A DNA stretch of 64,000 bases from an uncultured Acidimicrobiia bacterium (GTDB lineage Bacteria; Actinomycetota; Acidimicrobiia; Spongiisociales; Spongiisociaceae), in contig OY282370.1 of the NCBI GenBank assembly GCA_958295745.1, positions 744,001 to 808,000 of the forward strand. The letters run 5' to 3'. Shown piece by piece: positions 1 to 64,000 of the stretch. The stretch's first letter is position 1. Each line of letters starts with the position of its first letter. The position numbers were made by a program, and so were the translations under genes. Below the pieces are notes generated by a model. That model was not told the DNA's origin, searched no databases, and worked only from the letters and a program-made list of their open reading frames with translations.

Positions 1-546
1 GCCGAGGTCGCAGATGGTGACGAAACGGCCCCTTACCCGGATTCGGTCGACGAAGAAACTCTGGTGAATGTCGAGCTGCTGGCCGCCGACCGCATCGAAG
101 CCCACATCGCAAAAGAGTTCACCGGGCATCGGCTCGCCGAGCTCGTAGAGGCAATCCTCCGCGCTGAGGGATACGTAACCTGGCGGTCACCGCCCGGCCC
201 TGACGGTGGAGTGGACGTGTTGGCCAGCTCAGGCCCGTTCGGTCTGGACAAGCCGCGGATCGCAGTGCAGGTCAAGTCAGGAAAGAGTGCAGTAAACACG
301 CCCACGATGCGCAACCTGCAGGGTGCTGCCGCTAACTTCGAAGCCGACACGGCGCTCTTCGTAGCGTGGGGCGGTTTCAACCGGGAAGCACGCAAGCTGG
401 CGAGGAGCAAGTGGTTCCAGCTTCGGATATGGGACTCCCGCGACCTGATCGACAAGATCACGGAGAACTATGACAAACTCCCGGAACATATCCAGGCCAA
501 GCTCCCCCTGAAACAGATATGGACCCTGGCTCTCGATGACGAGTAG
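1..546 (+). CDS. Mrr-family restriction endonuclease, 3' part
   Basis: The reading frame is open from the first base, so the gene begins left of the window and only its last 181 codons are seen; a GTG at 64 is not a convincing start. The visible part matches the Mrr-type catalytic domain of type IV restriction proteins, which cut modified DNA: a helix GHRLAELVEAIL, then the nuclease core GPDGGVDVLA followed by IAVQVKSG (the D...QxK motif), then ALFVAWGGF and the C-terminal LPLKQIWTL typical of this family. The PD-(D/E)xK residues look intact. It ends convergently about 58 bp from lysS. The N-terminal modified-base recognition domain is not visible, so specificity cannot be inferred. Confidence 0.85.
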   Translation, partial: AEVADGDETAPYPDSVDEETLVNVELLAADRIEAHIAKEFTGHRLAELVEAILRAEGYVTWRSPPGPDGGVDVLASSGPFGLDKPRIAVQVKSGKSAVNTPTMRNLQGAAANFEADTALFVAWGGFNREARKLARSKWFQLRIWDSRDLIDKITENYDKLPEHIQAKLPLKQIWTLALDDE

Positions 547-604
547 CACCGCTGTATCCACGAGGGCGGTTGCTGCGAAATCGATATCCGGTGGAACTGC
601 CCGT

Positions 605-2155
605 CTAGCGGAGAGGTTGCTCGGGGCGCAGGTGGGGGAAGAGCACCACCTCCCGCAGGTTTCTCTGGTCGGTGAGCAGCATCACTAGGCGGTCCACCCC
701 GATGCCCAGGCCGCCCGTGGGCGGCATACCCGATTCCAATGCCCGTAGGAAGTCCTCGTCGAGCGGGTGGGCCGACAGGTCGCCGGCCGCCCGGGCCGCG
801 GCCTGCGCCTGGAAGCGGGCCCGCTGTTCGATCGGATCGTTCAGCTCGGTGAAGGCGTCGGCGTGCTCGCTCCCGGCGATGTAGAGCTCGAAGCGCTCGA
901 CCAGCCCTTCGACCGAACGGTGGCAGCGTGCCAGCGGCGAGATCTCGACCGGGTGGTCGATGACGAAGGTGGGATCCCACAGCCTGGGCGCCGCCAGCCG
1001 GTCGAACACCTGCTCCACCAGCTTGCCGAACCCCCAGGCGGGGTCGGTCTCCACCCCGGCCTGCTCGGCGAGGGCCCGCATCCGGGCCGGGGGGGTCGAG
1101 GGGAACACGGGCGACCCCAGGGCCTCTCCCACCAGCTCCAGCATCGGGGCGCGGCGGTAGGGGGGTCGGAGATCGACCGGACGGCCCTGATAGGTGAGGC
1201 GGGCGCTCCCCGCCGCCCGTTGGGCCGCCGCCTCGAACACCTCCTCCACCAGCCGCATGATGTCGCGGTAGTCGGCCAAGGCCTGATAGGCCTCGAGGGT
1301 GGTGAACTCGGGGTTGTGCCGGGCGTCCATGCCTTCGTTGCGGAACACCCGGCCCAGCTCGAACACCCGCTCCATGCCCCCCACCACCAGCCTCTTGAGA
1401 TGGAGCTCGGTGGCTATCCGAAGGTACATGTCGATCCCCAAGGCGTTGTGGTGGGTCTCGAAGGGCCGGGCCAACGCCCCGCCCGCCTGCAGCTGGAGAA
1501 CCGGGGTCTCGACCTCCACGAAGCCCCGCCCCTCGAACTGGCGGCGCAGCTCGGAGACCACCCCGGCCCGCACCTCGACGATGCGCCGCGCCTCGGGGTT
1601 GACCAGAAGGTCCAGCTCCCGTCGGCGAAAACGCCGCTCCTTGTCCTTGAACCCGTGCCACTTGGCGGGCAGAGGCCGCAGGGCCTTGGCGAGCAGTGCG
1701 TAGTCGGACACATGGACGCTCGGCTCGCCCCGGCGGGTGGTGATCACCTCGCCCCGAGCCCAGACCCAGTCCCCCCCGTCGAGTTCCCCGAACCCGGCGA
1801 ACCGTCCGCCCAGACCCTGCTCGTCCGCGAACAGCTGGACGCGCCCCGAATAATCCTGCAACACCCCGAACACCAGCCGGCCCAGGCGGCGCAGGTTCAT
1901 GAGCCGCCCGGCCACCGCCGCTGTCTCGCCGGTGCGGGTGTCCGGTTCCAGGCCTGCGCAGCGGTCGTGTATCTCGGATGCCGAGGCGTCGCGTGTGTAA
2001 CCGAGCGGATAGGGGTCGATCCCCTCGGCCCGCAGGTGGTTCACCTTCCACAGCCGACGGACGGTGAGCCGGCGGTCGGCCGGGACGGCGTTCTCGGGGA
2101 CGGCGTTCTCGGGGATGCCGCTCTCGGTTGTTTCCGTTACACCGGGTTCGTTCAT
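605..2155 (-). CDS. lysS: Lysyl-tRNA synthetase, class II
   Basis: Charges tRNA-Lys in the cytoplasm. The 516-residue protein has an N-terminal OB-fold anticodon-binding domain (VAGRLMNLRRLGRLVFGVLQD) followed by the class II core: motif 2 region VFELGRVFRNEGMDARHNPEF, then ATP-binding motif 3 GGLGIGVDRLVML near the C-terminus. I start it at the ATG giving MNEPG; an in-frame GTG nine codons upstream (2182) is also possible, and neither has a strong Shine-Dalgarno sequence. It is the last gene of the minus-strand folate/CoA block, 31 bp after coaX. The first 20 residues are low-complexity and unlike the family core. Length is slightly above the usual 490-510. Confidence 0.96.
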   Translation of the reverse strand: MNEPGVTETTESGIPENAVPENAVPADRRLTVRRLWKVNHLRAEGIDPYPLGYTRDASASEIHDRCAGLEPDTRTGETAAVAGRLMNLRRLGRLVFGVLQDYSGRVQLFADEQGLGGRFAGFGELDGGDWVWARGEVITTRRGEPSVHVSDYALLAKALRPLPAKWHGFKDKERRFRRRELDLLVNPEARRIVEVRAGVVSELRRQFEGRGFVEVETPVLQLQAGGALARPFETHHNALGIDMYLRIATELHLKRLVVGGMERVFELGRVFRNEGMDARHNPEFTTLEAYQALADYRDIMRLVEEVFEAAAQRAAGSARLTYQGRPVDLRPPYRRAPMLELVGEALGSPVFPSTPPARMRALAEQAGVETDPAWGFGKLVEQVFDRLAAPRLWDPTFVIDHPVEISPLARCHRSVEGLVERFELYIAGSEHADAFTELNDPIEQRARFQAQAAARAAGDLSAHPLDEDFLRALESGMPPTGGLGIGVDRLVMLLTDQRNLREVVLFPHLRPEQPLR

Positions 2156-2186
2156 CGGTCGGAAAGGGTACCGCAGCCGCACCGAA

Positions 2187-2960
2187 TCATCGGTTGCGCT
2201 CCCATATGAGGCGGAGGCCCTCCAGGGTGAGGGTCTCGTCGACCGTCGAAACCAGGCCGCACAGCGGGACGATCACAGGTGCGATCCCGCCGGTGGCCAC
2301 CACGGCGGGCCGATCTTCCGCCCCGCCCCCCAGGTGCTCGAATATCCGCGCCAATATCCCGTCTACCAGACCGGCGTACCCATAGAGAAGGCCGCTCTGG
2401 ATGGCTTCCACGGTGCCCTTGCCCACCACAGACCGGGGCGGCGCCAGATCCACCCGCCGCAGGGCGGCGGTGGCCGACACCAGCGCCTCCATCGACACTT
2501 CGAGGCCGGGGGCGATCGCCCCGCCGATGTAGTCGCCGGAGTCGTCCACCACGTCGAAGGTGGTGGCGGTTCCGAAATCGACCACCACCGCCGGGGCGCC
2601 GTAGCGCTCCCGGGCCGCCGCCGAGTTCACCACCCGGTCGGCCCCCACCTCCCGCGGGTTGTCGATCTTGATGGCCATACCCGTGCGGATGCCGGGCCCC
2701 ACCACCAGCACCTTTCCGACCAGTTTCCCCAGGGCGGACTGCAGGGCGGACGCCGCCGGAGGCACCACCGACGACAGGGCGGCGCCTTCGAAGCCCCCGA
2801 TCCGATAGCCGGCCGATCCCAGCAGCCCTTCGAGCAGGAACGAGAACTCGTCCGCGGTGCGTTCCCGTCCGCTGGAGAGCCGCCATTGTTCGACTACCCG
2901 TGTTCCCTCCAGAACCCCGATCACGGTCTGGGTGTTGCCTACGTCGACCGCCAGGAACAT
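2187..2960 (-). CDS. coaX: Type III pantothenate kinase
   Basis: First step of coenzyme A synthesis (pantothenate to 4'-phosphopantothenate). The 257-residue protein starts MFLAVDVGNTQTVIGVLE, whose DxGNT is the phosphate-binding motif of CoaX, and carries DFGTATTFDVV and GAIAPGLEVS, the second and third family motifs. The frame is open for 101 more codons upstream, but that stretch is panC in another frame and does not resemble CoaX, so the ATG at 2960 is the start. It lies 10 bp after panC, which makes the pathway's pantothenate, so the two are surely co-transcribed. Confidence 0.96.
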   Translation of the reverse strand: MFLAVDVGNTQTVIGVLEGTRVVEQWRLSSGRERTADEFSFLLEGLLGSAGYRIGGFEGAALSSVVPPAASALQSALGKLVGKVLVVGPGIRTGMAIKIDNPREVGADRVVNSAAARERYGAPAVVVDFGTATTFDVVDDSGDYIGGAIAPGLEVSMEALVSATAALRRVDLAPPRSVVGKGTVEAIQSGLLYGYAGLVDGILARIFEHLGGGAEDRPAVVATGGIAPVIVPLCGLVSTVDETLTLEGLRLIWERNR

Positions 2961-2970
2961 CGCGCCCTCC

Positions 2971-3885
2971 TCATCGGCCGCCGGCGGGGTCGGCGCCGGC
3001 CGGGTCCGCATCGTAGAGCACGCTCGGCCTGTCGAGCCACACCCCGCGATCGGCCGCCGCCCCCCGGCCGTCCACAGTGAACCGCACGTTGTCGATGATG
3101 CGCACCGCACCGAACCGGGCGGCGGCGGCCAGCACCACCTCTCCTTCGAGGCGGTCGACCGGTTCCATGGCGGCGGCGGTGCAGGCCTCGGCGTAGTCGA
3201 GGGCGCCGGGAGGAAGGGCGTTCCGCACCGCCCCCTCCACCGCCGCCGCGCTCCGCTCCCCATCCTCGAACAAACGGGCCGCCTCCAGCAGGCCCCGGGA
3301 GAGCGCCCGCGCCTCCTCCCGATAGGCGCCCAGCAACACGTTCCGGGACGACAGGGCCAGGCCGTCGGCCTCGCGAACCAGCGGGCAGCCCACTACCTCG
3401 GTCGGGAAACCCAGGTCGTGGACCAGGCGGGAGACCATGGCCAGCTGCTGGGCGTCCTTGCGCCCGAAGTAGGCCCGGTCGGGCTGCAGTCCGGCGAACA
3501 GCTTGGTCACCGCGGTCGCCACCCCGTCCATGTGACCGGGGCGGTAGGCGCCTTCCAGGCGGTCCCCGATCCCCGCCACCGACACCCCGGTCAGGGGCGC
3601 TTCCAGGAACATCTCCGCCGGGTCCGGGATCACCATCACATCGACCCCGGCCGCCGCCGCCAGTTCCAGGTCGCGTTCGTGATCTACCGGATACCGGGCC
3701 AGGTCGGCCGGATCCTCGAACTGCAGGGGGTTCACGTACAGGGTGACCATGGTCCGGTCGCATTCGGACGCCGACCGCTCCATGAGCGAGAGATGGCCTT
3801 CGTGGAAGAACCCCATGGTCGGAACCAGGCCCACCCTGCCCTGCGCCATGGCCCGCGCCTCGGCCATGGAACCCGCCAACTTCAT
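2971..3885 (-). CDS. panC: Pantothenate synthetase
   Basis: Condenses pantoate and beta-alanine with ATP to form pantothenate. The 304-residue protein contains LVPTMGFFHEGHLSLM (the HxGH nucleotide-binding motif appears as HEGH), YVNPLQFE, YFGRKDAQQL (KDxQQ) and LALSSRN, all diagnostic of PanC. I chose the ATG giving MKLAGSMAEARAM; an upstream in-frame extension of 23 codons is arginine/glycine-rich and not PanC-like. It lies between folK and coaX; the 170-bp gap to folK holds two short tandem repeats. Confidence 0.96.
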   Translation of the reverse strand: MKLAGSMAEARAMAQGRVGLVPTMGFFHEGHLSLMERSASECDRTMVTLYVNPLQFEDPADLARYPVDHERDLELAAAAGVDVMVIPDPAEMFLEAPLTGVSVAGIGDRLEGAYRPGHMDGVATAVTKLFAGLQPDRAYFGRKDAQQLAMVSRLVHDLGFPTEVVGCPLVREADGLALSSRNVLLGAYREEARALSRGLLEAARLFEDGERSAAAVEGAVRNALPPGALDYAEACTAAAMEPVDRLEGEVVLAAAARFGAVRIIDNVRFTVDGRGAAADRGVWLDRPSVLYDADPAGADPAGGR

Positions 3886-4010
3886 GCCGGCGCCCCATCC
3901 ATCAGCCCGCAGGCGCCGATGCCCCCTTGCCCCACGACGATGAGCGCCCCACAACGATGATCCAACTCGTACTCCTGGTTGCGGTCCGTGTATCGGCGCC
4001 GATCCGGCGG

Positions 4011-4050
4011 CCAGATTAGAAGGACGCCCCCCAGATTAGAAGGACGCCGA
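4011..4050. repeat. Tandem 20-bp repeat with -10-like boxes
   Basis: The 18-bp string CCAGATTAGAAGGACGCC occurs at 4011-4028 and again at 4031-4048, two 20-bp units between folK and panC. Read on the minus strand, each unit contains TAATCT, the same hexamer I see as the -10 box of the nuo promoter, so the duplication may have doubled a panC promoter -10. No good -35 accompanies either copy. A second short tandem duplication (two about 16-bp units around 3929-3960) lies closer to panC. Confidence 0.5.
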
Positions 4051-4055
4051 GCAAT

Positions 4056-4604
4056 TCACCGGCGGCCCTCGTCTCCCCGCCAACCGACCCCCTCGATCCG
4101 GCGGACCCGCTGATCCGCCACCCCTGGAAGCAGGTCGGCCACAAGGGTTCCGTCGGGATCGCGGGCCTCCGGCCAGGCGGCGGCCAGCGGTTCCAGCACG
4201 AACCGGCGCTCCCGGTAGCGGGCATGCGGCACCGAGACCGACGGCGTCCGGATGACCGTGCCGCCATGCAGGATCAGGTCCAGGTCGATTGTCCGCGGCC
4301 CCCTCGGCGGTCCCCGCACCCGACCCAGCTCCCTCTCGATCCCGAGCAGACGGTCTATCAGGGCTTCGGCCCCCAAACCGGTCTCCACCACCGCCACCGC
4401 GTTGTAGAAGGGATCCTGGGGCGGCGCCCCCACCGGATCCGTCTCGTACAGAGGGGAAAGGGCGCGCAGCCGGCCCAGCCGCTCCAACCTGCCCACCGCC
4501 TCGTTGAGGGCGGTCAGGCGGTCCCCCAGGTTGGCCCCCAGGGAGACCGCTGCCGTCGTCATGGGGTCGGGCGGCTTGCGCAACGCCGCCATCATCTTCT
4601 CCAT
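4056..4604 (-). CDS. folK: 2-amino-4-hydroxy-6-hydroxymethyldihydropteridine diphosphokinase (HPPK)
   Basis: Adds pyrophosphate to hydroxymethyl-dihydropterin, the step between FolB and FolP. The 182-residue protein has the family pattern: SLGANLGDR near the N-terminus, LSPLYETDPVGAPPQDPFYNAV, RGPRTIDLDLIL (the Mg-binding DLD) and VPHARYRERRFVLEPLA. The longest frame starts with MEKMMAALRKPP, preceded by a GGAG about 12 nt upstream; an internal ATG at 4562 (MTTAAVSLGAN) would give a more typical N-terminus. It lies 18 bp downstream of the ClpN-FolB gene. Confidence 0.95.
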   Translation of the reverse strand: MEKMMAALRKPPDPMTTAAVSLGANLGDRLTALNEAVGRLERLGRLRALSPLYETDPVGAPPQDPFYNAVAVVETGLGAEALIDRLLGIERELGRVRGPPRGPRTIDLDLILHGGTVIRTPSVSVPHARYRERRFVLEPLAAAWPEARDPDGTLVADLLPGVADQRVRRIEGVGWRGDEGRR

Positions 4605-4622
4605 TGAGGGGGCCGTCTCCGA

Positions 4623-5510
4623 TTACCGCGCATACGGATAATGCCGAACGATCGTCACGGCGACGTCCTCGAACTCCACCGGGATCGGCGCCTCCGGCTT
4701 GTGAACCGTTACCTCCACCCGGCGGACCCGGGCGTCCTCCAGCATCAGCTCCGCCACCCGCTCCGCGATCCGCTCGATCAGGTTCCAGCGCTCACCCGAC
4801 ACCCGGCGGTGAATCGCCTCCGCCAGGGTTCCATAGTCGAGGGTGGAGGACAGGTCATCGGAGCGGCACGCCGCGGAGACATCGAGATGGGCGGTGACAT
4901 CCACCACGAATATCTGGCCCGCCGTCCGCTCCTCGTCCGTCACACCGTGGTGGGCCGGCACCCGCAGCCCCCGCAGCGTGATCGAGTCTCCGGCCCCCGC
5001 GAACCGCCCGGGAAACACCTTTCCCGAAGATCCCCCGGACGGTCCGGCGGCGGCCGGGGCGGGCTCGCCGCCCGAACCCCCCGAAAGCAGCCGGATGACC
5101 GCGTGGCGCACCTTGGGCAGGTCGGTGCCGAGCTTCTCCAGCACCTGAGCCGCCACCCCGTCCCCCTCCCGAACGAGGCCTAACAGGATGTGCTCGGTGC
5201 CGATGTGGTTATGACCCAGATGGAAGGCCTCCCGCAGGCTCAGCTCCAACACCTTCTTGGCGCGGGGCGTGAACGGAATATGCCCGGAGGGAGACTGGTG
5301 ACCCTGGCCGACGGTCTCCACCACCTGGCTGCGCACCGAATCCAAACGGATGCCGAGACTCTGCAAACCCCTAGCCGCCGCCCCCTCGCCTTCGTGTATC
5401 AGGCCGAGGAGGATGTGCTCGGTGCCGATGTAGTTGTGGTCGAGCAACCGGGCCTCTTCTTGGGCCAGCACCACCACACGACGGGCCCCGTCGGTGAAGC
5501 GTTCAAACAC
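4623..5510 (-). CDS. folB: Fusion of ClpC-type N-terminal domain and dihydroneopterin aldolase
   Basis: A two-part protein of 295 residues. Residues 1-150 are a double Clp-N repeat nearly identical to the start of ClpC: VFERFTDGARRVVVLAQEEA, NYIGTEHILLGLIHEGEG, then GHIPFTPRAKKVLELSLREA and a second IGTEHILLGLVREGDG. A Gly/Ala/Pro linker follows. The last 120 residues are FolB: ITLRGLRVPAHHGVTDEER, LDYGTLAEAIH, LIERIAERVAELML and VEVTVHKPEAPIPVEFEDVAV, with the Glu and Lys residues expected for dihydroneopterin aldolase. The GTG at 5510 begins exactly where ClpC begins (MFERF). No AAA+ module is present, so it cannot unfold proteins; the Clp-N part may bind substrates, adaptors or ClpC itself (inference). 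Confidence 0.9.
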   Translation of the reverse strand: MFERFTDGARRVVVLAQEEARLLDHNYIGTEHILLGLIHEGEGAAARGLQSLGIRLDSVRSQVVETVGQGHQSPSGHIPFTPRAKKVLELSLREAFHLGHNHIGTEHILLGLVREGDGVAAQVLEKLGTDLPKVRHAVIRLLSGGSGGEPAPAAAGPSGGSSGKVFPGRFAGAGDSITLRGLRVPAHHGVTDEERTAGQIFVVDVTAHLDVSAACRSDDLSSTLDYGTLAEAIHRRVSGERWNLIERIAERVAELMLEDARVRRVEVTVHKPEAPIPVEFEDVAVTIVRHYPYAR

Positions 5511-5541
5511 TGACGGTCGATACTTCCGAACCCGGCATCTC

Positions 5542-6039
5542 TCACCCTCCGAATCCTCGATCGAACCCGGGCGGGGGTATGAGCGCCCGGGCGGTCGGAC
5601 CCAGCGGCCTGCCGATGATCTCCTGTATGACCATGGCCGCCACCCGGGGGTCGTCCACCAGCCCTGCAAAAACCACGAACCCGGCCAGCAACCCCGCCAC
5701 CGTGTCGTCCACGAAGTTGCGATGCACCAAGACCCGCGACCCGGGCTTGGCCAAAGCCTCGCCGATGACCGGGAACACCTTCTCGGCCTCGCGGGGCTCG
5801 GGATCCAGATCGACGGGCGCCAGATACACCTCCAGGCCGGCGGTCTCGTAGTTCCTAACGTTCTGGGTTCCGGGGAGCAGGGAAACGACCGTGGTGAATC
5901 CGGCCTCTACCAGCCAGGTGATCTCCTCCTCGCGGCGCACCCGCCGGTGCTGGAAGCCTTGGCCGCCGATTCGCGCCGAGGTGGCCAGCCGGTCCTTGAT
6001 GACCCACTTGAAATCACGCGGTTGAAGTCCGGTTTTCAT
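5542..6039 (-). CDS. Dual-specificity-phosphatase-like protein lacking the catalytic Cys
   Basis: A 165-residue protein whose start overlaps the folP stop (TGATG), so translation is coupled. The fold pattern FKWVIKDRLATSARIG, EITWLVEAGFTTVVSLLP, GLEVYLAPVDLD, then VLVHRNFVDDTVAGLLAGF resembles DUSP23-like protein phosphatases, in which the last strand normally reads VLVHCxxGxxRT. Here the Cys is Arg and the P-loop Gly and Arg are gone, so it should be catalytically dead. It may be a binding or regulatory protein for the folate genes around it (inference). The similarity is from memory of the family pattern, not from an alignment. Confidence 0.6.
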   Translation of the reverse strand: MKTGLQPRDFKWVIKDRLATSARIGGQGFQHRRVRREEEITWLVEAGFTTVVSLLPGTQNVRNYETAGLEVYLAPVDLDPEPREAEKVFPVIGEALAKPGSRVLVHRNFVDDTVAGLLAGFVVFAGLVDDPRVAAMVIQEIIGRPLGPTARALIPPPGFDRGFGG

Positions 6040-6890
6040 CACTTTCGCCCATCGGCTCTCACGATAGCGTCGGCCAGGGCCAAGGCGTCGCGGGTGGCGG
6101 GAATATCGTGGACCCTGACGATCGAGGCCCCGTACATCGCGCAGATCCCCGAAGATACGGCCGTGATCCCGTCCCGATCTTCGACGGACCGACCGGTTAG
6201 GGCGCCCAGGAAGGCCTTGCGGGAGGCCCCCACCAGGACCGGCGCCCCTTCGGCGGCCAGGCCGGGCAAACCCGCCAGAAGAGCCAGGTTGTGATCGATG
6301 GTCTTGCCGAAACCGATGCCGGGGTCGACCGCTATCGCCCGCCTGCCCACCCCGGCCGCGGCGGCCGCCTCGACCCTGTACCGGAGGTAGCCCCGCACTT
6401 CCCCCACCACATCGTCGTAGAACGGATCGCGCTGCATGGTGCGCGGGTTGCCCCGCATATGCATCAAGACCACCCCCACCCCGGCGGATGCGCAGAGTCC
6501 GGCCATCCCGTCCGCCTCGAGCGCAGCCACGTCGTTGACCACCGCCGCCCCCGCCTCGATGCACCGCTCCGCCACCTTCGGTTTCGACGTGTTGATCGAC
6601 ACCGGCACCCCGGCGGCGGCCAGACGCTCGACCACCCCCGCCACCCTCCTCAGCTCCTCCCCCTCCTCCACCTCCCGGGCGCCGGGGCGGGTCGACTCGC
6701 CGCCCACATCCACCAGATGGGCGCCCTGCTCCCAGAGGCGAAGGCCGCGGGCCACCGCCCTTTCCAGGCTCAGGAAGCGCCCGCCGTCCGAGAAGGAGTC
6801 GGGGGTGGCGTTGACCACCCCCATCATCAGGGTGCCTTCGCCGGGGTCCAGGACAACCCCGCCGCCGATGCGCCAGCGGGGCCGCTTCAA
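6039..6890 (-). CDS. folP: Dihydropteroate synthase
   Basis: Joins dihydropterin pyrophosphate and p-aminobenzoate; the sulfonamide target. The 283-residue TIM barrel shows [41 protein letters not shown] (usually D(T/S)xK, here N at that place), [18 protein letters not shown] and [11 protein letters not shown], ending with the usual IVRVHD. I start at the TTG at 6890, which overlaps the folE stop as TTGA and supplies the usual 20 residues (RPRWRIGG...) before the first strand; the first ATG (6827) would remove them. Downstream, its stop overlaps the next gene. Confidence 0.94.
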
Positions 6891-7468
6891 ACCCGGGCCC
6901 GGTCGATCAGGGCGAAGGCCTCCGCCCTGGTGGCGGCGCTGCGGCGGAACTGGCCCCGCACCGAGGAGGTCTGGGTTACGGCGCCGGGTTTGCCGACCCC
7001 CCGCATCTCCAGGCACAGGTGCCGGGCCTCCACCACCACCAGCACCCCGCGCGGCGTCAGCACCTCGTCTATGGCGTCCGACACCTGGGTGGTGAACCGT
7101 TCCTGCATCTGCAGTCGGCGCGCATAACCGTCCACCAGCCGCACCAGCTTGGAGAGCCCCGTGACCTTCCCGTCCGGTATGTAGGCGGCGTGTACCGCAC
7201 CGTGGAAAGGAAGGAAGTGGTGCTCGCACATCGAAAAGAACGGGATGCCGCTCACCAGCACCATCTCCTGGTGTTTCTCTTCCGAGAAGACCCGGTGGAG
7301 ATGCTCGCGGGGGTCGCGGCCCATTCCCTCGAATATCTCGGCGTACATCCGGGCCACCCGGGCCGGGGTGTCGGCCAAGCCCTCCCGACGGGGGTCCTCG
7401 CCGAGCGCCTCGATTATCTGTAATACGGCGCTCTCGATGGCCGGCTGATCGATCACCCGACCCGACAT
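6887..7468 (-). CDS. folE: GTP cyclohydrolase I
   Basis: Converts GTP to dihydroneopterin triphosphate, the entry to folate synthesis. The 193-residue protein contains [17 protein letters not shown], the zinc-ligand motif [12 protein letters not shown] (Cys and His), [20 protein letters not shown] and the second zinc cysteine in [14 protein letters not shown], followed by [10 protein letters not shown]. Length and motifs are normal for a type I FolE. It lies 10 bp downstream of ftsH and overlaps folP, so ftsH-folE-folP-(phosphatase-like)-folB-folK form one run. Confidence 0.97.
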
Positions 7469-7478
7469 GGATATTCGG

Positions 7479-9410
<1,932 letters not shown>

Positions 9411-9688
9411 TGTTTCCCTTCGTGCGCCGTTCTCACGCCCTGAACCCTGCCACATGGGGAGAACAAGGCTAAACCCGCCCCCGTATTAGGGGCCTGCCGT
9501 AATTTCTTCCCATATCCTAAGAGGCCGCCGAGGATATCGGGCGAGATATCGCATCCGAGCCGGCGGGAACGGCGCCTCCCCCCCGATTGCCGCATCCGGG
9601 CGGGCCGATTCCAAGGAGTTCGGATGTACTTTCGGGGATCTGTCGCGGCGCCGCGTTCCTCCCCGTGGGAGGGCGCGAAACATAGGGG

Positions 9689-9893
9689 TTGACCTTTCCT
9701 TCGAAATGGGAGATGCTGTAGAGGTAAGAAGAGATCCGCCGCTTCGGTCCGGACGGCGGGGGATGAAACAGAAGCCTCGCCTCGATGTTGCGGCCCCTCT
9801 GCGGGGGGTAACGGAACGGAGGGCGAGCAGTAGCCCGAAGCCGAATGAGAAACTTCGGACCGGGGTCGGGCCCACGCGCCCGATCCCCCCGGT
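9689..9893 (+). ncRNA. Possible structured RNA (unclassified)
   Basis: A TTGACC box at 9689-9694 is followed after 17 bp by GATGCT, an acceptable actinobacterial promoter. Downstream come hairpins CCGCCG/CGGCGG (about 9735-9760), CTCGCC/GGCGAG enclosing CCCC/GGGG (about 9775-9826), CCGAAG/CTTCGG (about 9835-9860) and a long GC stem (ACCGGGG...CCCCCCGGT, about 9858-9893). This density of stems with no protein gene suggests a transcribed RNA, but GC-rich DNA forms stems by chance and I do not recognise the family. Confidence 0.35.
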
Positions 9894-9992
9894 CTTGGCA
9901 CAGTGCGGTGGTGGCGGGGAGGGAGCCCAAGGGGCGGCGGAAAGTCGGGCGGGAAATTTTCGCGTACTCCCGGCGCCGACCCGCACAGCCGG

Positions 9993-10014
9993 CCCCGACC
10001 GTTCATAGCCGGGG
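9993..10014 (-). repeat. Dispersed CCATGAAC element, copy A
   Basis: On the minus strand: CCCCGGC-TATGAAC-GGTCGGGG, a core ATGAAC flanked by complementary CCCCG and CGGGG ends. Five related copies occur in other intergenic gaps of this window. Confidence 0.5.
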
Positions 10015-10251
10015 TGGGAGACAGTCGTCAGCAACCGGATGACCCGGGGCCATCGGCCGCAACAGACACGCCTTTTCCCTCGTCGGAGCGCACGCCCCTA
10101 AGCAGGCCCCTTCGTAAGGAAACAGCGCACGGTCCCGGTGGGATGCGAGAGGAGCGGTGCAGCGGGTTGTCCGCTCAGACCCGGCACGCCCACCATCCAC
10201 GACCGGCGCCTCTACCCCCGCCGATTACGCGCAATCACATGAACTGCCCGT

Positions 10252-10779
10252 CTAGAGGGAGTGCTGGTCGAGCACCCCGATGTACGGGAGGTTGCGGTAC
10301 ACTTGGTCGAAGTCGAGTCCGTAGCCGACCACGAACTCGGGGCCGATCGTGAACCCCGTGTAGCGGACCTCCACCGGCACCCGTTGCATGTCCTTCTTTA
10401 CCAGCAGGCTGGCCAGCTCCATGGAGGCAGGCCGGCGCAGCCGCAGGGTCTTGAGCAGGTAGTCGAGGGTCAATCCCGAGTCGACGATGTCCTCCACCAG
10501 CAGGACGTGACGCCCGGCGATCTCCTCATCCAGGTCCTTCAGTATCCGCACCACCCCCGAGGTCTTGGTGGCCGCCCCGTACGACGCCACGGCCATGAAG
10601 TCGAACTCGACGGGTAACCGGACGCGGCGGGCCAGGTCCGCCATCACCATGAAGGCCCCCCTGAGTATGCCCACCATCAACAGGGACCGGCCCTCGTAGT
10701 CGCGGGTGATCTCCTCGCCCATCTCCCGCAGCCGCTCTGCGATCTGCTCCTCGCTGATCAGTACCCGACCGGTTTCCAC
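10252..10779 (-). CDS. hpt: Hypoxanthine phosphoribosyltransferase
   Basis: Purine salvage enzyme converting hypoxanthine/guanine and PRPP to nucleotides. The 175-residue protein has SLLMVGILRGAFMVMADLARR near the N-terminus, the PRPP-binding loop VLLVEDIVDSGLTLDYLL, and the C-terminal FVVGYGLDFDQVYRNLPYIGVL that closes over the base. It begins at GTG 10779 with an excellent GGGAGGA 4-5 nt upstream, inside the last 22 bp of tilS, so the pair is translationally coupled, an arrangement common with tilS and hpt. Confidence 0.97.
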   Translation of the reverse strand: METGRVLISEEQIAERLREMGEEITRDYEGRSLLMVGILRGAFMVMADLARRVRLPVEFDFMAVASYGAATKTSGVVRILKDLDEEIAGRHVLLVEDIVDSGLTLDYLLKTLRLRRPASMELASLLVKKDMQRVPVEVRYTGFTIGPEFVVGYGLDFDQVYRNLPYIGVLDQHSL

Positions 10780-12152
10780 TGCTCCTCCCGGACCGCCGAC
10801 AGCACCACGTAACCTACCGTATCCGCGGACACCCAGCCGGTGTAGGCCCTCCGCACGCCGGGAATCCAGACCACCCGGCCGGCCGCTTCCAGCACCGGCC
10901 GGCCCGGACGCTCGTCCCGGGGGATCCCGGCCTCGGCCAAGGAGTCGGCGACGCGCTTGCGCCCCCGGCGCATGGCGATCCGATCGTCCGGCGCCGCCGC
11001 CCTGATCACCGCTCTCTGCTCAGGCTCCCGACCGGTGGAGGCGCAGCCGTAGCGGGCGCCGACCTCGAAAGTGCGGGCGTCGAACACCTGCATCCACTTC
11101 GAGAAGGGATAGGCCTCGGGGCGGCCGGCGAACATCTGAGCCTCCCAGGTCCAGCCTCCCCAGCGGACCGGCCCCGAAACATCCCACGGGAGCGGGTCGG
11201 GAATCTCCGTCCGGCGCACGGCGCCGATCTGTACATGGGCGCCGACCCTCTCGACCGGCCGCCCGCCGGATGTTTGTGCGGGGCCTTCTCCCCTCGCCGC
11301 CGCCAGGACCGCCTCGACGTCTTTTCTGGTCCCCGGATATCCGCCGCCCACCGCCCGCAAGGCTCGGCGGGCCGCCCGGCCCGCCAGAGTCGGCGGCAGG
11401 GTGTTGAGCACAGGGGCGGGAATGCGCACTCTCCCGCCGCTCTCCTCCACCTTCACCTCGGCGCCCAACCCGTCGAGAAACCGCAGGTCGGCCTCCACCA
11501 GGCGGGACATCTCGGCCAGCCGCACCCCGATGCCCGGCGCGAGGGCCCGCTCCCAGGCGGCGAGGGCCCGGCGGATGCGGACCCGCCGGAAGGAAGCGTC
11601 CCGGTTGGCGGGGTCGTCGACGAAGGGAAACCCGAGCAGGCCGGCCAGCTCCCTGGTCTCGGAGCGGGTCACCTCGAGCATCGGCCGCACCAGGCGTTTC
11701 CGGCTCCGATGGATCCCCCGCAACCCGTCGAGGCCGGCGCCGCGCATCAGGTTGCCGAGCACCGTCTCGGCCTGATCGGTCAGCGTGTGGCCGGTGGCCG
11801 CCCGTTCCCCCTCCCGCAACCCGCGCTCCAATGCCGCATAGCGGACCTCCCTCGCCACCGCTTCGGGCGAACCGGGGCCGGACGCATCCACCCGGACGGT
11901 CTCGAGATCCAGGTCGAGCCGGCCGGCCACCGCCGCCGCGGCGGCTTCCATGCGGTCCGAACCGGGCCAGCCGTGATGCACATGCACCGCCCGCACCCGC
12001 CGCCCGCTCTCCTGCACCGCCCAGGCCAGCACCGCACTGTCCGCCCCGCCGCTCAGGGCCGCCGCCACCGGGAAGGACTCCTCCCCCAGGGCGCGCCCCA
12101 CCCGTGCGGCGACTTCCGACCCGAGCCGGGTCAGCCGACGCGGGCCAGCCAT
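10758..12152 (-). CDS. tilS: tRNA(Ile)-lysidine synthetase
   Basis: Modifies the wobble C of the AUA-reading tRNA-Ile to lysidine. The 464-residue protein carries the PP-loop ATP motif AALSGGADSAVLAW (SGGxDS) near residue 34, AVHVHHGW, GHTLTDQAETVLGNLMRGAGLDGLRGI and RPMLEVTRSETRELA, all typical of TilS. The start overlaps the end of the metalloprotease gene by 22 bp and its own end overlaps hpt by 22 bp. The frame stays open upstream of 12152, but that part is antisense-like to the metalloprotease and not TilS. Confidence 0.95.
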   Translation of the reverse strand: MAGPRRLTRLGSEVAARVGRALGEESFPVAAALSGGADSAVLAWAVQESGRRVRAVHVHHGWPGSDRMEAAAAAVAGRLDLDLETVRVDASGPGSPEAVAREVRYAALERGLREGERAATGHTLTDQAETVLGNLMRGAGLDGLRGIHRSRKRLVRPMLEVTRSETRELAGLLGFPFVDDPANRDASFRRVRIRRALAAWERALAPGIGVRLAEMSRLVEADLRFLDGLGAEVKVEESGGRVRIPAPVLNTLPPTLAGRAARRALRAVGGGYPGTRKDVEAVLAAARGEGPAQTSGGRPVERVGAHVQIGAVRRTEIPDPLPWDVSGPVRWGGWTWEAQMFAGRPEAYPFSKWMQVFDARTFEVGARYGCASTGREPEQRAVIRAAAPDDRIAMRRGRKRVADSLAEAGIPRDERPGRPVLEAAGRVVWIPGVRRAYTGWVSADTVGYVVLSAVREEQWKPVGY

Positions 12153-13168
12153 GAGGCGGGATCGGCGATCTCGGCGCGGGTGGGCAGGGCGTCGGGCGAC
12201 TCCCAGGCCAGATCCACCGCCGACCGGCCGGCCCGCCGCTCCACCGCCAGGATGAACTCTCTCCCCTCCTCGTACTGGCGCATCTTCATCTCCAGACCGG
12301 TGAGCCGCAGCAGCGCCGCCACCCGCGGGTTGTCCCGGCGGCGGGCCGCCATCTGGGACATCCGGCGCCAGGAGACCAGCTCCCGGGCTCCTATCCGGTC
12401 CATCACCACATGGCCGTGCCCTTCGAGCAGCGACATGAGCGCCTGCACCCGGTCGAGGCAGCGGAGCTCGTCGGGGGTGGCCATCAGCCCGAGCAGCCCG
12501 GCCTCTCCGAACGGGGACCGGGCGTTCAGGCCGCCCTGTCTGACCCGGGACACGAGGAGGGACAAGCGCGACCGGTCGGGTTGGGAAACCGACACCAACC
12601 CGGAGGCGAGGTCGAAGAAATAGGATCTCAACCACGGCACCCCCGCGAACTGGAGCCGGTGGGTGGCTTCGTGGAGCGCCACCCAGAACCGGAACTCGGC
12701 GGGGCGGAGCTGACGGCGCCGCTCGAACTCCAGGATGTTGGGGGCCGGGAGGCTGATCTCGTCGCCGGCCTCGGACGAGGGGAGCACCAGCTCGTACTGG
12801 CCCAGGACCTGGCGGGACAGAACCCCCAGCAACAGACCCATCTCGATGGCCGTCAGGCGTTGGGCGAGGCCCTCGCCGACCCCCTCTTCCTCCAGCCGCC
12901 GGCCCACCTCCTCTTGGGCGGGGTGCATGAGCGTCGAGAAGAAGGCCAGGTTCCGCTCTATCCAGGCGCGGCGGTCCACCACCGCCACGGCGGGCGGGCC
13001 GCCTCCGGAGAGCCCGGTCTCTTCCTCCACCAGCCGGCCGGCCCGCTCGACCAGACCGGGCGCCGCCTCTTCCAGGGCGAGCCGGTGGTAGCTGTCGGCC
13101 AGGGGATAGGAACCGGCCAGCCGGACGGCCACCCGGGCCGCCTGCTCCAAGCGGGGGTCCTCGATCAC
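12131..13168 (-). CDS. Zinc-dependent metalloprotease, DUF2342 family
   Basis: A protein of about 345 residues from a family almost confined to Actinomycetota and often annotated as coenzyme F420 biosynthesis-associated. The core is FWVALHEATHRLQFAGVPWL, where HEATH fits the HExxH zinc-metallopeptidase motif, followed by a helical region and EGHGHVVMDRIGA. The GTG at 13168 (VIEDPRLEQAARV) gives the usual N-terminus; the frame runs further upstream but overlaps the next gene. No signal peptide is visible, so it is probably cytoplasmic. The substrate is unknown. Placement next to tilS-hpt is a conserved actinobacterial arrangement. Confidence 0.88.
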   Translation of the reverse strand: MIEDPRLEQAARVAVRLAGSYPLADSYHRLALEEAAPGLVERAGRLVEEETGLSGGGPPAVAVVDRRAWIERNLAFFSTLMHPAQEEVGRRLEEEGVGEGLAQRLTAIEMGLLLGVLSRQVLGQYELVLPSSEAGDEISLPAPNILEFERRRQLRPAEFRFWVALHEATHRLQFAGVPWLRSYFFDLASGLVSVSQPDRSRLSLLVSRVRQGGLNARSPFGEAGLLGLMATPDELRCLDRVQALMSLLEGHGHVVMDRIGARELVSWRRMSQMAARRRDNPRVAALLRLTGLEMKMRQYEEGREFILAVERRAGRSAVDLAWESPDALPTRAEIADPASWLARVG

Positions 13169-13217
13169 AAGACGCCCCCGCTGCTGAACCGGGCCGGCGG
13201 GACCCGGCTTTCGCGCA

Positions 13218-13547
13218 TCACTTGATGACGCGATAACGGTTCTTGGTGACCCTGACGAAGTACATGATGATGGCGCCCACCACCGCCGCCGTACCGAGCA
13301 ACAGGGCGGCCGGAACCAGGAACCGGTAGGACCATTCGGGTTCGGGCGGCGCCGAGGAGTCGTCGGGGGCGGGCACGGCGGGTTCGGGAACCACCACCGA
13401 GGTGGTCTCTGCCGGTTCGTCCTCTTGGGCGGCGGCGGGCGCCGTGAGGAACACCCCCAACCACAGGGACAGCAACGCACAAAACAGCACCGACGCGGCG
13501 GCAGCGGCGGGGGCGGCGGAGCGGGCCGGGAGCGGTGCGGCGGTCAT
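13218..13547 (-). CDS. Small secreted/membrane protein, unknown function
   Basis: A 109-residue protein with an N-terminal signal-like hydrophobic stretch (SVLFCALLSLWLGVFLTAPAAAQ, likely cleaved after AAAQ-type residues), a Pro/Glu/Ser-rich outside segment, one TM helix (FLVPAALLLGTAAVVGAIIMYFV) and a short basic tail ending NRYRVIK. This is a type I membrane topology with the N-terminal part outside. I do not recognise a family. It is the first gene upstream of the metalloprotease-tilS-hpt run, 49 bp away. Confidence 0.7.
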   Translation of the reverse strand: MTAAPLPARSAAPAAAAASVLFCALLSLWLGVFLTAPAAAQEDEPAETTSVVVPEPAVPAPDDSSAPPEPEWSYRFLVPAALLLGTAAVVGAIIMYFVRVTKNRYRVIK

Positions 13548-13670
13548 GGCGGCAACTCTACCAGCAGGTGCGGCCCCGGCAGGCGCGTGATGCAATCAGA
13601 CGCGGCGGCAGGGGGCGCGGCGGCGGAAAGGGGCGCGGCGGCTCTCGGCCCTTGGCCGCGTCCGGTTTCC

Positions 13671-14606
13671 TCAAGGGGCCTGCGGGCGGGGAGAGAGCCA
13701 ACCGGGGGGAAGCTCGACGGGGAGGGGCTGGCGGAACAACCCGTCCGGTATCGGCGCCCCGGCCCGGACCAAGGCCAGGTTCCAGGAAGGCGAAGCCCCC
13801 AGCGCCCGGCGCAGGACGCCCACCGCGGCGCGGCACGCCGTCCGGGCGCCCGGAACCGCTCTCAACCCCAGGATGCCGCGCAGCCGAGGGGGCGTGACGG
13901 CAACCGCCCCGATGAACAGCAGCCGGTACCCCGCCCTCTGCAGCGGGGCCAAGGGCGGATCCGCCAGGAACTCCAAAACGGACCGCATCCCCGGTGACGG
14001 CCCCAGGCTCGGATGGCCCTCGACCCAGCGGCCCAGCGGCGCCGCCTCGAGAGGAAGCGGATCGGCGTCGAGCATCCGGCCGATCCGGGCCTGCTCCGCC
14101 GTGAACCGGTCGGCTTCGGAGGGCGCCGCCGGACGCGGGCCGTATGCGCGGTAGGCGGCCAGGAACGAGTCCGTCAAGACGTTGTGCACCCAGGCGGCCA
14201 GAGCGGGGTTCCCGGCCGAGTAGGGCAGGCCGCGGTGTGATCTCCCCACCACGGGGGCGTGGGCCGCCCGCACCCGCCCCACCGCCCGTTCCACTTCGGG
14301 AAGAGCGCCGAAGGTGGTGGCGGTTACGTAGGACGAGGTGCGCGAAAGGCGGCCGAGCGGGTCCTCCCTGTACTGGGAATGGTCGGCCACCCCGGCCGCC
14401 GCCTCGGGATGGCAGCTCTGGATGAGCAGCGCCCGGATGCCGCCCACGAAGGCGGAAACGTCGCCGATCAGGGGCCAAGACGCCGAATCGGGGCCGCACA
14501 CCCCGGCATCACCCCGATACTCCAAGGTGGCCCGCAACGGATAGTCGGCATGGCGGAACGGATCGGTGGCCGAAGCCCCCACCCTCAGCCTGACGGATTC
14601 CAGCAC
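13671..14606 (-). CDS. MpaB/DUF2236-like oxygenase family protein
   Basis: The 311-residue protein shows the DUF2236 pattern: SAFVGGIRALLIQSCHPEAA, GVADHSQYREDPLGRLSRT, a TTFG segment, then PYSAGNPALAAWVHNVLTDSFL. This family includes MpaB-type oxygenases and the latex-clearing protein, and the His residues in CHPEA and AWVH are the likely heme ligands (family knowledge). The substrate cannot be inferred. It starts at GTG and follows the anti-sigma gene by 23 bp, so it may be part of the regulated operon of the sigma factor. Confidence 0.85.
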   Translation of the reverse strand: MLESVRLRVGASATDPFRHADYPLRATLEYRGDAGVCGPDSASWPLIGDVSAFVGGIRALLIQSCHPEAAAGVADHSQYREDPLGRLSRTSSYVTATTFGALPEVERAVGRVRAAHAPVVGRSHRGLPYSAGNPALAAWVHNVLTDSFLAAYRAYGPRPAAPSEADRFTAEQARIGRMLDADPLPLEAAPLGRWVEGHPSLGPSPGMRSVLEFLADPPLAPLQRAGYRLLFIGAVAVTPPRLRGILGLRAVPGARTACRAAVGVLRRALGASPSWNLALVRAGAPIPDGLFRQPLPVELPPGWLSPRPQAP

Positions 14607-14629
14607 TCCCCGCCGCCTGCCCGGCTCGG

Positions 14630-14878
14630 TCAGCGGCCGGTGCGTTCCCGGACGGAACGGCGGATGCGCTCCAAAACCTCCGGCGGAGCATCGACCCGCA
14701 CCCGCTCGCGAACGAAGCCCAAGAGCCGCTGTTCGAACTCGTAGGCCCGCTCACAGCCGCGGCACAAGCGCAGGTGCAGCCTGATCCGCACCCTGCGCAC
14801 CGCCCTCACCTCCCCGTCCAGATACGAGTAGATACGGGAAATGGCGCGCATGCACGAGTCCGAATGTCTGCGCATCAT
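14630..14878 (-). CDS. Anti-sigma factor, zinc-binding (RsrA-like)
   Basis: An 82-residue protein with cysteines and histidines arranged as in ZAS-type anti-sigma factors: HSDSC near the N-terminus, then HLRLCRGC (HxxxCxxC). Such proteins bind zinc and release their sigma factor when the thiols are oxidised. The ATG overlaps the sigma gene stop as ATGA, the usual coupling of a sigma factor with its inhibitor. The rest is a helical Arg-rich segment without a TM helix, so it is a soluble redox-sensing type (inference). Confidence 0.85.
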
Positions 14879-15453
14879 TTCCGATCTCCTGCGGCGCCCA
14901 GAAGTCCATGCTCCTCGGCTGCTTCCCACAACGCCTTCTGCAGAGCTTTTCTTCCGCGATGGAGACGGGACATCACGGTTCCGATCGGAATATCCAGCAT
15001 GGCCGCGATCTCCTTGTAGGAAAATCCTTGGAGATCGGCCAGCAGCACCGGCATCCGGTAGGGTTCGGGAAGGCTGTCGATGGCCCGGCGGACATCCTCC
15101 CCGCCCAGGGAGTCGAACACCTGGTCTTCCGCCGACCGCGCCGCCCGCCCGGCCTCGGCGGACGTGATCTTCCGGTACATGTACAGGTCCTCCACCTCGG
15201 CCAAATCGATCTCGCGCGGTCGGCGTTTCTGTTTCCTGTACCCGTTGATGAAAGTGTTGGTGAGGATGCGGTAGAGCCAGGCCCGCAGGTTGGTGCCCTC
15301 GGTGAACCGGTCATAGGCCCGGTATGCCTTGAGATAGGTCTCCTGGACCAGGTCTTCGGCATCCGCCGGATTCCTGGTCATGCGAAGGGCGGCCGAATAG
15401 AGCGGTGAGGCGTATACGAGAGCCTCCCGCTCGAAGTTCGCCCTGTCCGCCAT
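14875..15453 (-). CDS. ECF sigma factor, SigR/RpoE-like
   Basis: A 192-residue group 4 sigma factor. Region 2: [33 protein letters not shown] and [21 protein letters not shown]. Region 4: [47 protein letters not shown], matching the SigR group of actinobacteria that controls the disulfide-stress response. Its cognate anti-sigma follows immediately. A TATGAT box on the minus strand at 15480-15485, about 27 bp before the start, is a plausible -10 for a vegetative promoter. I see no convincing SigR autoregulated promoter (GGAAT-N18-GTT). Confidence 0.93.
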
Positions 15454-15603
15454 AATTCCACGCCCTTGCCTGCCGCACGATCATACCAAGCCCATAACCG
15501 GGTCCCTCATATCCCCTTCCAAGCCCTGCCCCGGAGCGGCGCCCCTGTCCATCGGGGCCGAACACCCGGGGCGCCGGCTGAGAGAGAGATTTGGATATCC
15601 CGG

Positions 15604-15676
15604 AGCCGGAGAGGGGAATCGAACCCCTGACCTGCTCATTACGAGTGAGCCGCTCTGCCGACTGAGCTACTCCGGC
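15604..15676 (-). tRNA. tRNA-Thr (anticodon CGU)
   Basis: The minus strand folds into a full cloverleaf: acceptor GCCGGAG/CTCCGGC, D stem GCTC/GAGC, anticodon stem GCTCA/TGAGC with loop CTCGTAA (anticodon CGT, reading ACG), and T arm AGGGG-TTCGATT-CCCCT. The discriminator is U and CCA is not encoded. Confidence 0.97.
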
Positions 15677-15800
15677 CTGTCAGGCCTGTTCATTGCTTGT
15701 ATGCCTGCATGCCCGATCTTAGTGGAAGGCGCCGCCTACGGAATACCGCAGCTGCCGCCCGAAACGGGAACGACAGGGGCGCCGAGCACCGACAAGGGTA

Positions 15801-15829
15801 TTGAAAGTGTCATAGATAGGGTGTATAAT
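15801..15829 (+). promoter_or_regulatory. Promoter of RNA copy 1
   Basis: TTGAAA (15801-15806), 17 bp, TATAAT (15824-15829). The spacer and flanks (TGTCA, TAGAT, TGTATA, TATTG, AACAGATA) are shared with the promoter at 24474-24502, far beyond the two hexamers. Confidence 0.8.
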
Positions 15830-15835
15830 ATTGGA

Positions 15836-16089
15836 TAACAGATACAACAGCGGCTCCGCGGGCCACTGTGATATATAAAGGCCGCCCGGCCCAGAGGCAC
15901 CGATCTCCCGGCTCCTTCGAAGCGGGGAAGACGCCCTCCAAGGGCAAGGCCGGCCGGACTAGCTGTGCTGAGACGGATCGGGCAGTTGCCGGGCAAACAC
16001 GCCCCGGCGGCCCGAAGACGATGGATCGGTGGCGGCGGGGGCTGGGCCCGGCGAAGCCGGCAGCTCGAAGCGGAGAACGCGAAAACCGG
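15836..16089 (+). ncRNA. Putative structured ncRNA, copy 1
   Basis: Starts about 7 nt after the TATAAT box. A variable leader of about 125 nt is followed by a core (15960-16089) that matches a minus-strand core at 24223-24354. The core opens with TAGCTGTG and ends GAGAACGCGAAAACCGG in both. Helix P1 is CGGGC (15979-15983) with GCCCG (16010-16014). Inside it P2 is GCCGGGC (15988-15994) with GCCCCGGC (16001-16008). P3 is CCGGC-GAA-GCCGG (16048-16060). P1 and P3 are identical in both copies while P2 differs by paired, compensating changes, which argues for an RNA. The 3' end is unknown; no U-tract terminator follows. Confidence 0.65.
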
Positions 16090-16365
16090 CGCCCTGCCAG
16101 CCGCAATCCCACCAGAGACAACCTCCCCGAATATCACAGTCAGGCGTGCCCGCTACCCGCCTGCCGGGGAAACATCGAAACAGCGCAAGCCGACCAACCC
16201 ACCAACGAAACAAGGCCGCCGTCCACCTCGGCAGATCCACATCTTCGGTTTCCAACAACCGGCGCGTCTCCGCCGCCCGCTCTGGCCGACTGTGTCGGGT
16301 CGAGTCCAGGGGTCGTGGTGTACGGGGGATGGCGGTCCCTGTGATGACCGGGGGCGCGGGTCAGG

Positions 16366-17874
16366 TCAGACGGCTACCGAGTTCATGGACCGGACCAGGA
16401 AAGCGGCCATCTGTCCCCGGGTCGCCGGAGCGGTCGGGCAGAACAACAACGGATCGACCGAGCATCCCCTGGTCACACCCGCCGCGTAGAGGAACTCCGC
16501 CGCCCGCACCGCGCCGTCGGGTTGGCGGGACATGTCCGCGAACGCGCCGTCGGCCGCCTCCACCTCCGACAGGTGGGAGAAAGCCGCCGTCAGCATCTGC
16601 GCCAGCTCCGCCCTGGTGACCGGGCCTTCCGGATCGAACCTTCCTTCCGGGGCGGACATCACGCCCGCCGCCACAGCCCACTGCGCCGGCCGCTCGTACC
16701 AGGCGCCCGCCGGGACATCTCCCAGAGCCGCCGCCCCTGACGGGGGTCCATACAGCCGACGCACCCCCTCGTGCAGGAACACGGCGGCCTGCGCCCGGGT
16801 CGCCGGGCGGTCCGGGCAGTAGCCGTTCAGGACGTCGCAGCCGGCGGCGGCCGCGTCCCAGGCCGCAAGGCTCTCGATGCTGGACTCGTGAATGTGGCCG
16901 TCGTCGTCACAGAACGGGCCGCGGTAGGACCCCTGCGCTATCCGCTGCATGACTTGGGGAAGCGGCCCCTCGACACCGCTCCGGCAGATATCGAACACTG
17001 CCAGCTTGCCGCCCCTCGAAGGGGCCAGGTCGAGAAGCTCCTCCGGTACGGGGCCGGAAAACCGATTGTCCCGTAGATACAGCCTCTCGAGGCTGGACAG
17101 GGACCCCAGCTCGGGCGGCAGACTCCCGCTCAACATGTTGCCCCTCATCCACAGCGTCACCAGACCGGTCAGGTTGCCCAGCTCGGCGGGGATCGGACCG
17201 GAGAGCCGGTTCCGGTCGAAATCGAGGTAGGTCAGCTTCGCCAACCGGCCCAGCTCCGGAGGGATGGGCCCGGTCAGCCGATTGTCGAACAACGCCATCC
17301 TCTCCATGTCGGCCAGGTTGCCCAGCTCGGCGGGGATCGGGCCGGAGAGGGAGTTGCTGTTGAGGTGCATCTGGTAGAGGCCGGTAAGGTTTCCCAACTC
17401 CGGAGGGATGGGCCCGGTCAGCCGGTTGTGGTTGAGGAACAGTTCCCTCAGAGCGGTCAGACGGGTGATCTCGACCGGGATGTCGCCGCCGATGTCCTGG
17501 AACTGGAGCGCCAGGGTCGTGACCCGGGCCCCCTCATCGGTAAGGCCGATGAAGACGCCGTTCCAGGAGAGGCCGATGCCCCAGGTGCGCAGGAAATGGT
17601 CGGCGGGCAGATCGGCGTTGGCCGGATGGGCCAGCCAGTAGTTCTTGATAGCCACCAGCGCCCGGCAGTCCGACGCCAGCCCCGGGTTGGTCCGCAGATC
17701 GAACCCGAAACTGCCGTCGGAACACCTTGCCGGATCGAGATCCGATCCGGTCTGGCCCTCCGCAGGGGAAGACAACCACACTGCCAGGGCGACCAGAGCC
17801 ACCACACACGTTGCCAGGGCATAAGGGAATCCGCCGCACGGAACCTCCCTCGTTCCCCTCCGAGGAGCTTGCAT
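16366..17874 (-). CDS. Secreted leucine-rich-repeat protein with SLH anchor domains
   Basis: A 502-residue surface protein. An N-terminal signal peptide (LATCVVALVALAVWLSSPAEG) is followed by an acidic Cys-containing cap, then six 24-residue plant-type LRRs of the form LTGLxxLxLxxNxLSGPIPxELGN (about residues 140-285), and a Cys-containing C-cap. Residues from about 340 on are three SLH-like segments (FDPEGPVTRAELAQMLTAAF and CPTAPATRGQMAAFLVRSM among them) that bind cell-wall polymers. The GxIP-type LRR is a protein-binding solenoid common in plants and scattered in bacteria. The ATG follows a TAGGGT -10-like box by 8 nt, so the mRNA may be leaderless. Confidence 0.88.
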   Translation of the reverse strand: MQAPRRGTREVPCGGFPYALATCVVALVALAVWLSSPAEGQTGSDLDPARCSDGSFGFDLRTNPGLASDCRALVAIKNYWLAHPANADLPADHFLRTWGIGLSWNGVFIGLTDEGARVTTLALQFQDIGGDIPVEITRLTALRELFLNHNRLTGPIPPELGNLTGLYQMHLNSNSLSGPIPAELGNLADMERMALFDNRLTGPIPPELGRLAKLTYLDFDRNRLSGPIPAELGNLTGLVTLWMRGNMLSGSLPPELGSLSSLERLYLRDNRFSGPVPEELLDLAPSRGGKLAVFDICRSGVEGPLPQVMQRIAQGSYRGPFCDDDGHIHESSIESLAAWDAAAAGCDVLNGYCPDRPATRAQAAVFLHEGVRRLYGPPSGAAALGDVPAGAWYERPAQWAVAAGVMSAPEGRFDPEGPVTRAELAQMLTAAFSHLSEVEAADGAFADMSRQPDGAVRAAEFLYAAGVTRGCSVDPLLFCPTAPATRGQMAAFLVRSMNSVAV

Positions 17875-17885
17875 ATTACAATACC

Positions 17886-18596
17886 CTACATAGGGCGGGG
17901 TGTCTTTCCCCGTATTTTACTCCGGGATCGGCGCCGGCGGGGGCGCACCGCGGCGGCAGACCTGCTGATCTCCCTGTCGAGAACCTCCCGCACCGCTTCG
18001 GTCAGGGCGCCCACCGGATCATCACGGCCCGCGAATCCCTCCGGGGCGACGGCGCTTCCCACCACCACCCGTATCGGCGCCCGGCGCAGCCGCAGGCGTT
18101 CTATCGGCATGGCGTACTGTGTGCCCCACACCGCCACCGGTACGATCGGCACTCCGGCCCGGAGAGCCAGCCAGGCGGCCCCCCTCTCCAGGGGAACGTC
18201 GCCCCAACACCGGACCCGGCGGCCCTCCGGGAACATCCCGATCACCCCGCCCGACGCCAGGTGCCGGAGGGCTTCCCTGAGCGCCCCTACCGGATACCGG
18301 CCTTCCCTGGGCATAGGGATGGCGCGGAAGGCCCGGAAGACAACATCGAGAACCGCCGCGTTGCCCCACAACTCGTCGAGCGCCAGGAAACGCACCGGAC
18401 GGCGGAGCGCCAGCCCGGCCATGACAGGATCGAGATGCGACAGGTGGTTGACGGCCGCCACCCAAGGCCCGTCCGGCAGAGGGGCCCGGCGCTCTGACGA
18501 GTAGGGGAACCAGACCGCGGCCGCCCGGGCAGGCGGCCGGCAGACGGCCCACAGCGCCCGGTCTCTGAGAACAGGCCGGGCGGTCGTCACGGTCAC
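17886..18596 (-). CDS. 1-acyl-sn-glycerol-3-phosphate acyltransferase family protein (PlsC-like)
   Basis: A 236-residue acyltransferase for phospholipid synthesis. It has the catalytic NHLSHLDPVMAG (HxxxxD), the substrate motif MFPEGRR (FPEG) and AGVPIVPVAVWGTQ (motif IV) in the right order and spacing. It starts at GTG with no strong ribosome site, and ends with an Arg-rich basic tail that may associate with the membrane. The gap to the LRR gene is only 11 bp. The exact acyl acceptor is not certain. Confidence 0.92.
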   Translation of the reverse strand: MTVTTARPVLRDRALWAVCRPPARAAAVWFPYSSERRAPLPDGPWVAAVNHLSHLDPVMAGLALRRPVRFLALDELWGNAAVLDVVFRAFRAIPMPREGRYPVGALREALRHLASGGVIGMFPEGRRVRCWGDVPLERGAAWLALRAGVPIVPVAVWGTQYAMPIERLRLRRAPIRVVVGSAVAPEGFAGRDDPVGALTEAVREVLDREISRSAAAVRPRRRRSRSKIRGKTPRPM

Positions 18597-18730
18597 GGCC
18601 CGGCTACGCGCAACCCTCAGGAGCGGCCGGGCGCACCTCTAAACCGCCGGCTCGTCGGCCCCGGCCGCGATGAGAGGCCGCGGTCGATAGACCGGACGGC
18701 GTGTACCGAGCTTCATGTTGCGAGCCGGGT

Positions 18731-19015
18731 CTATCGAATAGCCGCGGCCTCCGCCCCGGCGTGATAGGTGCGGACGATCTCGTCCAGCGCCTCTGGGTCG
18801 AACCCGACCACCCGGCGGCCGCCGTAGATCAGGAAGGGAACCATGAGGTCACCGGTGAGCGCCAGCAGCTCGTCGCGGGCCTCGGTGCTCTGGCGGATGT
18901 TGCGGTCGTCGAACTCGACGGAATGCGCCTCCAGGTAGTCACGCACCCGGCAGCATTCCTGTCAGGTGGGCGTGCGGGCCTCGGTGTTCAGGCTGTATAG
19001 CAGGGGTATTTCCAT
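18731..19015 (-). CDS. Glutaredoxin-like selenoprotein (in-frame UGA = Sec18)
   Basis: Read through one in-frame TGA at 18962-18964, this is a 94-residue thioredoxin-fold protein: MEIPLLYSLNTEARTPT-U-QECCRVRDYLEAHSVEF, then the cis-Pro strand TGDLMVPFLIYGGRRVVGF and helix DPEALDEIV. The UGA falls exactly where glutaredoxins have the first Cys of CxxC, giving UxxC. The ATG has a perfect AGGAGGT seven bases upstream, which makes no sense for a 17-codon peptide. A hairpin of SECIS type begins 4 nt after the UGA. Without recoding only a GTG-started 71-residue fragment lacking the active site remains. Decoding requires selA, selB, selC and selD elsewhere in the genome. A sequencing error or dead gene is the alternative. 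Confidence 0.82.
18921..18958 (-). promoter_or_regulatory. SECIS-like hairpin after the UGA
   Basis: mRNA positions 4-41 after the UGA: GAAUGC pairs with GCAUUC; a bulged U; GCC with GGC; a GGA bulge on the 3' side; GGGU with ACCU; apical loop GCGUGACU starting 18 nt after the UGA with G first. Position, bulged U and loop G fit the bacterial SECIS rules. Confidence 0.72.
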
Positions 19016-19023
19016 CGTCTTCA

Positions 19024-19072
19024 CCTCCTGTTCCGCCCGGGGGGCGCCGCCGGAACAGGAGGCGCCCCCCGG
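19024..19072 (-). promoter_or_regulatory. Interleaved inverted repeats covering the selenoprotein ribosome site
   Basis: On the mRNA four segments occur in order: 1 CCGGGGGGCGCC, 2 CCTCCTGTTCC, 3 GGCGCCCCCCGG, 4 GGAACAGGAGG. Segment 1 pairs perfectly with 3 (12 bp) and 2 with 4 (11 bp), so together they form an H-type pseudoknot or two alternative hairpins. Segment 4 contains the AGGAGG ribosome site of the selenoprotein, so the 2-4 pairing would block translation. Confidence 0.75.
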
Positions 19073-19148
19073 TCAGGGAAATCTTCATCTCGGAATCCGA
19101 CCCCAGGGCCTAGCGGCGCACCGGCGTCCGATCACCGAGAACTACCTT

Positions 19149-19991
19149 CTAATTGCAGGCCGGAAGACCCTCGGTGGGGCCGATCCACTCGGTGTAGAGC
19201 TCGTCGAGCCTGCCGTTGGAGATGTAGTACGACAGCCAACCGTTCAGGTATTCCAGCCAGACCACCTCGCCCCTGGGAAGGGCCCAGGCGCCGTATTCCT
19301 GCGAGAACGGGGCGTCCGGGTTGAGGATGCTGGTACCGGGGTTCTCCCTGACGAACGGGATGGCCAGATACTCCTCGACCACGATGGCGTCGGCCCGGCC
19401 TGACGCCACCTCCAAAAAGGCGGGCGCCTGATCCAGCTCAACCAACTGGGCGTTGGGGAACCGGGTGGCGGTGAGGTTGGCGGCCGTGGACCCGATCAGG
19501 GCGGTCATGGTTACATCGCCGCTGTCCAGCTGATCCAGGGAGGTTATCCCCGCTCCGTCGTTGGTCACCACCACTTGGCGGTAGGGCACGTAAGGGCAGG
19601 TGAACCAGAGCTGCTCGAGCCGGGGCGGCCGACCTACCAGGCCCACCGAGACCAAATCGAACTGGTCGGCGAGGAGCCCGGGGATGAGGGCCGGGAACTC
19701 CAGGTCCTGAATTACGAGCTCCACTCCCAGGTCCTCGGCGAGCATCCGCATCAGATCCACGTCGTAACCGGCCGGATTGCCGTTCGCATCACGGAACATC
19801 TGCGGCTCGAACTGCAGGGTCATGCCAACGACCAGCGTTCCCCGGTCCTTGATGGCGTCGAGCAGGTTGCCCTCCACCACCGGCCGCGCCGCCGGCGCCT
19901 CCGATGTGTCATCAGAAGCACACGCGGATGCGACCAACCCCACAACCAACAACAAACCGGCCCATCTGGCTCGCTTCGCCCTTCTCATCAT
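19149..19991 (-). CDS. Amino-acid ABC transporter, substrate-binding lipoprotein
   Basis: A 280-residue family 3 solute-binding protein. The N-terminus MMRRAKRARWAGLLLVVGLV ends in the lipobox VASAC, so it is a lipid-anchored protein outside the membrane. Then come DRGTLVVGMTLQFEPQMF, NPAGYDVDLMRMLAEDLGVEL, FDLVSVGLVGRPPRLEQLWF and ADAIVVEEYLAIPF, the pattern of polar amino-acid receptors. A very strong AAGGAGG lies 8 nt before the start. It follows the permease and ATPase genes by 114 bp, and precedes the selenoprotein. The exact amino acid cannot be read from the sequence. Confidence 0.93.
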   Translation of the reverse strand: MMRRAKRARWAGLLLVVGLVASACASDDTSEAPAARPVVEGNLLDAIKDRGTLVVGMTLQFEPQMFRDANGNPAGYDVDLMRMLAEDLGVELVIQDLEFPALIPGLLADQFDLVSVGLVGRPPRLEQLWFTCPYVPYRQVVVTNDGAGITSLDQLDSGDVTMTALIGSTAANLTATRFPNAQLVELDQAPAFLEVASGRADAIVVEEYLAIPFVRENPGTSILNPDAPFSQEYGAWALPRGEVVWLEYLNGWLSYYISNGRLDELYTEWIGPTEGLPACN

Positions 19992-20105
19992 ATTTCGACC
20001 CTCCTTTTTCTGATCAGGTCTCCGGCGAATATACCAGAGGGCGACGCCTTCCCGCAGACAGAAAGGCTCGGATCACCGTCGGGGCAGGGTCGGCGGCGCG
20101 GGGGC

Positions 20106-20900
20106 TCAGACGGAGGGCCCGGACGGAGCGGAACCGCCGCCGGAGAGCGATTCCTGGAGCCTGCGCAGGCGGGCGGCCTTACGGCGGGCGAAGGGCGAGC
20201 GCGTCTTGGAAACGAGGAGGTCAACGAGCGCGAAACGGCGTTCGATGTACTTCACGAGGAAGTACACCCCGGTGGTGAGGATGAGGTAGACCAGCACCGT
20301 GGCCATATAGACCTCGAAATAGCGGAATGTGCGGTTGGCGAGAACGTAGCTGACCCGAAGCAGCTCCTCCACGCCGATCAGGTAAACGAGAGACGAATCC
20401 TTGATCATGCCTATGAACATGTTCCCCGTGGGGGGAATGACTATCCGGGCCGCCTGGGGAAGGGTCACCCTGAAGAAGGCCTGCGCCCGGCCCATACCCA
20501 CCGATAGGGCAGCCTGTCTCTGCCCGTCGGGGACGGCCTGGATGCCGCTGCGGAAGATCTCGCCCAGCCAGGCCGAATACTGGACGGTCAGCGTGAGGAT
20601 GCCCGCCTGGATGGCGGTGATGGTCAGGTTGAACTGGATGGCGATCCCGTAGTACACGAAGAGAACGAACACCAGGAGGGGTATGGCTCGGAACAGGTTG
20701 ATGTACGCCGCCACTATCGGGCCGATGATCGGGGAGGGCGACATGCGCAGCAGGGCGACCACCAGACCGAGCACCGCGGCCAGCACGAAGGAGACCAGCG
20801 AGATCACCAGGGTCCATTTCACTCCGCCCACGAAGATGTGCCGGTTGTCCCAGATGAACTCGGGGCGGAACACGGCCTGGGCGAGGGCCATCGCCGTCAT
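20106..20900 (-). CDS. Amino-acid ABC transporter, permease
   Basis: A 264-residue inner-membrane permease of the His/Glu/Gln/Arg/opine type, with about five TM helices and the cytoplasmic coupling motif QAAARIV-like segment [27 protein letters not shown], which contacts the ATPase. Its N-terminus [34 protein letters not shown] is the usual first helix pair. The ATG overlaps the ATPase stop as ATGA. Only one permease gene is present, so the transporter is probably a homodimer in the membrane. Confidence 0.94.
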
Positions 20901-21685
20901 AGGATCGCATCCAAGAAAGCCTGGGTGCGGGGCTCTCTGGCATGGCTGTAGATCTCGCGTCCGCCCTGCTCGACGATGACCCCCTCGTCCATGAAGATGT
21001 TGACATCGCCCGCCTCTCGGGCGAACCCCATCTCGTGGGTCACCACGACCATGGTCATTCCGGACTCGGCCAGGGTTCGCATCACTCCGAGAACCTCTCC
21101 CACCAGCTCGGGATCGAGGGCCGAGGTGGGCTCGTCGAACATCATGATCTTGGGTTCCATCACCAAGGACCGGGCGATGGCCACCCGTTGCTGCTGGCCG
21201 CCCGACAGCTGCGACGGGTAGGCGCCGATCTTGTCGAGCAGGCCCACCTGATCCAGATACGAGGCGGCCTCGAGCTCCGCCTCGGCCCGCTTGGCGCCCT
21301 TCACGCGGCGCAGCGCCAGAGCGACGTTTTCCAGCGCCGTGATGTGGGGAAACAGGTTGAACTGCTGGAAGACCATCCCGACCTGTTGGCGGAGATCCCG
21401 CGGTTTACCGCGGGGCGGATCCTCCCCGCCCGCGCCCGGAATGCCCGGTCCGTACTCCTTGCCGTCGAACCAGACGGATCCGGAGTCGGGCTGTTCCAGC
21501 AGGTTGGCGGTGCGGAGCAACGTCGATTTGCCCGATCCGGAAGGTCCGAAGATCACCACATGCTGGCCCTGCCCCACGGAGAGATCGATGCCCCGCAGGA
21601 CGTGATTGGTTCCGAACGACTTGTGGATGCCGCGGAGCCTCAGCACGAGATCCCCGTTGCCGGGGGCGGCGGCGGCCGCCGTCAT
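20897..21685 (-). CDS. Amino-acid ABC transporter, ATP-binding subunit
   Basis: A 262-residue ATPase: Walker [14 protein letters not shown]-loop [19 protein letters not shown], signature [18 protein letters not shown], Walker [17 protein letters not shown] and the switch His in [10 protein letters not shown]. This is the GlnQ/HisP class. Between Walker A and the Q-loop there is a Gly/Pro-rich insertion ([18 protein letters not shown]), longer than usual but at a variable loop. It overlaps both neighbours by 4 bp. Confidence 0.95.
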
Positions 21686-21948
21686 GAGTCGAAGAGGGTG
21701 GGCCGGGAGGAGAACTCATGGCCGTGGCGGACCAGGAGGTAGACGATGGCGTCCTCGGCGAAACGGAGCCCGTCGTGCATCCCATTTCTGAAGGGGCTGT
21801 CCCCCTTGGCGGCGTTGTAGTCCAGCTCCTGCCTGATCCGGACGAGCAGGTTGCCCAAGCCGTCCACCAGGGTTTCGCCGGGTTCGACCACCCGGGCGCC
21901 CTGGTCGTCGTCGAGCGAGTTAGCGGGCGGGCGGGTTATTCGTTCCAT
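21682..21948 (-). CDS. Hypothetical protein, first gene of the transporter operon
   Basis: An 88-residue soluble protein starting [11 protein letters not shown]; its stop overlaps the ATPase start (ATGA), which supports it being translated. The middle [46 protein letters not shown] looks like a two-helix protein. I do not recognise a family. It could be a small regulator or an accessory to the transporter; nothing in the sequence decides. Confidence 0.65.
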
Positions 21949-22048
21949 TCTGCCCGTCGGTGCGCAGTGAGGAGCGCTGTTCGCGAGGGATTCCATTCCA
22001 TTACGAGTCCGATGTTACATCCGTTGCATCCGGGCGGCGGCGCCTCGC

Positions 22049-23146
22049 TCAGGACTGGGAACCCAGGGCGGTGAACAGCCAGGAGAGCACCAGCCTGGGC
22101 CGCTGGTTGCGGCGCAGCTGGGCGACCGCATCCAGGACCTGCTCGGCGGATCGGACCGCCCGGCGGGCCGGGGTCCTGGCCAGATCGGCGGGCGCCAGAT
22201 CGGGGTTGCGGACCGGCCCACCGTGCTGGGCGGACACCGAATCGAGATACCAGGAGGCCAGCATCTCCAAACCGGCGGCGAGCAGGGCGTTCTCGGCCCG
22301 CCGCAGCGCCCGGCCATGCCGATCCTCGATCGCCTTGGACACCATCGAACCCCGGGCCTCGATCTCTTCGATCTCGGCGCGGCGGCGGGCGTCGATGGCC
22401 GTGAGCAGCGGCCTATGGGCTGCCAGCATCTCCTCGGCCAGCCGGAACCCGTCGCCGGGCCGGGGGGTGACCAGACCGGGAATCTCCAGCCAGCGCCGCC
22501 GGAACTCCCCGACTTCCCGGTTGGCCGCCAGGTCCAGCGCCAGGCCGGGGCGCCCGCCCGCGATCCGGGCGGTCATGACCGCCCGGTCGGCCTCGACCCC
22601 CCGTTCGGTGAGCGCCGACGCCGTCTCCTCTTCCGAGACCCGGCCGAACCGCACTATGCGGCAGCGGCTGGCGACGGTGGCGGGCAGATCGTCCTCGGAT
22701 TCGGCCACCACGATGAACACCGCGCCCGCCGGGGGCTCCTCGAGGGTCTTGAGCAGGGCATTGGCGGCCGCCTCGGTCATCGTGGAAGCGTCGTCGAAGA
22801 TGAAGACCTTGCGGCTGCCCTCCACAGGGCGCAGGCTGGCGTCGGCGATGGCTTGGCGGGCCTGATCCACCCCGAGGGCGGTGCGCCCCTCCGGCCCGAT
22901 GAAGGCTACGTCGGGATGGCAGTGCCGCATCACCCGCCCCCTGGCCTGCTGCGTACGGCCTACCAGGGCGGCGGCGAAGTGGAGGGCGATGGTGGCCTTG
23001 CCCACGTTGGACGGGCCTACGAACAGATAGGTATGGGCGGGCGCCGCGGCCTCGTGCTCCAACACCGCCATGACCGCCCTGTGGCCGATGACGCCGGAGG
23101 CCGGGAAGGCGGTCGTCGAGACGACCGGAGCATCCTCCGAAGTCAT
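22049..23146 (-). CDS. holB: DNA polymerase III, delta' subunit
   Basis: Clamp-loader subunit of 365 residues. The AAA+ fold is visible: GHRAVMAVLEHEAAAPAHTYLFVGPSNVGKATIALHFA (a P-loop with GPSNVGKAT), GVDQARQAIADASLRPVEGSRKVFIFDDASTMTEAAANALLKTLEEPP and VASRCRIVRFGRV (the SRC motif). A cysteine zinc module between the P-loop and the second block is missing (only RHCHPD remains), as in several actinobacterial homologues. It starts inside tmk by an ATGA overlap, the classical tmk-holB pair. The C-terminal helical collar is less conserved. Confidence 0.93.
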   Translation of the reverse strand: MTSEDAPVVSTTAFPASGVIGHRAVMAVLEHEAAAPAHTYLFVGPSNVGKATIALHFAAALVGRTQQARGRVMRHCHPDVAFIGPEGRTALGVDQARQAIADASLRPVEGSRKVFIFDDASTMTEAAANALLKTLEEPPAGAVFIVVAESEDDLPATVASRCRIVRFGRVSEEETASALTERGVEADRAVMTARIAGGRPGLALDLAANREVGEFRRRWLEIPGLVTPRPGDGFRLAEEMLAAHRPLLTAIDARRRAEIEEIEARGSMVSKAIEDRHGRALRRAENALLAAGLEMLASWYLDSVSAQHGGPVRNPDLAPADLARTPARRAVRSAEQVLDAVAQLRRNQRPRLVLSWLFTALGSQS

Positions 23147-23811
23147 GATCCTCCCTCTACCGCCGCCCAGACATCTTCCATCACTTCCTCCAAAGGCCGC
23201 TCGGCGTCGATCACCGCAAAACGCTCCGGCTGTCGGCGGACAAGCTCATCGAACGCCTCTAACACCACGGACTGGAACCGTTCTCCTTCGGAGCCGATCC
23301 GGTCGGTCCTGTCCTCGCGGGCCGGCCCGGGGCGGCGGACCGAACCGGCGCCCGGCAGCAGGCTCATCTGGTGGGGCATATCCTGGCGGGCCAGCCCGAC
23401 AGCGGGAGTCACGGCGAGGAGGATCACCAAGTCCGGCCAGGTCCCCGCCAGACCGAGTTCGTTCAAAGCCCGGATCCGGTCCATTCCCAGGCCCCGCCCC
23501 ACCCCTTGGTAGGCCAGGGAGGAATAGACGGACCGGTCGCTCAACACCCAGGCGCCCCTATCCAGAGCCGGGCGGATCACCTCGGCCGCCAGCTGCGCCC
23601 GATCCGCCGCAAACAGCAGCGCCTCCGCCCACGGGATCGGCTCGAGACCGTCGAGCAGGATCCGGCGGAGGGAGCGGCCCACCGGGGTGCCGCCCGGCTC
23701 GCGCACGCACACCACCTCGCGGCCGGCGGCCTCGAGACGCAGACGGAGCCCGGCCTGGACACTGGTCTTCCCGGCGCCTTCTATGCCTTCCAGCGCGATG
23801 TAACGCCCCAT
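23143..23811 (-). CDS. tmk: Thymidylate kinase
   Basis: Phosphorylates dTMP to dTDP. The 222-residue protein starts MGRYIALEGIEGAGKTS (P-loop GxEGAGKT), then VVCVREPGGTPVG (the DR/EPGG motif), LLFAADRAQLAAEVI, WVLSDRSVYSSLAYQG and PDLVILLAVTP. The lid region is unusual: instead of the normal short R-rich lid there is a longer segment MSLLPGAGSVRRPGPAREDRTDRIGSEG, about 15 residues more than typical. An open frame upstream to 24273 is not TMK-like. It is followed by holB. Confidence 0.95.
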   Translation of the reverse strand: MGRYIALEGIEGAGKTSVQAGLRLRLEAAGREVVCVREPGGTPVGRSLRRILLDGLEPIPWAEALLFAADRAQLAAEVIRPALDRGAWVLSDRSVYSSLAYQGVGRGLGMDRIRALNELGLAGTWPDLVILLAVTPAVGLARQDMPHQMSLLPGAGSVRRPGPAREDRTDRIGSEGERFQSVVLEAFDELVRRQPERFAVIDAERPLEEVMEDVWAAVEGGS

Positions 23812-23862
23812 ATCCGCAATACGGTACCGGCCCGGCGGCCGGGTTGGGGCTGTCCCTTCCAA

Positions 23863-23885
23863 CCCCTGACCGTTCATGGCCGGGG
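23863..23885 (-). repeat. Dispersed CCATGAAC element, copy B
   Basis: Minus strand: CCCCGGCC-ATGAAC-GGTCAGGGG, about 50 bp upstream of tmk. Oriented opposite to copy C, 85 bp away. Confidence 0.5.
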
Positions 23886-23969
23886 CGTAGGGGCGGGCGG
23901 CGGCAAGCGCCGAGCAACCCCGCCTACACCCCGCAACCGGCGCCCGGCCCGCCGCATGCGCAAAGGCAC

Positions 23970-23984
23970 ATGAACGATCAGGGT
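23970..23984 (+). repeat. Dispersed CCATGAAC element, copy C
   Basis: Plus strand ATGAACGATCAGGGT, identical over 15 bp to the core of copy E at 50962-50976. It lacks the CCCCG left arm. Confidence 0.45.
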
Positions 23985-24222
23985 CAACGTCGTCCTTCCT
24001 TTTTTCGGGTCTTCTCCTTGCCGGATGGGGAGCTATGGAGTAGCCGGGCCGGTTCGGTGTATGACCGGTCGAGTTCTCGCCCCGCCCCCCCGATACCGTC
24101 CTAAAACTCCAAGACCGAACTTTTGAAGCTCCACCGAAAACCGCCGTTGGGTTCAACCGGCCCATGAATCCCGGGCCGAAACCCCTTTCGAGGTAGAAGC
24201 CTCCCGGCGGCGTCCCCCCTCC

Positions 24223-24465
24223 CCGGTTTTCGCGTTCTCGGCCCGAAACCGCCGGCTTCGCCGGGACCCCCACCCCCGCCGCCTCCGAACCACCGTCTTC
24301 GGGCCGCGGCGGGCGTGTTCACCCGCCCGTGCCCGTTGCGTCTCGACACAGCTACTTCGACCGTCCGCCCCTTCCGAGTCGTCCGGGGTCGGGCAACCCT
24401 GGGCGGAGCAACCTCATATGATCGCAGCGGCCCCGCGCGGATACACTACACACTGCGATATCTGT
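24223..24465 (-). ncRNA. Putative structured ncRNA, copy 2
   Basis: Second copy of the RNA at 15836-16089, on the opposite strand. The core 24223-24354 matches over about 130 nt: TAGCTGTG, GAGACG, AACACGCCC, CGGCCCGAAGACG, GGCGGCGGGGG, the P3 hairpin CCGGC-GAA-GCCGG and the end GAGAACGCGAAAACCGG. P1 is again CGGGC/GCCCG. P2 reads CGG(G)CGGG/CCCGCCG, so at five positions both partners have changed relative to copy 1 and pairing is kept. The leader between promoter and core has diverged. Downstream there is no U-tract. Confidence 0.65.
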
Positions 24466-24473
24466 TGAACAAT

Positions 24474-24502
24474 ACTATACAACATCTATGTGACATCAAC
24501 AA
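24474..24502 (-). promoter_or_regulatory. Promoter of RNA copy 2
   Basis: TTGTTG (24502-24497), 17 bp, TATAGT (24479-24474) on the minus strand, with the same spacer and downstream words (TGTCA, TAGAT, TGTATA, TATTG, AACAGATA) as the promoter of copy 1. Confidence 0.7.
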
Positions 24503-24542
24503 GGCCCTCGTTCCGTCTTCGGGCTACTTTTTTTGGTGACGG

Positions 24543-25952
24543 TCAACCGTTGTAATCTTCGTCCCGGCGGTTGCCCCTGATCAGACCGAAGGCCTTGGAC
24601 GTGTCTTTGATGGAACGGCGCAGATGGGGAGGCAGATCGGACCGGATCAGACCGGACCGGATGGCCGCCAACGACACCAGGCCGGTGCCCAACACAACGG
24701 CGCCGGACAGGCCGAACACATTGCGGATCCCGTTGTCGAAGGGGGCCGGCAGCCGCCCGTCGAGGGCCGAGGCCACCAGCACCGCCAGGGTGAACGACAC
24801 CAGCATGGCGGTCCTCACCAGGGTGAACAAAGCCGCGAATGTGCGGCCGCGCAGGGTGTCGTCGACCACCTCGTGCAGATGGGTGAAACCCATCACGTAG
24901 GCGAACCCGGTGCCCGCACCGGCCACCAGCAGCCAGCCCGAGGCCCCGATCACGGTCCGGGCGAAGGCCGCCAGACCGATCGCCAACCCGGTCACGCACA
25001 GGCTCGTTGCGTAGGTCAGGTCGTGGCGGGTGCGTTCGTTGGCGAAGACCGCCACACCCAGCATCCCCGCCCCCACCCCCACCCCCAGAGCGGTGATCAG
25101 CACCCCGAAGCCCGTGTCCCCCCCTCCCAGCACCTCCAAGGCGAAGGTCTGACCGAGGGGCAGCAGGGCGCTCCCGCCGAAGAGGGCGACCGCCATCCCG
25201 AACACCACCCGCCGCACCGTGCGGGTCTGGGTGACGAAAGCGAACCCCTCGACCAGGTCGCGCAACGGACGGCGCCAGTCCCCCGCCGAAGTCGGCTCGT
25301 TCCCGGGCCGGCCGGCGAGGGTCGGCTTGGGGATGGCGATGGTGGCCATGATCGCCCCCGAGACCAGGAAGGTCACGCTGTCGAAGACGAAGGCCAAATC
25401 GGGCCCGCGGTCTATCAGGCTCCATCCTCCGAGGGCGGTAAAGAGAGCGGCCAGCCCGGCCCAGACCGCCGCTCCAACCGGCGCCGTGCCGTACGCCGCG
25501 GCCGCAGAGAAACTGTTGGCCCTCACCAGGTCGCCGGGGTCTACGAGGGTGGGTACGGCGGCTTCCCGGGCCGGCTGGCGGATCATGGTCAGGATCTCGA
25601 GAATCGACGAGATGACGGCGATCTGCACCAGATCGCCGGCCGCCACCAGCCACAGCACCACCAAGCCCCGGCCCACGTCCGAGAGCACCATCACCCACTT
25701 TCGGTCCAGGCGGTCGGCGATCACCCCGGCCAACGAGCCGAACAGCAGACCGGGAATGATTCTGCTGGTGAGCGGTACGAGCACGGCGGTGCTGCCGCCG
25801 ATCTGGCTGGCCAGGGCCAGGGTGGCGAAGAAGGTGACCCAGTCGCCGAGCGAGGAGGCGGAGCTCGCCCACCACAGCCTCGAGAAAGGCCCTCTGCGTA
25901 AGAGTTCTATGTAAGGCTCCCCGACCCGGCGTCCCCGTGAAAATAACAGCAA
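24543..25952 (-). CDS. MFS transporter
   Basis: A membrane protein of about 469 residues with roughly 12 TM helices. After ELLRRGPFSRLWWASSASSLGDWVTFFATLALA comes the MFS loop motif GSLAGVIADRLDRKWVMVLSDVGRGLVVL. The sequence resembles the MFS_3/enterobactin-exporter-like subfamily. There is no ATG or GTG near the expected start; a TTG at 25952 with GAGG upstream is the best candidate and gives LLLFSRGRRVGEPYIELLRRG. The substrate is unknown. The gene is divergent from topA with 99 bp between. Confidence 0.86.
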   Translation of the reverse strand: MLLFSRGRRVGEPYIELLRRGPFSRLWWASSASSLGDWVTFFATLALASQIGGSTAVLVPLTSRIIPGLLFGSLAGVIADRLDRKWVMVLSDVGRGLVVLWLVAAGDLVQIAVISSILEILTMIRQPAREAAVPTLVDPGDLVRANSFSAAAAYGTAPVGAAVWAGLAALFTALGGWSLIDRGPDLAFVFDSVTFLVSGAIMATIAIPKPTLAGRPGNEPTSAGDWRRPLRDLVEGFAFVTQTRTVRRVVFGMAVALFGGSALLPLGQTFALEVLGGGDTGFGVLITALGVGVGAGMLGVAVFANERTRHDLTYATSLCVTGLAIGLAAFARTVIGASGWLLVAGAGTGFAYVMGFTHLHEVVDDTLRGRTFAALFTLVRTAMLVSFTLAVLVASALDGRLPAPFDNGIRNVFGLSGAVVLGTGLVSLAAIRSGLIRSDLPPHLRRSIKDTSKAFGLIRGNRRDEDYNG

Positions 25953-26012
25953 CCGCGCCGTACCTCGCCCCCGCCGTCGGGGCGATGGATCGGGGGGGCG
26001 GATTTGTCCGTC

Positions 26013-26042
26013 TTGACAGGCTCGCCCCTCACGGGGTAAAAC
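26013..26042 (+). promoter_or_regulatory. topA promoter, probably leaderless
   Basis: TTGACA (26013-26018), 18 bp, TAAAAC (26037-26042). The topA ATG is only 9 bp downstream, about where transcription should begin, and no ribosome site is present, so the mRNA probably starts at or near the initiation codon. Confidence 0.7.
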
Positions 26043-26051
26043 CTTTGCCTC

Positions 26052-28667
26052 ATGGCAAGACCTCTGATCATCGTGGAATCGGCCACCAAGGCCCGCAGCA
26101 TCGCCGGCTACCTGGGCAAGGGATACCGGGTGGAATCCTCGCAAGGCCACATCCGCGACCTCCCGAACAACGCCAAGCAGATCCCGGCCAAGTACAAGAA
26201 GGAGAAGTGGGCCAAGGACTGGGGAGTGGATGTAGACCGCGACTTCGCCCCCCTGTACATCGTCCCCCCGGAGAGCCGCAAGGTCGTCCAGACGCTGAAG
26301 AAGCTGGCCCATGGGGCTTCCGAGCTCTACCTGGCCACCGACGCCGACCGGGAGGGAGAGGCCATCGCCTGGCACCTCGCCGAAGTCCTCGATCCGAAGA
26401 CGCCGATGCGCCGCATGGTGTTCCACGAGATCACCCCGGCGGCTATCCGCAGCGCCCTCGAGAACACCCGCCCGATCGACCACGACCTGGTAAACGCCCA
26501 GGAAGCCCGGCGGACGCTGGACCGTCTGGTCGGCTACGGGGTGTCTCCGGTGTTGTGGAAGAAGGTCAAGGGGGGCCTGTCGGCGGGGCGGGTCCAGAGC
26601 GTGGCCGTCCGGATGATCGTCGAGCGGGAGCGCCGCCGGATCGCCTTCCGCCCGGCCGGGTTCTGGGGAGTCGAGGGGGTGTTCGCCACCGAGGCCAAGG
26701 ATGTGTTCACCGCCGCCCTGGCCGCCGTCGACGGGGTGCGCCCCGCCAGCGGCAAGGACTTCGACGAACAGGGGCGCCTGGTGACTTCAAGGGTGATCCG
26801 CCTCGACGAGGCCAAGGCCCGAGACTTGGCCGCCCGGATCGAAGGCGGCAGTTACAGGGTGCGGTCGGTGAAGCGCAAACCGTACACCCGCAACCCCTAC
26901 GCCCCCTTCCGCACCTCGACCCTCCAGCAGGAAGCCGCCCGCAAGCTGCGGTTCGCCGCCTCCCGCACCATGACGGCCGCCCAGCGGCTCTACGAGCGCG
27001 GGTTCATCACCTACATGCGAACCGACAGCACCACCCTCTCGGAGGGGGCCCTGAAGACTGCCCGGGCGGTGATCGCCGAGCGCTACGGATCCGAATACCT
27101 GGCGGCCAAACCCCGCCGGTACGCCAACAAGGTCAAGAACGCTCAAGAGGCCCACGAAGCCATCCGGCCGGCCGGCGGCGAATGGAAGGCGCCGCAGGAG
27201 ATGGCCGCCTTGGTGGACGACCGCGACCAGCAACAGGTCTACCGCCTGGTCTGGACCCGCACCCTGGCTTCGCAGATGGCGCCCGCCAGGGGTGAGAGCA
27301 CCCGGATCCGGCTGGGCGGGACCGTCTCGGGGGGGACAGACGTGGAGTTCGCCGCCTCGGGCCGGACGGTCAGCTTTGCCGGCTTCCTACGGGTGTACGT
27401 CGAAGGCAGCGACGACCCGGACGCCGATCTCGACGACCGGGAACGGCGCCTGCCCGCGATGGAGGAGGGCGAGGAGGTCCACACCCGCGACATCGCCGCC
27501 AAAGGGCGCGAGACCCAGTCTCCCTACCGTTTCACCGAGGCCTCGCTGATCAAACAACTGGAGGAACGGGGCATCGGGCGCCCGTCCACCTATGCGTCCA
27601 TCATCTCCACGATCATCAACCGGGGCTACGTCTTCAAGCTGAAGAAGGGGTCGGCGCTGGTTCCCTCCATGACCGCCTTCGCCACCACCCAGCTGTTGGA
27701 AAACCACTTCGAGTATCTGGTCGACTTCGACTTCACCGCCCGTATGGAGGACGACTTGGACAGGATCGCCCGCGGCGAGGAAAACAAGGTGCCCTGGCTG
27801 AGGCGCTTCTTCCTCGGCAACGGCAGCCCCGGTCTGCAATACCTGGTGTCGGGCGAGCGCATCGACAGCATCGACCGCAGCCAGATCAACTTCAAGGTGG
27901 GTGAGGACGACCGAGGGGTTCCGGTGGTGGTCCGGGTGGGCCGGTTCGGTCCATACGTGATCAGGGGCGAAGACCGGGCCTCCATCCCCGAAGACCTGCC
28001 GCCCGATGAGCTGACGGTGGAGCGGGCCGTCGAGATGCTCGAAACCATGTCCAAGGGAGACAAGATACTGGGAAGCGACCCCGATTCGGGCCTCACCGTC
28101 TTGGCCCGCACCGGCCGCTACGGGCCGTACGTGCAGCTAGGAGAAGACCCGGAAAGAGGCAAGAAGAAGCCCAAGCGCGCTTCGCTGTTGGCCGGCATGG
28201 ACCTCGACGCGCTGGGGTTGGAAGATGCCCTGCGGCTGCTGTCCCTCCCCCGCAAGATCGGAAAGCACCCGGACACCGGCGAGATGATCGAGGCCGGGCA
28301 AGGACGCTTCGGCCCTTACATAAGGATGGGTAAACAGTACCGGAATTTCGACGATCCGAACCTGCTCTTCGAAATCACGCTGGAGGCGGCGGTCGAGATG
28401 ATGAACACCCCCAAGCAGAGAGGACAGAGAGGCCGCCGGCCCGCAATGCCGCCGCTCAAGGAACTCGGTGTGGACCCGGTCTCGGGAGGAGAGGTAGTGG
28501 TCAAGACCGGCCGTTACGGCCCTTATGTGACCGACGGGATCGTCAACGCCTCGGTGCGCGAAAACCTGATCAAAGGACTGGACCTCGAACAGGCCGCCGT
28601 CTTACTGGCCAGACGCCGCGAGCGGATGAAAAAAGACGGCAAGTGGCCCCCCAAGAAGCGGAGATAG
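26052..28667 (+). CDS. topA: DNA topoisomerase I
   Basis: Relaxes negative supercoils. The 871-residue type IA enzyme starts MARPLIIVESATKARSIAGY with the TOPRIM glutamate, followed by LATDADREGEAIAWHLAEVL (DxDxxE), the strand-gate region NAQEARRTLDRLVGY and the active-site Tyr at about 321 in GFITYMRTDSTTLS. The C-terminus has no CxxC zinc fingers; instead there are at least four repeats of the G-R-F/Y-G-P-Y-V/I type (VGRFGPYVI, TGRYGPYVQLG, QGRFGPYIRMG, TGRYGPYVTDG) and a Lys-rich tail, the actinobacterial form. It starts with the probable leaderless promoter. Confidence 0.97.
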   Translation: MARPLIIVESATKARSIAGYLGKGYRVESSQGHIRDLPNNAKQIPAKYKKEKWAKDWGVDVDRDFAPLYIVPPESRKVVQTLKKLAHGASELYLATDADREGEAIAWHLAEVLDPKTPMRRMVFHEITPAAIRSALENTRPIDHDLVNAQEARRTLDRLVGYGVSPVLWKKVKGGLSAGRVQSVAVRMIVERERRRIAFRPAGFWGVEGVFATEAKDVFTAALAAVDGVRPASGKDFDEQGRLVTSRVIRLDEAKARDLAARIEGGSYRVRSVKRKPYTRNPYAPFRTSTLQQEAARKLRFAASRTMTAAQRLYERGFITYMRTDSTTLSEGALKTARAVIAERYGSEYLAAKPRRYANKVKNAQEAHEAIRPAGGEWKAPQEMAALVDDRDQQQVYRLVWTRTLASQMAPARGESTRIRLGGTVSGGTDVEFAASGRTVSFAGFLRVYVEGSDDPDADLDDRERRLPAMEEGEEVHTRDIAAKGRETQSPYRFTEASLIKQLEERGIGRPSTYASIISTIINRGYVFKLKKGSALVPSMTAFATTQLLENHFEYLVDFDFTARMEDDLDRIARGEENKVPWLRRFFLGNGSPGLQYLVSGERIDSIDRSQINFKVGEDDRGVPVVVRVGRFGPYVIRGEDRASIPEDLPPDELTVERAVEMLETMSKGDKILGSDPDSGLTVLARTGRYGPYVQLGEDPERGKKKPKRASLLAGMDLDALGLEDALRLLSLPRKIGKHPDTGEMIEAGQGRFGPYIRMGKQYRNFDDPNLLFEITLEAAVEMMNTPKQRGQRGRRPAMPPLKELGVDPVSGGEVVVKTGRYGPYVTDGIVNASVRENLIKGLDLEQAAVLLARRRERMKKDGKWPPKKRR

Positions 28668-29422
28668 ATTTCCAAAATCGGGGACGGCTAACGCATCTTG
28701 GAATCATAGCCTCTGCTATGAACCATAGCGTGTTTATAGCACCCATTAGGTACCTGTAGTTGTGGACTGCATAAACACAGCCGCCGGCGGGAGCTTATAG
28801 GGCTTATCGAGTGGGTTGGAAGCATAGGTCTTGAGACTGGTGCACCTCTGGAAATACATTGGCGGTGCGACGGCCTCCGCCCCCTTGACTCGGCCCGACT
28901 CGACCATGGCCGTCCGGGCTTTTGGGGCGTGCACGGGTTGTAGGCCCGCCGCAGAGAACCCTATGGTGGCCGGGTTGGTTATGGAGAGGGCCGGCCCGGA
29001 TGGGGGGCCGCCAGGACCGCCCGGCGGGAGGACGGGCTCCAGTTGTGATATCCGGGGAGGGTTCCAGGTCGGATCGGGACAGGCCGCCGCCGGTTGCCCG
29101 GCTCAGGTCGGACACGGCGGTACTGGCCCGTCGGCAGGCCTCTCGAAGTTCCTCGCTCGGTGTGGGGTGATGTTTCATGGTGTTCATGGTATTGGGCGGG
29201 TGTGACAGTTTATCGATATGAGATAACGTTCTAATAGATGGATTATCCCGTGAATCCAGTACATCCAGGTGAGTGCCGAGCGATACGCCATCGGCCCGCC
29301 GGGCGATGATAAAATGCCTGTTTATCGAGCGGCGGGACAACCACAATCATCATTGTTCATCACCCTGTTCATCGATCTCCTGACCGAACCGGTCCAGACG
29401 GTGGATGTAACGGCGGTGTTCC
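28668..29422. other. 755-bp gene-free, lower-GC region
   Basis: Base composition falls in parts (runs such as 28690-28800 and 29205-29350 are much richer in A+T than the neighbours). It contains a perfect short inverted repeat CATAGC-ctct-GCTATG near 28708 and an imperfect one, TTCCAA/TTGGAA, just after topA, which could end the topA transcript. Open frames on both strands show no family resemblance and poor codon use, so I do not call a gene. It may be the remains of an insertion or the regulatory region of the next gene. Confidence 0.5.
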
Positions 29423-30391
29423 ATGAGGCGGATGAGCTTCAAGGGGTTTGGGATAGATCTGGGCGGTCTGCAGACGGGGCATCGACTGAACGCGTCGGCG
29501 TGGAGGTGGTTGCTGGTGGCGTCTGTGAGTTCGGGCGCCGCCTGGCATTTAGGTGAAGCGGCCGTCCGGGCGGGAATGAGTCCGGCGGCGCTGGCGGGAA
29601 TGAGTTCTGTGGGGAGCTGTTTGGCGGGCGTGATAGGGATGACCTTCGGCAAAAAGGGTAAGGACGACTGGGCAGTTCCGCGCGGCGGGATGCGGAGGCT
29701 GATTCTGGTGTGGTCTCTGATAGCCATACCGGTCATGTGGGCGCATGCTGATGCGTTGAATGTGGTGGACGGCGGGCTGGCATCGGCTTCTCTACTGTTG
29801 GCGGCCCCGGCCACGTTTTTGGCTTCTTGGCTGGCAGGCAGGCTGCCTGTTACCTGGCCGCAGGCAACGGCGGCGGTGTTTGGGTTGGCAGGCAGCTGGC
29901 TGCTGTTCCGCCCGGCGGTTGGGTCGGGGATGGGCTGGGGAGTGTTTCTGCTGGTCGGAGCAGTGTTGCTGTTGGGGGTGAGGAACGCAATAGGAATGCC
30001 GGCGGTGCGGGACTGGGGGACGGCGCGAAGCATATTCTGGGCAGGAGCGCTGCCGTTGCCTGTGTTCGCGGTATGGGTCGTGTTGGAAGGCGGCCCGGGT
30101 ACCGGCGGCGCCGAGTTCGGTCTGTGGTATGGGTTGGCAGCAGGGGTGGGCATCTCCACCGGATGCCGTTTTTTCGCCTTGGCAGGATCCAACCGGGGAA
30201 GCGGAGTCAACTTTGGGATCATGTTGGCAGCAGTGGGGTGGGGAGCCCTGTTCGCAGGCGAACAGTATTTTGCGGGGCAATGGCTCGGGATGGGTTTGAT
30301 GACGGCAGGGTTGTTTTTGATGGGGCGCCGGGACCGCCGTCCGGCTTCCTCCTATCCCGGCGCAGAAGTTACGACACCCGGTTCCGGCTAA
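29423..30391 (+). CDS. DMT/EamA-type membrane transporter
   Basis: A 322-residue protein with about ten hydrophobic segments arranged as two five-helix halves, which is the drug/metabolite transporter (EamA) layout; the call rests on topology and general pattern rather than on a diagnostic motif. Codon use differs from the neighbours, with many TTG, GTG, GGG, CAT and ATA codons and more T at third positions, which suggests it was acquired. An ATG three codons in (29432) is an alternative start. Its 3' end overlaps the convergent gene by 23 bp. Substrate unknown. Confidence 0.7.
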   Translation: MRRMSFKGFGIDLGGLQTGHRLNASAWRWLLVASVSSGAAWHLGEAAVRAGMSPAALAGMSSVGSCLAGVIGMTFGKKGKDDWAVPRGGMRRLILVWSLIAIPVMWAHADALNVVDGGLASASLLLAAPATFLASWLAGRLPVTWPQATAAVFGLAGSWLLFRPAVGSGMGWGVFLLVGAVLLLGVRNAIGMPAVRDWGTARSIFWAGALPLPVFAVWVVLEGGPGTGGAEFGLWYGLAAGVGISTGCRFFALAGSNRGSGVNFGIMLAAVGWGALFAGEQYFAGQWLGMGLMTAGLFLMGRRDRRPASSYPGAEVTTPGSG

Positions 30392-31622
30392 GGAAGGGAA
30401 ACAGCCTGCCGGACCGCCTCTTGGCGGACATGGCCCCCCGGCGGCCCGATACGCCGCCCGCGGCGCCCCTCGAGGTTCCCATACCCAGGACCACGACGCA
30501 GGCGGCCAAGGCGAGGCTCGCATAGGGAACCCCTGCCAGGGCAGCCAGCAGGACACCCAGCAGGAGGGCGGAGACCAGGAACGCCCCGTAGGAATCCAGA
30601 CGGCCTCGTGAGAGGCCGCGTCCGGCGGCGATCAGCACCGGGACCGGGCCGACAACCGCGATATACAGCAACAACAACACTATGAAGGGACCCAGCACCA
30701 GGAGAAACATCCCCGTCATCAGAACCCAGCGGGGCGGCCCCCACCCCATCATCCACACCAGCCCACCCGCCGTCAGCAACACCGGCGACAGCAGGGCCAG
30801 CCCGCGTAGCAGGGACTTCACGGGATGGCGCTCCAGGTAGGCGGTCCACCGCTCCACCTTCCCGCCGCGGAACCGTATCCAGAGGATTCCGGCGGCCATG
30901 AACAACATCCCGGCCATGAACCAGACCATCAACCCGGCCGCCCTCAGCATGAACTCGGCGCCGAGGGGCCGCCGGTGAACGACCGCGCCCTCGATGACCG
31001 CCTCGGGATGGACGTCCGCCTCGTCGGCGCTGCGGTACCCCAGGTCCTCCCCGACCAGCGCCCCTTCGAGCACCCGCATTCCACCCACGGCCATCTCGAC
31101 ATCCCTCCCTACCGAACCGGTCAGGGTCACCGTCCCCAAGGTGCGGCCCCTCAGGTCGCGGCCCACCTCGCCCCCGGCGGACAAGCGGCCCGCCCCCACC
31201 AGCACATCCCCGGCCACCGGCCCGCCCAGGCCGATTTCCCGGCCCAACCCCACCACGTCCTTCCCCACGTCGGCGGTGACATCGAGGTCCACCCCGACCA
31301 ACCGGACCGAACCGCCCACCTCGCCCCCTACCGCGGCGGTGGCGGCGAACCCGATGAGGTCGCCCTCTATCCGTCCGGTCACCTCCAGGCGGTCGGTGGC
31401 CAGCACCACCAGATCGCCCTCGACCACCCCCGCCACCTTCACCAGAGAAGCCGCCGCGTAGACGTCCTCGGTCTCCACCTCCCCCTCCCGGATCAGGAAA
31501 ACATCCGAGGTGGCCGTCCACAGCGCCTGGGGGGCGCCGCAGGAAGTCAGAAAAGCCAGGACAAGGGCCGCCGGCACCAGAATCAGCCCGGTCGGACCGG
31601 TTACGAAGCGGCTTCCGGCCAC
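30369..31622 (-). CDS. Polymer-forming (bactofilin-like) membrane lipoprotein
   Basis: A 417-residue protein with signal peptide and lipobox (LAFLTSCGAP). Residues 40-200 form a right-handed solenoid of short repeats such as VAGVVEGDLVVLATDRLEVTGRIEGDLIGF, which matches the bactofilin/polymer-forming pattern (DUF583). Residues 225-390 contain about six TM helices, and the tail is basic. The combination of an outside beta-helix and a polytopic membrane part recurs in bacterial envelope proteins. It follows nuoN by only 7 bp and may be co-transcribed with the nuo operon, but nothing links it to respiration. Confidence 0.75.
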   Translation of the reverse strand: MAGSRFVTGPTGLILVPAALVLAFLTSCGAPQALWTATSDVFLIREGEVETEDVYAAASLVKVAGVVEGDLVVLATDRLEVTGRIEGDLIGFAATAAVGGEVGGSVRLVGVDLDVTADVGKDVVGLGREIGLGGPVAGDVLVGAGRLSAGGEVGRDLRGRTLGTVTLTGSVGRDVEMAVGGMRVLEGALVGEDLGYRSADEADVHPEAVIEGAVVHRRPLGAEFMLRAAGLMVWFMAGMLFMAAGILWIRFRGGKVERWTAYLERHPVKSLLRGLALLSPVLLTAGGLVWMMGWGPPRWVLMTGMFLLVLGPFIVLLLLYIAVVGPVPVLIAAGRGLSRGRLDSYGAFLVSALLLGVLLAALAGVPYASLALAACVVVLGMGTSRGAAGGVSGRRGAMSAKRRSGRLFPFLSRNRVS

Positions 31623-31629
31623 CCGAACA

Positions 31630-33078
31630 TCAAACCCGGGTCAGCAACCCGAGCAACGGACCAGGATAGATTCCGAACACCAGAGTGACGGCCGCTGAGA
31701 ACAGCAGCACCCAACGGATGGTCACGGGCAGAGGCAGCGGCGCGTCCGGGTCCCGGCCGTTCTCCTCGCCGGGCCGGAAATACATGAGCACCACCAGACG
31801 CAGGTAGAAGAAGAAGGCGGCCACCGAAGCCGCCAGCCCTACTATCACCAGCCACTCGTACCCGCCGTCCCAGGCCGAGGCGAACATCTGGAACTTGCCG
31901 ATGAACCCGGTGGTGAGGGGCATCCCGGACATGGCGATCATCGTGAGGGCCAGCACCGCGGCCGCGACGGGGGAGCGCCTGCCGAGGCCCCGATACTCGT
32001 CGAAGGAGCTGCCGGCGCCGGCGGGGCCGCTCACCGCGGTCACCGCCGCGAAGGCCCCCACCAGCATCACCGAGTAGGTGGCCAGATAGAACAGCAGCCC
32101 GTCGGCGGCGGGGGCGCCGGCGGTCATACCCGTCAGGAGGAAACCGGCGTGGGCCACGCCCGAATAGGCCAGCATCCGCCGCACGTCGGACTGCCCGATG
32201 GCCAGCAAGGTTCCGAGAACCACCGACAGGGCGGCGATCACCGCCAAGCCGTCGCTCCACGCCCCCTGGTAGCGGGCGAAGCCGATGAACAGGATGTGGA
32301 CCAGCGCCGCGAAGCCCCCCACCTTGGCGGCGGCCGCCATGAACCCGACCACCCCCGCCGGGGCGCCCTGATACACGTCCGGCGCCCAGGAATGGAACGG
32401 GGCGGCGGTCACCTTGAAGCCCATACCGACCACCAGGAGGGCCATGCCGATGAGGATCACCGCCGGGCGGGCCACCAGGTAATCGTTCAGGAACCGCTCT
32501 ATGTCGAACAGGTTGGTGGCGCCGGTCCCGGCGTAGGCCAGCGCCCCCCCGTAGATGAAGATGGCCGAAGCGAAGGCGCCCAACAGGAAATACTTCATCG
32601 CCGCCTCGTCGCCCGCCGGGGAGCTGCGCACGATCCCGGCCAGCACGTAGAGGGCGATAGAACCGATTTCGAGGGCTATGAACACCATGACCAGGTCCAC
32701 CGAGGCGCCCATCAGCATGAAACCGGCGGTGGCTACCAGCACCAGGCTGACCCCTTCCGCCATCCGGCGCCCCAGCCCGGCCAGCATCTCCCAGGCGCAG
32801 AGGGTGCCCAACACCGCCACGACCAGCAGGACCGCCCTGACCGCCGCCGCCCAGGGGTCGAGGACCAACGCGCCGCCGAAGGACAGCCCCCCGCCGCCCG
32901 CCCCCAGCCGTTGCCACTGCAGGACTATCGACGCCCCGGCGGCCAGGTAGGCGGCGGCGGTGATCCAACCGTGGACACGCGGCGGCGGCTTGGCGAACAC
33001 GTCCACCATCAACACAGCCACCGCCCCCAGAACCAGCATCATCTCCGGCGCCGCCGACAGGTAGGAAACGTCGATCAC
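31630..33078 (-). CDS. nuoN: NADH-quinone oxidoreductase subunit N
   Basis: Antiporter-like proton-pumping subunit of complex I, 482 residues, about 14 TM helices. Conserved parts include FIALEIGSIALYVLAGI, GDEAAMKYFLLGAFASAIFIYG, LVVGMGFKVTAAPFHSWAPDVYQGAP and GIGQSDVRRMLAYSGVAHAGF-like AIGQSDVRRMLAYSGVAHAG, with the key Lys and Glu residues. It starts at GTG 33078, which overlaps the nuoM stop as GTGA and has GGAGG six bases upstream. Last nuo gene of the operon. Confidence 0.96.
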   Translation of the reverse strand: MIDVSYLSAAPEMMLVLGAVAVLMVDVFAKPPPRVHGWITAAAYLAAGASIVLQWQRLGAGGGGLSFGGALVLDPWAAAVRAVLLVVAVLGTLCAWEMLAGLGRRMAEGVSLVLVATAGFMLMGASVDLVMVFIALEIGSIALYVLAGIVRSSPAGDEAAMKYFLLGAFASAIFIYGGALAYAGTGATNLFDIERFLNDYLVARPAVILIGMALLVVGMGFKVTAAPFHSWAPDVYQGAPAGVVGFMAAAAKVGGFAALVHILFIGFARYQGAWSDGLAVIAALSVVLGTLLAIGQSDVRRMLAYSGVAHAGFLLTGMTAGAPAADGLLFYLATYSVMLVGAFAAVTAVSGPAGAGSSFDEYRGLGRRSPVAAAVLALTMIAMSGMPLTTGFIGKFQMFASAWDGGYEWLVIVGLAASVAAFFFYLRLVVLMYFRPGEENGRDPDAPLPLPVTIRWVLLFSAAVTLVFGIYPGPLLGLLTRV

Positions 33079-34616
33079 CCGCCGCCTCCGGAAAGTACGA
33101 AACCGGGCCCGCCAGGATCGGGCGCCCTGTATTCGGTGACAGCCTCGATCCGGCTCAGCACCGCATCGGTGGAGGGCTGGATCACATCCAGCGCCGCCTT
33201 CGGATACACCCCCAGCAGGATGATCAGGGCCACCAGCGGAACGAACACCAGCGTCTCCCCGATCGACAGGTCGGACAGGCCCTTGTTGGCCGGGTTGGTG
33301 ATCTTGCCGGTGAAGACCCGCTCGTAGGCCCACAACAGGTAGACGGCCGCCAGGATCACCCCCACGGCGGACGCGATCGTGTAGACGGGCAGGGTCGGGT
33401 AGCTCCCCATCAGGATCAGGAACTCACCCACGAACCCGTTCAGGCCGGGCAGGCCGATGGAGGCAAAGGCGATGAACAGGAACAGCCCGGCGAACACCGG
33501 CATGGAGGAGGCCAGCCCGCCGAAGTCGGCGATCAGCTTGGTGTGACGGCGCTCGTAGATCATCCCAACCAGCAGGAACAAGGCGCCGGTGGTGAGCCCG
33601 TGGTTGATCATCTGCACCACCCCTCCCTGCAGGCTCTGAGAGGTCAGGGCGAAGGTGCCCAGCACGATGAACCCCAGGTGGCTGACCGAGGAGTAGGCCA
33701 CCAGCTTCTTCAGGTCCGGCTGCACGATGGCCACCGCCGCCCCGTAGATCACCCCCACCACCGCTAGGACGGCCATCAGCGGAACGAAGTCCAGGGCCGC
33801 GTCGGGGAACAGCGGCAGGTTGAACCGGAGCAGCCCATAGGTGCCGAGCTTCAGCAACACCCCGGCCAGGAGCACCGAACCGGCGGTGGGGGCTTCGACG
33901 TGGGCGTCGGGCAGCCAGGTGTGGAACGGGAACACCGGGACCTTGATGGCGAAGGCCAGGGCAAAGGCCGCGAACAGCCACCGCTGGGCGTCCGGGCCCA
34001 GATCCAGCCCGAGCATCCCCAGGTAGGAGAATCCCAGCTCCCCCGTCTGGTCGCGGTGGATGAAAGCCAGGGCGATGATCCCGGCCAGCATCAGCGCCGA
34101 ACCGAACGCCGTGTACAGGAAGAACTTCACCGCCGCGTAGATGCGGTTCTCGCTCCCCCAGATGCCGATGATGAAGGCCATCGGGATCAGGATCACCTCG
34201 AAGAACACGAAGAACAGGAACAGATCGAGGGACAGGAACACCCCGATCAGGCCCGCTTCCAGAAGCAGGTTCATGGCCACGAACAGCTTCACCCGGTGAT
34301 CGACCCGCATGGAGGCGCCCAACGCCACCGGCACCAGCACCGTGGTGAGCACCACCAGCAGGAGGGAGATGCCGTCCACCCCCAGATGCCAGTCCGCTCC
34401 GAGGCGGTCGATCCACACCGCCCGCTCCACGAACTGGAACCCGGCCTCCCCCCGCTCGAACTCGGCGAACAGCACCCCCGCCAGAGGGAGGGGCAGCAGG
34501 CTGAGCACCACCCCCAGCGGGCGGATCACCTCGCGGCGCCGCTCCGGGATCAGCATCACCACCGCCGCCGCCAGTGCGGGAGTCAGGACGAGGGCGCTGA
34601 GGATCGGGAACTCCAC
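33075..34616 (-). CDS. nuoM: NADH-quinone oxidoreductase subunit M
   Basis: Proton-pumping antiporter-like subunit of 513 residues, about 14 TM helices. Diagnostic parts are DLFLFFVFFEVILIPMAFIIGIWG (with the conserved Glu), AVKFFLYTAFGSALMLAG, FHTWLPDAHVEAPTAGSVLLAG and QPDLKKLVAYSSVSHLGFI with the conserved Lys and His. Starts 2 bp after nuoL ends; its stop overlaps nuoN. Confidence 0.97.
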   Translation of the reverse strand: MEFPILSALVLTPALAAAVVMLIPERRREVIRPLGVVLSLLPLPLAGVLFAEFERGEAGFQFVERAVWIDRLGADWHLGVDGISLLLVVLTTVLVPVALGASMRVDHRVKLFVAMNLLLEAGLIGVFLSLDLFLFFVFFEVILIPMAFIIGIWGSENRIYAAVKFFLYTAFGSALMLAGIIALAFIHRDQTGELGFSYLGMLGLDLGPDAQRWLFAAFALAFAIKVPVFPFHTWLPDAHVEAPTAGSVLLAGVLLKLGTYGLLRFNLPLFPDAALDFVPLMAVLAVVGVIYGAAVAIVQPDLKKLVAYSSVSHLGFIVLGTFALTSQSLQGGVVQMINHGLTTGALFLLVGMIYERRHTKLIADFGGLASSMPVFAGLFLFIAFASIGLPGLNGFVGEFLILMGSYPTLPVYTIASAVGVILAAVYLLWAYERVFTGKITNPANKGLSDLSIGETLVFVPLVALIILLGVYPKAALDVIQPSTDAVLSRIEAVTEYRAPDPGGPGFVLSGGGG

Positions 34617-34618
34617 GG

Positions 34619-36520
34619 CTACAGGCCCCTCGCCGCGATCCAGGCCACCAACGCCACCGCACCCAGGGCGAGCAGAGCCCCGTAGGAGCGCACGAAACCG
34701 GACTGGAGGGGCCGCAGCCGCCCGCCCGCCCGCCGGACCGCCCCGCCTATCCCGTTGACCAGCCCGTCGATGACCCGTTGGTCGACGAACCCGGCGCTCC
34801 AGTTGGCGAGGGCCAGGCCCGGTTTCACGATGAGCCGCCCGTAGACCTCGTCCACCCAGTAACCGTGCTCCCAGGTCATCAACGGGCGCCGCACCCGGCC
34901 CAGGAGCCGCTCCCTGGTGTCCTCGGAAGCATGGTGGTAGACCAGGTAGGCGATGGCGATCCCCACCACCCCGGCCGCCGTGGACACCAAGGCCAGAGCC
35001 GTGAGCAGGAATCCGTCCTCAGGGGCGTGCAACAGGCCCACCCCCTCGAAGGCCGGCGCCAGGAAGTGCTCGAAGGAGAGCCGGAAGGGGGTGTTGACGA
35101 ACCCGATCAACACGGTGAGCACGCCCAGGACCAGCAGGGGAACCGTCATGATGCGGGGCGACTCGTGAGGTTCCGCCCCCTCCCCCCATCGGGCCTCCCC
35201 GCCGAACACCAGGAAGTACTGCCGGGCCATGTAGAAGGCGGTGAGCAGGGCTGTCAAGAGGCCCGCCCCCCACAGGACGGTGTAGTACCCGCCCTTGGCG
35301 AACAGCACCGCCAGTATCTCGTCCTTCGACCAGAAACCCGCCAGGGGGGGGATGCCGGCTATCGAAAGGGTTGCCACCAGCATGGTGAGGTGGGTGATCG
35401 GCATCTTGCGGCGCAGCCCGCCCATCCTGTCCATGTTCTGCTCTCCGGCCATGGCGTGGATCACCGAGCCGGCCCCCAGGAACAGGAGGGCCTTGAACAC
35501 GGCGTGGGTGACCAGGTGGAACAGCCCCGCCGTATAGCCGGCCACCCCCACCGCCATGAACATGTAGCCGAGCTGGCTGATGGTCGAATAGGCCAGCACC
35601 CGCTTGATGTCCCGCTGGGCTACGGCGATGGTGGCGGCGAGCAGGGCGGTGAGCGCCCCGACGGTGGCCGCCGCCCCTCCGGCAACGTCGGAGAGGCCGA
35701 AGAGGGCTCCGGTGCGGGCCACCATGTAGACCCCGGCGGTGACCATGGTGGCGGCGTGGATGAGGGCGGAAACCGGAGTGGGGCCTTCCATGGCGTCGGG
35801 CAGCCACACGTAGAGCGGCAGCTGGGCCGACTTCCCCGCCGCCCCCACCAGCAGCAGCAGGCAGACGGCGGTGGCGGCCCCCGCGCCTATCACCTCACCG
35901 GGTTCGTGCAGCACTTCGGTGTAGGAGAGGGTGCCGAAGGCGGCGAAGATCACCATCAGCGCCACCATGAAACCGAAGTCGCCGATGCGGTTGACCACGA
36001 AGGCCTTCTTCCCCGCCGCGGCCGCCGAAGGGCGGGTGTACCAGAAGGAGATCAGCAGGTAGGAACAGAGGCCCACCAGCTCCCATCCCACGAACAGCAG
36101 GGCGAAGTTGTTGGCCAGCACCAGGATCAGCATGGAGGCGATGAACAGGTTCAGGTAGGTGAAGAAGCGTCCGAAACGGGGGTCGCCGTGCATGTAGCCC
36201 ACCGCATAGATGTGGATCAGGGCGCCCACCCCGGTCACCACCAGAGTCATGACCGCCGCCATCGGGTCCCACAGCAGCTCGGCGGTCGCCCCCAGGCCCG
36301 GGATCCAGTCGAAGAGCCGCACCACCGTGACCGCTTCCTCGGAGGCGCGTTCGGAGACGAAGAAATCCCGGGCGGCCAAAGCCGCGTACACGAAGGCGCC
36401 CGCCACCGACAGGATGGCCGGGACGGCCGCTCTGGGTTCTCCGACCCGGCGGCCCAGGAAATGGTTGAACAGGGCCGCCCCCAGGGGCAGGGCAATCACG
36501 ATCCACAGGTAATCGACCAT
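34619..36520 (-). CDS. nuoL: NADH-quinone oxidoreductase subunit L
   Basis: Largest antiporter-like subunit, 633 residues. Contains LLFVGWELVGLCSYLLISFW (conserved Glu), AFVVNRIGDFGFMVALM, QLPLYVWLPDAMEGPTPVSALIHAATMVTAGVYMVAR, and DIKRVLAYSTISQLGYMFMA, then the long C-terminal lateral helix ending WIAARGL. The ATG at 36520 (MVDYLWIVIALPLGAALFNHFLGR) gives the standard N-terminus; a longer open frame upstream is nuoK in another frame. Confidence 0.97.
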   Translation of the reverse strand: MVDYLWIVIALPLGAALFNHFLGRRVGEPRAAVPAILSVAGAFVYAALAARDFFVSERASEEAVTVVRLFDWIPGLGATAELLWDPMAAVMTLVVTGVGALIHIYAVGYMHGDPRFGRFFTYLNLFIASMLILVLANNFALLFVGWELVGLCSYLLISFWYTRPSAAAAGKKAFVVNRIGDFGFMVALMVIFAAFGTLSYTEVLHEPGEVIGAGAATAVCLLLLVGAAGKSAQLPLYVWLPDAMEGPTPVSALIHAATMVTAGVYMVARTGALFGLSDVAGGAAATVGALTALLAATIAVAQRDIKRVLAYSTISQLGYMFMAVGVAGYTAGLFHLVTHAVFKALLFLGAGSVIHAMAGEQNMDRMGGLRRKMPITHLTMLVATLSIAGIPPLAGFWSKDEILAVLFAKGGYYTVLWGAGLLTALLTAFYMARQYFLVFGGEARWGEGAEPHESPRIMTVPLLVLGVLTVLIGFVNTPFRLSFEHFLAPAFEGVGLLHAPEDGFLLTALALVSTAAGVVGIAIAYLVYHHASEDTRERLLGRVRRPLMTWEHGYWVDEVYGRLIVKPGLALANWSAGFVDQRVIDGLVNGIGGAVRRAGGRLRPLQSGFVRSYGALLALGAVALVAWIAARGL

Positions 36521-36566
36521 CACCGACCGCCCCGCCGCCCCCGGGTTACCGCATCCGGCCCCATGG

Positions 36567-36884
36567 TCATCCGGAGAGCTCCGAAAGGTCGTCCACCGAG
36601 GCGGTCCGGCGTATTCGGAATATAGACACGATGATGGCCAGCCCCACCGCCACCTCGGCGGCCGCCACCACCAGCACGAACAGCACCGCCATCTGCCCGC
36701 CGATGTCCCCGTGCGCACGGGCGGCCGCCACGAAGGTCAGGTTGACGGCGTTGAGCATCAGCTCCACCGACATGAACATGACCAGGGCGTTGTTGCGGAG
36801 CAGCAGCCCGGCCATGCCGATCAGGAACAGCACCGCCGCCAGCGTCATGTACCAGTCGGCCGTGACGATCGCGGCGGCGATCAT
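36567..36884 (-). CDS. nuoK: NADH-quinone oxidoreductase subunit K
   Basis: A 105-residue protein with three TM helices, the normal size. [26 protein letters not shown] carries the conserved Glu in TM2 and [25 protein letters not shown] the second Glu in TM3, both part of the proton path. Its start overlaps the nuoJ stop by 4 bp. Confidence 0.97.
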
Positions 36885-37477
36885 GACGGACGGCCCGGCC
36901 GGTCGGCGCCGGCCGTTTCATCGTCAGGTTCTTCCTTGCGGCGGGGGCGGTAGAAAGCCAGCGAGACGGCGCCCACGGCGGCCACGATCAGCAACAGGGA
37001 GGTGGCTTCGAAAGGCAGCAACCAGCGGGAGGCCCGCTGCACGCCCCCCTCCTCCACCGAGATCAGGTTGGCGCCGATCTCCTCGACCGTCCCCCGCACC
37101 TCGGCGCCCTCCCCGACGGTGATCACCCAGTCGAACTGACCTGTTATCACCAACACCCCGGCCAGCGCCAGCACCCCTGCCAGGACCGCCAAGGCGGCGG
37201 GGCGCTGCACCGCCAGCTTCTCGGTGAGCCGCTCCGCTCGGTCCACCCCCACGAACATGATCACGAACAGGAACAGGGTGATGACCGCCCCGGCGTATAC
37301 GATCACCTGGACCGCCGCCACGAAGTGGGCCAGGTGCACCACGTAGAAGACCGCCAAGGCAAACAGAGCGGCCATGAGGCCCATGGCCCCGTAGACCGGA
37401 TTGCGGGCCTTGACCACCGCTACGGCCCCGCCCAATGCCACCGCCCCCATGAGCACGAAGATGATCAGCTCCACCAT
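36881..37477 (-). CDS. nuoJ: NADH-quinone oxidoreductase subunit J
   Basis: A 198-residue membrane subunit with five TM helices. [34 protein letters not shown] and [25 protein letters not shown], where the TM3 pi-bulge region with the conserved Tyr lies, identify it. The loop after TM4 is an acidic, Val-rich insertion ([21 protein letters not shown]) longer than usual. It overlaps nuoI by one base. Confidence 0.95.
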
Positions 37478-38157
37478 CAGGCCCGGTCCTCCCCGTCCCC
37501 TTCCCCCGCCTCTTCGGGGAGGTCCGACTGTCCGGCCTCCGGAGGGCGAACCCCCACCCCGGCCGAGCCCGACCAGGACACCTGCCCCTCGTAGGCGGCC
37601 CGCCCCTGGGGCGCCGTGGCCCGCATCCAGCCGTCCGCCTCGCCCAGCTCATCGAAGTCGGCCAGCCGGTCGGTCTCGAACATGTGGTTGGGCCGTCCTT
37701 CCTCGTCGACCAGCAGCTCGGTCTTGGTGTAGATGGCGTCGGCCCGGTTGGTGGTGGACATCTCGAACAGACGGGTGTGGGTGATGGCCTCGGTGGGGCA
37801 GGCCTCCACGCACAGCCCGCAGAAGATGCACCGAAGCATGTTGATCTCGTATACGAAGCCGTAGCGCTCCCCGGGGCTGACCGGCCGGTCGTCGGGGTTG
37901 TCGGCCCCCCGGACGTAGATGCAGCGGGCCGGGCAGGCCCCGGCGCACAGCTCGCAGCCGATGCACTTCTCCATGCCGTCCTCGTAGCGGTTGAGCACAT
38001 GGCGTCCGTGGAAGCGTTGCGGCTTCTCCCGCATCTCCTGCGGGTATTTGGTGGTCACCAGGCCCTTGCCGAACACGGTGGCGATGAACTGGCGGCCCGT
38101 TACCGCCATTCCCTTGAAGAAAGCCCCCAGGGGTCCCGTACCGGTCGTATCAGCCAT
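37477..38157 (-). CDS. nuoI: NADH-quinone oxidoreductase subunit I
   Basis: Peripheral-arm subunit holding two [4Fe-4S] clusters (N6a and N6b): [16 protein letters not shown] and [16 protein letters not shown], each CxxCxxCxxxCP. The 226-residue protein also has the usual amphipathic N-terminus ([15 protein letters not shown]) that lies on the membrane and [11 protein letters not shown]. Its C-terminus has a longer acidic tail than most. It lies one base after nuoH. Confidence 0.97.
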
Positions 38158-38158
38158 A

Positions 38159-39244
38159 TCAGCTCCAGGGCAGCCCGAAACGGCGGACGGCCAGCGCCCC
38201 GCCGATGAAGAACAGCCAGACCAGGGAGGACGGGATCAGCCGTTTCCAGCCCAGGGTCATCAGCTGGTCGTAACGCAGGCGCGGGAGGGTGGCCCTCAGC
38301 CACACGAAGATGAACAGGAACACCAGCACCTTGACGAAGAACCAGACGGTGGGGAGGAGGGCGCTCACCGCGGCGGGCAGGACCCCGTCCCAGGCGGGCC
38401 CCGACCAACCCCCGAAGAAGAGGGTCACCGCCAGGGCCGACATGGTGAACATGTTGATGTATTCGGCCAGGAAGAACAGGGCGAAGCGCAGGCCGGAGTA
38501 TTCGGTGTGGAATCCGCCCACGATTTCCTGCTCGGCTTCCACCAGATCGAACGGGGCCCGGTTGGTCTCCGCCACCGCCGAGATGGTGAATATGAGGAAG
38601 GAGGGGGCCAGCACGACCACGTTCCAGGCTGGAAAACCGATGTTCCATCCGAGGAAGGTGAGGGTCGAGGACTGGGCGGCCACGATCTCGGAGATGCGCA
38701 TGGAACCGGTGAAGAGCACCACCGGCACCAGGGAAAGGCCCATGGCCGCCTCGTAGGAGATGGCCTGAGCGGTGGCCCGCACCCCGCCCAGCAGCGGGTA
38801 TTTGGAACCGGAGGACCAGCCGGCCAGCACCACCGCGTAGACGGCCACCGACGACATGGCCAGCACGTAGAGCAACCCCACGTTGAGGTCGGCGCCTTGG
38901 AGGGGCACCAACCGCTCCTCCCCTCCGAGGGTGATGGTGAACGGCCTTCCGAACGGGACCACCATGAACATCAGGAAGGCGGGCACGGCGGCCAGCATGG
39001 GCGCCGCCAGGTAGAGGCCCAGCTCCACCTTGCGGGGCGTCACCTGCTCCTTGAAGAACAGCTTCACGCCGTCGGCCACCGTCTGGAGGATCCCCCACGG
39101 GCCGGCCCGGTCGGGCCCCACCCTGTTCTGCATGTCGGCCACGACCTTGCGCTCGAACCACACCAGCAGGGTGCACACACCCATCAGCAGGGCGAAAACC
39201 GCCACCACCCGGGCCACCACCAAAAGGACGTCTATCCAATCCAT
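38159..39244 (-). CDS. nuoH: NADH-quinone oxidoreductase subunit H
   Basis: Membrane subunit of 361 residues that forms the quinone chamber, about eight TM helices. Conserved segments are [81 protein letters not shown] and [15 protein letters not shown]. These Arg/Glu-rich loops contact NuoB/D. Its start overlaps the nuoG stop by one base. Confidence 0.97.
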
Positions 39245-41691
39245 CAGGACACCCCTCCGGACGGTCCATCCACACCAAACCGGATATCCATACCGGGCTG
39301 GTTGAACGGAACGTAGACGGCGCCCTCGTGGAGGGTCGGGTCGAATCGCACCGGCAGCGTCACGGCGCCGGCCACCAGAGGGACCTCTACCTCGTCTCCT
39401 TCGGCCAACCCGATAGAGGCGGCGTAGGCGGGTGTCATGTAGGCGGCGGCGTCCGGCGCCAGACGGGACAGGGACGGGCTGTGCCTAACCATCACCCCGT
39501 CGTCGTACATGGTGCGGGCCAGGTGCAGCGAAAAGTTCCCCGACTCTCGGCCCACCGACTCGCCGTTCAGGTCCGCGTGCTGCGGCTCATACCGGAGGGG
39601 CTGGACGGCGCCTTCCAGCGGGACCACCGCCCCTTCCCGGGCTTCCCATTCGAGGTAGTCCCAGGTGACCCCGGCGTAGGCGGGCGCCACCCGGGCGATC
39701 TCGGCGGTGATGTCCTCCTCGGATGCCAACCCGATCGGCCGGCCCAGCCGGGCGGACAGATCGTCCAGCACGGACCAGTCGGCCCGGGCCTGGCCCGGCC
39801 CGGGCACCAGACGGTTGACCATCTGCACCCGGCCTTCGAGGTTGGTAACCGTGCCTTTCTTCTCCGCGAAGCCCAAGGCGGGGAGCACCACGTCGGCCCG
39901 GCGGGAGGAGTCGGTGAGGAAGAGGTCGATGGCCAACACGAATCCGGCCCCCGACAGGGCCGCCCCGCCGTCGAAACCCGCCATGTCGCGGACCGGATCG
40001 GACCCGCAAAGGATGAGGAAACCGATCTCCCCGGCGGCCGCCGCCTCTGCGATCCCCAGGGCGTCGAGACCCGGAGCAACGGGCAGATCGCCCCAGGCGG
40101 CCACCAGATCGGGGGCGGAACCGTCCGTGGCGGTGGTTACCCGGCCGGGCAGCAGGTCGGGCGCCGCCCCCATGTCCAGCGCCCCGAAGGTGTTGCCCCG
40201 GTGGACGAGCGGAAGGATGGACCCGCCCCGGCGGCGGGCGAAGGCTGCCACCGACTCGGCTAGGCGCGGGGCCTCGGCCAGGCCGGGGCGCCCCACCAAC
40301 GCCGCCAGCGGGCCCTCGTCCATGGCCTCCCGGGCGGCTCGGAACTCCCCTTCCCCGGCGGCGAAACGCGCCAGCACCTCGGGGCCGGTTCCGGGTAGGT
40401 AAGTGAACTTGTGGGCGGCCCGGTCGTCCAGGCCGGTTCGCCTCGGGTGGAAGATCACCAGGGAGGCGCCCCTCTCCTGGGCGGCCCTCCGCACCCTCAG
40501 GTAGAGGATGGGGTGGGTTTCTTTCAGGTCGGGCCCCCACAACAGGATGGTTCGGGCCGATTCCAGGTCGTCGATCCTGCCCCGCCCGGCCAGCCCGGCC
40601 AGGAACCTGGCCTCCAGACCGTCGCCGAGCTGGGCGTCCAGGTTGTTGGAATCGGCCGCCGTCCGCATGAACTTGGAGAGGGCGTAGGCGTCTTCGTTGG
40701 TGCCCCGCGCCCCGCCCAGGGCCGCAACCGCTCCCCCGCCCTGCTCGGCGATCACCGCCCGGAGGCGCTCCCCCGCCAGGTCCAGGGCCTCTCCCCAGCC
40801 GGCCTCCCTGAAACCGGATCCTTCCCGGATCAAAGGGGTGCGCAGCCGATCCGGCGAGCCGATGAACTCGAATCCGAAGCGTTCCTTGTCGGACAGCCAG
40901 CCCTGGTTGGTGGCCCCGTTGTCCACCCCGAGGAAACGCAGCACCTGGTTCTGCGAGGCATGGACGGCTAGGCGGCTTCCCTCGGTATGCACCACCCCGG
41001 TGCTCTCCGCCACCTGCAGGTCCCAGGGCCGGGCCCGGAAACGGTAGGGGACGGCGGTCAGCGCCCCCACCGGGCAGATCTGGACGGTGTTGCCGGAGAA
41101 ATAGGAGGTGAAGGGCTCGTCAGGGAAGGTGAGCACCTGGGTGTCGCCGCCCCGGTGGTGGAACTCGATCAGCGGGTCTCCCGATATCTCATCGGAGAAC
41201 CTGGTGCAGCGGGCGCAGAGGATGCAGCGCTCCCGGTCCAGCAGCACCAGGTCGCTGATGGGTATCGGCTTGGCGAAATGGCGCTTCTCCTCGACGAAAC
41301 GGCTCTCGCCGGGGCCGTAGGACATGGTCTGGTCCTGGAGGGGGCACTCACCGCCCTTGTCGCACACCGGACAGTCGAGAGGGTGGTTGAGGAGCAGGAA
41401 CTCGAGCACCCCTTCCTGGGCTTTCTTGGCCGCCGCGGACTCGGTGTGGACCACCATGCCGTCGTTGACGGGCTGCATGCAGGAGGGGATGATCGCCTTC
41501 CCCCGGGGGGTCTCGATCTCGACCAGGCACATGCGGCACATCCCCACCGGGTTCATGCGGGGATGCCAGCAGAAGCGGGGGATGTAGGCGCCGTTGTCCT
41601 CGGCCGCCTTGATCAGCAGATCTCCGGCCGGGGCCTCGACCGCCTCGCCGTCGATGGTGAGCGAGACCATGGAGCGGTCGGCGGCGCTCAT
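39244..41691 (-). CDS. nuoG: NADH-quinone oxidoreductase subunit G
   Basis: Largest peripheral subunit, 815 residues. The N-terminus has a [2Fe-2S] site (CWHPRMNPVGMCRMCLVE...SC), then the His/Cys [4Fe-4S] site (HPLDCPVCDKGGECPLQ) and a [4Fe-4S] site CILCARCTRF...CPVGAL. The following molybdopterin-like domain (LLWGPDLKETHPILYLRVRRAA, IDLFLTDSSRRADVVLPALGFAEKKGTVTNLEGR) is structural only. The extra N7 cluster ligands of some bacteria are not evident. The start at ATG 41691 overlaps the nuoEF stop as ATGA. Confidence 0.96.
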   Translation of the reverse strand: MSAADRSMVSLTIDGEAVEAPAGDLLIKAAEDNGAYIPRFCWHPRMNPVGMCRMCLVEIETPRGKAIIPSCMQPVNDGMVVHTESAAAKKAQEGVLEFLLLNHPLDCPVCDKGGECPLQDQTMSYGPGESRFVEEKRHFAKPIPISDLVLLDRERCILCARCTRFSDEISGDPLIEFHHRGGDTQVLTFPDEPFTSYFSGNTVQICPVGALTAVPYRFRARPWDLQVAESTGVVHTEGSRLAVHASQNQVLRFLGVDNGATNQGWLSDKERFGFEFIGSPDRLRTPLIREGSGFREAGWGEALDLAGERLRAVIAEQGGGAVAALGGARGTNEDAYALSKFMRTAADSNNLDAQLGDGLEARFLAGLAGRGRIDDLESARTILLWGPDLKETHPILYLRVRRAAQERGASLVIFHPRRTGLDDRAAHKFTYLPGTGPEVLARFAAGEGEFRAAREAMDEGPLAALVGRPGLAEAPRLAESVAAFARRRGGSILPLVHRGNTFGALDMGAAPDLLPGRVTTATDGSAPDLVAAWGDLPVAPGLDALGIAEAAAAGEIGFLILCGSDPVRDMAGFDGGAALSGAGFVLAIDLFLTDSSRRADVVLPALGFAEKKGTVTNLEGRVQMVNRLVPGPGQARADWSVLDDLSARLGRPIGLASEEDITAEIARVAPAYAGVTWDYLEWEAREGAVVPLEGAVQPLRYEPQHADLNGESVGRESGNFSLHLARTMYDDGVMVRHSPSLSRLAPDAAAYMTPAYAASIGLAEGDEVEVPLVAGAVTLPVRFDPTLHEGAVYVPFNQPGMDIRFGVDGPSGGVS

Positions 41692-43703
41692 CGCGGCCCT
41701 CCGATGACGACCGGGACCTGGTTGGCCGCCCGGACATGGTCGTCCACCTCGCCCCGGAAGTATCTGAGCAGGGACACCACCGGCGACACGGCCGAAGGCC
41801 CCAGCGCGCAGATGGTGGTCATGGCCGGCGGCCACCGGAGGCCGGGGGATATGTTGTCGGACACGTCGAGGAGCAGGTCGGCGTCGACCGGGCGCCCGTG
41901 GCCTTCCATGATGCGGCGCAGGATCATGTCCAGCCAGGTGGTGCCCTCCCGGCAAGGGGTGCACTGTCCGCAGGACTCGTGGGCGAAGAACCGGACCAGG
42001 CGCTCCGCCGCCGCCGCCATGTCTGTGGTCTCGTCCATGACGATCACCGCCCCCGAACCGGTCATGGAACCGTGCCCGTCGATGGCCTCCTTGGTCACCT
42101 CGGTGTCGAGGTGTATCTCGGGGACGAACCAGGGCGACGAGGCCCCGCCCGGCACCCAGGCCTTGAGCCTGTTGCCGTCGCGGATGCCCCCGGCCAGGTC
42201 GAAGATCAGGTCCCGCCAGGTGAGGCCTTCCACGATCTCGTAGTTGCCGGGCCGGTTGACATGGCCCGAGACGGAGCACATGCGCCGCCCGGGGGAACCC
42301 GAAGGGCCGATGGCGGCGTAGGCGGCCGCGCCGTTACGGACGATCCAGGGGACGTTGGCCAGGGTCTCTACGTTGTTGACGATGGTGGGCATCATGTAGA
42401 GGCCTTTGGCGGCCGGGAAATAAGGGGGCTTGAGGCGGGGCTCGCCCCGGCGCCCTTCCAGACTGGCGAGCAGGGCGGTCTCCTCGCCGCAGATGTAGGC
42501 GCCGGCGCCGAGGTGGACCACCAGCTCGAGGTCGTAACCGGAACCGAGGATGCCCCGGCCCAGATACCCGGCCTCATAGGCCTCTTCGACGGCGGCCTGC
42601 ACCCGCCGGGCGGCCTTGGGGTACTCGCCCCGCACGTAGATGAAGGCGTTGTGCACCTCGTTGGCGTAGGAGGAGATGATCACCCCTTCGATCATCTGGT
42701 GAGGGTCGCGCTCCATCAGCTGGCGGTCCTTGAAGGTGCCCGGCTCGGACTCGTCGGCGTTGACCACCAGATAGGACGGGCGGGCGGGCGCCAGGAAACT
42801 CCACTTGACCCCGGCGGGGAATCCGGCCCCTCCCCTGCCCCGCAGCATGGCCGCCTTGATCTCCTCGGTTATCTCGCCGGGGGCCATGCCGGGGCTGCCC
42901 AACACCTTGCGCAGGGCCGTGTAGCCGCCGGTGGCCTCGTACCGGGCCAGGGTGTGGCTGGTGTCGGGATGCTCGTTCATCCGGGCGGTGAGAATCATGG
43001 GGATGTCCCCGTTGCCCGCGGTCGGAGACGGGGCGGGCAGGTCGGCGGCTTCGGCCGCGGCGGCGCCGTTCGGGGATGTGGACTCCGTACCGAGGGGGGA
43101 GAAGGCGGGAACCGGACCGACCGCCCCCGTCGGATCGGGAATGGCCCACGGGAAGGAGACGCATCCTCCGAAACGGGCCTGCAGCCGGTCGCCCGACACG
43201 CATTCGGGCCGCTCCGACCGCAGCCAGCGGACCATCTCCCTGACCCGGTCGGGGTCGACACCCTCCACGAACTCGTAGTTGACCTGCACCGCCGGGGCGC
43301 CTCCGCAGGCCCCGATGCACTCCACATGCTCGGGGGTGATCAGACCTTCCTCGTCGGTGTGGCCGGAGGGCGCCCCCGCCTCCTCCTCGAGAGCGTGGAG
43401 TACGTCGTCGGCCCCCGCCAGCCAGCAGGAGAGGGAAGTGCATACCGAGATCAGGTACCGACCCACCGGCTGCAGCTTGTACATGGTGTAGAAGCTGGCC
43501 GCCGCCGCCGCCTGGGCCGGGGTAATGCCCACCATTTCGGCCACCTTGCGCATACCGTCGTCGGTGAGGTGGGCCTTCCCTCGGTTGCGGTCTTCCTGCA
43601 TGGCTATGTAGAGGAGGGGCATCAGGGCCGAGCGCGGTTCGGGGTAGCGGGCTATGGCGCGGCGGGCAAGATCCTCGGCGGCGGACGACCAGGTGTAAGA
43701 CAT
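41688..43703 (-). CDS. nuoEF: Fused NADH-quinone oxidoreductase subunits E and F
   Basis: One uninterrupted frame of 671 residues joins two subunits. Residues 1-160 are NuoE: PLLYIAMQEDRNRGKAHLTDDGMRKVAEMVGITPAQ, then [2Fe-2S] ligands CTSLSC and CIGACGGAP. A Pro/Ala-rich linker of about 70 residues follows. The rest is NuoF: MILTARMNEHPDTSHTLARY, GRGGAGFPAGVKWSF (FMN/NADH site), VVNADESEPGTFKDRQLME, HLGAGAYICGEETALLASLEG and the [4Fe-4S] motif ESCGQCTPCREG. NuoF's normal N-terminus is present internally with a weak GGGG box, so separate initiation is possible. A GTG at 43709 is an alternative start. Confidence 0.93.
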   Translation of the reverse strand: MSYTWSSAAEDLARRAIARYPEPRSALMPLLYIAMQEDRNRGKAHLTDDGMRKVAEMVGITPAQAAAAASFYTMYKLQPVGRYLISVCTSLSCWLAGADDVLHALEEEAGAPSGHTDEEGLITPEHVECIGACGGAPAVQVNYEFVEGVDPDRVREMVRWLRSERPECVSGDRLQARFGGCVSFPWAIPDPTGAVGPVPAFSPLGTESTSPNGAAAAEAADLPAPSPTAGNGDIPMILTARMNEHPDTSHTLARYEATGGYTALRKVLGSPGMAPGEITEEIKAAMLRGRGGAGFPAGVKWSFLAPARPSYLVVNADESEPGTFKDRQLMERDPHQMIEGVIISSYANEVHNAFIYVRGEYPKAARRVQAAVEEAYEAGYLGRGILGSGYDLELVVHLGAGAYICGEETALLASLEGRRGEPRLKPPYFPAAKGLYMMPTIVNNVETLANVPWIVRNGAAAYAAIGPSGSPGRRMCSVSGHVNRPGNYEIVEGLTWRDLIFDLAGGIRDGNRLKAWVPGGASSPWFVPEIHLDTEVTKEAIDGHGSMTGSGAVIVMDETTDMAAAAERLVRFFAHESCGQCTPCREGTTWLDMILRRIMEGHGRPVDADLLLDVSDNISPGLRWPPAMTTICALGPSAVSPVVSLLRYFRGEVDDHVRAANQVPVVIGGPR

Positions 43704-43708
43704 ACCCA

Positions 43709-45082
43709 CTACCGATCCACGTCGCCCATCACGGGATCGAGGGAAGCAATACAGGCGATGGTGTCGGCCACCAGAGAATCGGCCATCATGATCGGCAGGG
43801 CCTGCAGGTTGGAGAACGAAGGGCCTCTGGTGTGCATGCGCAGCGGCCGGCCGCCGCCGTCGGACACCAGGTAACAGCCCAGCTCGCCGCGGGGAGATTC
43901 GATCGCCGTGTAGGTCTCGCCTTCCGGCACCTTGAACCCTTCCGTGTATATCTTGAAGTGGTGGATCAGCGCCTCCATCGACTCGTTGATCCGGCGCCTG
44001 GGCGGGGGCGACACCTTGCGGTCGCCGGTCTTGTAGTCGCCGCGGGGCATGGTCTCGGCCGCTTGGCGGACGATCCGCAGCGACTGGAGCATCTCGCCGA
44101 TCCGCACCCGGTACCGGTCGTAGACATCGCCGCGGCGCCCGGTCACCACATCGAAGTCATAGGACTCGATCCCCGAATAGGGCTGGGAGCGGCGGAGGTC
44201 CCAATCCACGCCGGCGGCCCGCAGGGTGGGGCCGGTGATCCCGTAGGCCAGGCATTCCTCGGCGGTGATGATCCCGATCCCCTTGGTGCGGCCCTTCCAG
44301 ATGGAGTTCTCCTTGAGGAGGTCCTCGTAGTCCTCCATGGCTTTGGGGATGCGGTCGAGTATCTCCTCCACGTCGTCCTCCCACCCGTCGGGCAGGTCGG
44401 CCGCCACCCCGCCGGGCCGGATGTAGTTGTGGTTCATGCGCAGCCCGGTGGTCTTCTCGAAGAAGGCCAGGATCAGCTCCCGCTCCCGGAACCCGTACAT
44501 CATCATCGAGAGGGCGCCGATGTCCATACCGTTGGTGGCGGTGGCCACCAGATGTGACGACACCCGGTTGAGCTCGGTCATCAGCACCCGGATCGCCTGG
44601 GCGCGGGGAGGTATATCGACCCCCAGCAGCTTCTCCACCGCCAGGGAGTAGCAGAGCTCGTTGTGCAGCGGGGCCAGGTAGTCCATGCGGGTCACGTTGG
44701 TGGGGCCCTGCAGGAAGGTGAGGGTCTCGGCGGTCTTCTCCATCCCGGTGTGCAGGTAGCCGATGACCGGCTTGATCCGCCGGACGATCTCCCCTTCGAG
44801 CTCCAGGTTGAGGCGAAGAACCCCGTGGGTGGAGGGGTGCTGCGGCCCCATGTTCACCATCATCCGCTCGTCGTCGGCTACCGCGTCGTCGATCACCCAG
44901 TCGTCGACGACCCGGGCGCCCCGCTGCTCGACGGCCCGGTCCGGGGTCTCGCGGCGGCCCATCTCCTGGGCGCCTTCGTCGGTGCTCGCCGCCATCCATT
45001 CGGAGACTTCCGGGGCTTCGGTGCCCGACACCCAGATCTCGGCGGCGGCTTCGTTCCGCTCGGCGGTGGTCGTCTCGGCCAT
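43709..45082 (-). CDS. nuoD: NADH-quinone oxidoreductase subunit D
   Basis: The 49-kDa-type subunit lining the quinone site, 457 residues. NMGPQHPSTHGVLRLNLELEGE, the conserved GYLHTGMEKTAE, TNGMDIGALSMMMYGFRERE, FDVVTGRRGDVYDRY and IESPRGELGCYLVSDGGGRPLRMHTRGPSF identify it. The N-terminus has an acidic 70-residue extension before the core that is rich in Glu/Asp. Starts by a TGATG overlap with nuoC. Confidence 0.97.
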   Translation of the reverse strand: MAETTTAERNEAAAEIWVSGTEAPEVSEWMAASTDEGAQEMGRRETPDRAVEQRGARVVDDWVIDDAVADDERMMVNMGPQHPSTHGVLRLNLELEGEIVRRIKPVIGYLHTGMEKTAETLTFLQGPTNVTRMDYLAPLHNELCYSLAVEKLLGVDIPPRAQAIRVLMTELNRVSSHLVATATNGMDIGALSMMMYGFRERELILAFFEKTTGLRMNHNYIRPGGVAADLPDGWEDDVEEILDRIPKAMEDYEDLLKENSIWKGRTKGIGIITAEECLAYGITGPTLRAAGVDWDLRRSQPYSGIESYDFDVVTGRRGDVYDRYRVRIGEMLQSLRIVRQAAETMPRGDYKTGDRKVSPPPRRRINESMEALIHHFKIYTEGFKVPEGETYTAIESPRGELGCYLVSDGGGRPLRMHTRGPSFSNLQALPIMMADSLVADTIACIASLDPVMGDVDR

Positions 45083-45614
45083 CAGTACACCTGGTGGGCT
45101 TCTTTGAACTGGACCGGGACCGCCCCCACCCCGAAGTCCCGCCGAAGCGGATGGCCTTCCCAGTCGTCGGGCATCAAGATCCGGGTGAGGTCGGGGTGGC
45201 CCTCGAAACGGATGCCGAACATGTCGTAGACCTCGCGCTCCAGGAAGTTGGCGCCCGGATAGACGGAAACCAGGGAAGGCGCCGCCGGATCGTCTCCCGG
45301 CACCGGAACCAGGATGCGGAGGCGGCGGTTGCGCCGCAGGGAAATGAGGTTGACCACCAGCTCGAAGCGGACGCGGCGCTTCCCCAGATAGTCCACGGCG
45401 GTGATGTCGGAGCACATCTCGAAACCGGCCTCCCGGGCGGCAGCCGCCAGCTTCGCCAGACCCTCGGGGCCTACTCGAACAACATCGTCGCCGGCGGAAA
45501 CCCCGGCTTCGGCGCCGGGCGCCGCCGCCAACAGGCCGGCCAGCAGATCGTCCGCGGCCGGCGGCTCGCCTGCGGCCTCGGGAGCGGCGGGGCGGGCTGC
45601 GGCCTCCCCCGACA

Positions 45615-45615
<1 letters not shown>
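45082..45615 (-). CDS. nuoC: NADH-quinone oxidoreductase subunit C
   Basis: The 30-kDa-type subunit, 177 residues. After an Ala/Pro-rich N-terminus comes FEMCSDITAVDYLGKRRVRFELVVNLISLRRNRRLRI and the signature PGANFLEREVYDMFGIRFEGHPDLTRILMPDDWEGHPLRRDF. NuoC and NuoD are separate here. Starts by a TGATG overlap with nuoB. Confidence 0.97.
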
Positions 45616-46084
<469 letters not shown>

Positions 46085-46085
<1 letters not shown>

Positions 46086-46507
46086 CAGGCGGCCATCTCC
46101 TGTGCGGCTTCGGCGGGGGGGGCGGCCCGATACCGGGCCCGGCGGGAGACGTTCCAGTCCAATGCGCCCCGTTTCCACACGTAGCCGAGCGTCTCCACGA
46201 TCATCAGGGTGAACACCGTCACCGCCGCCACCCCGCCCCACCCGAGCTCCCCGAACACCGACGCCCAGGCGAACAGGAAGACGATCTCGACGTCGAAGAT
46301 CACGAACAGGATCGCCACCAGGTAGAACTTGACCGGAAACCGCTGGATGGGCTCGGCCTCCGTGACGATCCCGCATTCGTAGGGTTCCAGCTTCTCGGGC
46401 GTGGGCCGCTTGTAGGAGATCAGGTAGGAAACGACCAACGACACACCGGCGAATGCGGAAGCCAAGATGAACATCACCGCGATAGGGAGATAGTCAGAGA
46501 GCTCCAA
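46085..46507 (-). CDS. nuoA: NADH-quinone oxidoreductase subunit A
   Basis: Small membrane subunit of 140 residues with three TM helices. The loop [48 protein letters not shown], with its conserved Cys and Asp/Glu, identifies it. I start at TTG 46507 ([16 protein letters not shown]), which has GAGGGAAGG directly upstream; the first ATG would remove half of TM1. First gene of the nuo operon. Confidence 0.94.
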
Positions 46508-46532
46508 ACCTTCCCTCGTGTCAGGAGGCCCT

Positions 46533-46561
46533 AGATTAGGAAACCACCCGCCCTCCGCCAA
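46533..46561 (-). promoter_or_regulatory. nuo operon promoter
   Basis: Minus strand TTGGCG (46561-46556), 17 bp, TAATCT (46538-46533). The expected start point is about 20 bp before nuoA. No Rex-type palindrome (TTGTGA...TCACAA) is visible around it. Confidence 0.65.
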
Positions 46562-46637
46562 AACGACCCCACCCCCTCCGCAGTCCGGGTCGCCGGGTGA
46601 ATCTCGAGCGTAATCGTCTCGGACGGGTCCGGTCCTC

Positions 46638-47885
46638 TCACCGCTGAATCGGCAGGAGATGGGTGAGCTCCGCGGCGGACACCTGTGTGTTGCCGGTGAG
46701 CAGGCGCACCCTCTCCCCCACCTCGGGGGCGCTGAGGGCGGCAAGCAGGGCAGGCCAGTCGATCTCGGGGCCGAAGTGCCCGTGGGGTCTGATCACATTT
46801 ACATGGTTCTCGCCCATGAACTCCATCCCGTCCGGGATCGATGCGCACCTGAGCTCGGCCGATCCGACCGCTCCGACGATGCGGTTGGCGACGATGGCCG
46901 GGCCGACCAAGGGCTTGCGGTCGGTCGCTATGAACTGCGGGTGCTTGTGATCCGGAAGGAGGCGCAGCTCGTCCCTGATGTTGTGGGCCCAGATCAGAGG
47001 AACGGTCTCGGCGCCGGGGCGGCGGCGCAGGTCCGGCTTGTGCTGATTCCAGACCACCGTACCGGTCACCGCTTCGTAGCCGAGGTCGAACAGGGTGCTC
47101 CGACCGGCGAACGAGGCTTCCAACATCGCCGGGTCTTCGGAGAAGATGGTGCGGCGGAAACCGGCGGCGGGATTCTCTTTCACGAAGACGTGACGGCCGG
47201 TGTCTCGTTCCCCGCGTCGCAGCACCATCAGCTGGACGGGTGTCTGCGCTTGGTCGAAAAGGGACTGGTCGCGGTGTATCTCGAGGAACTCCACCGCGGA
47301 CTGTTCCATCAGGTAGCCGCGCAGCCGCTCGAAATAGGCGCCGTTGTTCATGGAAGGCGGAATTACATAGGCGAGCTGACCCCCCGGACGCAACGCCTCC
47401 ATCCCCGCCTGGAAGAACAAAGCAAAGATGTTGACCCGACCCGAGATCACCCGGGCGTAATAGGTCCTGACCTCACGGTAGGCGTTGAACTGGAAGTAGG
47501 GCGGGTTGCCGATGACGAGATCGAACGGCGGCCCCTGGTACGGATCGAGGGCCGAACGCCGGTGCAGCCGGGCTTCTGGCGCCAGCCTGGAAGCCGCCGA
47601 CAGAACGGCGTGGTCCACGTCCCACCCGTGTACCTCCGCCCCCGGCTCTCGGTCGAGCACCGACCTGAGAAACTCGCCGGTGCCGACACCGGGGTCCAGC
47701 ACCCGCATCCCCTCGAACAGATCGCAGTGGTCCAGCAATCTCTCCCGCAACGGAGCAGGCGTCATGTACTGCCCAAGCCGTTTGCGGCGGTGGATCGAGG
47801 CATCGGCCAGCCACTCCCTCGTCTCCTGCGAAAGGCCGTCATGTTTCGATCGGACGCCTACTGCTCTGCCCTCCTCCCAAAACAT
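46638..47885 (-). CDS. N6-adenine DNA methyltransferase
   Basis: A gamma-type class I methyltransferase of 415 residues. RKRLGQYMTPAPLRERLLDH precedes motif I VLDPGVGTGEFLRSVL; the catalytic motif IV is VIGNPPYFQF (NPPY); GGQLAYVIPPSMNNGAYFERLR follows. A C-terminal half of about 200 residues probably recognises the DNA target, as in TaqI-like enzymes. No restriction nuclease gene lies beside it; the Mrr-like gene is 46 kb away. The start is unsettled: ATG 47885 is chosen, TTG 47906 is possible. It sits between the nuo operon and argJ, both on the same strand. Confidence 0.86.
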   Translation of the reverse strand: MFWEEGRAVGVRSKHDGLSQETREWLADASIHRRKRLGQYMTPAPLRERLLDHCDLFEGMRVLDPGVGTGEFLRSVLDREPGAEVHGWDVDHAVLSAASRLAPEARLHRRSALDPYQGPPFDLVIGNPPYFQFNAYREVRTYYARVISGRVNIFALFFQAGMEALRPGGQLAYVIPPSMNNGAYFERLRGYLMEQSAVEFLEIHRDQSLFDQAQTPVQLMVLRRGERDTGRHVFVKENPAAGFRRTIFSEDPAMLEASFAGRSTLFDLGYEAVTGTVVWNQHKPDLRRRPGAETVPLIWAHNIRDELRLLPDHKHPQFIATDRKPLVGPAIVANRIVGAVGSAELRCASIPDGMEFMGENHVNVIRPHGHFGPEIDWPALLAALSAPEVGERVRLLTGNTQVSAAELTHLLPIQR

Positions 47886-47928
47886 CGCCGCCGGGCGCGA
47901 CACCAACCGGGGGGTGCGGCCCGGTCGG

Positions 47929-49131
47929 TCAGGTGGTGTAGTCGGCGTTGATGCGGACGTAGCCGTCGGTGAGGTCGCAGCCGTATACGGTGAAGCCGCC
48001 CTCGGCTAGACCGCCGGGGCCGTTTCCCGGAATGCCCAGGCTGACGTGGATCAACACCTCCGGGAGGGCCAGGTATTCCTCCAGGGACGTCAGAAGCTCC
48101 GGGGTAACCGGGTTGGGGTACACCTCGACGGCCCCGAACCGGATCACCACCCTCTCCTGGTCGATGTCTTCGTCGTAGCACTTGCCCACCGCCATCGCCA
48201 CCCGCCCCCAGTTGGGGTCGCGCCCGTGGACGGCGGTCTTCACCAGCGGCGAGTTCACTATCGACTTCGCCACCCGCTTGGCCTGGACGTCGTCGCGGGC
48301 CTGGTCCACCGTCACCACTATCAGCGTCTCGGCGCCCTCGCCGTCGGCGGCCAGCTGGCGGGTCAGATCCAGGCACACCTCATACAGGGCGGCCTCTAGG
48401 TCGGCCTCGTCTACCGGCCCGGCTCGGCCCGAGGCCAATACCACCGCCATGTCGCTGGTGGAGGTGTCGGTGTCGATGCTGAGAGCGTTGAAGGTGCGGG
48501 CCGCCACCCTGCGCAGCACGGCGTCGAGCACGGGGGGTTCCACCTCTGCGTCGGTTGCGGCCACCGCCAGCATGGTCGCCATGTCCGGTTCGATCATGCC
48601 TACCCCCTTGGCGATGCCCACCACCCGGGCCGGTCCGGCCTCAGCGGCGGACACCTTGGGATGGGTGTCGGTGGTCATCATCGCCCGGGCGGCATCCCAG
48701 GCCGAACCCGGGGAGTCGAACACCGCGGCGCCCGGACGCAGCCCAGTCATGTAGCGGCGGATGCGCTCCATGGGGTACTGCACCCCGATCACCCCGGTGG
48801 ATGCCACGATCACCTCCTCGGCGGCGCAACCCACCGCTAGGGCGGTCAGGCGGGCCAGCTCGGCGGCGTTGACGGCGCCCTGCGCCCCGGTGGCCACGTT
48901 GGAGTTCTTGGAAAGCACCACCACGGCCCGCGCCCGGCCGTCGGCGAGGTTGGCGCGGCTCAGGGTGATGCTCGGCCCGACGAACCTGCTCTGTGTGAAC
49001 ACCCCGGCGGCGGCGGTCCCCTCACCCGAGGAGAGGATCATCACATCGTCGGTGTGGTCCTTTATCCCGATGTTGCCGCGGTGCAACCCGAACCCGTCGG
49101 GGAACTCCACATCCGGTGCGTCTTCCGCCAT
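47929..49131 (-). CDS. argJ: Glutamate N-acetyltransferase / ornithine acetyltransferase
   Basis: Arginine synthesis enzyme that recycles the acetyl group. The 400-residue precursor cleaves itself into two chains before the Thr of EPDMATMLAV (MATM is the nucleophile motif). VVLSKNSNVATG, EVIVASTGVIGVQYPM, GIAKGVGMIEPDMATM, SIDTDTSTSDMAVVL and GRDPNWGRVAMA are the family motifs. The presence of TGVIG and the length are normal. No other arginine gene is nearby, so the regulator and partners lie elsewhere. Confidence 0.96.
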   Translation of the reverse strand: MAEDAPDVEFPDGFGLHRGNIGIKDHTDDVMILSSGEGTAAAGVFTQSRFVGPSITLSRANLADGRARAVVVLSKNSNVATGAQGAVNAAELARLTALAVGCAAEEVIVASTGVIGVQYPMERIRRYMTGLRPGAAVFDSPGSAWDAARAMMTTDTHPKVSAAEAGPARVVGIAKGVGMIEPDMATMLAVAATDAEVEPPVLDAVLRRVAARTFNALSIDTDTSTSDMAVVLASGRAGPVDEADLEAALYEVCLDLTRQLAADGEGAETLIVVTVDQARDDVQAKRVAKSIVNSPLVKTAVHGRDPNWGRVAMAVGKCYDEDIDQERVVIRFGAVEVYPNPVTPELLTSLEEYLALPEVLIHVSLGIPGNGPGGLAEGGFTVYGCDLTDGYVRINADYTT

Positions 49132-49197
49132 ACCGCGATATTAGCTCTGATCATCGACCTGAGCGTTCATGTGATCCCGCGGTATGAGCGGGGGCCG

Positions 49198-49941
49198 TCA
49201 GTCGGCAGCGGCGATAAGAGCGGGTTCCCCGACCAATTGGCCTTCGACCCAAGCCAACCGTTCCCCGTAGGCACCGACCTGCCCACTGACCTTCTCGAAC
49301 CCCTCGTGCATCTCTTTACGGAGCTCGGTAGACCCACCGTGCATCTCCTTGCGGATCTCGGTGAACCCCTCGTGCATCCCCTTGCGGAGCTGGGCGGTCT
49401 CCCCACGCATCTCCCCACGAAACTCAGCCCACTCCCCACGCATCTCCCCACGAAACTCAGCCCACTCCCCACGCATCTCATCACGAAACTGGACCATCTC
49501 CCCGCGTATTTCATCACGAAACTCGGCCATCTCCCCGCGTATTTCATCACGAAACTCGGCCATCTCCCCGCGTATTTCATCACGAAACTGGACCATCTCC
49601 CTACGCATCTCCCCACGAAACTCAGCCCACTCCCCACGCATCTCATCACGAAACTGGACCATCTCCCTACGCATCTCATCACGAAACTCGGCCCACTCCC
49701 CACGCATCTCATCACGAAACTGGACCATCTCCCTACGCATCTCCCCACGAAACTCAGCCCACTCCCCACGCATCTCATCACGAAACTGGACCATCTCCTT
49801 GCGGATCTCGATCATTTCCTTGCGGAGCTCCAGCATCTCCCTGCGGTCGCTTATCTGGATGCGCATCACCCATCCGAAGACAGCGACGAACAGAGCTCCG
49901 ACGAAGGCGAGGATTACGTAGACGATCTGAGGATCCATCAT
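49198..49941 (-). CDS. Membrane-anchored hendecad-repeat coiled-coil protein
   Basis: A 247-residue protein with an N-terminal TM helix (IVYVILAFVGALFVAVFGWVM) followed by about fifteen 11-residue repeats of the form EMVQFRDEMRG / EWAEFRGEMRR, then a diverged tail (GFTEIRKEMHGGSTELRKEMHEGFEKV). Hendecad repeats form long right-handed coiled coils. At DNA level these are near-identical 33-bp units (about 49395-49800), so copy number may vary. The start ATG 49941 lies 10 nt after a TACTAT box, again suggesting a leaderless mRNA. Function unknown; a structural or tethering role is inference. Confidence 0.8.
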   Translation of the reverse strand: MMDPQIVYVILAFVGALFVAVFGWVMRIQISDRREMLELRKEMIEIRKEMVQFRDEMRGEWAEFRGEMRREMVQFRDEMRGEWAEFRDEMRREMVQFRDEMRGEWAEFRGEMRREMVQFRDEIRGEMAEFRDEIRGEMAEFRDEIRGEMVQFRDEMRGEWAEFRGEMRGEWAEFRGEMRGETAQLRKGMHEGFTEIRKEMHGGSTELRKEMHEGFEKVSGQVGAYGERLAWVEGQLVGEPALIAAAD

Positions 49942-50096
49942 GACGGCCAAGATAGTACCGAACCCATCCGGTTACCACAGGAACCGCCGAATTTTTTTGT
50001 CGATCTGGGCCCGGTGCGTGTGCTGTTCCCTTCACCCGCGGTCGGCCCCTCCGACCGGAGACCCAGACGTGTCCGTCACTGCCGATGATCCCAGGC

Positions 50097-50158
50097 CATG
50101 AAGTTGCTCGACACCTGTGACGCCCGCCCAACGCCCCGGCCATGAACAACCGGGGTTA
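50097..50158 (+). repeat. Dispersed CCATGAAC element, copy D (long form)
   Basis: Ends in CCCCGG-CCATGAACAA-CCGGGG (50134-50155), a 6-bp stem with a 10-nt loop, 15 bp before the rex start. A 60-bp block starting CATGAAGTTGCTCGAC matches a block on the other side of rex (copy E). Confidence 0.55.
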
Positions 50159-50169
50159 ACCTCCGGCCG

Positions 50170-50829
50170 ATGAAGGGGACCCTCCCGGCCGCCACCGTCG
50201 AACGCCTACCCCGCTACCTGCGTTGCCTCGAGATGCTCGCTCCCTCCCGTGTGACCATATCGTCCAAGGAGCTGGCCCGGCTCAGCAACCTGAACGCCGC
50301 CGGGGTGCGCAAGGACCTGTCCTATCTCGGTTCTTTCGGCATGCGGGGGGTGGGCTACCACGTGGACGAGCTGGCCGCCCGCATCCGCCGGACGCTCGGT
50401 ATGACCGAGGACCGGACGGTGGTGGTGATAGGGATAGGGAACCTGGGCTCGGCCCTCGCCAACTACGGAGGGTTCGGCAACCGGGGTTTTCGGATAGTCG
50501 GGCTGTACGACGCCGACCCGGCCAAGGTGGGCCGCAAGGCGGGCGGGATCACCATCCGCCCCATCGAACGGCTGGCGAAAGACGCCGAGACCACCGATAT
50601 CGCGGTAGGCATCATCGCCACCCCCGCCAAGGCCGCCCAAGGGGTGGCCGCTCTCCTGTCCGAAGCCGGAGTTCCCTCTATCCTGAACTTCGCCCCCACC
50701 GTGCTGAACGTCCCCGACGGCATCCATCTGCGCCAGGTGGACGTGGCTACGGAGCTTCAGATCCTCGGCTTCTACATGGCGGGCCGGAACCGGACGGGCG
50801 GCGCATCCCATCCCGACGACCCCGGTTGA
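50170..50829 (+). CDS. rex: Redox-sensing transcriptional repressor Rex
   Basis: A 219-residue repressor that senses the NADH/NAD+ ratio. The winged-helix N-terminus is LPRYLRCLEMLAPSRVTISSKELARLSNLNAAGVRKDLSYLGSFGMRGVGY, typical of Rex; the Rossmann domain has VVVIGIGNLGSALANY (GxGxxG) and FRIVGLYDADPAKVG with the Asp that selects NAD(H). It usually represses cytochrome and NADH-dehydrogenase genes, and the nuo and bc operons flank it here. It starts 15 bp after CCATGAAC element D. Confidence 0.96.
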   Translation: MKGTLPAATVERLPRYLRCLEMLAPSRVTISSKELARLSNLNAAGVRKDLSYLGSFGMRGVGYHVDELAARIRRTLGMTEDRTVVVIGIGNLGSALANYGGFGNRGFRIVGLYDADPAKVGRKAGGITIRPIERLAKDAETTDIAVGIIATPAKAAQGVAALLSEAGVPSILNFAPTVLNVPDGIHLRQVDVATELQILGFYMAGRNRTGGASHPDDPG

Positions 50830-50923
50830 ACGCCATCACCCGCAGCGATGCGCCGTTCCCTTCATCCACCGGGCGGCCTTCTTACCGGGGCGGAGGGGGT
50901 AGTTGCGACAGATGACCTCGGTT

Positions 50924-50978
50924 CATGAGGCTGCTCGATGTCTGTTCCGTCCACCCCGACCATGAACGATCAGGGTTC
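50924..50978 (+). repeat. Dispersed CCATGAAC element, copy E (long form)
   Basis: Core CCCCGACC-ATGAAC-GATCAGGG (50954-50975) with an upstream block CATGAGGCTGCTCGAT matching copy D. It ends against the stop codon of the SNF2 gene. Confidence 0.55.
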
Positions 50979-53205
50979 AGACGTCCAACCCCAGGCGGCG
51001 TCTCTCGAGCTCGATGATGCGCCGCTCCCATTCGACCTGGGAGACAACTGCCTCCTTGCTCTCGAGGCCGGCAACATCGACGGCCTCGGGCGCGGCGTCC
51101 TTCATAGTGCTCGATCGGACGTAATCGGCAAACAGGGCCGACTTGCGGGCGAGGATGGCGAGCATCCGCTCGTCGACGCTGTTCTCGGTGAGGAGGCGAT
51201 GAACCTCGACGGGGCGAACCTGCCCCAACCGGTGACACCTTGCGATCGCCTGCTCTTCGGTGGACGGCTTCCACTGGGGCTCGGTCAAGATGACGACCGA
51301 CGCGGCCTGGATGTTGAGCCCGACGCCCCCGGCCTGGATTTGGCTTATCAGGACCGCCGGCCTCCGCAGGGCGGAGAATCGATCCACCAGCAGCTGGCGT
51401 TGGGGCGCCGGCACGCTGCCGGTCAGAGTGCCTACGGAGAGCGGCCCGAGTGCTTCATGCACCCGCCGGATCACTTTGAGGAAGAACGAAAAAACAACCA
51501 CCTTGCGACCGTTGTCCGCGGCTTCTTCGGCGATCTCGACAAGCCGGCGCAACTTGGGTGATTCTTCGGGGGGGTCGGTCATGAATGCGGCTCTCCGCAT
51601 GGTCATGAAGTTCCTGCTGATGACGGCCTGCAGGTACGACACGGCGGCCGCACCCTCGAGCCTCGACCATTCCGCCGTCTCGACCTTCGGTGGAAGCTCA
51701 TCGAGTACGTCGGTCTGGTTGCGCCGGAGATATACAGGCGCCACCGCCTTGCGAAACGCGTCCGCGCCGGCGATCCCATCGGTCGCGCGGATGGTCGAAG
51801 CGATATCGGACCTGACGTGGTTCACCAGCGTACGGAACTCCTCGACCCGGTTCTCCATAGGCGTTCCGCTCATCAACAGCGAATACTTCGACCGGCTCAG
51901 CCAGGAACGGACAGCCCGGGTGCGGATCGCATCGGGATTCTTCACATAGTGGGCCTCGTCTACCACCACCGCTGTGATCTCGATGTGGGGAAGGTCGAGC
52001 GTCCGGAGGGTGTCGAAGGTGGTGACGGCCACGCCCCCTCGACCGACCCATTGGCGGAGGAGGCGGTCCCGGCCGGCGCCGTGGAGCCGCCATATCCGTT
52101 CGAGTCGTGAGTGCCGCCGGATCTCGTGTTCCCAATTCACCAACACGCTGGCCGGACACACAACGAGGAAGTGCCTGGCGCCGTGTGAGCGCAGATGGCA
52201 CAGTACCGCCAAGGCCTCGATGGTCTTGCCGAGACCCATCTCGTCGCCCAGGATGATCCGCCTCTGGACCAGGGCGAACTTGGCGCCGAAGGATTGATAG
52301 CCGCGAAGCGACGCGCCGAGCAGGGAGGTGTCGAGGTCGAATCCTCTGATCCGTTCGACGATCTCCTTCGGAACGAATCCCTGGGAAGCGTCGACATCCA
52401 GACCCAACCCGACGACCTCGATCAACAACCCGTTGTATGCCACGGACCTGGCGGCGTAGTCGTCCCAGACCCCCGACACCCTGTTCGGAAGGCCGGACAA
52501 CCGTTGCTCTACCTTCGTCATCTCAGAGCCGAGCGCGCTCGCGGCCGGGCTGTCCACGAGCGCGGCCAGCCGCTCGAGCGCCGCCCTCCCCGCCTCCTTC
52601 CGCCGCCGCCCGGCCAAGGACCGCCGGACCGGGTTGGCCTCGAGACGAGCAGCTTTCATGTCGGCCTCGACGGCCCGTGTCATTCCCTCGATCCTGGAAC
52701 GCAGGGGCTCTATGTTGCGGCGCGCGGCTTCGAGCGCCCGTAGGGCAGACAGCAGGGAGGTCTGCTCCGCCGGCCGGCCTGCGACGTCGAAGCGAACCCC
52801 GGGATCCTTGCGAAGAGCAGCCTCCACCTCGAGTGAGGCGGCGGTGACCTGTTCCGAGGTGTGAGGGCCGACGCCTTTGATCGATTCGAGCCCGCGGCGG
52901 CCGGCTGCCCGAACGTCGGCGACGGTGCGAAGCCCGGCGGATTCGATCGCGCCGAGGCGGAGCCCCCCTCCTGCCGCCTTCTTCAATGTGCTGAGCGGCA
53001 TGTTCGACATCTGTTGGAGGGCGGCGCGTTCGCGCTCCTTCTCATAGGCGGCGATGACGTTGCGTTCGGCCGGGGGCAGAAAGCCGAGCAACGCCGCGGC
53101 CCGGGACCGGAAACGGGCGGCCCGCGAGAGCACCCGCATGGCGGAACGAACAGAACGGTATAAGGACGCGGCCCGTGACCAGAGGCTCGGGGCTCGCGAG
53201 CTCAC
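50977..53205 (-). CDS. SNF2-family helicase with N-terminal helix-hairpin-helix
   Basis: A 742-residue SF2 ATPase. The N-terminus contains a helix-hairpin-helix-like DNA-binding segment (LESIKGVGPHTSEQV) and a long Arg/Ala coiled-coil region. The ATPase has LRGYQSFGAKFAL, Walker A GDEMGLGKTIEAL, VVCPASVLVNWEHEIRR, the DEAH box VVVDEAHYVKN and LLMSGTPMENR; the second lobe has VVVFSFFLKVI, SQIQAGGVGLNIQAASVVILTEPQWKPSTEEQAIARCHRLGQ. It begins at GTG; an ATG 22 codons in is possible. The C-terminus is acidic. No neighbouring methylase or nuclease suggests which system it serves; DNA repair or phage defence are possibilities. Confidence 0.88.
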   Translation of the reverse strand: MSSRAPSLWSRAASLYRSVRSAMRVLSRAARFRSRAAALLGFLPPAERNVIAAYEKERERAALQQMSNMPLSTLKKAAGGGLRLGAIESAGLRTVADVRAAGRRGLESIKGVGPHTSEQVTAASLEVEAALRKDPGVRFDVAGRPAEQTSLLSALRALEAARRNIEPLRSRIEGMTRAVEADMKAARLEANPVRRSLAGRRRKEAGRAALERLAALVDSPAASALGSEMTKVEQRLSGLPNRVSGVWDDYAARSVAYNGLLIEVVGLGLDVDASQGFVPKEIVERIRGFDLDTSLLGASLRGYQSFGAKFALVQRRIILGDEMGLGKTIEALAVLCHLRSHGARHFLVVCPASVLVNWEHEIRRHSRLERIWRLHGAGRDRLLRQWVGRGGVAVTTFDTLRTLDLPHIEITAVVVDEAHYVKNPDAIRTRAVRSWLSRSKYSLLMSGTPMENRVEEFRTLVNHVRSDIASTIRATDGIAGADAFRKAVAPVYLRRNQTDVLDELPPKVETAEWSRLEGAAAVSYLQAVISRNFMTMRRAAFMTDPPEESPKLRRLVEIAEEAADNGRKVVVFSFFLKVIRRVHEALGPLSVGTLTGSVPAPQRQLLVDRFSALRRPAVLISQIQAGGVGLNIQAASVVILTEPQWKPSTEEQAIARCHRLGQVRPVEVHRLLTENSVDERMLAILARKSALFADYVRSSTMKDAAPEAVDVAGLESKEAVVSQVEWERRIIELERRRLGLDV

Positions 53206-53330
53206 GGCTGCCGGGGATCAGCCGGAGGCGTTCGAGACCTTCGGTATGCCGTGCGGGCGGGGGCAGGCGGCCCTATGAGATCAGGCGGCCCTATGGGATT
53301 CTGTGAAGTCCGGATCATCGGCCGCCGGAT

Positions 53331-53684
53331 TCATTCCCGTTCCTGGTCGCGTTCGTAGCGGTGGAGGGCTACCAAGAACATGACGAAGAGGATGGCGGAG
53401 GCAAAGGTGAAAGCACCCGGAATGATCCTTATCTCGAAGGCGTTCAGGCCCTCGAAGTCGACCGGGCGCGGGCCGCGGGGCGCGTAGAGCACGAACAGGA
53501 TTGAGTTGATGGTCGTCCATCCGAAGATGCCCGCCCCCAGCACCAGGATCGCCAGACGCTTGCCCAGGTTGGTGTACTGCAGCAGATACACGGAGCCGAA
53601 GAACACCAGCAGCGCCGCCAGGGTGAGCACGATCCCCGTGAACAGGAGGTTCTGCGAGAGGAGGGCCCTGAACAGCTCGCGCAT
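53331..53684 (-). CDS. Small membrane protein of the cytochrome bc cluster
   Basis: A 117-residue protein with about three to four TM helices (LLFTGIVLTLAALLVFFGSVYLLQYT, LAILVLGAGIFGWTTINSILFVLY, FTFASAILFVMFLVALHRY). It begins directly after the diheme cytochrome stop codon and is the last gene of the bc operon. I do not recognise a family. Likely an accessory or assembly subunit (inference from position). Confidence 0.65.
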   Translation of the reverse strand: MRELFRALLSQNLLFTGIVLTLAALLVFFGSVYLLQYTNLGKRLAILVLGAGIFGWTTINSILFVLYAPRGPRPVDFEGLNAFEIRIIPGAFTFASAILFVMFLVALHRYERDQERE

Positions 53685-55154
53685 CTACCCCTCCCCTCCC
53701 CCGCCGGCTTCGCCTTCCACGAACTCCACCCCGTCCAGGGTCGGCCCCCGCAGGTAGCGGACGATCAGCTCCAGATCCTCGGCGGTCAGCACCATGCCGA
53801 AACCGGGCATCCGCCCCGAACCGACCCCGTTCACCCCGTATCCGACGCCGGAGTCCGAGCCGCCCTCCAAGAAGTCGTACATGTCTTCGGCGGTGAGGAA
53901 CTGGGTCAACGCCCGCCCGTCTCGCAACGACGGGCCCAACCCCCCCGAAGCCTGGATCTGCTGGAAGGCGGGTCCGGCCGAGTAACCGGCGGTGTGGCAA
54001 CGGGCGCAGTAGGCGTTGAACATACCCACCGCCCTGATGGCCGCCTCTTCGCCGCCGCCGAAGGCGGCGTGGGCCACCGCCGCGGTGTCTACCTCCCACC
54101 TCGCCGAGCGGGCGGCGCTCCCCAGGAAATCGAGGCCGAACCGAGCCTGGGTCAGCAGGGTCTCCTGATTCTGGAAGGTGATGGAGAGCGAGGTGGCGGT
54201 GGACTCGAGGTCGGCCACCATCCGCGCCGCCGACCGCCTGTCGGACACTCCGATCAACGTTTCGGCGTTGCGGGGGTCGAACACCGGCTCGGTGGCCAGG
54301 AATCCGGCGGAGCGGGCCTGGCGGGCAACGGCGCTCAGCCCACTCTCGGCCACGTCCGACAAACCGTCGCCGTCGGTGTCGATGCCCTGGCCGGCCAGGT
54401 CGAGGATCTCCCGGGCCTGCTCGGCGATGGCCCCCACCACCTGCGAGGTTTCACCGGAGGTGCGGATACGATCGAGCTCCTTCTGTTGTTCCTCGATCTG
54501 GGAAGCAACCGCATCGGCCGCGCCCTCCAGGCGGTTGCCGGCCCCGGTGACCAGACCGTCTACTTTGAGCAGCGCCTGGGTCTGGTCGATCTGGATCGAC
54601 TGGATGTAGTTGAGCAGGTCGTCGACCTGTTGGCTGTTGAGGGGTCCACCGCCCTCCAAGCCCCAGGGCGGCATGGGCGTGTTGGCCCGTCCGTACACGA
54701 TCCAGAACGCGATCTCGTCCCGGTCGTAGCGGTAGAACACGTCGTCGAGGGCCGGAGACGCCCAGCCCGACACCGTGACCTGGGAGCGGTCCTCCAGGAA
54801 AGCGGCCACTCCCCCACCGCCCGCCGTTCCGTGGCAGCCTCCGCAGCCGAACTCCTCCCAAACCTCGTGCCCCCGCTCCAGCGACGCGTCTCCGAACTCC
54901 TCTACGAAACCTTCCTGGCGGTCCAGCTCACCGAGGTAGTAGATCGGCATGGCCAGGGTGAGGAATCCGGCGGTGACGACGGCGCCTACCAGGGTGCGGT
55001 CTAGGCGCTTGGTTTCGAGCTCGTCGTCGGTCTGGGAGGCCGACAGGTTGGCGGGGACCGGGTCCTTGCGGTCCCGCCGGGATCCCGAACCCACCAGATA
55101 GGCGAACCATCCTATGGCGCCCAGAGCGACGATCGTCACCACCAAGGTCGCCAC
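53685..55154 (-). CDS. Diheme cytochrome c of the bc complex
   Basis: A 489-residue membrane-anchored cytochrome. An N-terminal TM helix (VVTIVALGAIGWFAYLVG) and a second one (VGAVVTAGFLTLAMPIYYLG) precede the first heme site CGGCH; the second, CARCH, lies near residue 380 after a long helical insertion that contains a calcium-binding-like DTDGDGLSDVAE. Met axial ligands may be in MPPWG and in GRMPGFGM. Two-heme cytochromes in bc operons pass electrons from the Rieske protein to the terminal oxidase. The insertion between the hemes is unusual. GTG start with GAGGT upstream. Confidence 0.85.
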   Translation of the reverse strand: MATLVVTIVALGAIGWFAYLVGSGSRRDRKDPVPANLSASQTDDELETKRLDRTLVGAVVTAGFLTLAMPIYYLGELDRQEGFVEEFGDASLERGHEVWEEFGCGGCHGTAGGGGVAAFLEDRSQVTVSGWASPALDDVFYRYDRDEIAFWIVYGRANTPMPPWGLEGGGPLNSQQVDDLLNYIQSIQIDQTQALLKVDGLVTGAGNRLEGAADAVASQIEEQQKELDRIRTSGETSQVVGAIAEQAREILDLAGQGIDTDGDGLSDVAESGLSAVARQARSAGFLATEPVFDPRNAETLIGVSDRRSAARMVADLESTATSLSITFQNQETLLTQARFGLDFLGSAARSARWEVDTAAVAHAAFGGGEEAAIRAVGMFNAYCARCHTAGYSAGPAFQQIQASGGLGPSLRDGRALTQFLTAEDMYDFLEGGSDSGVGYGVNGVGSGRMPGFGMVLTAEDLELIVRYLRGPTLDGVEFVEGEAGGGGEG

Positions 55155-55157
55155 CGG

Positions 55158-56096
55158 CTAGACCTCGTCCGCGGTCGTCAGGGCGATGCAGGAAGGACCC
55201 TGCGGGTAGGGAACGGTCTTGGCGACGGCCCGGGGGGTCTGGAGGATGGTTCCGGTCTTCACGATCATGCGCCCGTCCTCCTCCAACACCTCGAACCGGT
55301 CCAGGTTGCGGGGGGCCGGACCGGCCTCGTACTCCCCCGTGTAGTTGTATTTGGAGCCGTGGCACGGGCATTCGAACCCCTGTGAGGTCTCGCACCAGGG
55401 GACCCGGCAGCCGAGGTGGACGCAGCGCTGGAAGAGGGCGGACAGACCCCCCACCACCACCGGCATCCCCTCGAACTGTGACCGGGAGAGGTCGGACTCG
55501 GCGAACGGCACGATATAGGCGCGAGCCTCGGGTACGAACTTCGGAAGTATCGACCCGTCGCCCTGGATCACCTCGGCCTGGATGTCGGCGACGGCGCCCA
55601 CATCGATGTCGGAACCGAATCCCCCCGACAGGCGGGGCCAGAGGAAGGCCAGGTAGGAAACGCCGTTGAGGCCCAGAAATGCGCCGAAAGTGATGCCGAG
55701 GGCCCGGGTGAAGAACTGGCGCCGGTTGACCCCAGCCTCTTGGGGCGAGAGCTCCTCGACCCGCATGACCTCCACCGCCTGCACCGCGCCCGGAACGGAC
55801 GGAACCGCCGCCTCTTCTTCGCCCGAAGGTTCCTCCGGAACAGCCTCCGCCCTCACATCCGGCATATCGTCCGCCGCCTCCGGGACCTCGTCGGCCGGGG
55901 CGGGGCGGCGGGCGACGACCGGCGACGGCAGGTCGGAGCGGTCCGCTTTCCGGGTCTCACGCGACACCCCCGACCTCCACGATCTGGAAGTCCCGGGGGC
56001 GGCCTCGCTGCGGCGGTAGGCGATCACGAAGGCGCCCAGCACCCCCGCCACCGCCACGCCTGCCAAGGCCACGATCAACAGCTGGAGGGCGCTCAT
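55158..56096 (-). CDS. Rieske iron-sulfur protein
   Basis: A 312-residue subunit of the bc complex. Its long N-terminus has a TM helix (LLIVALAGVAVAGVLGAFVIAY) and an acidic linker, then a twin-arginine-type NRRQFFTRALGITFGAFLGLNGVSYLAFL and the Rieske domain, whose [2Fe-2S] ligands are in CVHLGC and CPCHGS. The two TM segments differ from the usual single anchor. The start overlaps the cytochrome b subunit IV stop as ATGA. Confidence 0.92.
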   Translation of the reverse strand: MSALQLLIVALAGVAVAGVLGAFVIAYRRSEAAPGTSRSWRSGVSRETRKADRSDLPSPVVARRPAPADEVPEAADDMPDVRAEAVPEEPSGEEEAAVPSVPGAVQAVEVMRVEELSPQEAGVNRRQFFTRALGITFGAFLGLNGVSYLAFLWPRLSGGFGSDIDVGAVADIQAEVIQGDGSILPKFVPEARAYIVPFAESDLSRSQFEGMPVVVGGLSALFQRCVHLGCRVPWCETSQGFECPCHGSKYNYTGEYEAGPAPRNLDRFEVLEEDGRMIVKTGTILQTPRAVAKTVPYPQGPSCIALTTADEV

Positions 56097-57100
56097 TCGA
56101 AATGCACCCAGTCTTTGAGGTCGTCGAACCAGATCCCGTCGGCCCACGGATAGGTGAAGTTGAACCCCGGGCCCCGGAACAGCGTCCCCAGCAGCGTCAG
56201 CGTGGCCGAGCCGGTGAGGAACAGCGTGAACAACATGATGGCGAACTTCCTGTCCGAGGGCTTGGTGGACGGGTTGCGGTCCACGTAGGGAATGGCCATG
56301 AACCCCACTAGGCCGGTGATGGACGGGATGATGACCCCGGCGACCTGCGGGTCGTAGTAGGACAGCAGCTCCTGCAGGCCGAGGAAGTACCAGGGCGCCT
56401 TGGACGGGTTGGGGGTCTGGTTGAAGTTGGCCAGCTCCAACAGGGGCGCCTGGAGGATCACCGACAGGACGATGAGCACCGCCGTGACCACCATCAAGGC
56501 GGTGAACTCGGCGATCATCAGATGCGGCCAGGTGTTCACCTTGTCCGTAGGGGTGGCCTTGACCTGCTGTATGGCCTTCGCCTTGACGACCGTGAGCAGG
56601 CGCTGGGGCCTCACCCCTTCGGGGATATCCTCGGGCGGGGCCACCGGACGGGGTGTCACCGCGGTGGCGGCGCCGTTGTCGGACGGGTCCGGGGAGGAGG
56701 CGGCCGGGGAAGATGCGGCCATGGAAGGGGAATCCTGGGGAGAGGCAACCGCCGCCGCGGCAACCGGAGGGGAGGGAGCGTCCGCCACCGGCGCAGACTC
56801 GGCCGCGGCAGGAGGAGGCGAAGGGGCCAGATCCTCCCTTATCTCGGCCAAGACCTGCTCGACCGACGACCCGACCACCTCGGCCTTGGCCTCGGCGGTG
56901 CGCCGCAACAGATGCTCGGGTATCCCCGACGGAGCGGACGGCCGGGCCTCGGAGGCGGCGGGAGAAGGAGGAGTCCGGGCAGGAGGTTCAGGGGCTGCCT
57001 CCCCTCGAATCTCGGCCAGCACCTGCTCGACCGGCACGCCGAGCGCCCTGGCCTGGGCCTCCGCCGAACGCTTCAACAGGTGTTCTGGTATCTCGGCCAT
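56093..57100 (-). CDS. Cytochrome b C-terminal subunit (subunit IV-like) with repeated N-terminal motif
   Basis: A 335-residue protein. Residues 1-110 contain two copies of the motif IPEHLLxRxAEAxAxxxGxxVEQVLAEIR, separated by Pro/Ala-rich linkers; residues 170-335 are the C-terminal part of cytochrome b with three TM helices. The quinol-site loop reads KAPWYFLGLQELL, a variant in which the Glu of PEWY is replaced. The extension is far longer than in b6f subunit IV. It is translated after the b6-type gene, 123 bp away, and overlaps the Rieske gene. Confidence 0.9.
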   Translation of the reverse strand: MAEIPEHLLKRSAEAQARALGVPVEQVLAEIRGEAAPEPPARTPPSPAASEARPSAPSGIPEHLLRRTAEAKAEVVGSSVEQVLAEIREDLAPSPPPAAAESAPVADAPSPPVAAAAVASPQDSPSMAASSPAASSPDPSDNGAATAVTPRPVAPPEDIPEGVRPQRLLTVVKAKAIQQVKATPTDKVNTWPHLMIAEFTALMVVTAVLIVLSVILQAPLLELANFNQTPNPSKAPWYFLGLQELLSYYDPQVAGVIIPSITGLVGFMAIPYVDRNPSTKPSDRKFAIMLFTLFLTGSATLTLLGTLFRGPGFNFTYPWADGIWFDDLKDWVHFE

Positions 57101-57223
57101 CGTCCCTCAACAGCCTCCCGGGAAGGCGCCCGGCAATTCACCCGCGGCCAGTCGACCGACGACGTGACGCCGGATCCGCCCCGGACGGACTCTAAACACG
57201 GGCGGCATCTCGGAACCATCCAT

Positions 57224-57997
57224 CTAGAGCGGTCCTGATATTCCACCGTCCTTGCGCACCCGCCAGAAGTGAACGGCCATGAAGATCACGATCACGAACG
57301 GCAGGAACAGGACGTGCAGGACGTAGAAGCGCAGCAAGGTGTTGCCGGTCACCTCGATCCCCCCCAGCAGGGCGAACTTCACCTGGTTGCCGAACAGGGG
57401 GGTGAAGCCGGCCATGTTGGTGCCCACCGTCACCGCCCACAGCGCCAGCTGGTCCCAAGGCAGCAGGTAGCCGGTGAAGGAGAGCAGCAGGGTGAGCAGC
57501 AGCAACACCACCCCCACCACCCAGTTGAACTCCCGCGGCGGTTTGTAGGCGCCGTGATAGAACACCCGCGACATATGGAGGAAGACCGTAAGCACCATCA
57601 GGTGGGCGCCCCAGCGGTGGAGGTTCCGCACCAGCGAGCCGAAGGCCACCGAGGTGGACAGGGCCTCCACATCGATGTAGGCGGCGGGCGCGGTGGGCCG
57701 GTAGTAGAACATCAAGAAGATGCCGGTGATCGTGAGCAGGATGAACAGGAAGAAGCTGAGACCGCCGAGGCACAGCGTGTAGGAGAGGCGGACCGCGTGC
57801 CGCTTCACCTTCACCGGATGCAAGTGATAGAGCACGTTGTTCATGATCACGTAGGAGCGGTTCCTCGGGCTGTCGCTGTACCCCCTCTTGAAGGGGGACC
57901 CGGGGCGGAACATCGACTCCCAGAGAGGGCTGCGCCGGAAGGAGTCGGCCGCCTCGGACACCCGTTCCCTGAGCTTGAACCCGTTGCCGATCGCCAT
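57224..57997 (-). CDS. Cytochrome b6-type N-terminal subunit
   Basis: A 257-residue, four-helix cytochrome b. Heme ligands are spaced HX13H (NLHRWGAH...FLHMS) and HX14H (VLHVLFLPF...AVHFWR), the latter typical of b6-type. Between, [19 protein letters not shown] is the Qi loop. [11 protein letters not shown] in the first helix places a Cys where b6f and Bacillus-type cytochromes attach the extra heme ci covalently, so heme ci is predicted. A split cytochrome b is unlike the single QcrB of most Actinobacteria. Confidence 0.93.
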
Positions 57998-58009
57998 CCG
58001 CTTCCTCCG

Positions 58010-58465
58010 TTACCAGCGCATCCCGTAGGTGTAACCGTTCTTGAAATCGCGTGCGCCCGTATCGAGATCCCACGGCGCCTGGTCGATCAACCCGGCGTTG
58101 AGAGCGGTGTCGGTCACCGATCCCTCGAACTTACCGATCGAGATCACGTTGGTGGGGCAGCGGTCGATGCAGAGCTGGCACCGGGTGCATTCGTATTCGT
58201 CCACCACGAAGAACCCCAAGTTGTCGGAGCTGTCCATCGGGTGGTCGACGTCGTAGGCCTCGTCGATCGCATCGAGGGACAGGTAGTGGATGCACTTCCA
58301 CGGGCATATGTCCACGCAACCCTCGCAGAGGATGCATTCCGCCTGGTTGATGTGGAGGAACTGGCGGGGCCGAACCTGGTCCTGAACGTAATCGGAGTCC
58401 ACCATCACCAGCTGGTAGTCGTCGCGGAAGGGGGGCGTCTCGAACCAGACTTCGGACTTGGCCAT
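58010..58465 (-). CDS. Two-cluster [4Fe-4S] ferredoxin-like subunit
   Basis: A 151-residue soluble protein with two CxxCxxCxxxCP sites: CILCEGCVDICPWKCI and CTRCQLCIDRCPTNVI, both complete, separated by an unusually long 38-residue acidic linker (AIDEAYDVDHPMDSSDN). The C-terminal 40 residues have no Cys. It lies directly upstream of the cytochrome b6 gene and downstream of the unknown membrane protein, so it may bring low-potential electrons to or from the bc complex (inference). Confidence 0.87.
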   Translation of the reverse strand: MAKSEVWFETPPFRDDYQLVMVDSDYVQDQVRPRQFLHINQAECILCEGCVDICPWKCIHYLSLDAIDEAYDVDHPMDSSDNLGFFVVDEYECTRCQLCIDRCPTNVISIGKFEGSVTDTALNAGLIDQAPWDLDTGARDFKNGYTYGMRW

Positions 58466-59242
58466 CTACTCGGCTCCCTTGACCAGCGGACGCCCGTACG
58501 GAGAGACGAGATCGGCGGACCGCTTCTCTTCGGGCATCGGTCCACCGAAGCTCTGTATCCATCGGGCGAAGAGGATGATAAAGGTAAGCGCCCCCATGTT
58601 GTAGTTGATGGAGACGAAGTCCTTGATGGCGCCCCAGCTCACCCCCACCTGGTTGCCGAGCACCAGCGGCGCCCAGATGGTGAAAGCGTCGTTCTGCTCG
58701 TTCCAGTTCAGAGGCCCCTGGGCGAGGTTGAGCCACTCCGACGCCACGGTTCCGAGCAACAGCACCAGCTCCAACATGGCCAGGAAAGCGGCTAGGGCTG
58801 CCATAGACCAGGTCATCCTCCGGCCCAGGAACACCGCAACAGCGATGCCTAGCAGCATCAGTTGGCTCCCGCCGATCGCCGCAAGGTGGCCGACCGTGAA
58901 CCAGGGCAGGCACCAGTCGCCGCCTTGCAGCAGGCAGTCCCGGGGCACCCAGCCGAAGGTGTCCACCTCCACCGTCAGCTCCACCGGCACTTGGGGGAGG
59001 GCGGGATCCACCGAAGGGGTACTGGCCACGATTCGCCCGGCGCGATCGAAGGTGATGCGGTCACCGGCCTGCAGCCCCACCGCCTCGTCCAGATCGAGGG
59101 TCACCGTCTCCACCGAGGGGAAGTTGGCGTAGTGGTTGAACCAGATGCCCAGCACCAGGACGAAAAGACCCAGCAGGAACAACGCCCAACCGCCGATAGA
59201 ACGCTCCTTGGCGCTCATCTGCCGAAGCCTGCGTTGCAGCAT
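58466..59242 (-). CDS. Membrane protein of the bc cluster, unknown
   Basis: A 258-residue protein with an N-terminal TM helix (GGWALFLLGLFVLVLGIWF), an extracytoplasmic beta-like domain of about 80 residues (SVETVTLDLDEAVGLQAGDRITFDRAGRIVA), and three or four further TM helices. Three Cys near the middle (DCLLQGGDWCLPWF) may form a disulfide. I do not recognise the family. First gene of the bc operon; a second ATG eight codons in is possible. It may be an assembly or quinone-domain subunit (position only). Confidence 0.7.
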   Translation of the reverse strand: MLQRRLRQMSAKERSIGGWALFLLGLFVLVLGIWFNHYANFPSVETVTLDLDEAVGLQAGDRITFDRAGRIVASTPSVDPALPQVPVELTVEVDTFGWVPRDCLLQGGDWCLPWFTVGHLAAIGGSQLMLLGIAVAVFLGRRMTWSMAALAAFLAMLELVLLLGTVASEWLNLAQGPLNWNEQNDAFTIWAPLVLGNQVGVSWGAIKDFVSINYNMGALTFIILFARWIQSFGGPMPEEKRSADLVSPYGRPLVKGAE

Positions 59243-59259
59243 CTGGTAACCGCTTCCTG

Positions 59260-59312
59260 TCGTCCTGCTCGTCCTGTCGACTCGGCTCGGCTCGTCCTGT
59301 CCGGTCGTCCTG
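59260..59312. repeat. Four TCGTCCTG repeats
   Basis: TCGTCCTG occurs at 59260, 59269, 59292 and 59305 (minus strand CAGGACGA), in the leader of the bc operon between its start codon and a probable promoter. Possible regulator sites. Confidence 0.4.
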
Positions 59313-59457
59313 TCCGGGCTGCCTATCCTAAATCTACCAGCCTGAAACCCTCACGTCGCCGCTCCGGGCCCGCCCGCACCGGCGGAGGCCGGACGGCTTC
59401 ACAGGCCGGGCCGCGGACGACCCCGCCCAACCCGCGAATGCTCCATGACGATTGGGG

Positions 59458-59463
59458 TAATCT
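59458..59463 (+). promoter_or_regulatory. Probable -10 box of the CcoN-like operon
   Basis: TAATCT, the same hexamer as in the nuo promoter, 58 bp before the start codon at 59521. No clear -35 box. Confidence 0.4.
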
Positions 59464-59520
59464 ACGTCAGGAAGCGGCGCTCAGCTCAGGCCGGGGACCC
59501 CACATAGAGGAGCATGGGGC

Positions 59521-60990
59521 TTGAACGAGGAAAGCACCAAAGTCGGAGAGTCGGAGGCCGGACGCGGGCTCGACCATCCCGAGGCCGCCGCCGCCGTCCT
59601 CATGCTCCTGTCTTGCTTCTTCCTGCTGGCGGGGGCGGGGTTGCTGTCGATCATGCTCATCAAGCTGGCCGTACCCACCTTGTTCGCGGACAGCGCCTTC
59701 CTGTCCTACGGCCGGCTCCGCCCGGCTGCGTCGTCGTTGCTGGTATACGGGTTCGGCGGAACCCTCGCCCAGGCGGCCGCCTACTACCTGACCCCTCGGC
59801 TGGTCGGCGCCCCCATGCGGCGCCAGCCGATCGCCCTGCTGGCCGGGGCGGCCTACAGCGGTCTGGTGCTAATAGGCGCCCTGCTGGTGATGTTCCGCGG
59901 CCCTTCGGGGCCGGAGCTGGCCGAGTTCCCGCCGCTGGTGGACTGGCCGATGGCGGCGGTCCTGCTGGTACCCCCCATGTTGGTCACCTCCATGATCCGG
60001 AATCGCACCGAAGAGGGCGCCTACGTTTCGCTGCTCTACGTGATCGGAGCCGTCTGGTGGTACCCGGCCCTCTACATAACCGGCAGCATCCCCGGCCTGA
60101 GAAACATCGGGCCCTTCCTCCAGACCGGCCTGACGGCGGGGGGAATGCTGCTGCTGGCCTTTCCCGCCGCCGCCCTCGGAGCGGCCTACTACGTGGTGGT
60201 CAAGGAAAGCGGCCGCCCCCTCCACTCCGGGCAGCTGGCGCGGGCCGGCTTCTGGACCCTGGCCGGAACCGCCCTGCTGTCCGCGCCGGCCCGATTTCTG
60301 GGCGGCCCGGCGCCCGATTGGACCGAGACCGCGGCGGTGGCGGCCTCCTTGGGGCTGGCCCTCTCCGCCCTCGTGGTGCTGACCATTATCTGCCAGACCC
60401 TGTCGGGTGATTGGCAAAAGGCCGGCGAGAGCCCGGTGCTGCGGCCGGCTTTGGCGGGGGCGGCGGCCTATACCCTTTTCACGGTGCTGATAGGCATCTC
60501 TGGGTTCCGCTCGGTGGCGGCGGTGGTGGGCCTCACCACCTGGTACGACGGTCTGGCCGTGGGGCTGATGCTGATGGCGGTTCCCGCCCTCGGACTGTCC
60601 TTCATGTTCTACGCCTTCCCGCGGATCACCGGACGGGAACTCTCCGGAGCGGGACCGGCCGACCGGGGCCTCCGGCTCCTGATGTGGGGCGGCGGGGTGA
60701 CAGTGGGCGCATTGGCCGTGAGCGGTCTGGTCACCGGCATCACATGGAACTGGGCCGCCGCCTCGGGCGCCGCCTCGAATACCGGAGAAGGATTCTCCGC
60801 CGCCCTGGGAAGGGTGGATGTGCTTTTCACGGCGGCCGCCCTGGCCTCGGCGGCGGCGGCGGCCGGGCTGGCCCTGCTGACTTGGACACTGGTCAGGACA
60901 TACGCGGCCGGTTCGGCCCGCGCCGTGGAGGTGCTGGCCCCCGTACATACCTCCGAACCCGCCGAACCGGAGGAGGCCGGTGATGAGTGA
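59521..60990 (+). CDS. cbb3-oxidase subunit I (CcoN)-like protein without metal-binding histidines
   Basis: A 489-residue protein with about 12 TM helices that follows the CcoN pattern: SYGRLRPAASSLLVYGFGGTLAQAAAYYLTPRLVGAP corresponds to the FGRLRPLHTN region, and VIGAVWWYPALYITG to the WWYGHNAV region. In genuine CcoN these segments hold the heme and CuB ligands; here His is Ala or Pro, and the whole protein has only three His, none in a helix (GLDHPEA, RPLHSGQ, APVHTSE). It cannot bind the hemes or copper of an oxidase. It starts at TTG with AGAGGAG upstream and is followed by CcoO-like and cytochrome c genes, with no complete oxidase subunit I in the window. Confidence 0.75.
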   Translation: MNEESTKVGESEAGRGLDHPEAAAAVLMLLSCFFLLAGAGLLSIMLIKLAVPTLFADSAFLSYGRLRPAASSLLVYGFGGTLAQAAAYYLTPRLVGAPMRRQPIALLAGAAYSGLVLIGALLVMFRGPSGPELAEFPPLVDWPMAAVLLVPPMLVTSMIRNRTEEGAYVSLLYVIGAVWWYPALYITGSIPGLRNIGPFLQTGLTAGGMLLLAFPAAALGAAYYVVVKESGRPLHSGQLARAGFWTLAGTALLSAPARFLGGPAPDWTETAAVAASLGLALSALVVLTIICQTLSGDWQKAGESPVLRPALAGAAAYTLFTVLIGISGFRSVAAVVGLTTWYDGLAVGLMLMAVPALGLSFMFYAFPRITGRELSGAGPADRGLRLLMWGGGVTVGALAVSGLVTGITWNWAAASGAASNTGEGFSAALGRVDVLFTAAALASAAAAAGLALLTWTLVRTYAAGSARAVEVLAPVHTSEPAEPEEAGDE

Positions 60991-61822
60991 TCTCCTGGCC
61001 GCCGCCGCGGCCGCCCTCGGCGCACCCGAGCACCTGGTCGAACGGTCGGCCGCCGCCCGCGCCGACGCCGAGGGCTTGACCGTAGAAGATCTGCTGGCCG
61101 CTTGGGCGGGCGGAGCACCGGCCCCTGCGGGGGCCGCGGCATCCGGCGCCGCACCGAAGGCCCCTCCGTCGTCGGAGCCCACTGCGTCCGCCCCGGCCGC
61201 CCCCGCGGCGCCCGCAGCTGTTGCCGCTCAGGCTGCACCGGCCGCGGCGGTCGCCGTCCTCCCCCCCGAGACGGCCCCGACCGCGGCGGTGTCCGCCGCC
61301 CCGGCCCGGAGCAAGGCCACGCCGATACTGGAGGGCCGCCGCTTCCACCCGCTTCGGATATGGACGGCGATGGCGGGGCTGTTCCTGCTGGGCCTGTTCA
61401 TCACCCTGATCGGCCCCTACAACACCGGAGGCGACTATCGGCACCTGGTGCCGGATCCGCCTCTGAGCGCTCTGGGAGAAGAAGGCCGCGCCGTCTACCT
61501 GAACCAGGGATGCGGATACTGCCACACCCAGCTGGTGCGGCCCGTCTTGGCCGATGTGGGCCTAGGGGCGGCCACGGAGACCTTTTCCGATGCCTTGGAC
61601 GCGGCCACCTTCGGAGCGCAGCGCATCGGACCCGACCTGGCCCATGTCGGCGGCCGCGCCTCCTACGGCGAAGGCGGCGAACCCCTCACCGTCGATGAGT
61701 TCATCGGGTTGCTGGCCCGGCCGGACGAGGTGTTCCCCGGGGGCATCCACCCCTCGTACGCCCACCTCTCGCACGATGAGCTGACCGCTCTGGCCACCTA
61801 CCTGACGGAGGGTCTCAGATGA
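60983..61822 (+). CDS. CcoO-like monoheme cytochrome c
   Basis: A 279-residue protein. Residues 1-45 are the PEHL-type motif (GAPEHLVERSAAARADAEGL, VEDLLAAWAG), then an Ala/Pro-rich linker, one TM helix (IWTAMAGLFLLGLFITLI), and a cytochrome domain with heme site CGYCH in RAVYLNQGCGYCHTQLVRPVLAD and the CcoO-like GAQRIGPDLAHVGGR and HPSYAHLS. The usual CcoO Met ligand region is altered. It starts 8 bp inside the preceding gene with AGGAGG at the right distance. It is likely the partner of the CcoN-like protein. Confidence 0.85.
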   Translation: MSDLLAAAAAALGAPEHLVERSAAARADAEGLTVEDLLAAWAGGAPAPAGAAASGAAPKAPPSSEPTASAPAAPAAPAAVAAQAAPAAAVAVLPPETAPTAAVSAAPARSKATPILEGRRFHPLRIWTAMAGLFLLGLFITLIGPYNTGGDYRHLVPDPPLSALGEEGRAVYLNQGCGYCHTQLVRPVLADVGLGAATETFSDALDAATFGAQRIGPDLAHVGGRASYGEGGEPLTVDEFIGLLARPDEVFPGGIHPSYAHLSHDELTALATYLTEGLR

Positions 61823-62838
61823 GTGATCTCCTGGCCGCAGCCGCCGCCGCCCTCGGCGCACCCGAGTACCTGGTCGAACGGTCGGCCGCCGCCCGCGCCG
61901 ACGCCGAGGGCTTGGCCGTAGAAGATCTGCTGGCCGCCTGGGCGGGCGGAGCACCGGCCCCTGCGGGCAGCCCGCCTTCCGTCGCCGCACCGAAGGCGGA
62001 ACCGGTGCCGCCGCCGCCCGCGGCCCCGCCGCCCGCGCCGGTCGGGCCCGCCCTCGAATCCCTGGCCCCGGCCGCCGCCATGGAAGTCCTACCGGCGGCC
62101 GCCGCCTCGGTGCCTGCTCCCCCCGCACCCGAGCGGGTCACCGGGTCGGAAGCCTTGGACTTCGAGGCCGTCATCACCAGCCCCACTACCGGGATCACGG
62201 AGCGGATGGCCGCCGCCATACCCCGCTGGCTCACCGTGCTCCTCTTCGCCGTGCCGCTGGTCGGACTCACCTACCTGGTCACCTTCGCCAACGGCCCCAA
62301 CTGCGGATCCGGAGGTCAGCTGGCCGTCGACCGCCTCACCGGGCAGGTCGAGAACTGCGACGGGTCGGAATTCGCCGTCGGAGGCGGCGCCGGCGGGGTC
62401 GATATCCGGGCACTGATAACCGAAGGCAATACCGTGTACGCCGATCCGTCCAACTGCGCTTCGTGCCACGGAGCGGGCGGTGAAGGGGGATCCGGACCGG
62501 CTCTGGCCGGCGAGGTGCTGACCGTCTTTGCCATGTGCACCGACCACATCGAATGGGTGTCGCTCGGCACCACCGGCTTCCAGGACGAGGGCCGCTCCAC
62601 ATACGGAGACACGGACACGGCGGTGGGGGCGGGCGGCCAGATGCCCTCCTTCCGGGATACGCTCACCGAAAGCCAGATCGCCTCGGTGGTGCTCTACGAG
62701 CGGGTGGTGTTGGGCGGCCAGAACCCGGAGGAGGCGGTGTTCGACTGCGGCTTCGCCGAGCCGGAGGGGGAGGCCGGAGCAGACGACGGGGCACCGCCAA
62801 CCGGGGAATCGGACGAAGGAACGGCCCTCGGAGGGTGA
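61819..62838 (+). CDS. Membrane-anchored cytochrome c
   Basis: A 339-residue protein. Its first 45 residues are nearly identical to those of the preceding gene (GAPEYLVERSAAARADAEGL, VEDLLAAWAG), then an Ala/Pro-rich linker, a TM helix (WLTVLLFAVPLVGLTYLVTF) and a cytochrome domain with one heme site CASCH in DPSNCASCHGAGGEGGSGPAL; a Met ligand may be in GQMPSF. Three further Cys (NCGSGG, ENCDG, FDCGF) are outside the heme motif. The C-terminus is acidic. The ATG overlaps the preceding stop as ATGA. Confidence 0.85.
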   Translation: MSDLLAAAAAALGAPEYLVERSAAARADAEGLAVEDLLAAWAGGAPAPAGSPPSVAAPKAEPVPPPPAAPPPAPVGPALESLAPAAAMEVLPAAAASVPAPPAPERVTGSEALDFEAVITSPTTGITERMAAAIPRWLTVLLFAVPLVGLTYLVTFANGPNCGSGGQLAVDRLTGQVENCDGSEFAVGGGAGGVDIRALITEGNTVYADPSNCASCHGAGGEGGSGPALAGEVLTVFAMCTDHIEWVSLGTTGFQDEGRSTYGDTDTAVGAGGQMPSFRDTLTESQIASVVLYERVVLGGQNPEEAVFDCGFAEPEGEAGADDGAPPTGESDEGTALGG

Positions 62839-62871
62839 TCGACCTATGATGGGGCGACCCTTGGAACTGTC

Positions 62872-62964
62872 TTGAGACCGGGAACGGCTGTCGTTTTGCT
62901 CGTTCTGCTGGCCGTGATCGGGCTGGCCGGGATCGTTTTCACCTTCCAGCTGCTCGACCTGTAA
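62872..62964 (+). CDS. 30-residue single-TM peptide
   Basis: A TTG-started frame encodes LRPGTAVVLLVLLAVIGLAG then IVFTFQLLDL, one TM helix with a short tail. It lies 33 bp after the cytochrome c gene in the same orientation. Its size and place resemble small oxidase subunits (CydX, CcoQ-like). No strong ribosome site, so it may be spurious. Confidence 0.45.
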   Translation: MRPGTAVVLLVLLAVIGLAGIVFTFQLLDL

Positions 62965-62991
62965 GACCAGGCGGCGCCGGACGGGCCGCCG

Positions 62992-63810
62992 CTATGCCCG
63001 GGCGATCACCACCGATGTTCCCAACCCGAGCGTAAAGTGTTCGTCGGCTCGGCCACCGCGGACGGCCAGCGCCATCAACCCGGCCGAGTCGATGTAGAGA
63101 AGCGGGCGGCCTGTCTCCACATCGGCGTAGGCCGCCGCCCAGGTCGTCCGGTACTTCATCAGGCCGACCCGTACGGTCAGATCCTGCCCCGGCGACAGCC
63201 CGGCCTCTGTCATGTCCTCAGGGGAGATGTTGGTCTGGACGTTGCCGTAGGTGTCCACCCACCAGGCCAGGCCCTCCACCTGCCCTTCCGACACCTCGGA
63301 AAGCGGAAGCAGGAGCGGGGTGAGGGTATGGGGATCCACCTCGGGACCCATCTGACCGGGCTCGGCCTCCCCGGACGCAAGCAGGGCGGCCGCCGGGGCG
63401 AAACGGTCCCGCCCCTCGAATGTGCGGCCCACGGAAGGAAGGATCACCTCCGGGTTCTCGATCGAAAAGACCCGCCGGACGCCTCCGAGCAGGGCCGCCG
63501 CCGGGGAGAGCAGCCCGTTGTCGGGGCCTACCAGATACCCCCAACCGGTCTCGGCCGCGATGGCCCTCCTATCGGTGCCGACTCCGGGGTCCACCACCGC
63601 CAAGGCCACTCCGGGCGGCATGTATTGGATGGCCCGCAGCAGCATCAAGGCGCCGGACCGGATGTCGCCGGGGGGTATCCGATGGTTCAGGTCGATCACC
63701 CGGCACTGCGGCGCCAGCAAGGCGATCACCCCATGCACCACCCCGACGAACTCGTCCCGCCGGCCGAAGTCGGACATGAAGGTGATGGGTCGGGGCGGCA
63801 TTCCGGTCAC
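62992..63810 (-). CDS. SAM hydroxide adenosyltransferase (DUF62) family protein
   Basis: A 272-residue homologue of the fluorinase/chlorinase family that, in most bacteria, hydrolyses S-adenosylmethionine to adenosine and methionine. ITFMSDFGRRDEFVGVVHGVIALLAPQCRVIDLNHRIPPGD holds the conserved Asp and DLNH-type residues, VALAVVDPGVGTDRRAI and LVGPDNGLL the next blocks, and VDTYGNVQTNIS the C-terminal domain pattern. A second ATG (residue 4) is possible. It lies convergent to the CcoN-like operon. Confidence 0.92.
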   Translation of the reverse strand: MTGMPPRPITFMSDFGRRDEFVGVVHGVIALLAPQCRVIDLNHRIPPGDIRSGALMLLRAIQYMPPGVALAVVDPGVGTDRRAIAAETGWGYLVGPDNGLLSPAAALLGGVRRVFSIENPEVILPSVGRTFEGRDRFAPAAALLASGEAEPGQMGPEVDPHTLTPLLLPLSEVSEGQVEGLAWWVDTYGNVQTNISPEDMTEAGLSPGQDLTVRVGLMKYRTTWAAAYADVETGRPLLYIDSAGLMALAVRGGRADEHFTLGLGTSVVIARA

Positions 63811-64000
63811 GCCGGCCTGAGCCTACCCTTGATCGTTCGATGAACAACCCTGGTCGAAAGCGAAGCCCGAGGAACCTTCACGCCGACTTCCACCGCACTT
63901 CCCCTGACGGATTCGCTCGGCGCCCAGCACCCCGGGCCCTGCTTGTTATAAGCACCTTACGGCATCTTCCACGGTGGAGCAAGACTCTTCTCATGGCTCG
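63811..64000. other. Gene-free right edge
   Basis: Holds copy F of the dispersed element and a short A+T patch (TGTTATAAGC near 63946). No gene is recognised before the window ends. Confidence 0.5.
63826..63855. repeat. Dispersed CCATGAAC element, copy F (palindromic form)
   Basis: CCCTTGATCGTTCG and ATGAACAACCCTGG abut: two half-sites in opposite orientation, 16 bp before the DUF62 gene start. Confidence 0.45.

Follow-up and report, generated by a model that had tools for sequence, protein, structure and literature searches.

A predicted selenocysteine glutaredoxin and its small partner protein beside an amino-acid ABC importer in an Acidimicrobiia bacterium

The region 18731–19015 on the minus strand of the window (the whole 64,000-nucleotide stretch of DNA analysed here) very probably encodes a selenoprotein glutaredoxin (Sec-Grx), and decoding of its in-frame UGA as selenocysteine (Sec) is near-certain from the comparative evidence. 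Judged by its occurrence across genomes, a small protein encoded in the same cluster is a new and obligate companion of Sec-Grx and belongs to no known family. The two may be part of an undescribed Actinomycetota redox module, in which a Sec glutaredoxin is functional only together with a two-helix partner of its own and was recruited to an amino-acid importer to reduce incoming disulfides, a tentative reading that we hold with more doubt than confidence. The Sec-Grx subfamily, the obligate partner and the fusion of the two are new, while Sec-containing glutaredoxins as such were already known. A preceding sequence-only reading of this DNA had recognised the selenoprotein gene, which stands, and had missed the obligate partner gene, its fusion to Sec-Grx and the neighbouring ABC importer.

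The gene layout given by that reading was confirmed at 19029–18731. A Shine-Dalgarno sequence AGGAGGT (19023–19029, minus strand) is followed by an ATG (19015–19013), 17 codons, a TGA (18964–18962), 76 codons in the same frame and a TAG (18733–18731). With the UGA read through, the product has 94 residues and the active site T-P-T-U18-Q-E-C21-C22, in which the TGA occupies the place of the first Cys of a CxxC motif and gives UxxC. This replacement had been proposed earlier, and is borne out by the match to the Pfam Glutaredoxin family and by the homologue alignment. The proposal that the codons in the same frame continue a glutaredoxin fold also agrees with the score of the product against PF00462 (43.2 bits, cut-off 22.9) and with its AlphaFold2 model, which has a mean pLDDT of 88 and the strand and helix order of the thioredoxin type. 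When this model was searched with Foldseek, the best solved matches were glutaredoxins and NrdH. The protein is predicted to have the thioredoxin fold, the C/UxxC motif and the VP motif in which the cis-Pro of glutaredoxins lies.

At this locus the table 11 ORF list contains only a 71-residue ORF starting from GTG (18946–18731), exactly the fragment without the active site that gene callers had been expected to yield, so members of the subfamily are easily missed by standard gene calling. The GTG is kept in 11 of 20 homologues and missing in the other 9. Upstream of the UGA, the 13 codons from 5 to 17 vary among the 20 homologues in 5 columns at the first position, 2 at the second and 12 at the third. 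Because almost only third positions vary, these codons are evidently translated in the Sec-Grx frame.

Close relatives of Sec-Grx were found in 13 of 99 related genomes, the window's own genome counted among the 13, and on 16 contigs labelled Acidimicrobiia or "bacterium", some of which carry the same sequences. Two genomes from another order of the same phylum (G364 and G756) also have one, and the viral contigs searched gave none. The alignment and the tree cover 20 distinct sequences, and G756 was looked at separately. All 20 aligned sequences have TGA at the Sec codon (18962–18964 in the window, minus strand), and so does G756, giving 21 distinct close homologues, none of which has a Cys codon (TGC or TGT) at this position. 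A search for homologues with Cys or Sec at this site had been proposed, and homologues in which the stop is real had been named as a way to overturn the selenoprotein reading; the UGA is kept in all 21, and the codons before it are constrained as protein. As every member found retains the UGA, Sec seems difficult to replace in this protein. In the tree, the 20 sequences group in a single clade with 99/94 support, distinct from the Cys glutaredoxins of the phylum. Past the UGA, codons 33–36 and 39 are identical in 20/20 sequences and codon 40 in 19/20, and the constraint at synonymous sites therefore reaches about 70 nt beyond the UGA, which may reflect a constraint at the RNA level. In genome G350, a YruB-type glutaredoxin (L059) also has TGA at the equivalent site (UPYC); it is a Sec member outside the Sec-Grx clade.

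The UGA is followed by a candidate bacterial SECIS hairpin (18916–18964, minus strand), which folds from the UGA with –23.8 kcal/mol (z –3.1). It has an upper stem of 7 bp and a 6-nt apical loop CGUGAC (18938–18943) that starts 18 nt past the UGA, with G then U at loop positions 2–3, and an unpaired U lies in the internal loop. The published bSECIS rules ask for a loop of 3–9 nt, a stem of 4–16 bp, a G in the first two loop bases, a distance of 16–37 nt from the UGA and a minimum free energy of –7.5 or lower (PMC13188914), and the hairpin satisfies all of them. The same rules were passed by 250 of the 1334 TGAs in the window (19%), and are non-specific at its G+C content. Because of this high rate the hairpin says little by itself, and the case is decided by the retention of the UGA across homologues. 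By minimum-energy fold, 11 of 20 Sec-Grx members pass the rules. Synonymous-codon shuffles equalled the energy of the window hairpin in 1% of cases; for eight other members the value was at most 2% in six, and 8% and 12%, not significant, in two. Pair counting found one pair changed on both sides and no covariation above shuffles (not significant), and RNAalifold on the family gave a weak consensus different from the window hairpin; the hairpin is therefore not claimed as proved. The earlier suggestion of a SECIS with a bulged U and a loop 18 nt past the UGA was right as to fit, whereas the fit has little specificity and covariation does not back it.

Two overlapping and mutually exclusive inverted repeats were observed at 19024–19072, between the genes of the substrate-binding protein described below and Sec-Grx. 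Pairing within the perfect 12-bp repeat (19024–19035/19051–19062) would take up the AGGAGG ribosome site, and the 14/15-bp repeat (19037–19051/19058–19072) would free it. From their sequence, these repeats could be a translational switch or a mere terminator. Scans for sigma-70 promoters and terminators found nothing, and Rfam found only a tRNA in the window.

The genome of the window, a draft of 3.31 Mb (97% complete), contains the Sec decoding machinery. selA (424 bits) and selB (about 332–333 bits) are adjacent and over cut-off. Rfam (78.9 bits) and ARAGORN agree on a tRNA-Sec, the latter with anticodon TCA, while selD (384 bits; L015 / L098, G000:C1:842510-843433) is itself a selenoprotein gene with an in-frame TGA in FSPGGGUACK. 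Independently of Sec-Grx, these four predicted genes argue for an organism in which UGA is decoded as Sec. The earlier claim of a selenocysteine system is thereby upheld, and selB and tRNA-Sec, the absence of which would have told against it, are both present. Of the 13 carriers among the 99 relatives, 12 were found to have selB; none was seen in the remaining genome, the draft G013. Because 83 of the 99 relatives have selB, its presence hardly discriminates the carriers. In the literature on selenoproteins of Acidimicrobiia or sponge symbionts, nothing relevant was found.

Two other readings of the UGA were weighed. That it is a true stop or a sequencing error, and the gene a pseudogene or a 71-residue fragment from the GTG at 18946, agrees with standard ORF calling, which yields that ORF alone. 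However, the 21 distinct homologues stem from different assemblies and share the TGA, the GTG is lacking in 9 of 20, the codons upstream of the UGA are under protein-level constraint and the Sec machinery is intact, which makes this reading extremely improbable. Alternatively, a variant code or general read-through could place some residue other than Sec at the UGA. Nothing specific speaks for this, and it is very improbable, since TGA is the ordinary stop of the adjoining small ORF and of the ATPase gene and UGA is therefore not generally sense in this genome; the Sec machinery and the position of the UGA at the catalytic first Cys of a glutaredoxin also argue against it. In the preferred reading, SelB with Sec-tRNA-Sec would read UGA 18964–18962 as Sec through the hairpin just downstream.

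The first gene of the cluster is a 104-residue ORF at 21682–21996 (minus strand, conserved part from about 21948), which encodes the small partner protein. It has about 85 residues in its conserved form, carries the motif PPGNSL... and has no conserved Cys. Searches against Pfam, NCBIfam, PADLOC and the PDB gave no trustworthy match. The partner ORF was present in every Sec-Grx carrier locus inspected, G756 included. Among the 99 related genomes, the partner and Sec-Grx occur in exactly the same 13, with one copy each. Under independence, identical sets would arise by chance with a probability of about 2e-16, a value that takes no account of shared ancestry. Across the phylum, a sample of 396 genomes showed the partner only in the window's genome and G364. 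The partner is fused in frame behind Sec-Grx in five loci (L043, L044, L046, L047 and L050), and the stop of Sec-Grx overlaps the start of the partner in L045, L048 and L049. A model of the fusion, of modest confidence (pLDDT 76, pTM 0.46), shows the partner domain as a hairpin of two helices behind a low-confidence linker. Neighbouring genes of the fused loci, such as cobyric acid synthase (by inspection), are common to the members of the fused group only. Four genomes of the window genome's family (G001, G002, G005 and G006) were observed in which neither Sec-Grx nor the partner was found, and selB is present in three of these. Apparently the two genes come and go as a unit. Strict pairing and fusion make the small protein a clear and testable partner for Sec-Grx. 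Through it, one could approach what a selenoprotein glutaredoxin does physiologically in bacteria that are known mostly from assembled metagenomes.

A polar-amino-acid ABC importer adjoins Sec-Grx and the partner in most carrier loci. In the window it consists of an ATPase (20897–21685), a permease (20106–20900) and a substrate-binding protein of the SBP_bac_3 family (19149–19991; PF00497, 92 bits), all on the minus strand, and the ATPase start overlaps the partner stop (ATGA). The best NCBIfam models were TcyN for the ATPase and a cystine permease for the permease, and models for Lys/Arg/Orn and for cystine scored nearly equally on the binding protein, all below cut-off. The equivalog cut-offs of the cystine importer were missed by all three proteins (binding protein 68.5 versus 312 bits, permease 152 versus 300, ATPase 287 versus 406). 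Most carrier loci have the order Sec-Grx, partner, ATPase, permease and substrate-binding protein, which is permuted in the window to partner, ATPase, permease, substrate-binding protein and Sec-Grx. As the importer still adjoins the pair in the permuted order, the linkage persists through rearrangement. No such importer is adjacent in the fused loci or in G364 and G756; the core unit is therefore Sec-Grx with its partner, the importer being a frequent addition, and import is not an obligatory part. About 3.3 kb beyond Sec-Grx, an ECF sigma factor and anti-sigma factor pair was observed (14630–15453), close to SigH and RsrA of thiol stress control and below cut-off (234.8 versus 251.55 and 49.6 versus 62.5 bits). 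The ORF at 16366–17874 encodes leucine-rich repeats with apparent S-layer-type repeats near the C-terminus (by inspection), and gave weak matches only, below cut-off.

As in dithiol glutaredoxins, Sec18 would attack a disulfide and Cys21 would resolve the selenenylsulfide. Sec-Grx and the partner would physically associate. The importer would bring in cystine or a similar disulfide, which Sec-Grx and the partner would reduce; on gene order and model scores such a role is possible, with the balance on the doubtful side. The substrate part of this explanation, and only this part, competes with a reading that has an even chance of being right, in which Sec-Grx has no tie to import: it would reduce a cellular enzyme in the manner of NrdH or mycoredoxin, or bind thiophilic metals or peroxides, and the importer linkage would be secondary. 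The loci in which Sec-Grx and partner lack an adjacent importer agree with it, as do the NrdH structures close by fold and an MshC homologue in the genome (279 bits, below the cut-off of 485), which hints at a mycothiol-type thiol; mycothiol is a possible reductant of Sec-Grx. Against this stands the importer linkage in most carrier loci and in two gene orders. The partner might instead be a regulator or a protein client of Sec-Grx outside a transport-linked pathway, which agrees with strict co-occurrence and fusion. With no conserved Cys, the partner is more likely to have a structural or ligand role than to be a disulfide substrate, and no direct evidence opposes this reading, which we consider conceivable and somewhat improbable.

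For the proposed disulfide-uptake role, a putative glutaredoxin in the Bacillus cystine operon (ytnI) plays no part in the argument. The cystine ABC importers FliY-YecSC (PMC4383340) and TcyN are the best models of the permease and ATPase of the window, which remain below the equivalog cut-offs.

The closest PDB sequences to Sec-Grx are 7c10 and 7c12 (cGrx1; E 1e-10 and 4e-9), which we take to be the selenoprotein glutaredoxin of Clostridium (Alkaliphilus) oremlandii. cGrx1 is not known to have a partner protein. cGrx1 and Sec-Grx are both UxxC glutaredoxins in which Sec opens the active-site motif, but they share only about 30% identity and come from different phyla, and Sec-Grx alone has a further Cys at position 22 and the motif LNTDARTPT near its N-terminus. 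For the selenoprotein glutaredoxin of C. oremlandii, PMC9312934 cites Kim 2011.

Selenoprotein glutaredoxins of the UxxC type are well established (PMC13188914, PMC1088965, PMC1794560), and the sequence-only reading had noted that glutaredoxin-like selenoproteins exist in several bacteria. Sec-Grx scored below every NCBIfam cut-off scored and, on its sequence, is a separate subfamily. Its best NCBIfam model is the YruB-type TIGR02196 (54.4 bits, cut-off 88.55), with which it has the VP and GFD motifs in common, yet its clade is separate from the YruB-type proteins, the UPYC member included, with the same 99/94 support. The NrdH model TIGR02194 gave 29.6 bits (cut-off 85.75). The UXX-star families NF041212, NF041211, NF041114 and NF047338 are likewise small glutaredoxin-like selenoproteins; Sec-Grx was below cut-off for all four and, unlike them, has a resolving Cys. 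The Sao selenoproteins SaoB, SaoP and SaoT include a thioredoxin-like UxxC protein, SaoT, listed with ABC transporter subunits (PMC13188914). The window locus resembles the Sao system in having a UxxC redoxin together with ABC transporter subunits. In contrast, the redoxin, permease and binding protein of the window locus had no Sao model among their matches, and the transporter genes of this locus, unlike those of Sao, are without in-frame UGA.
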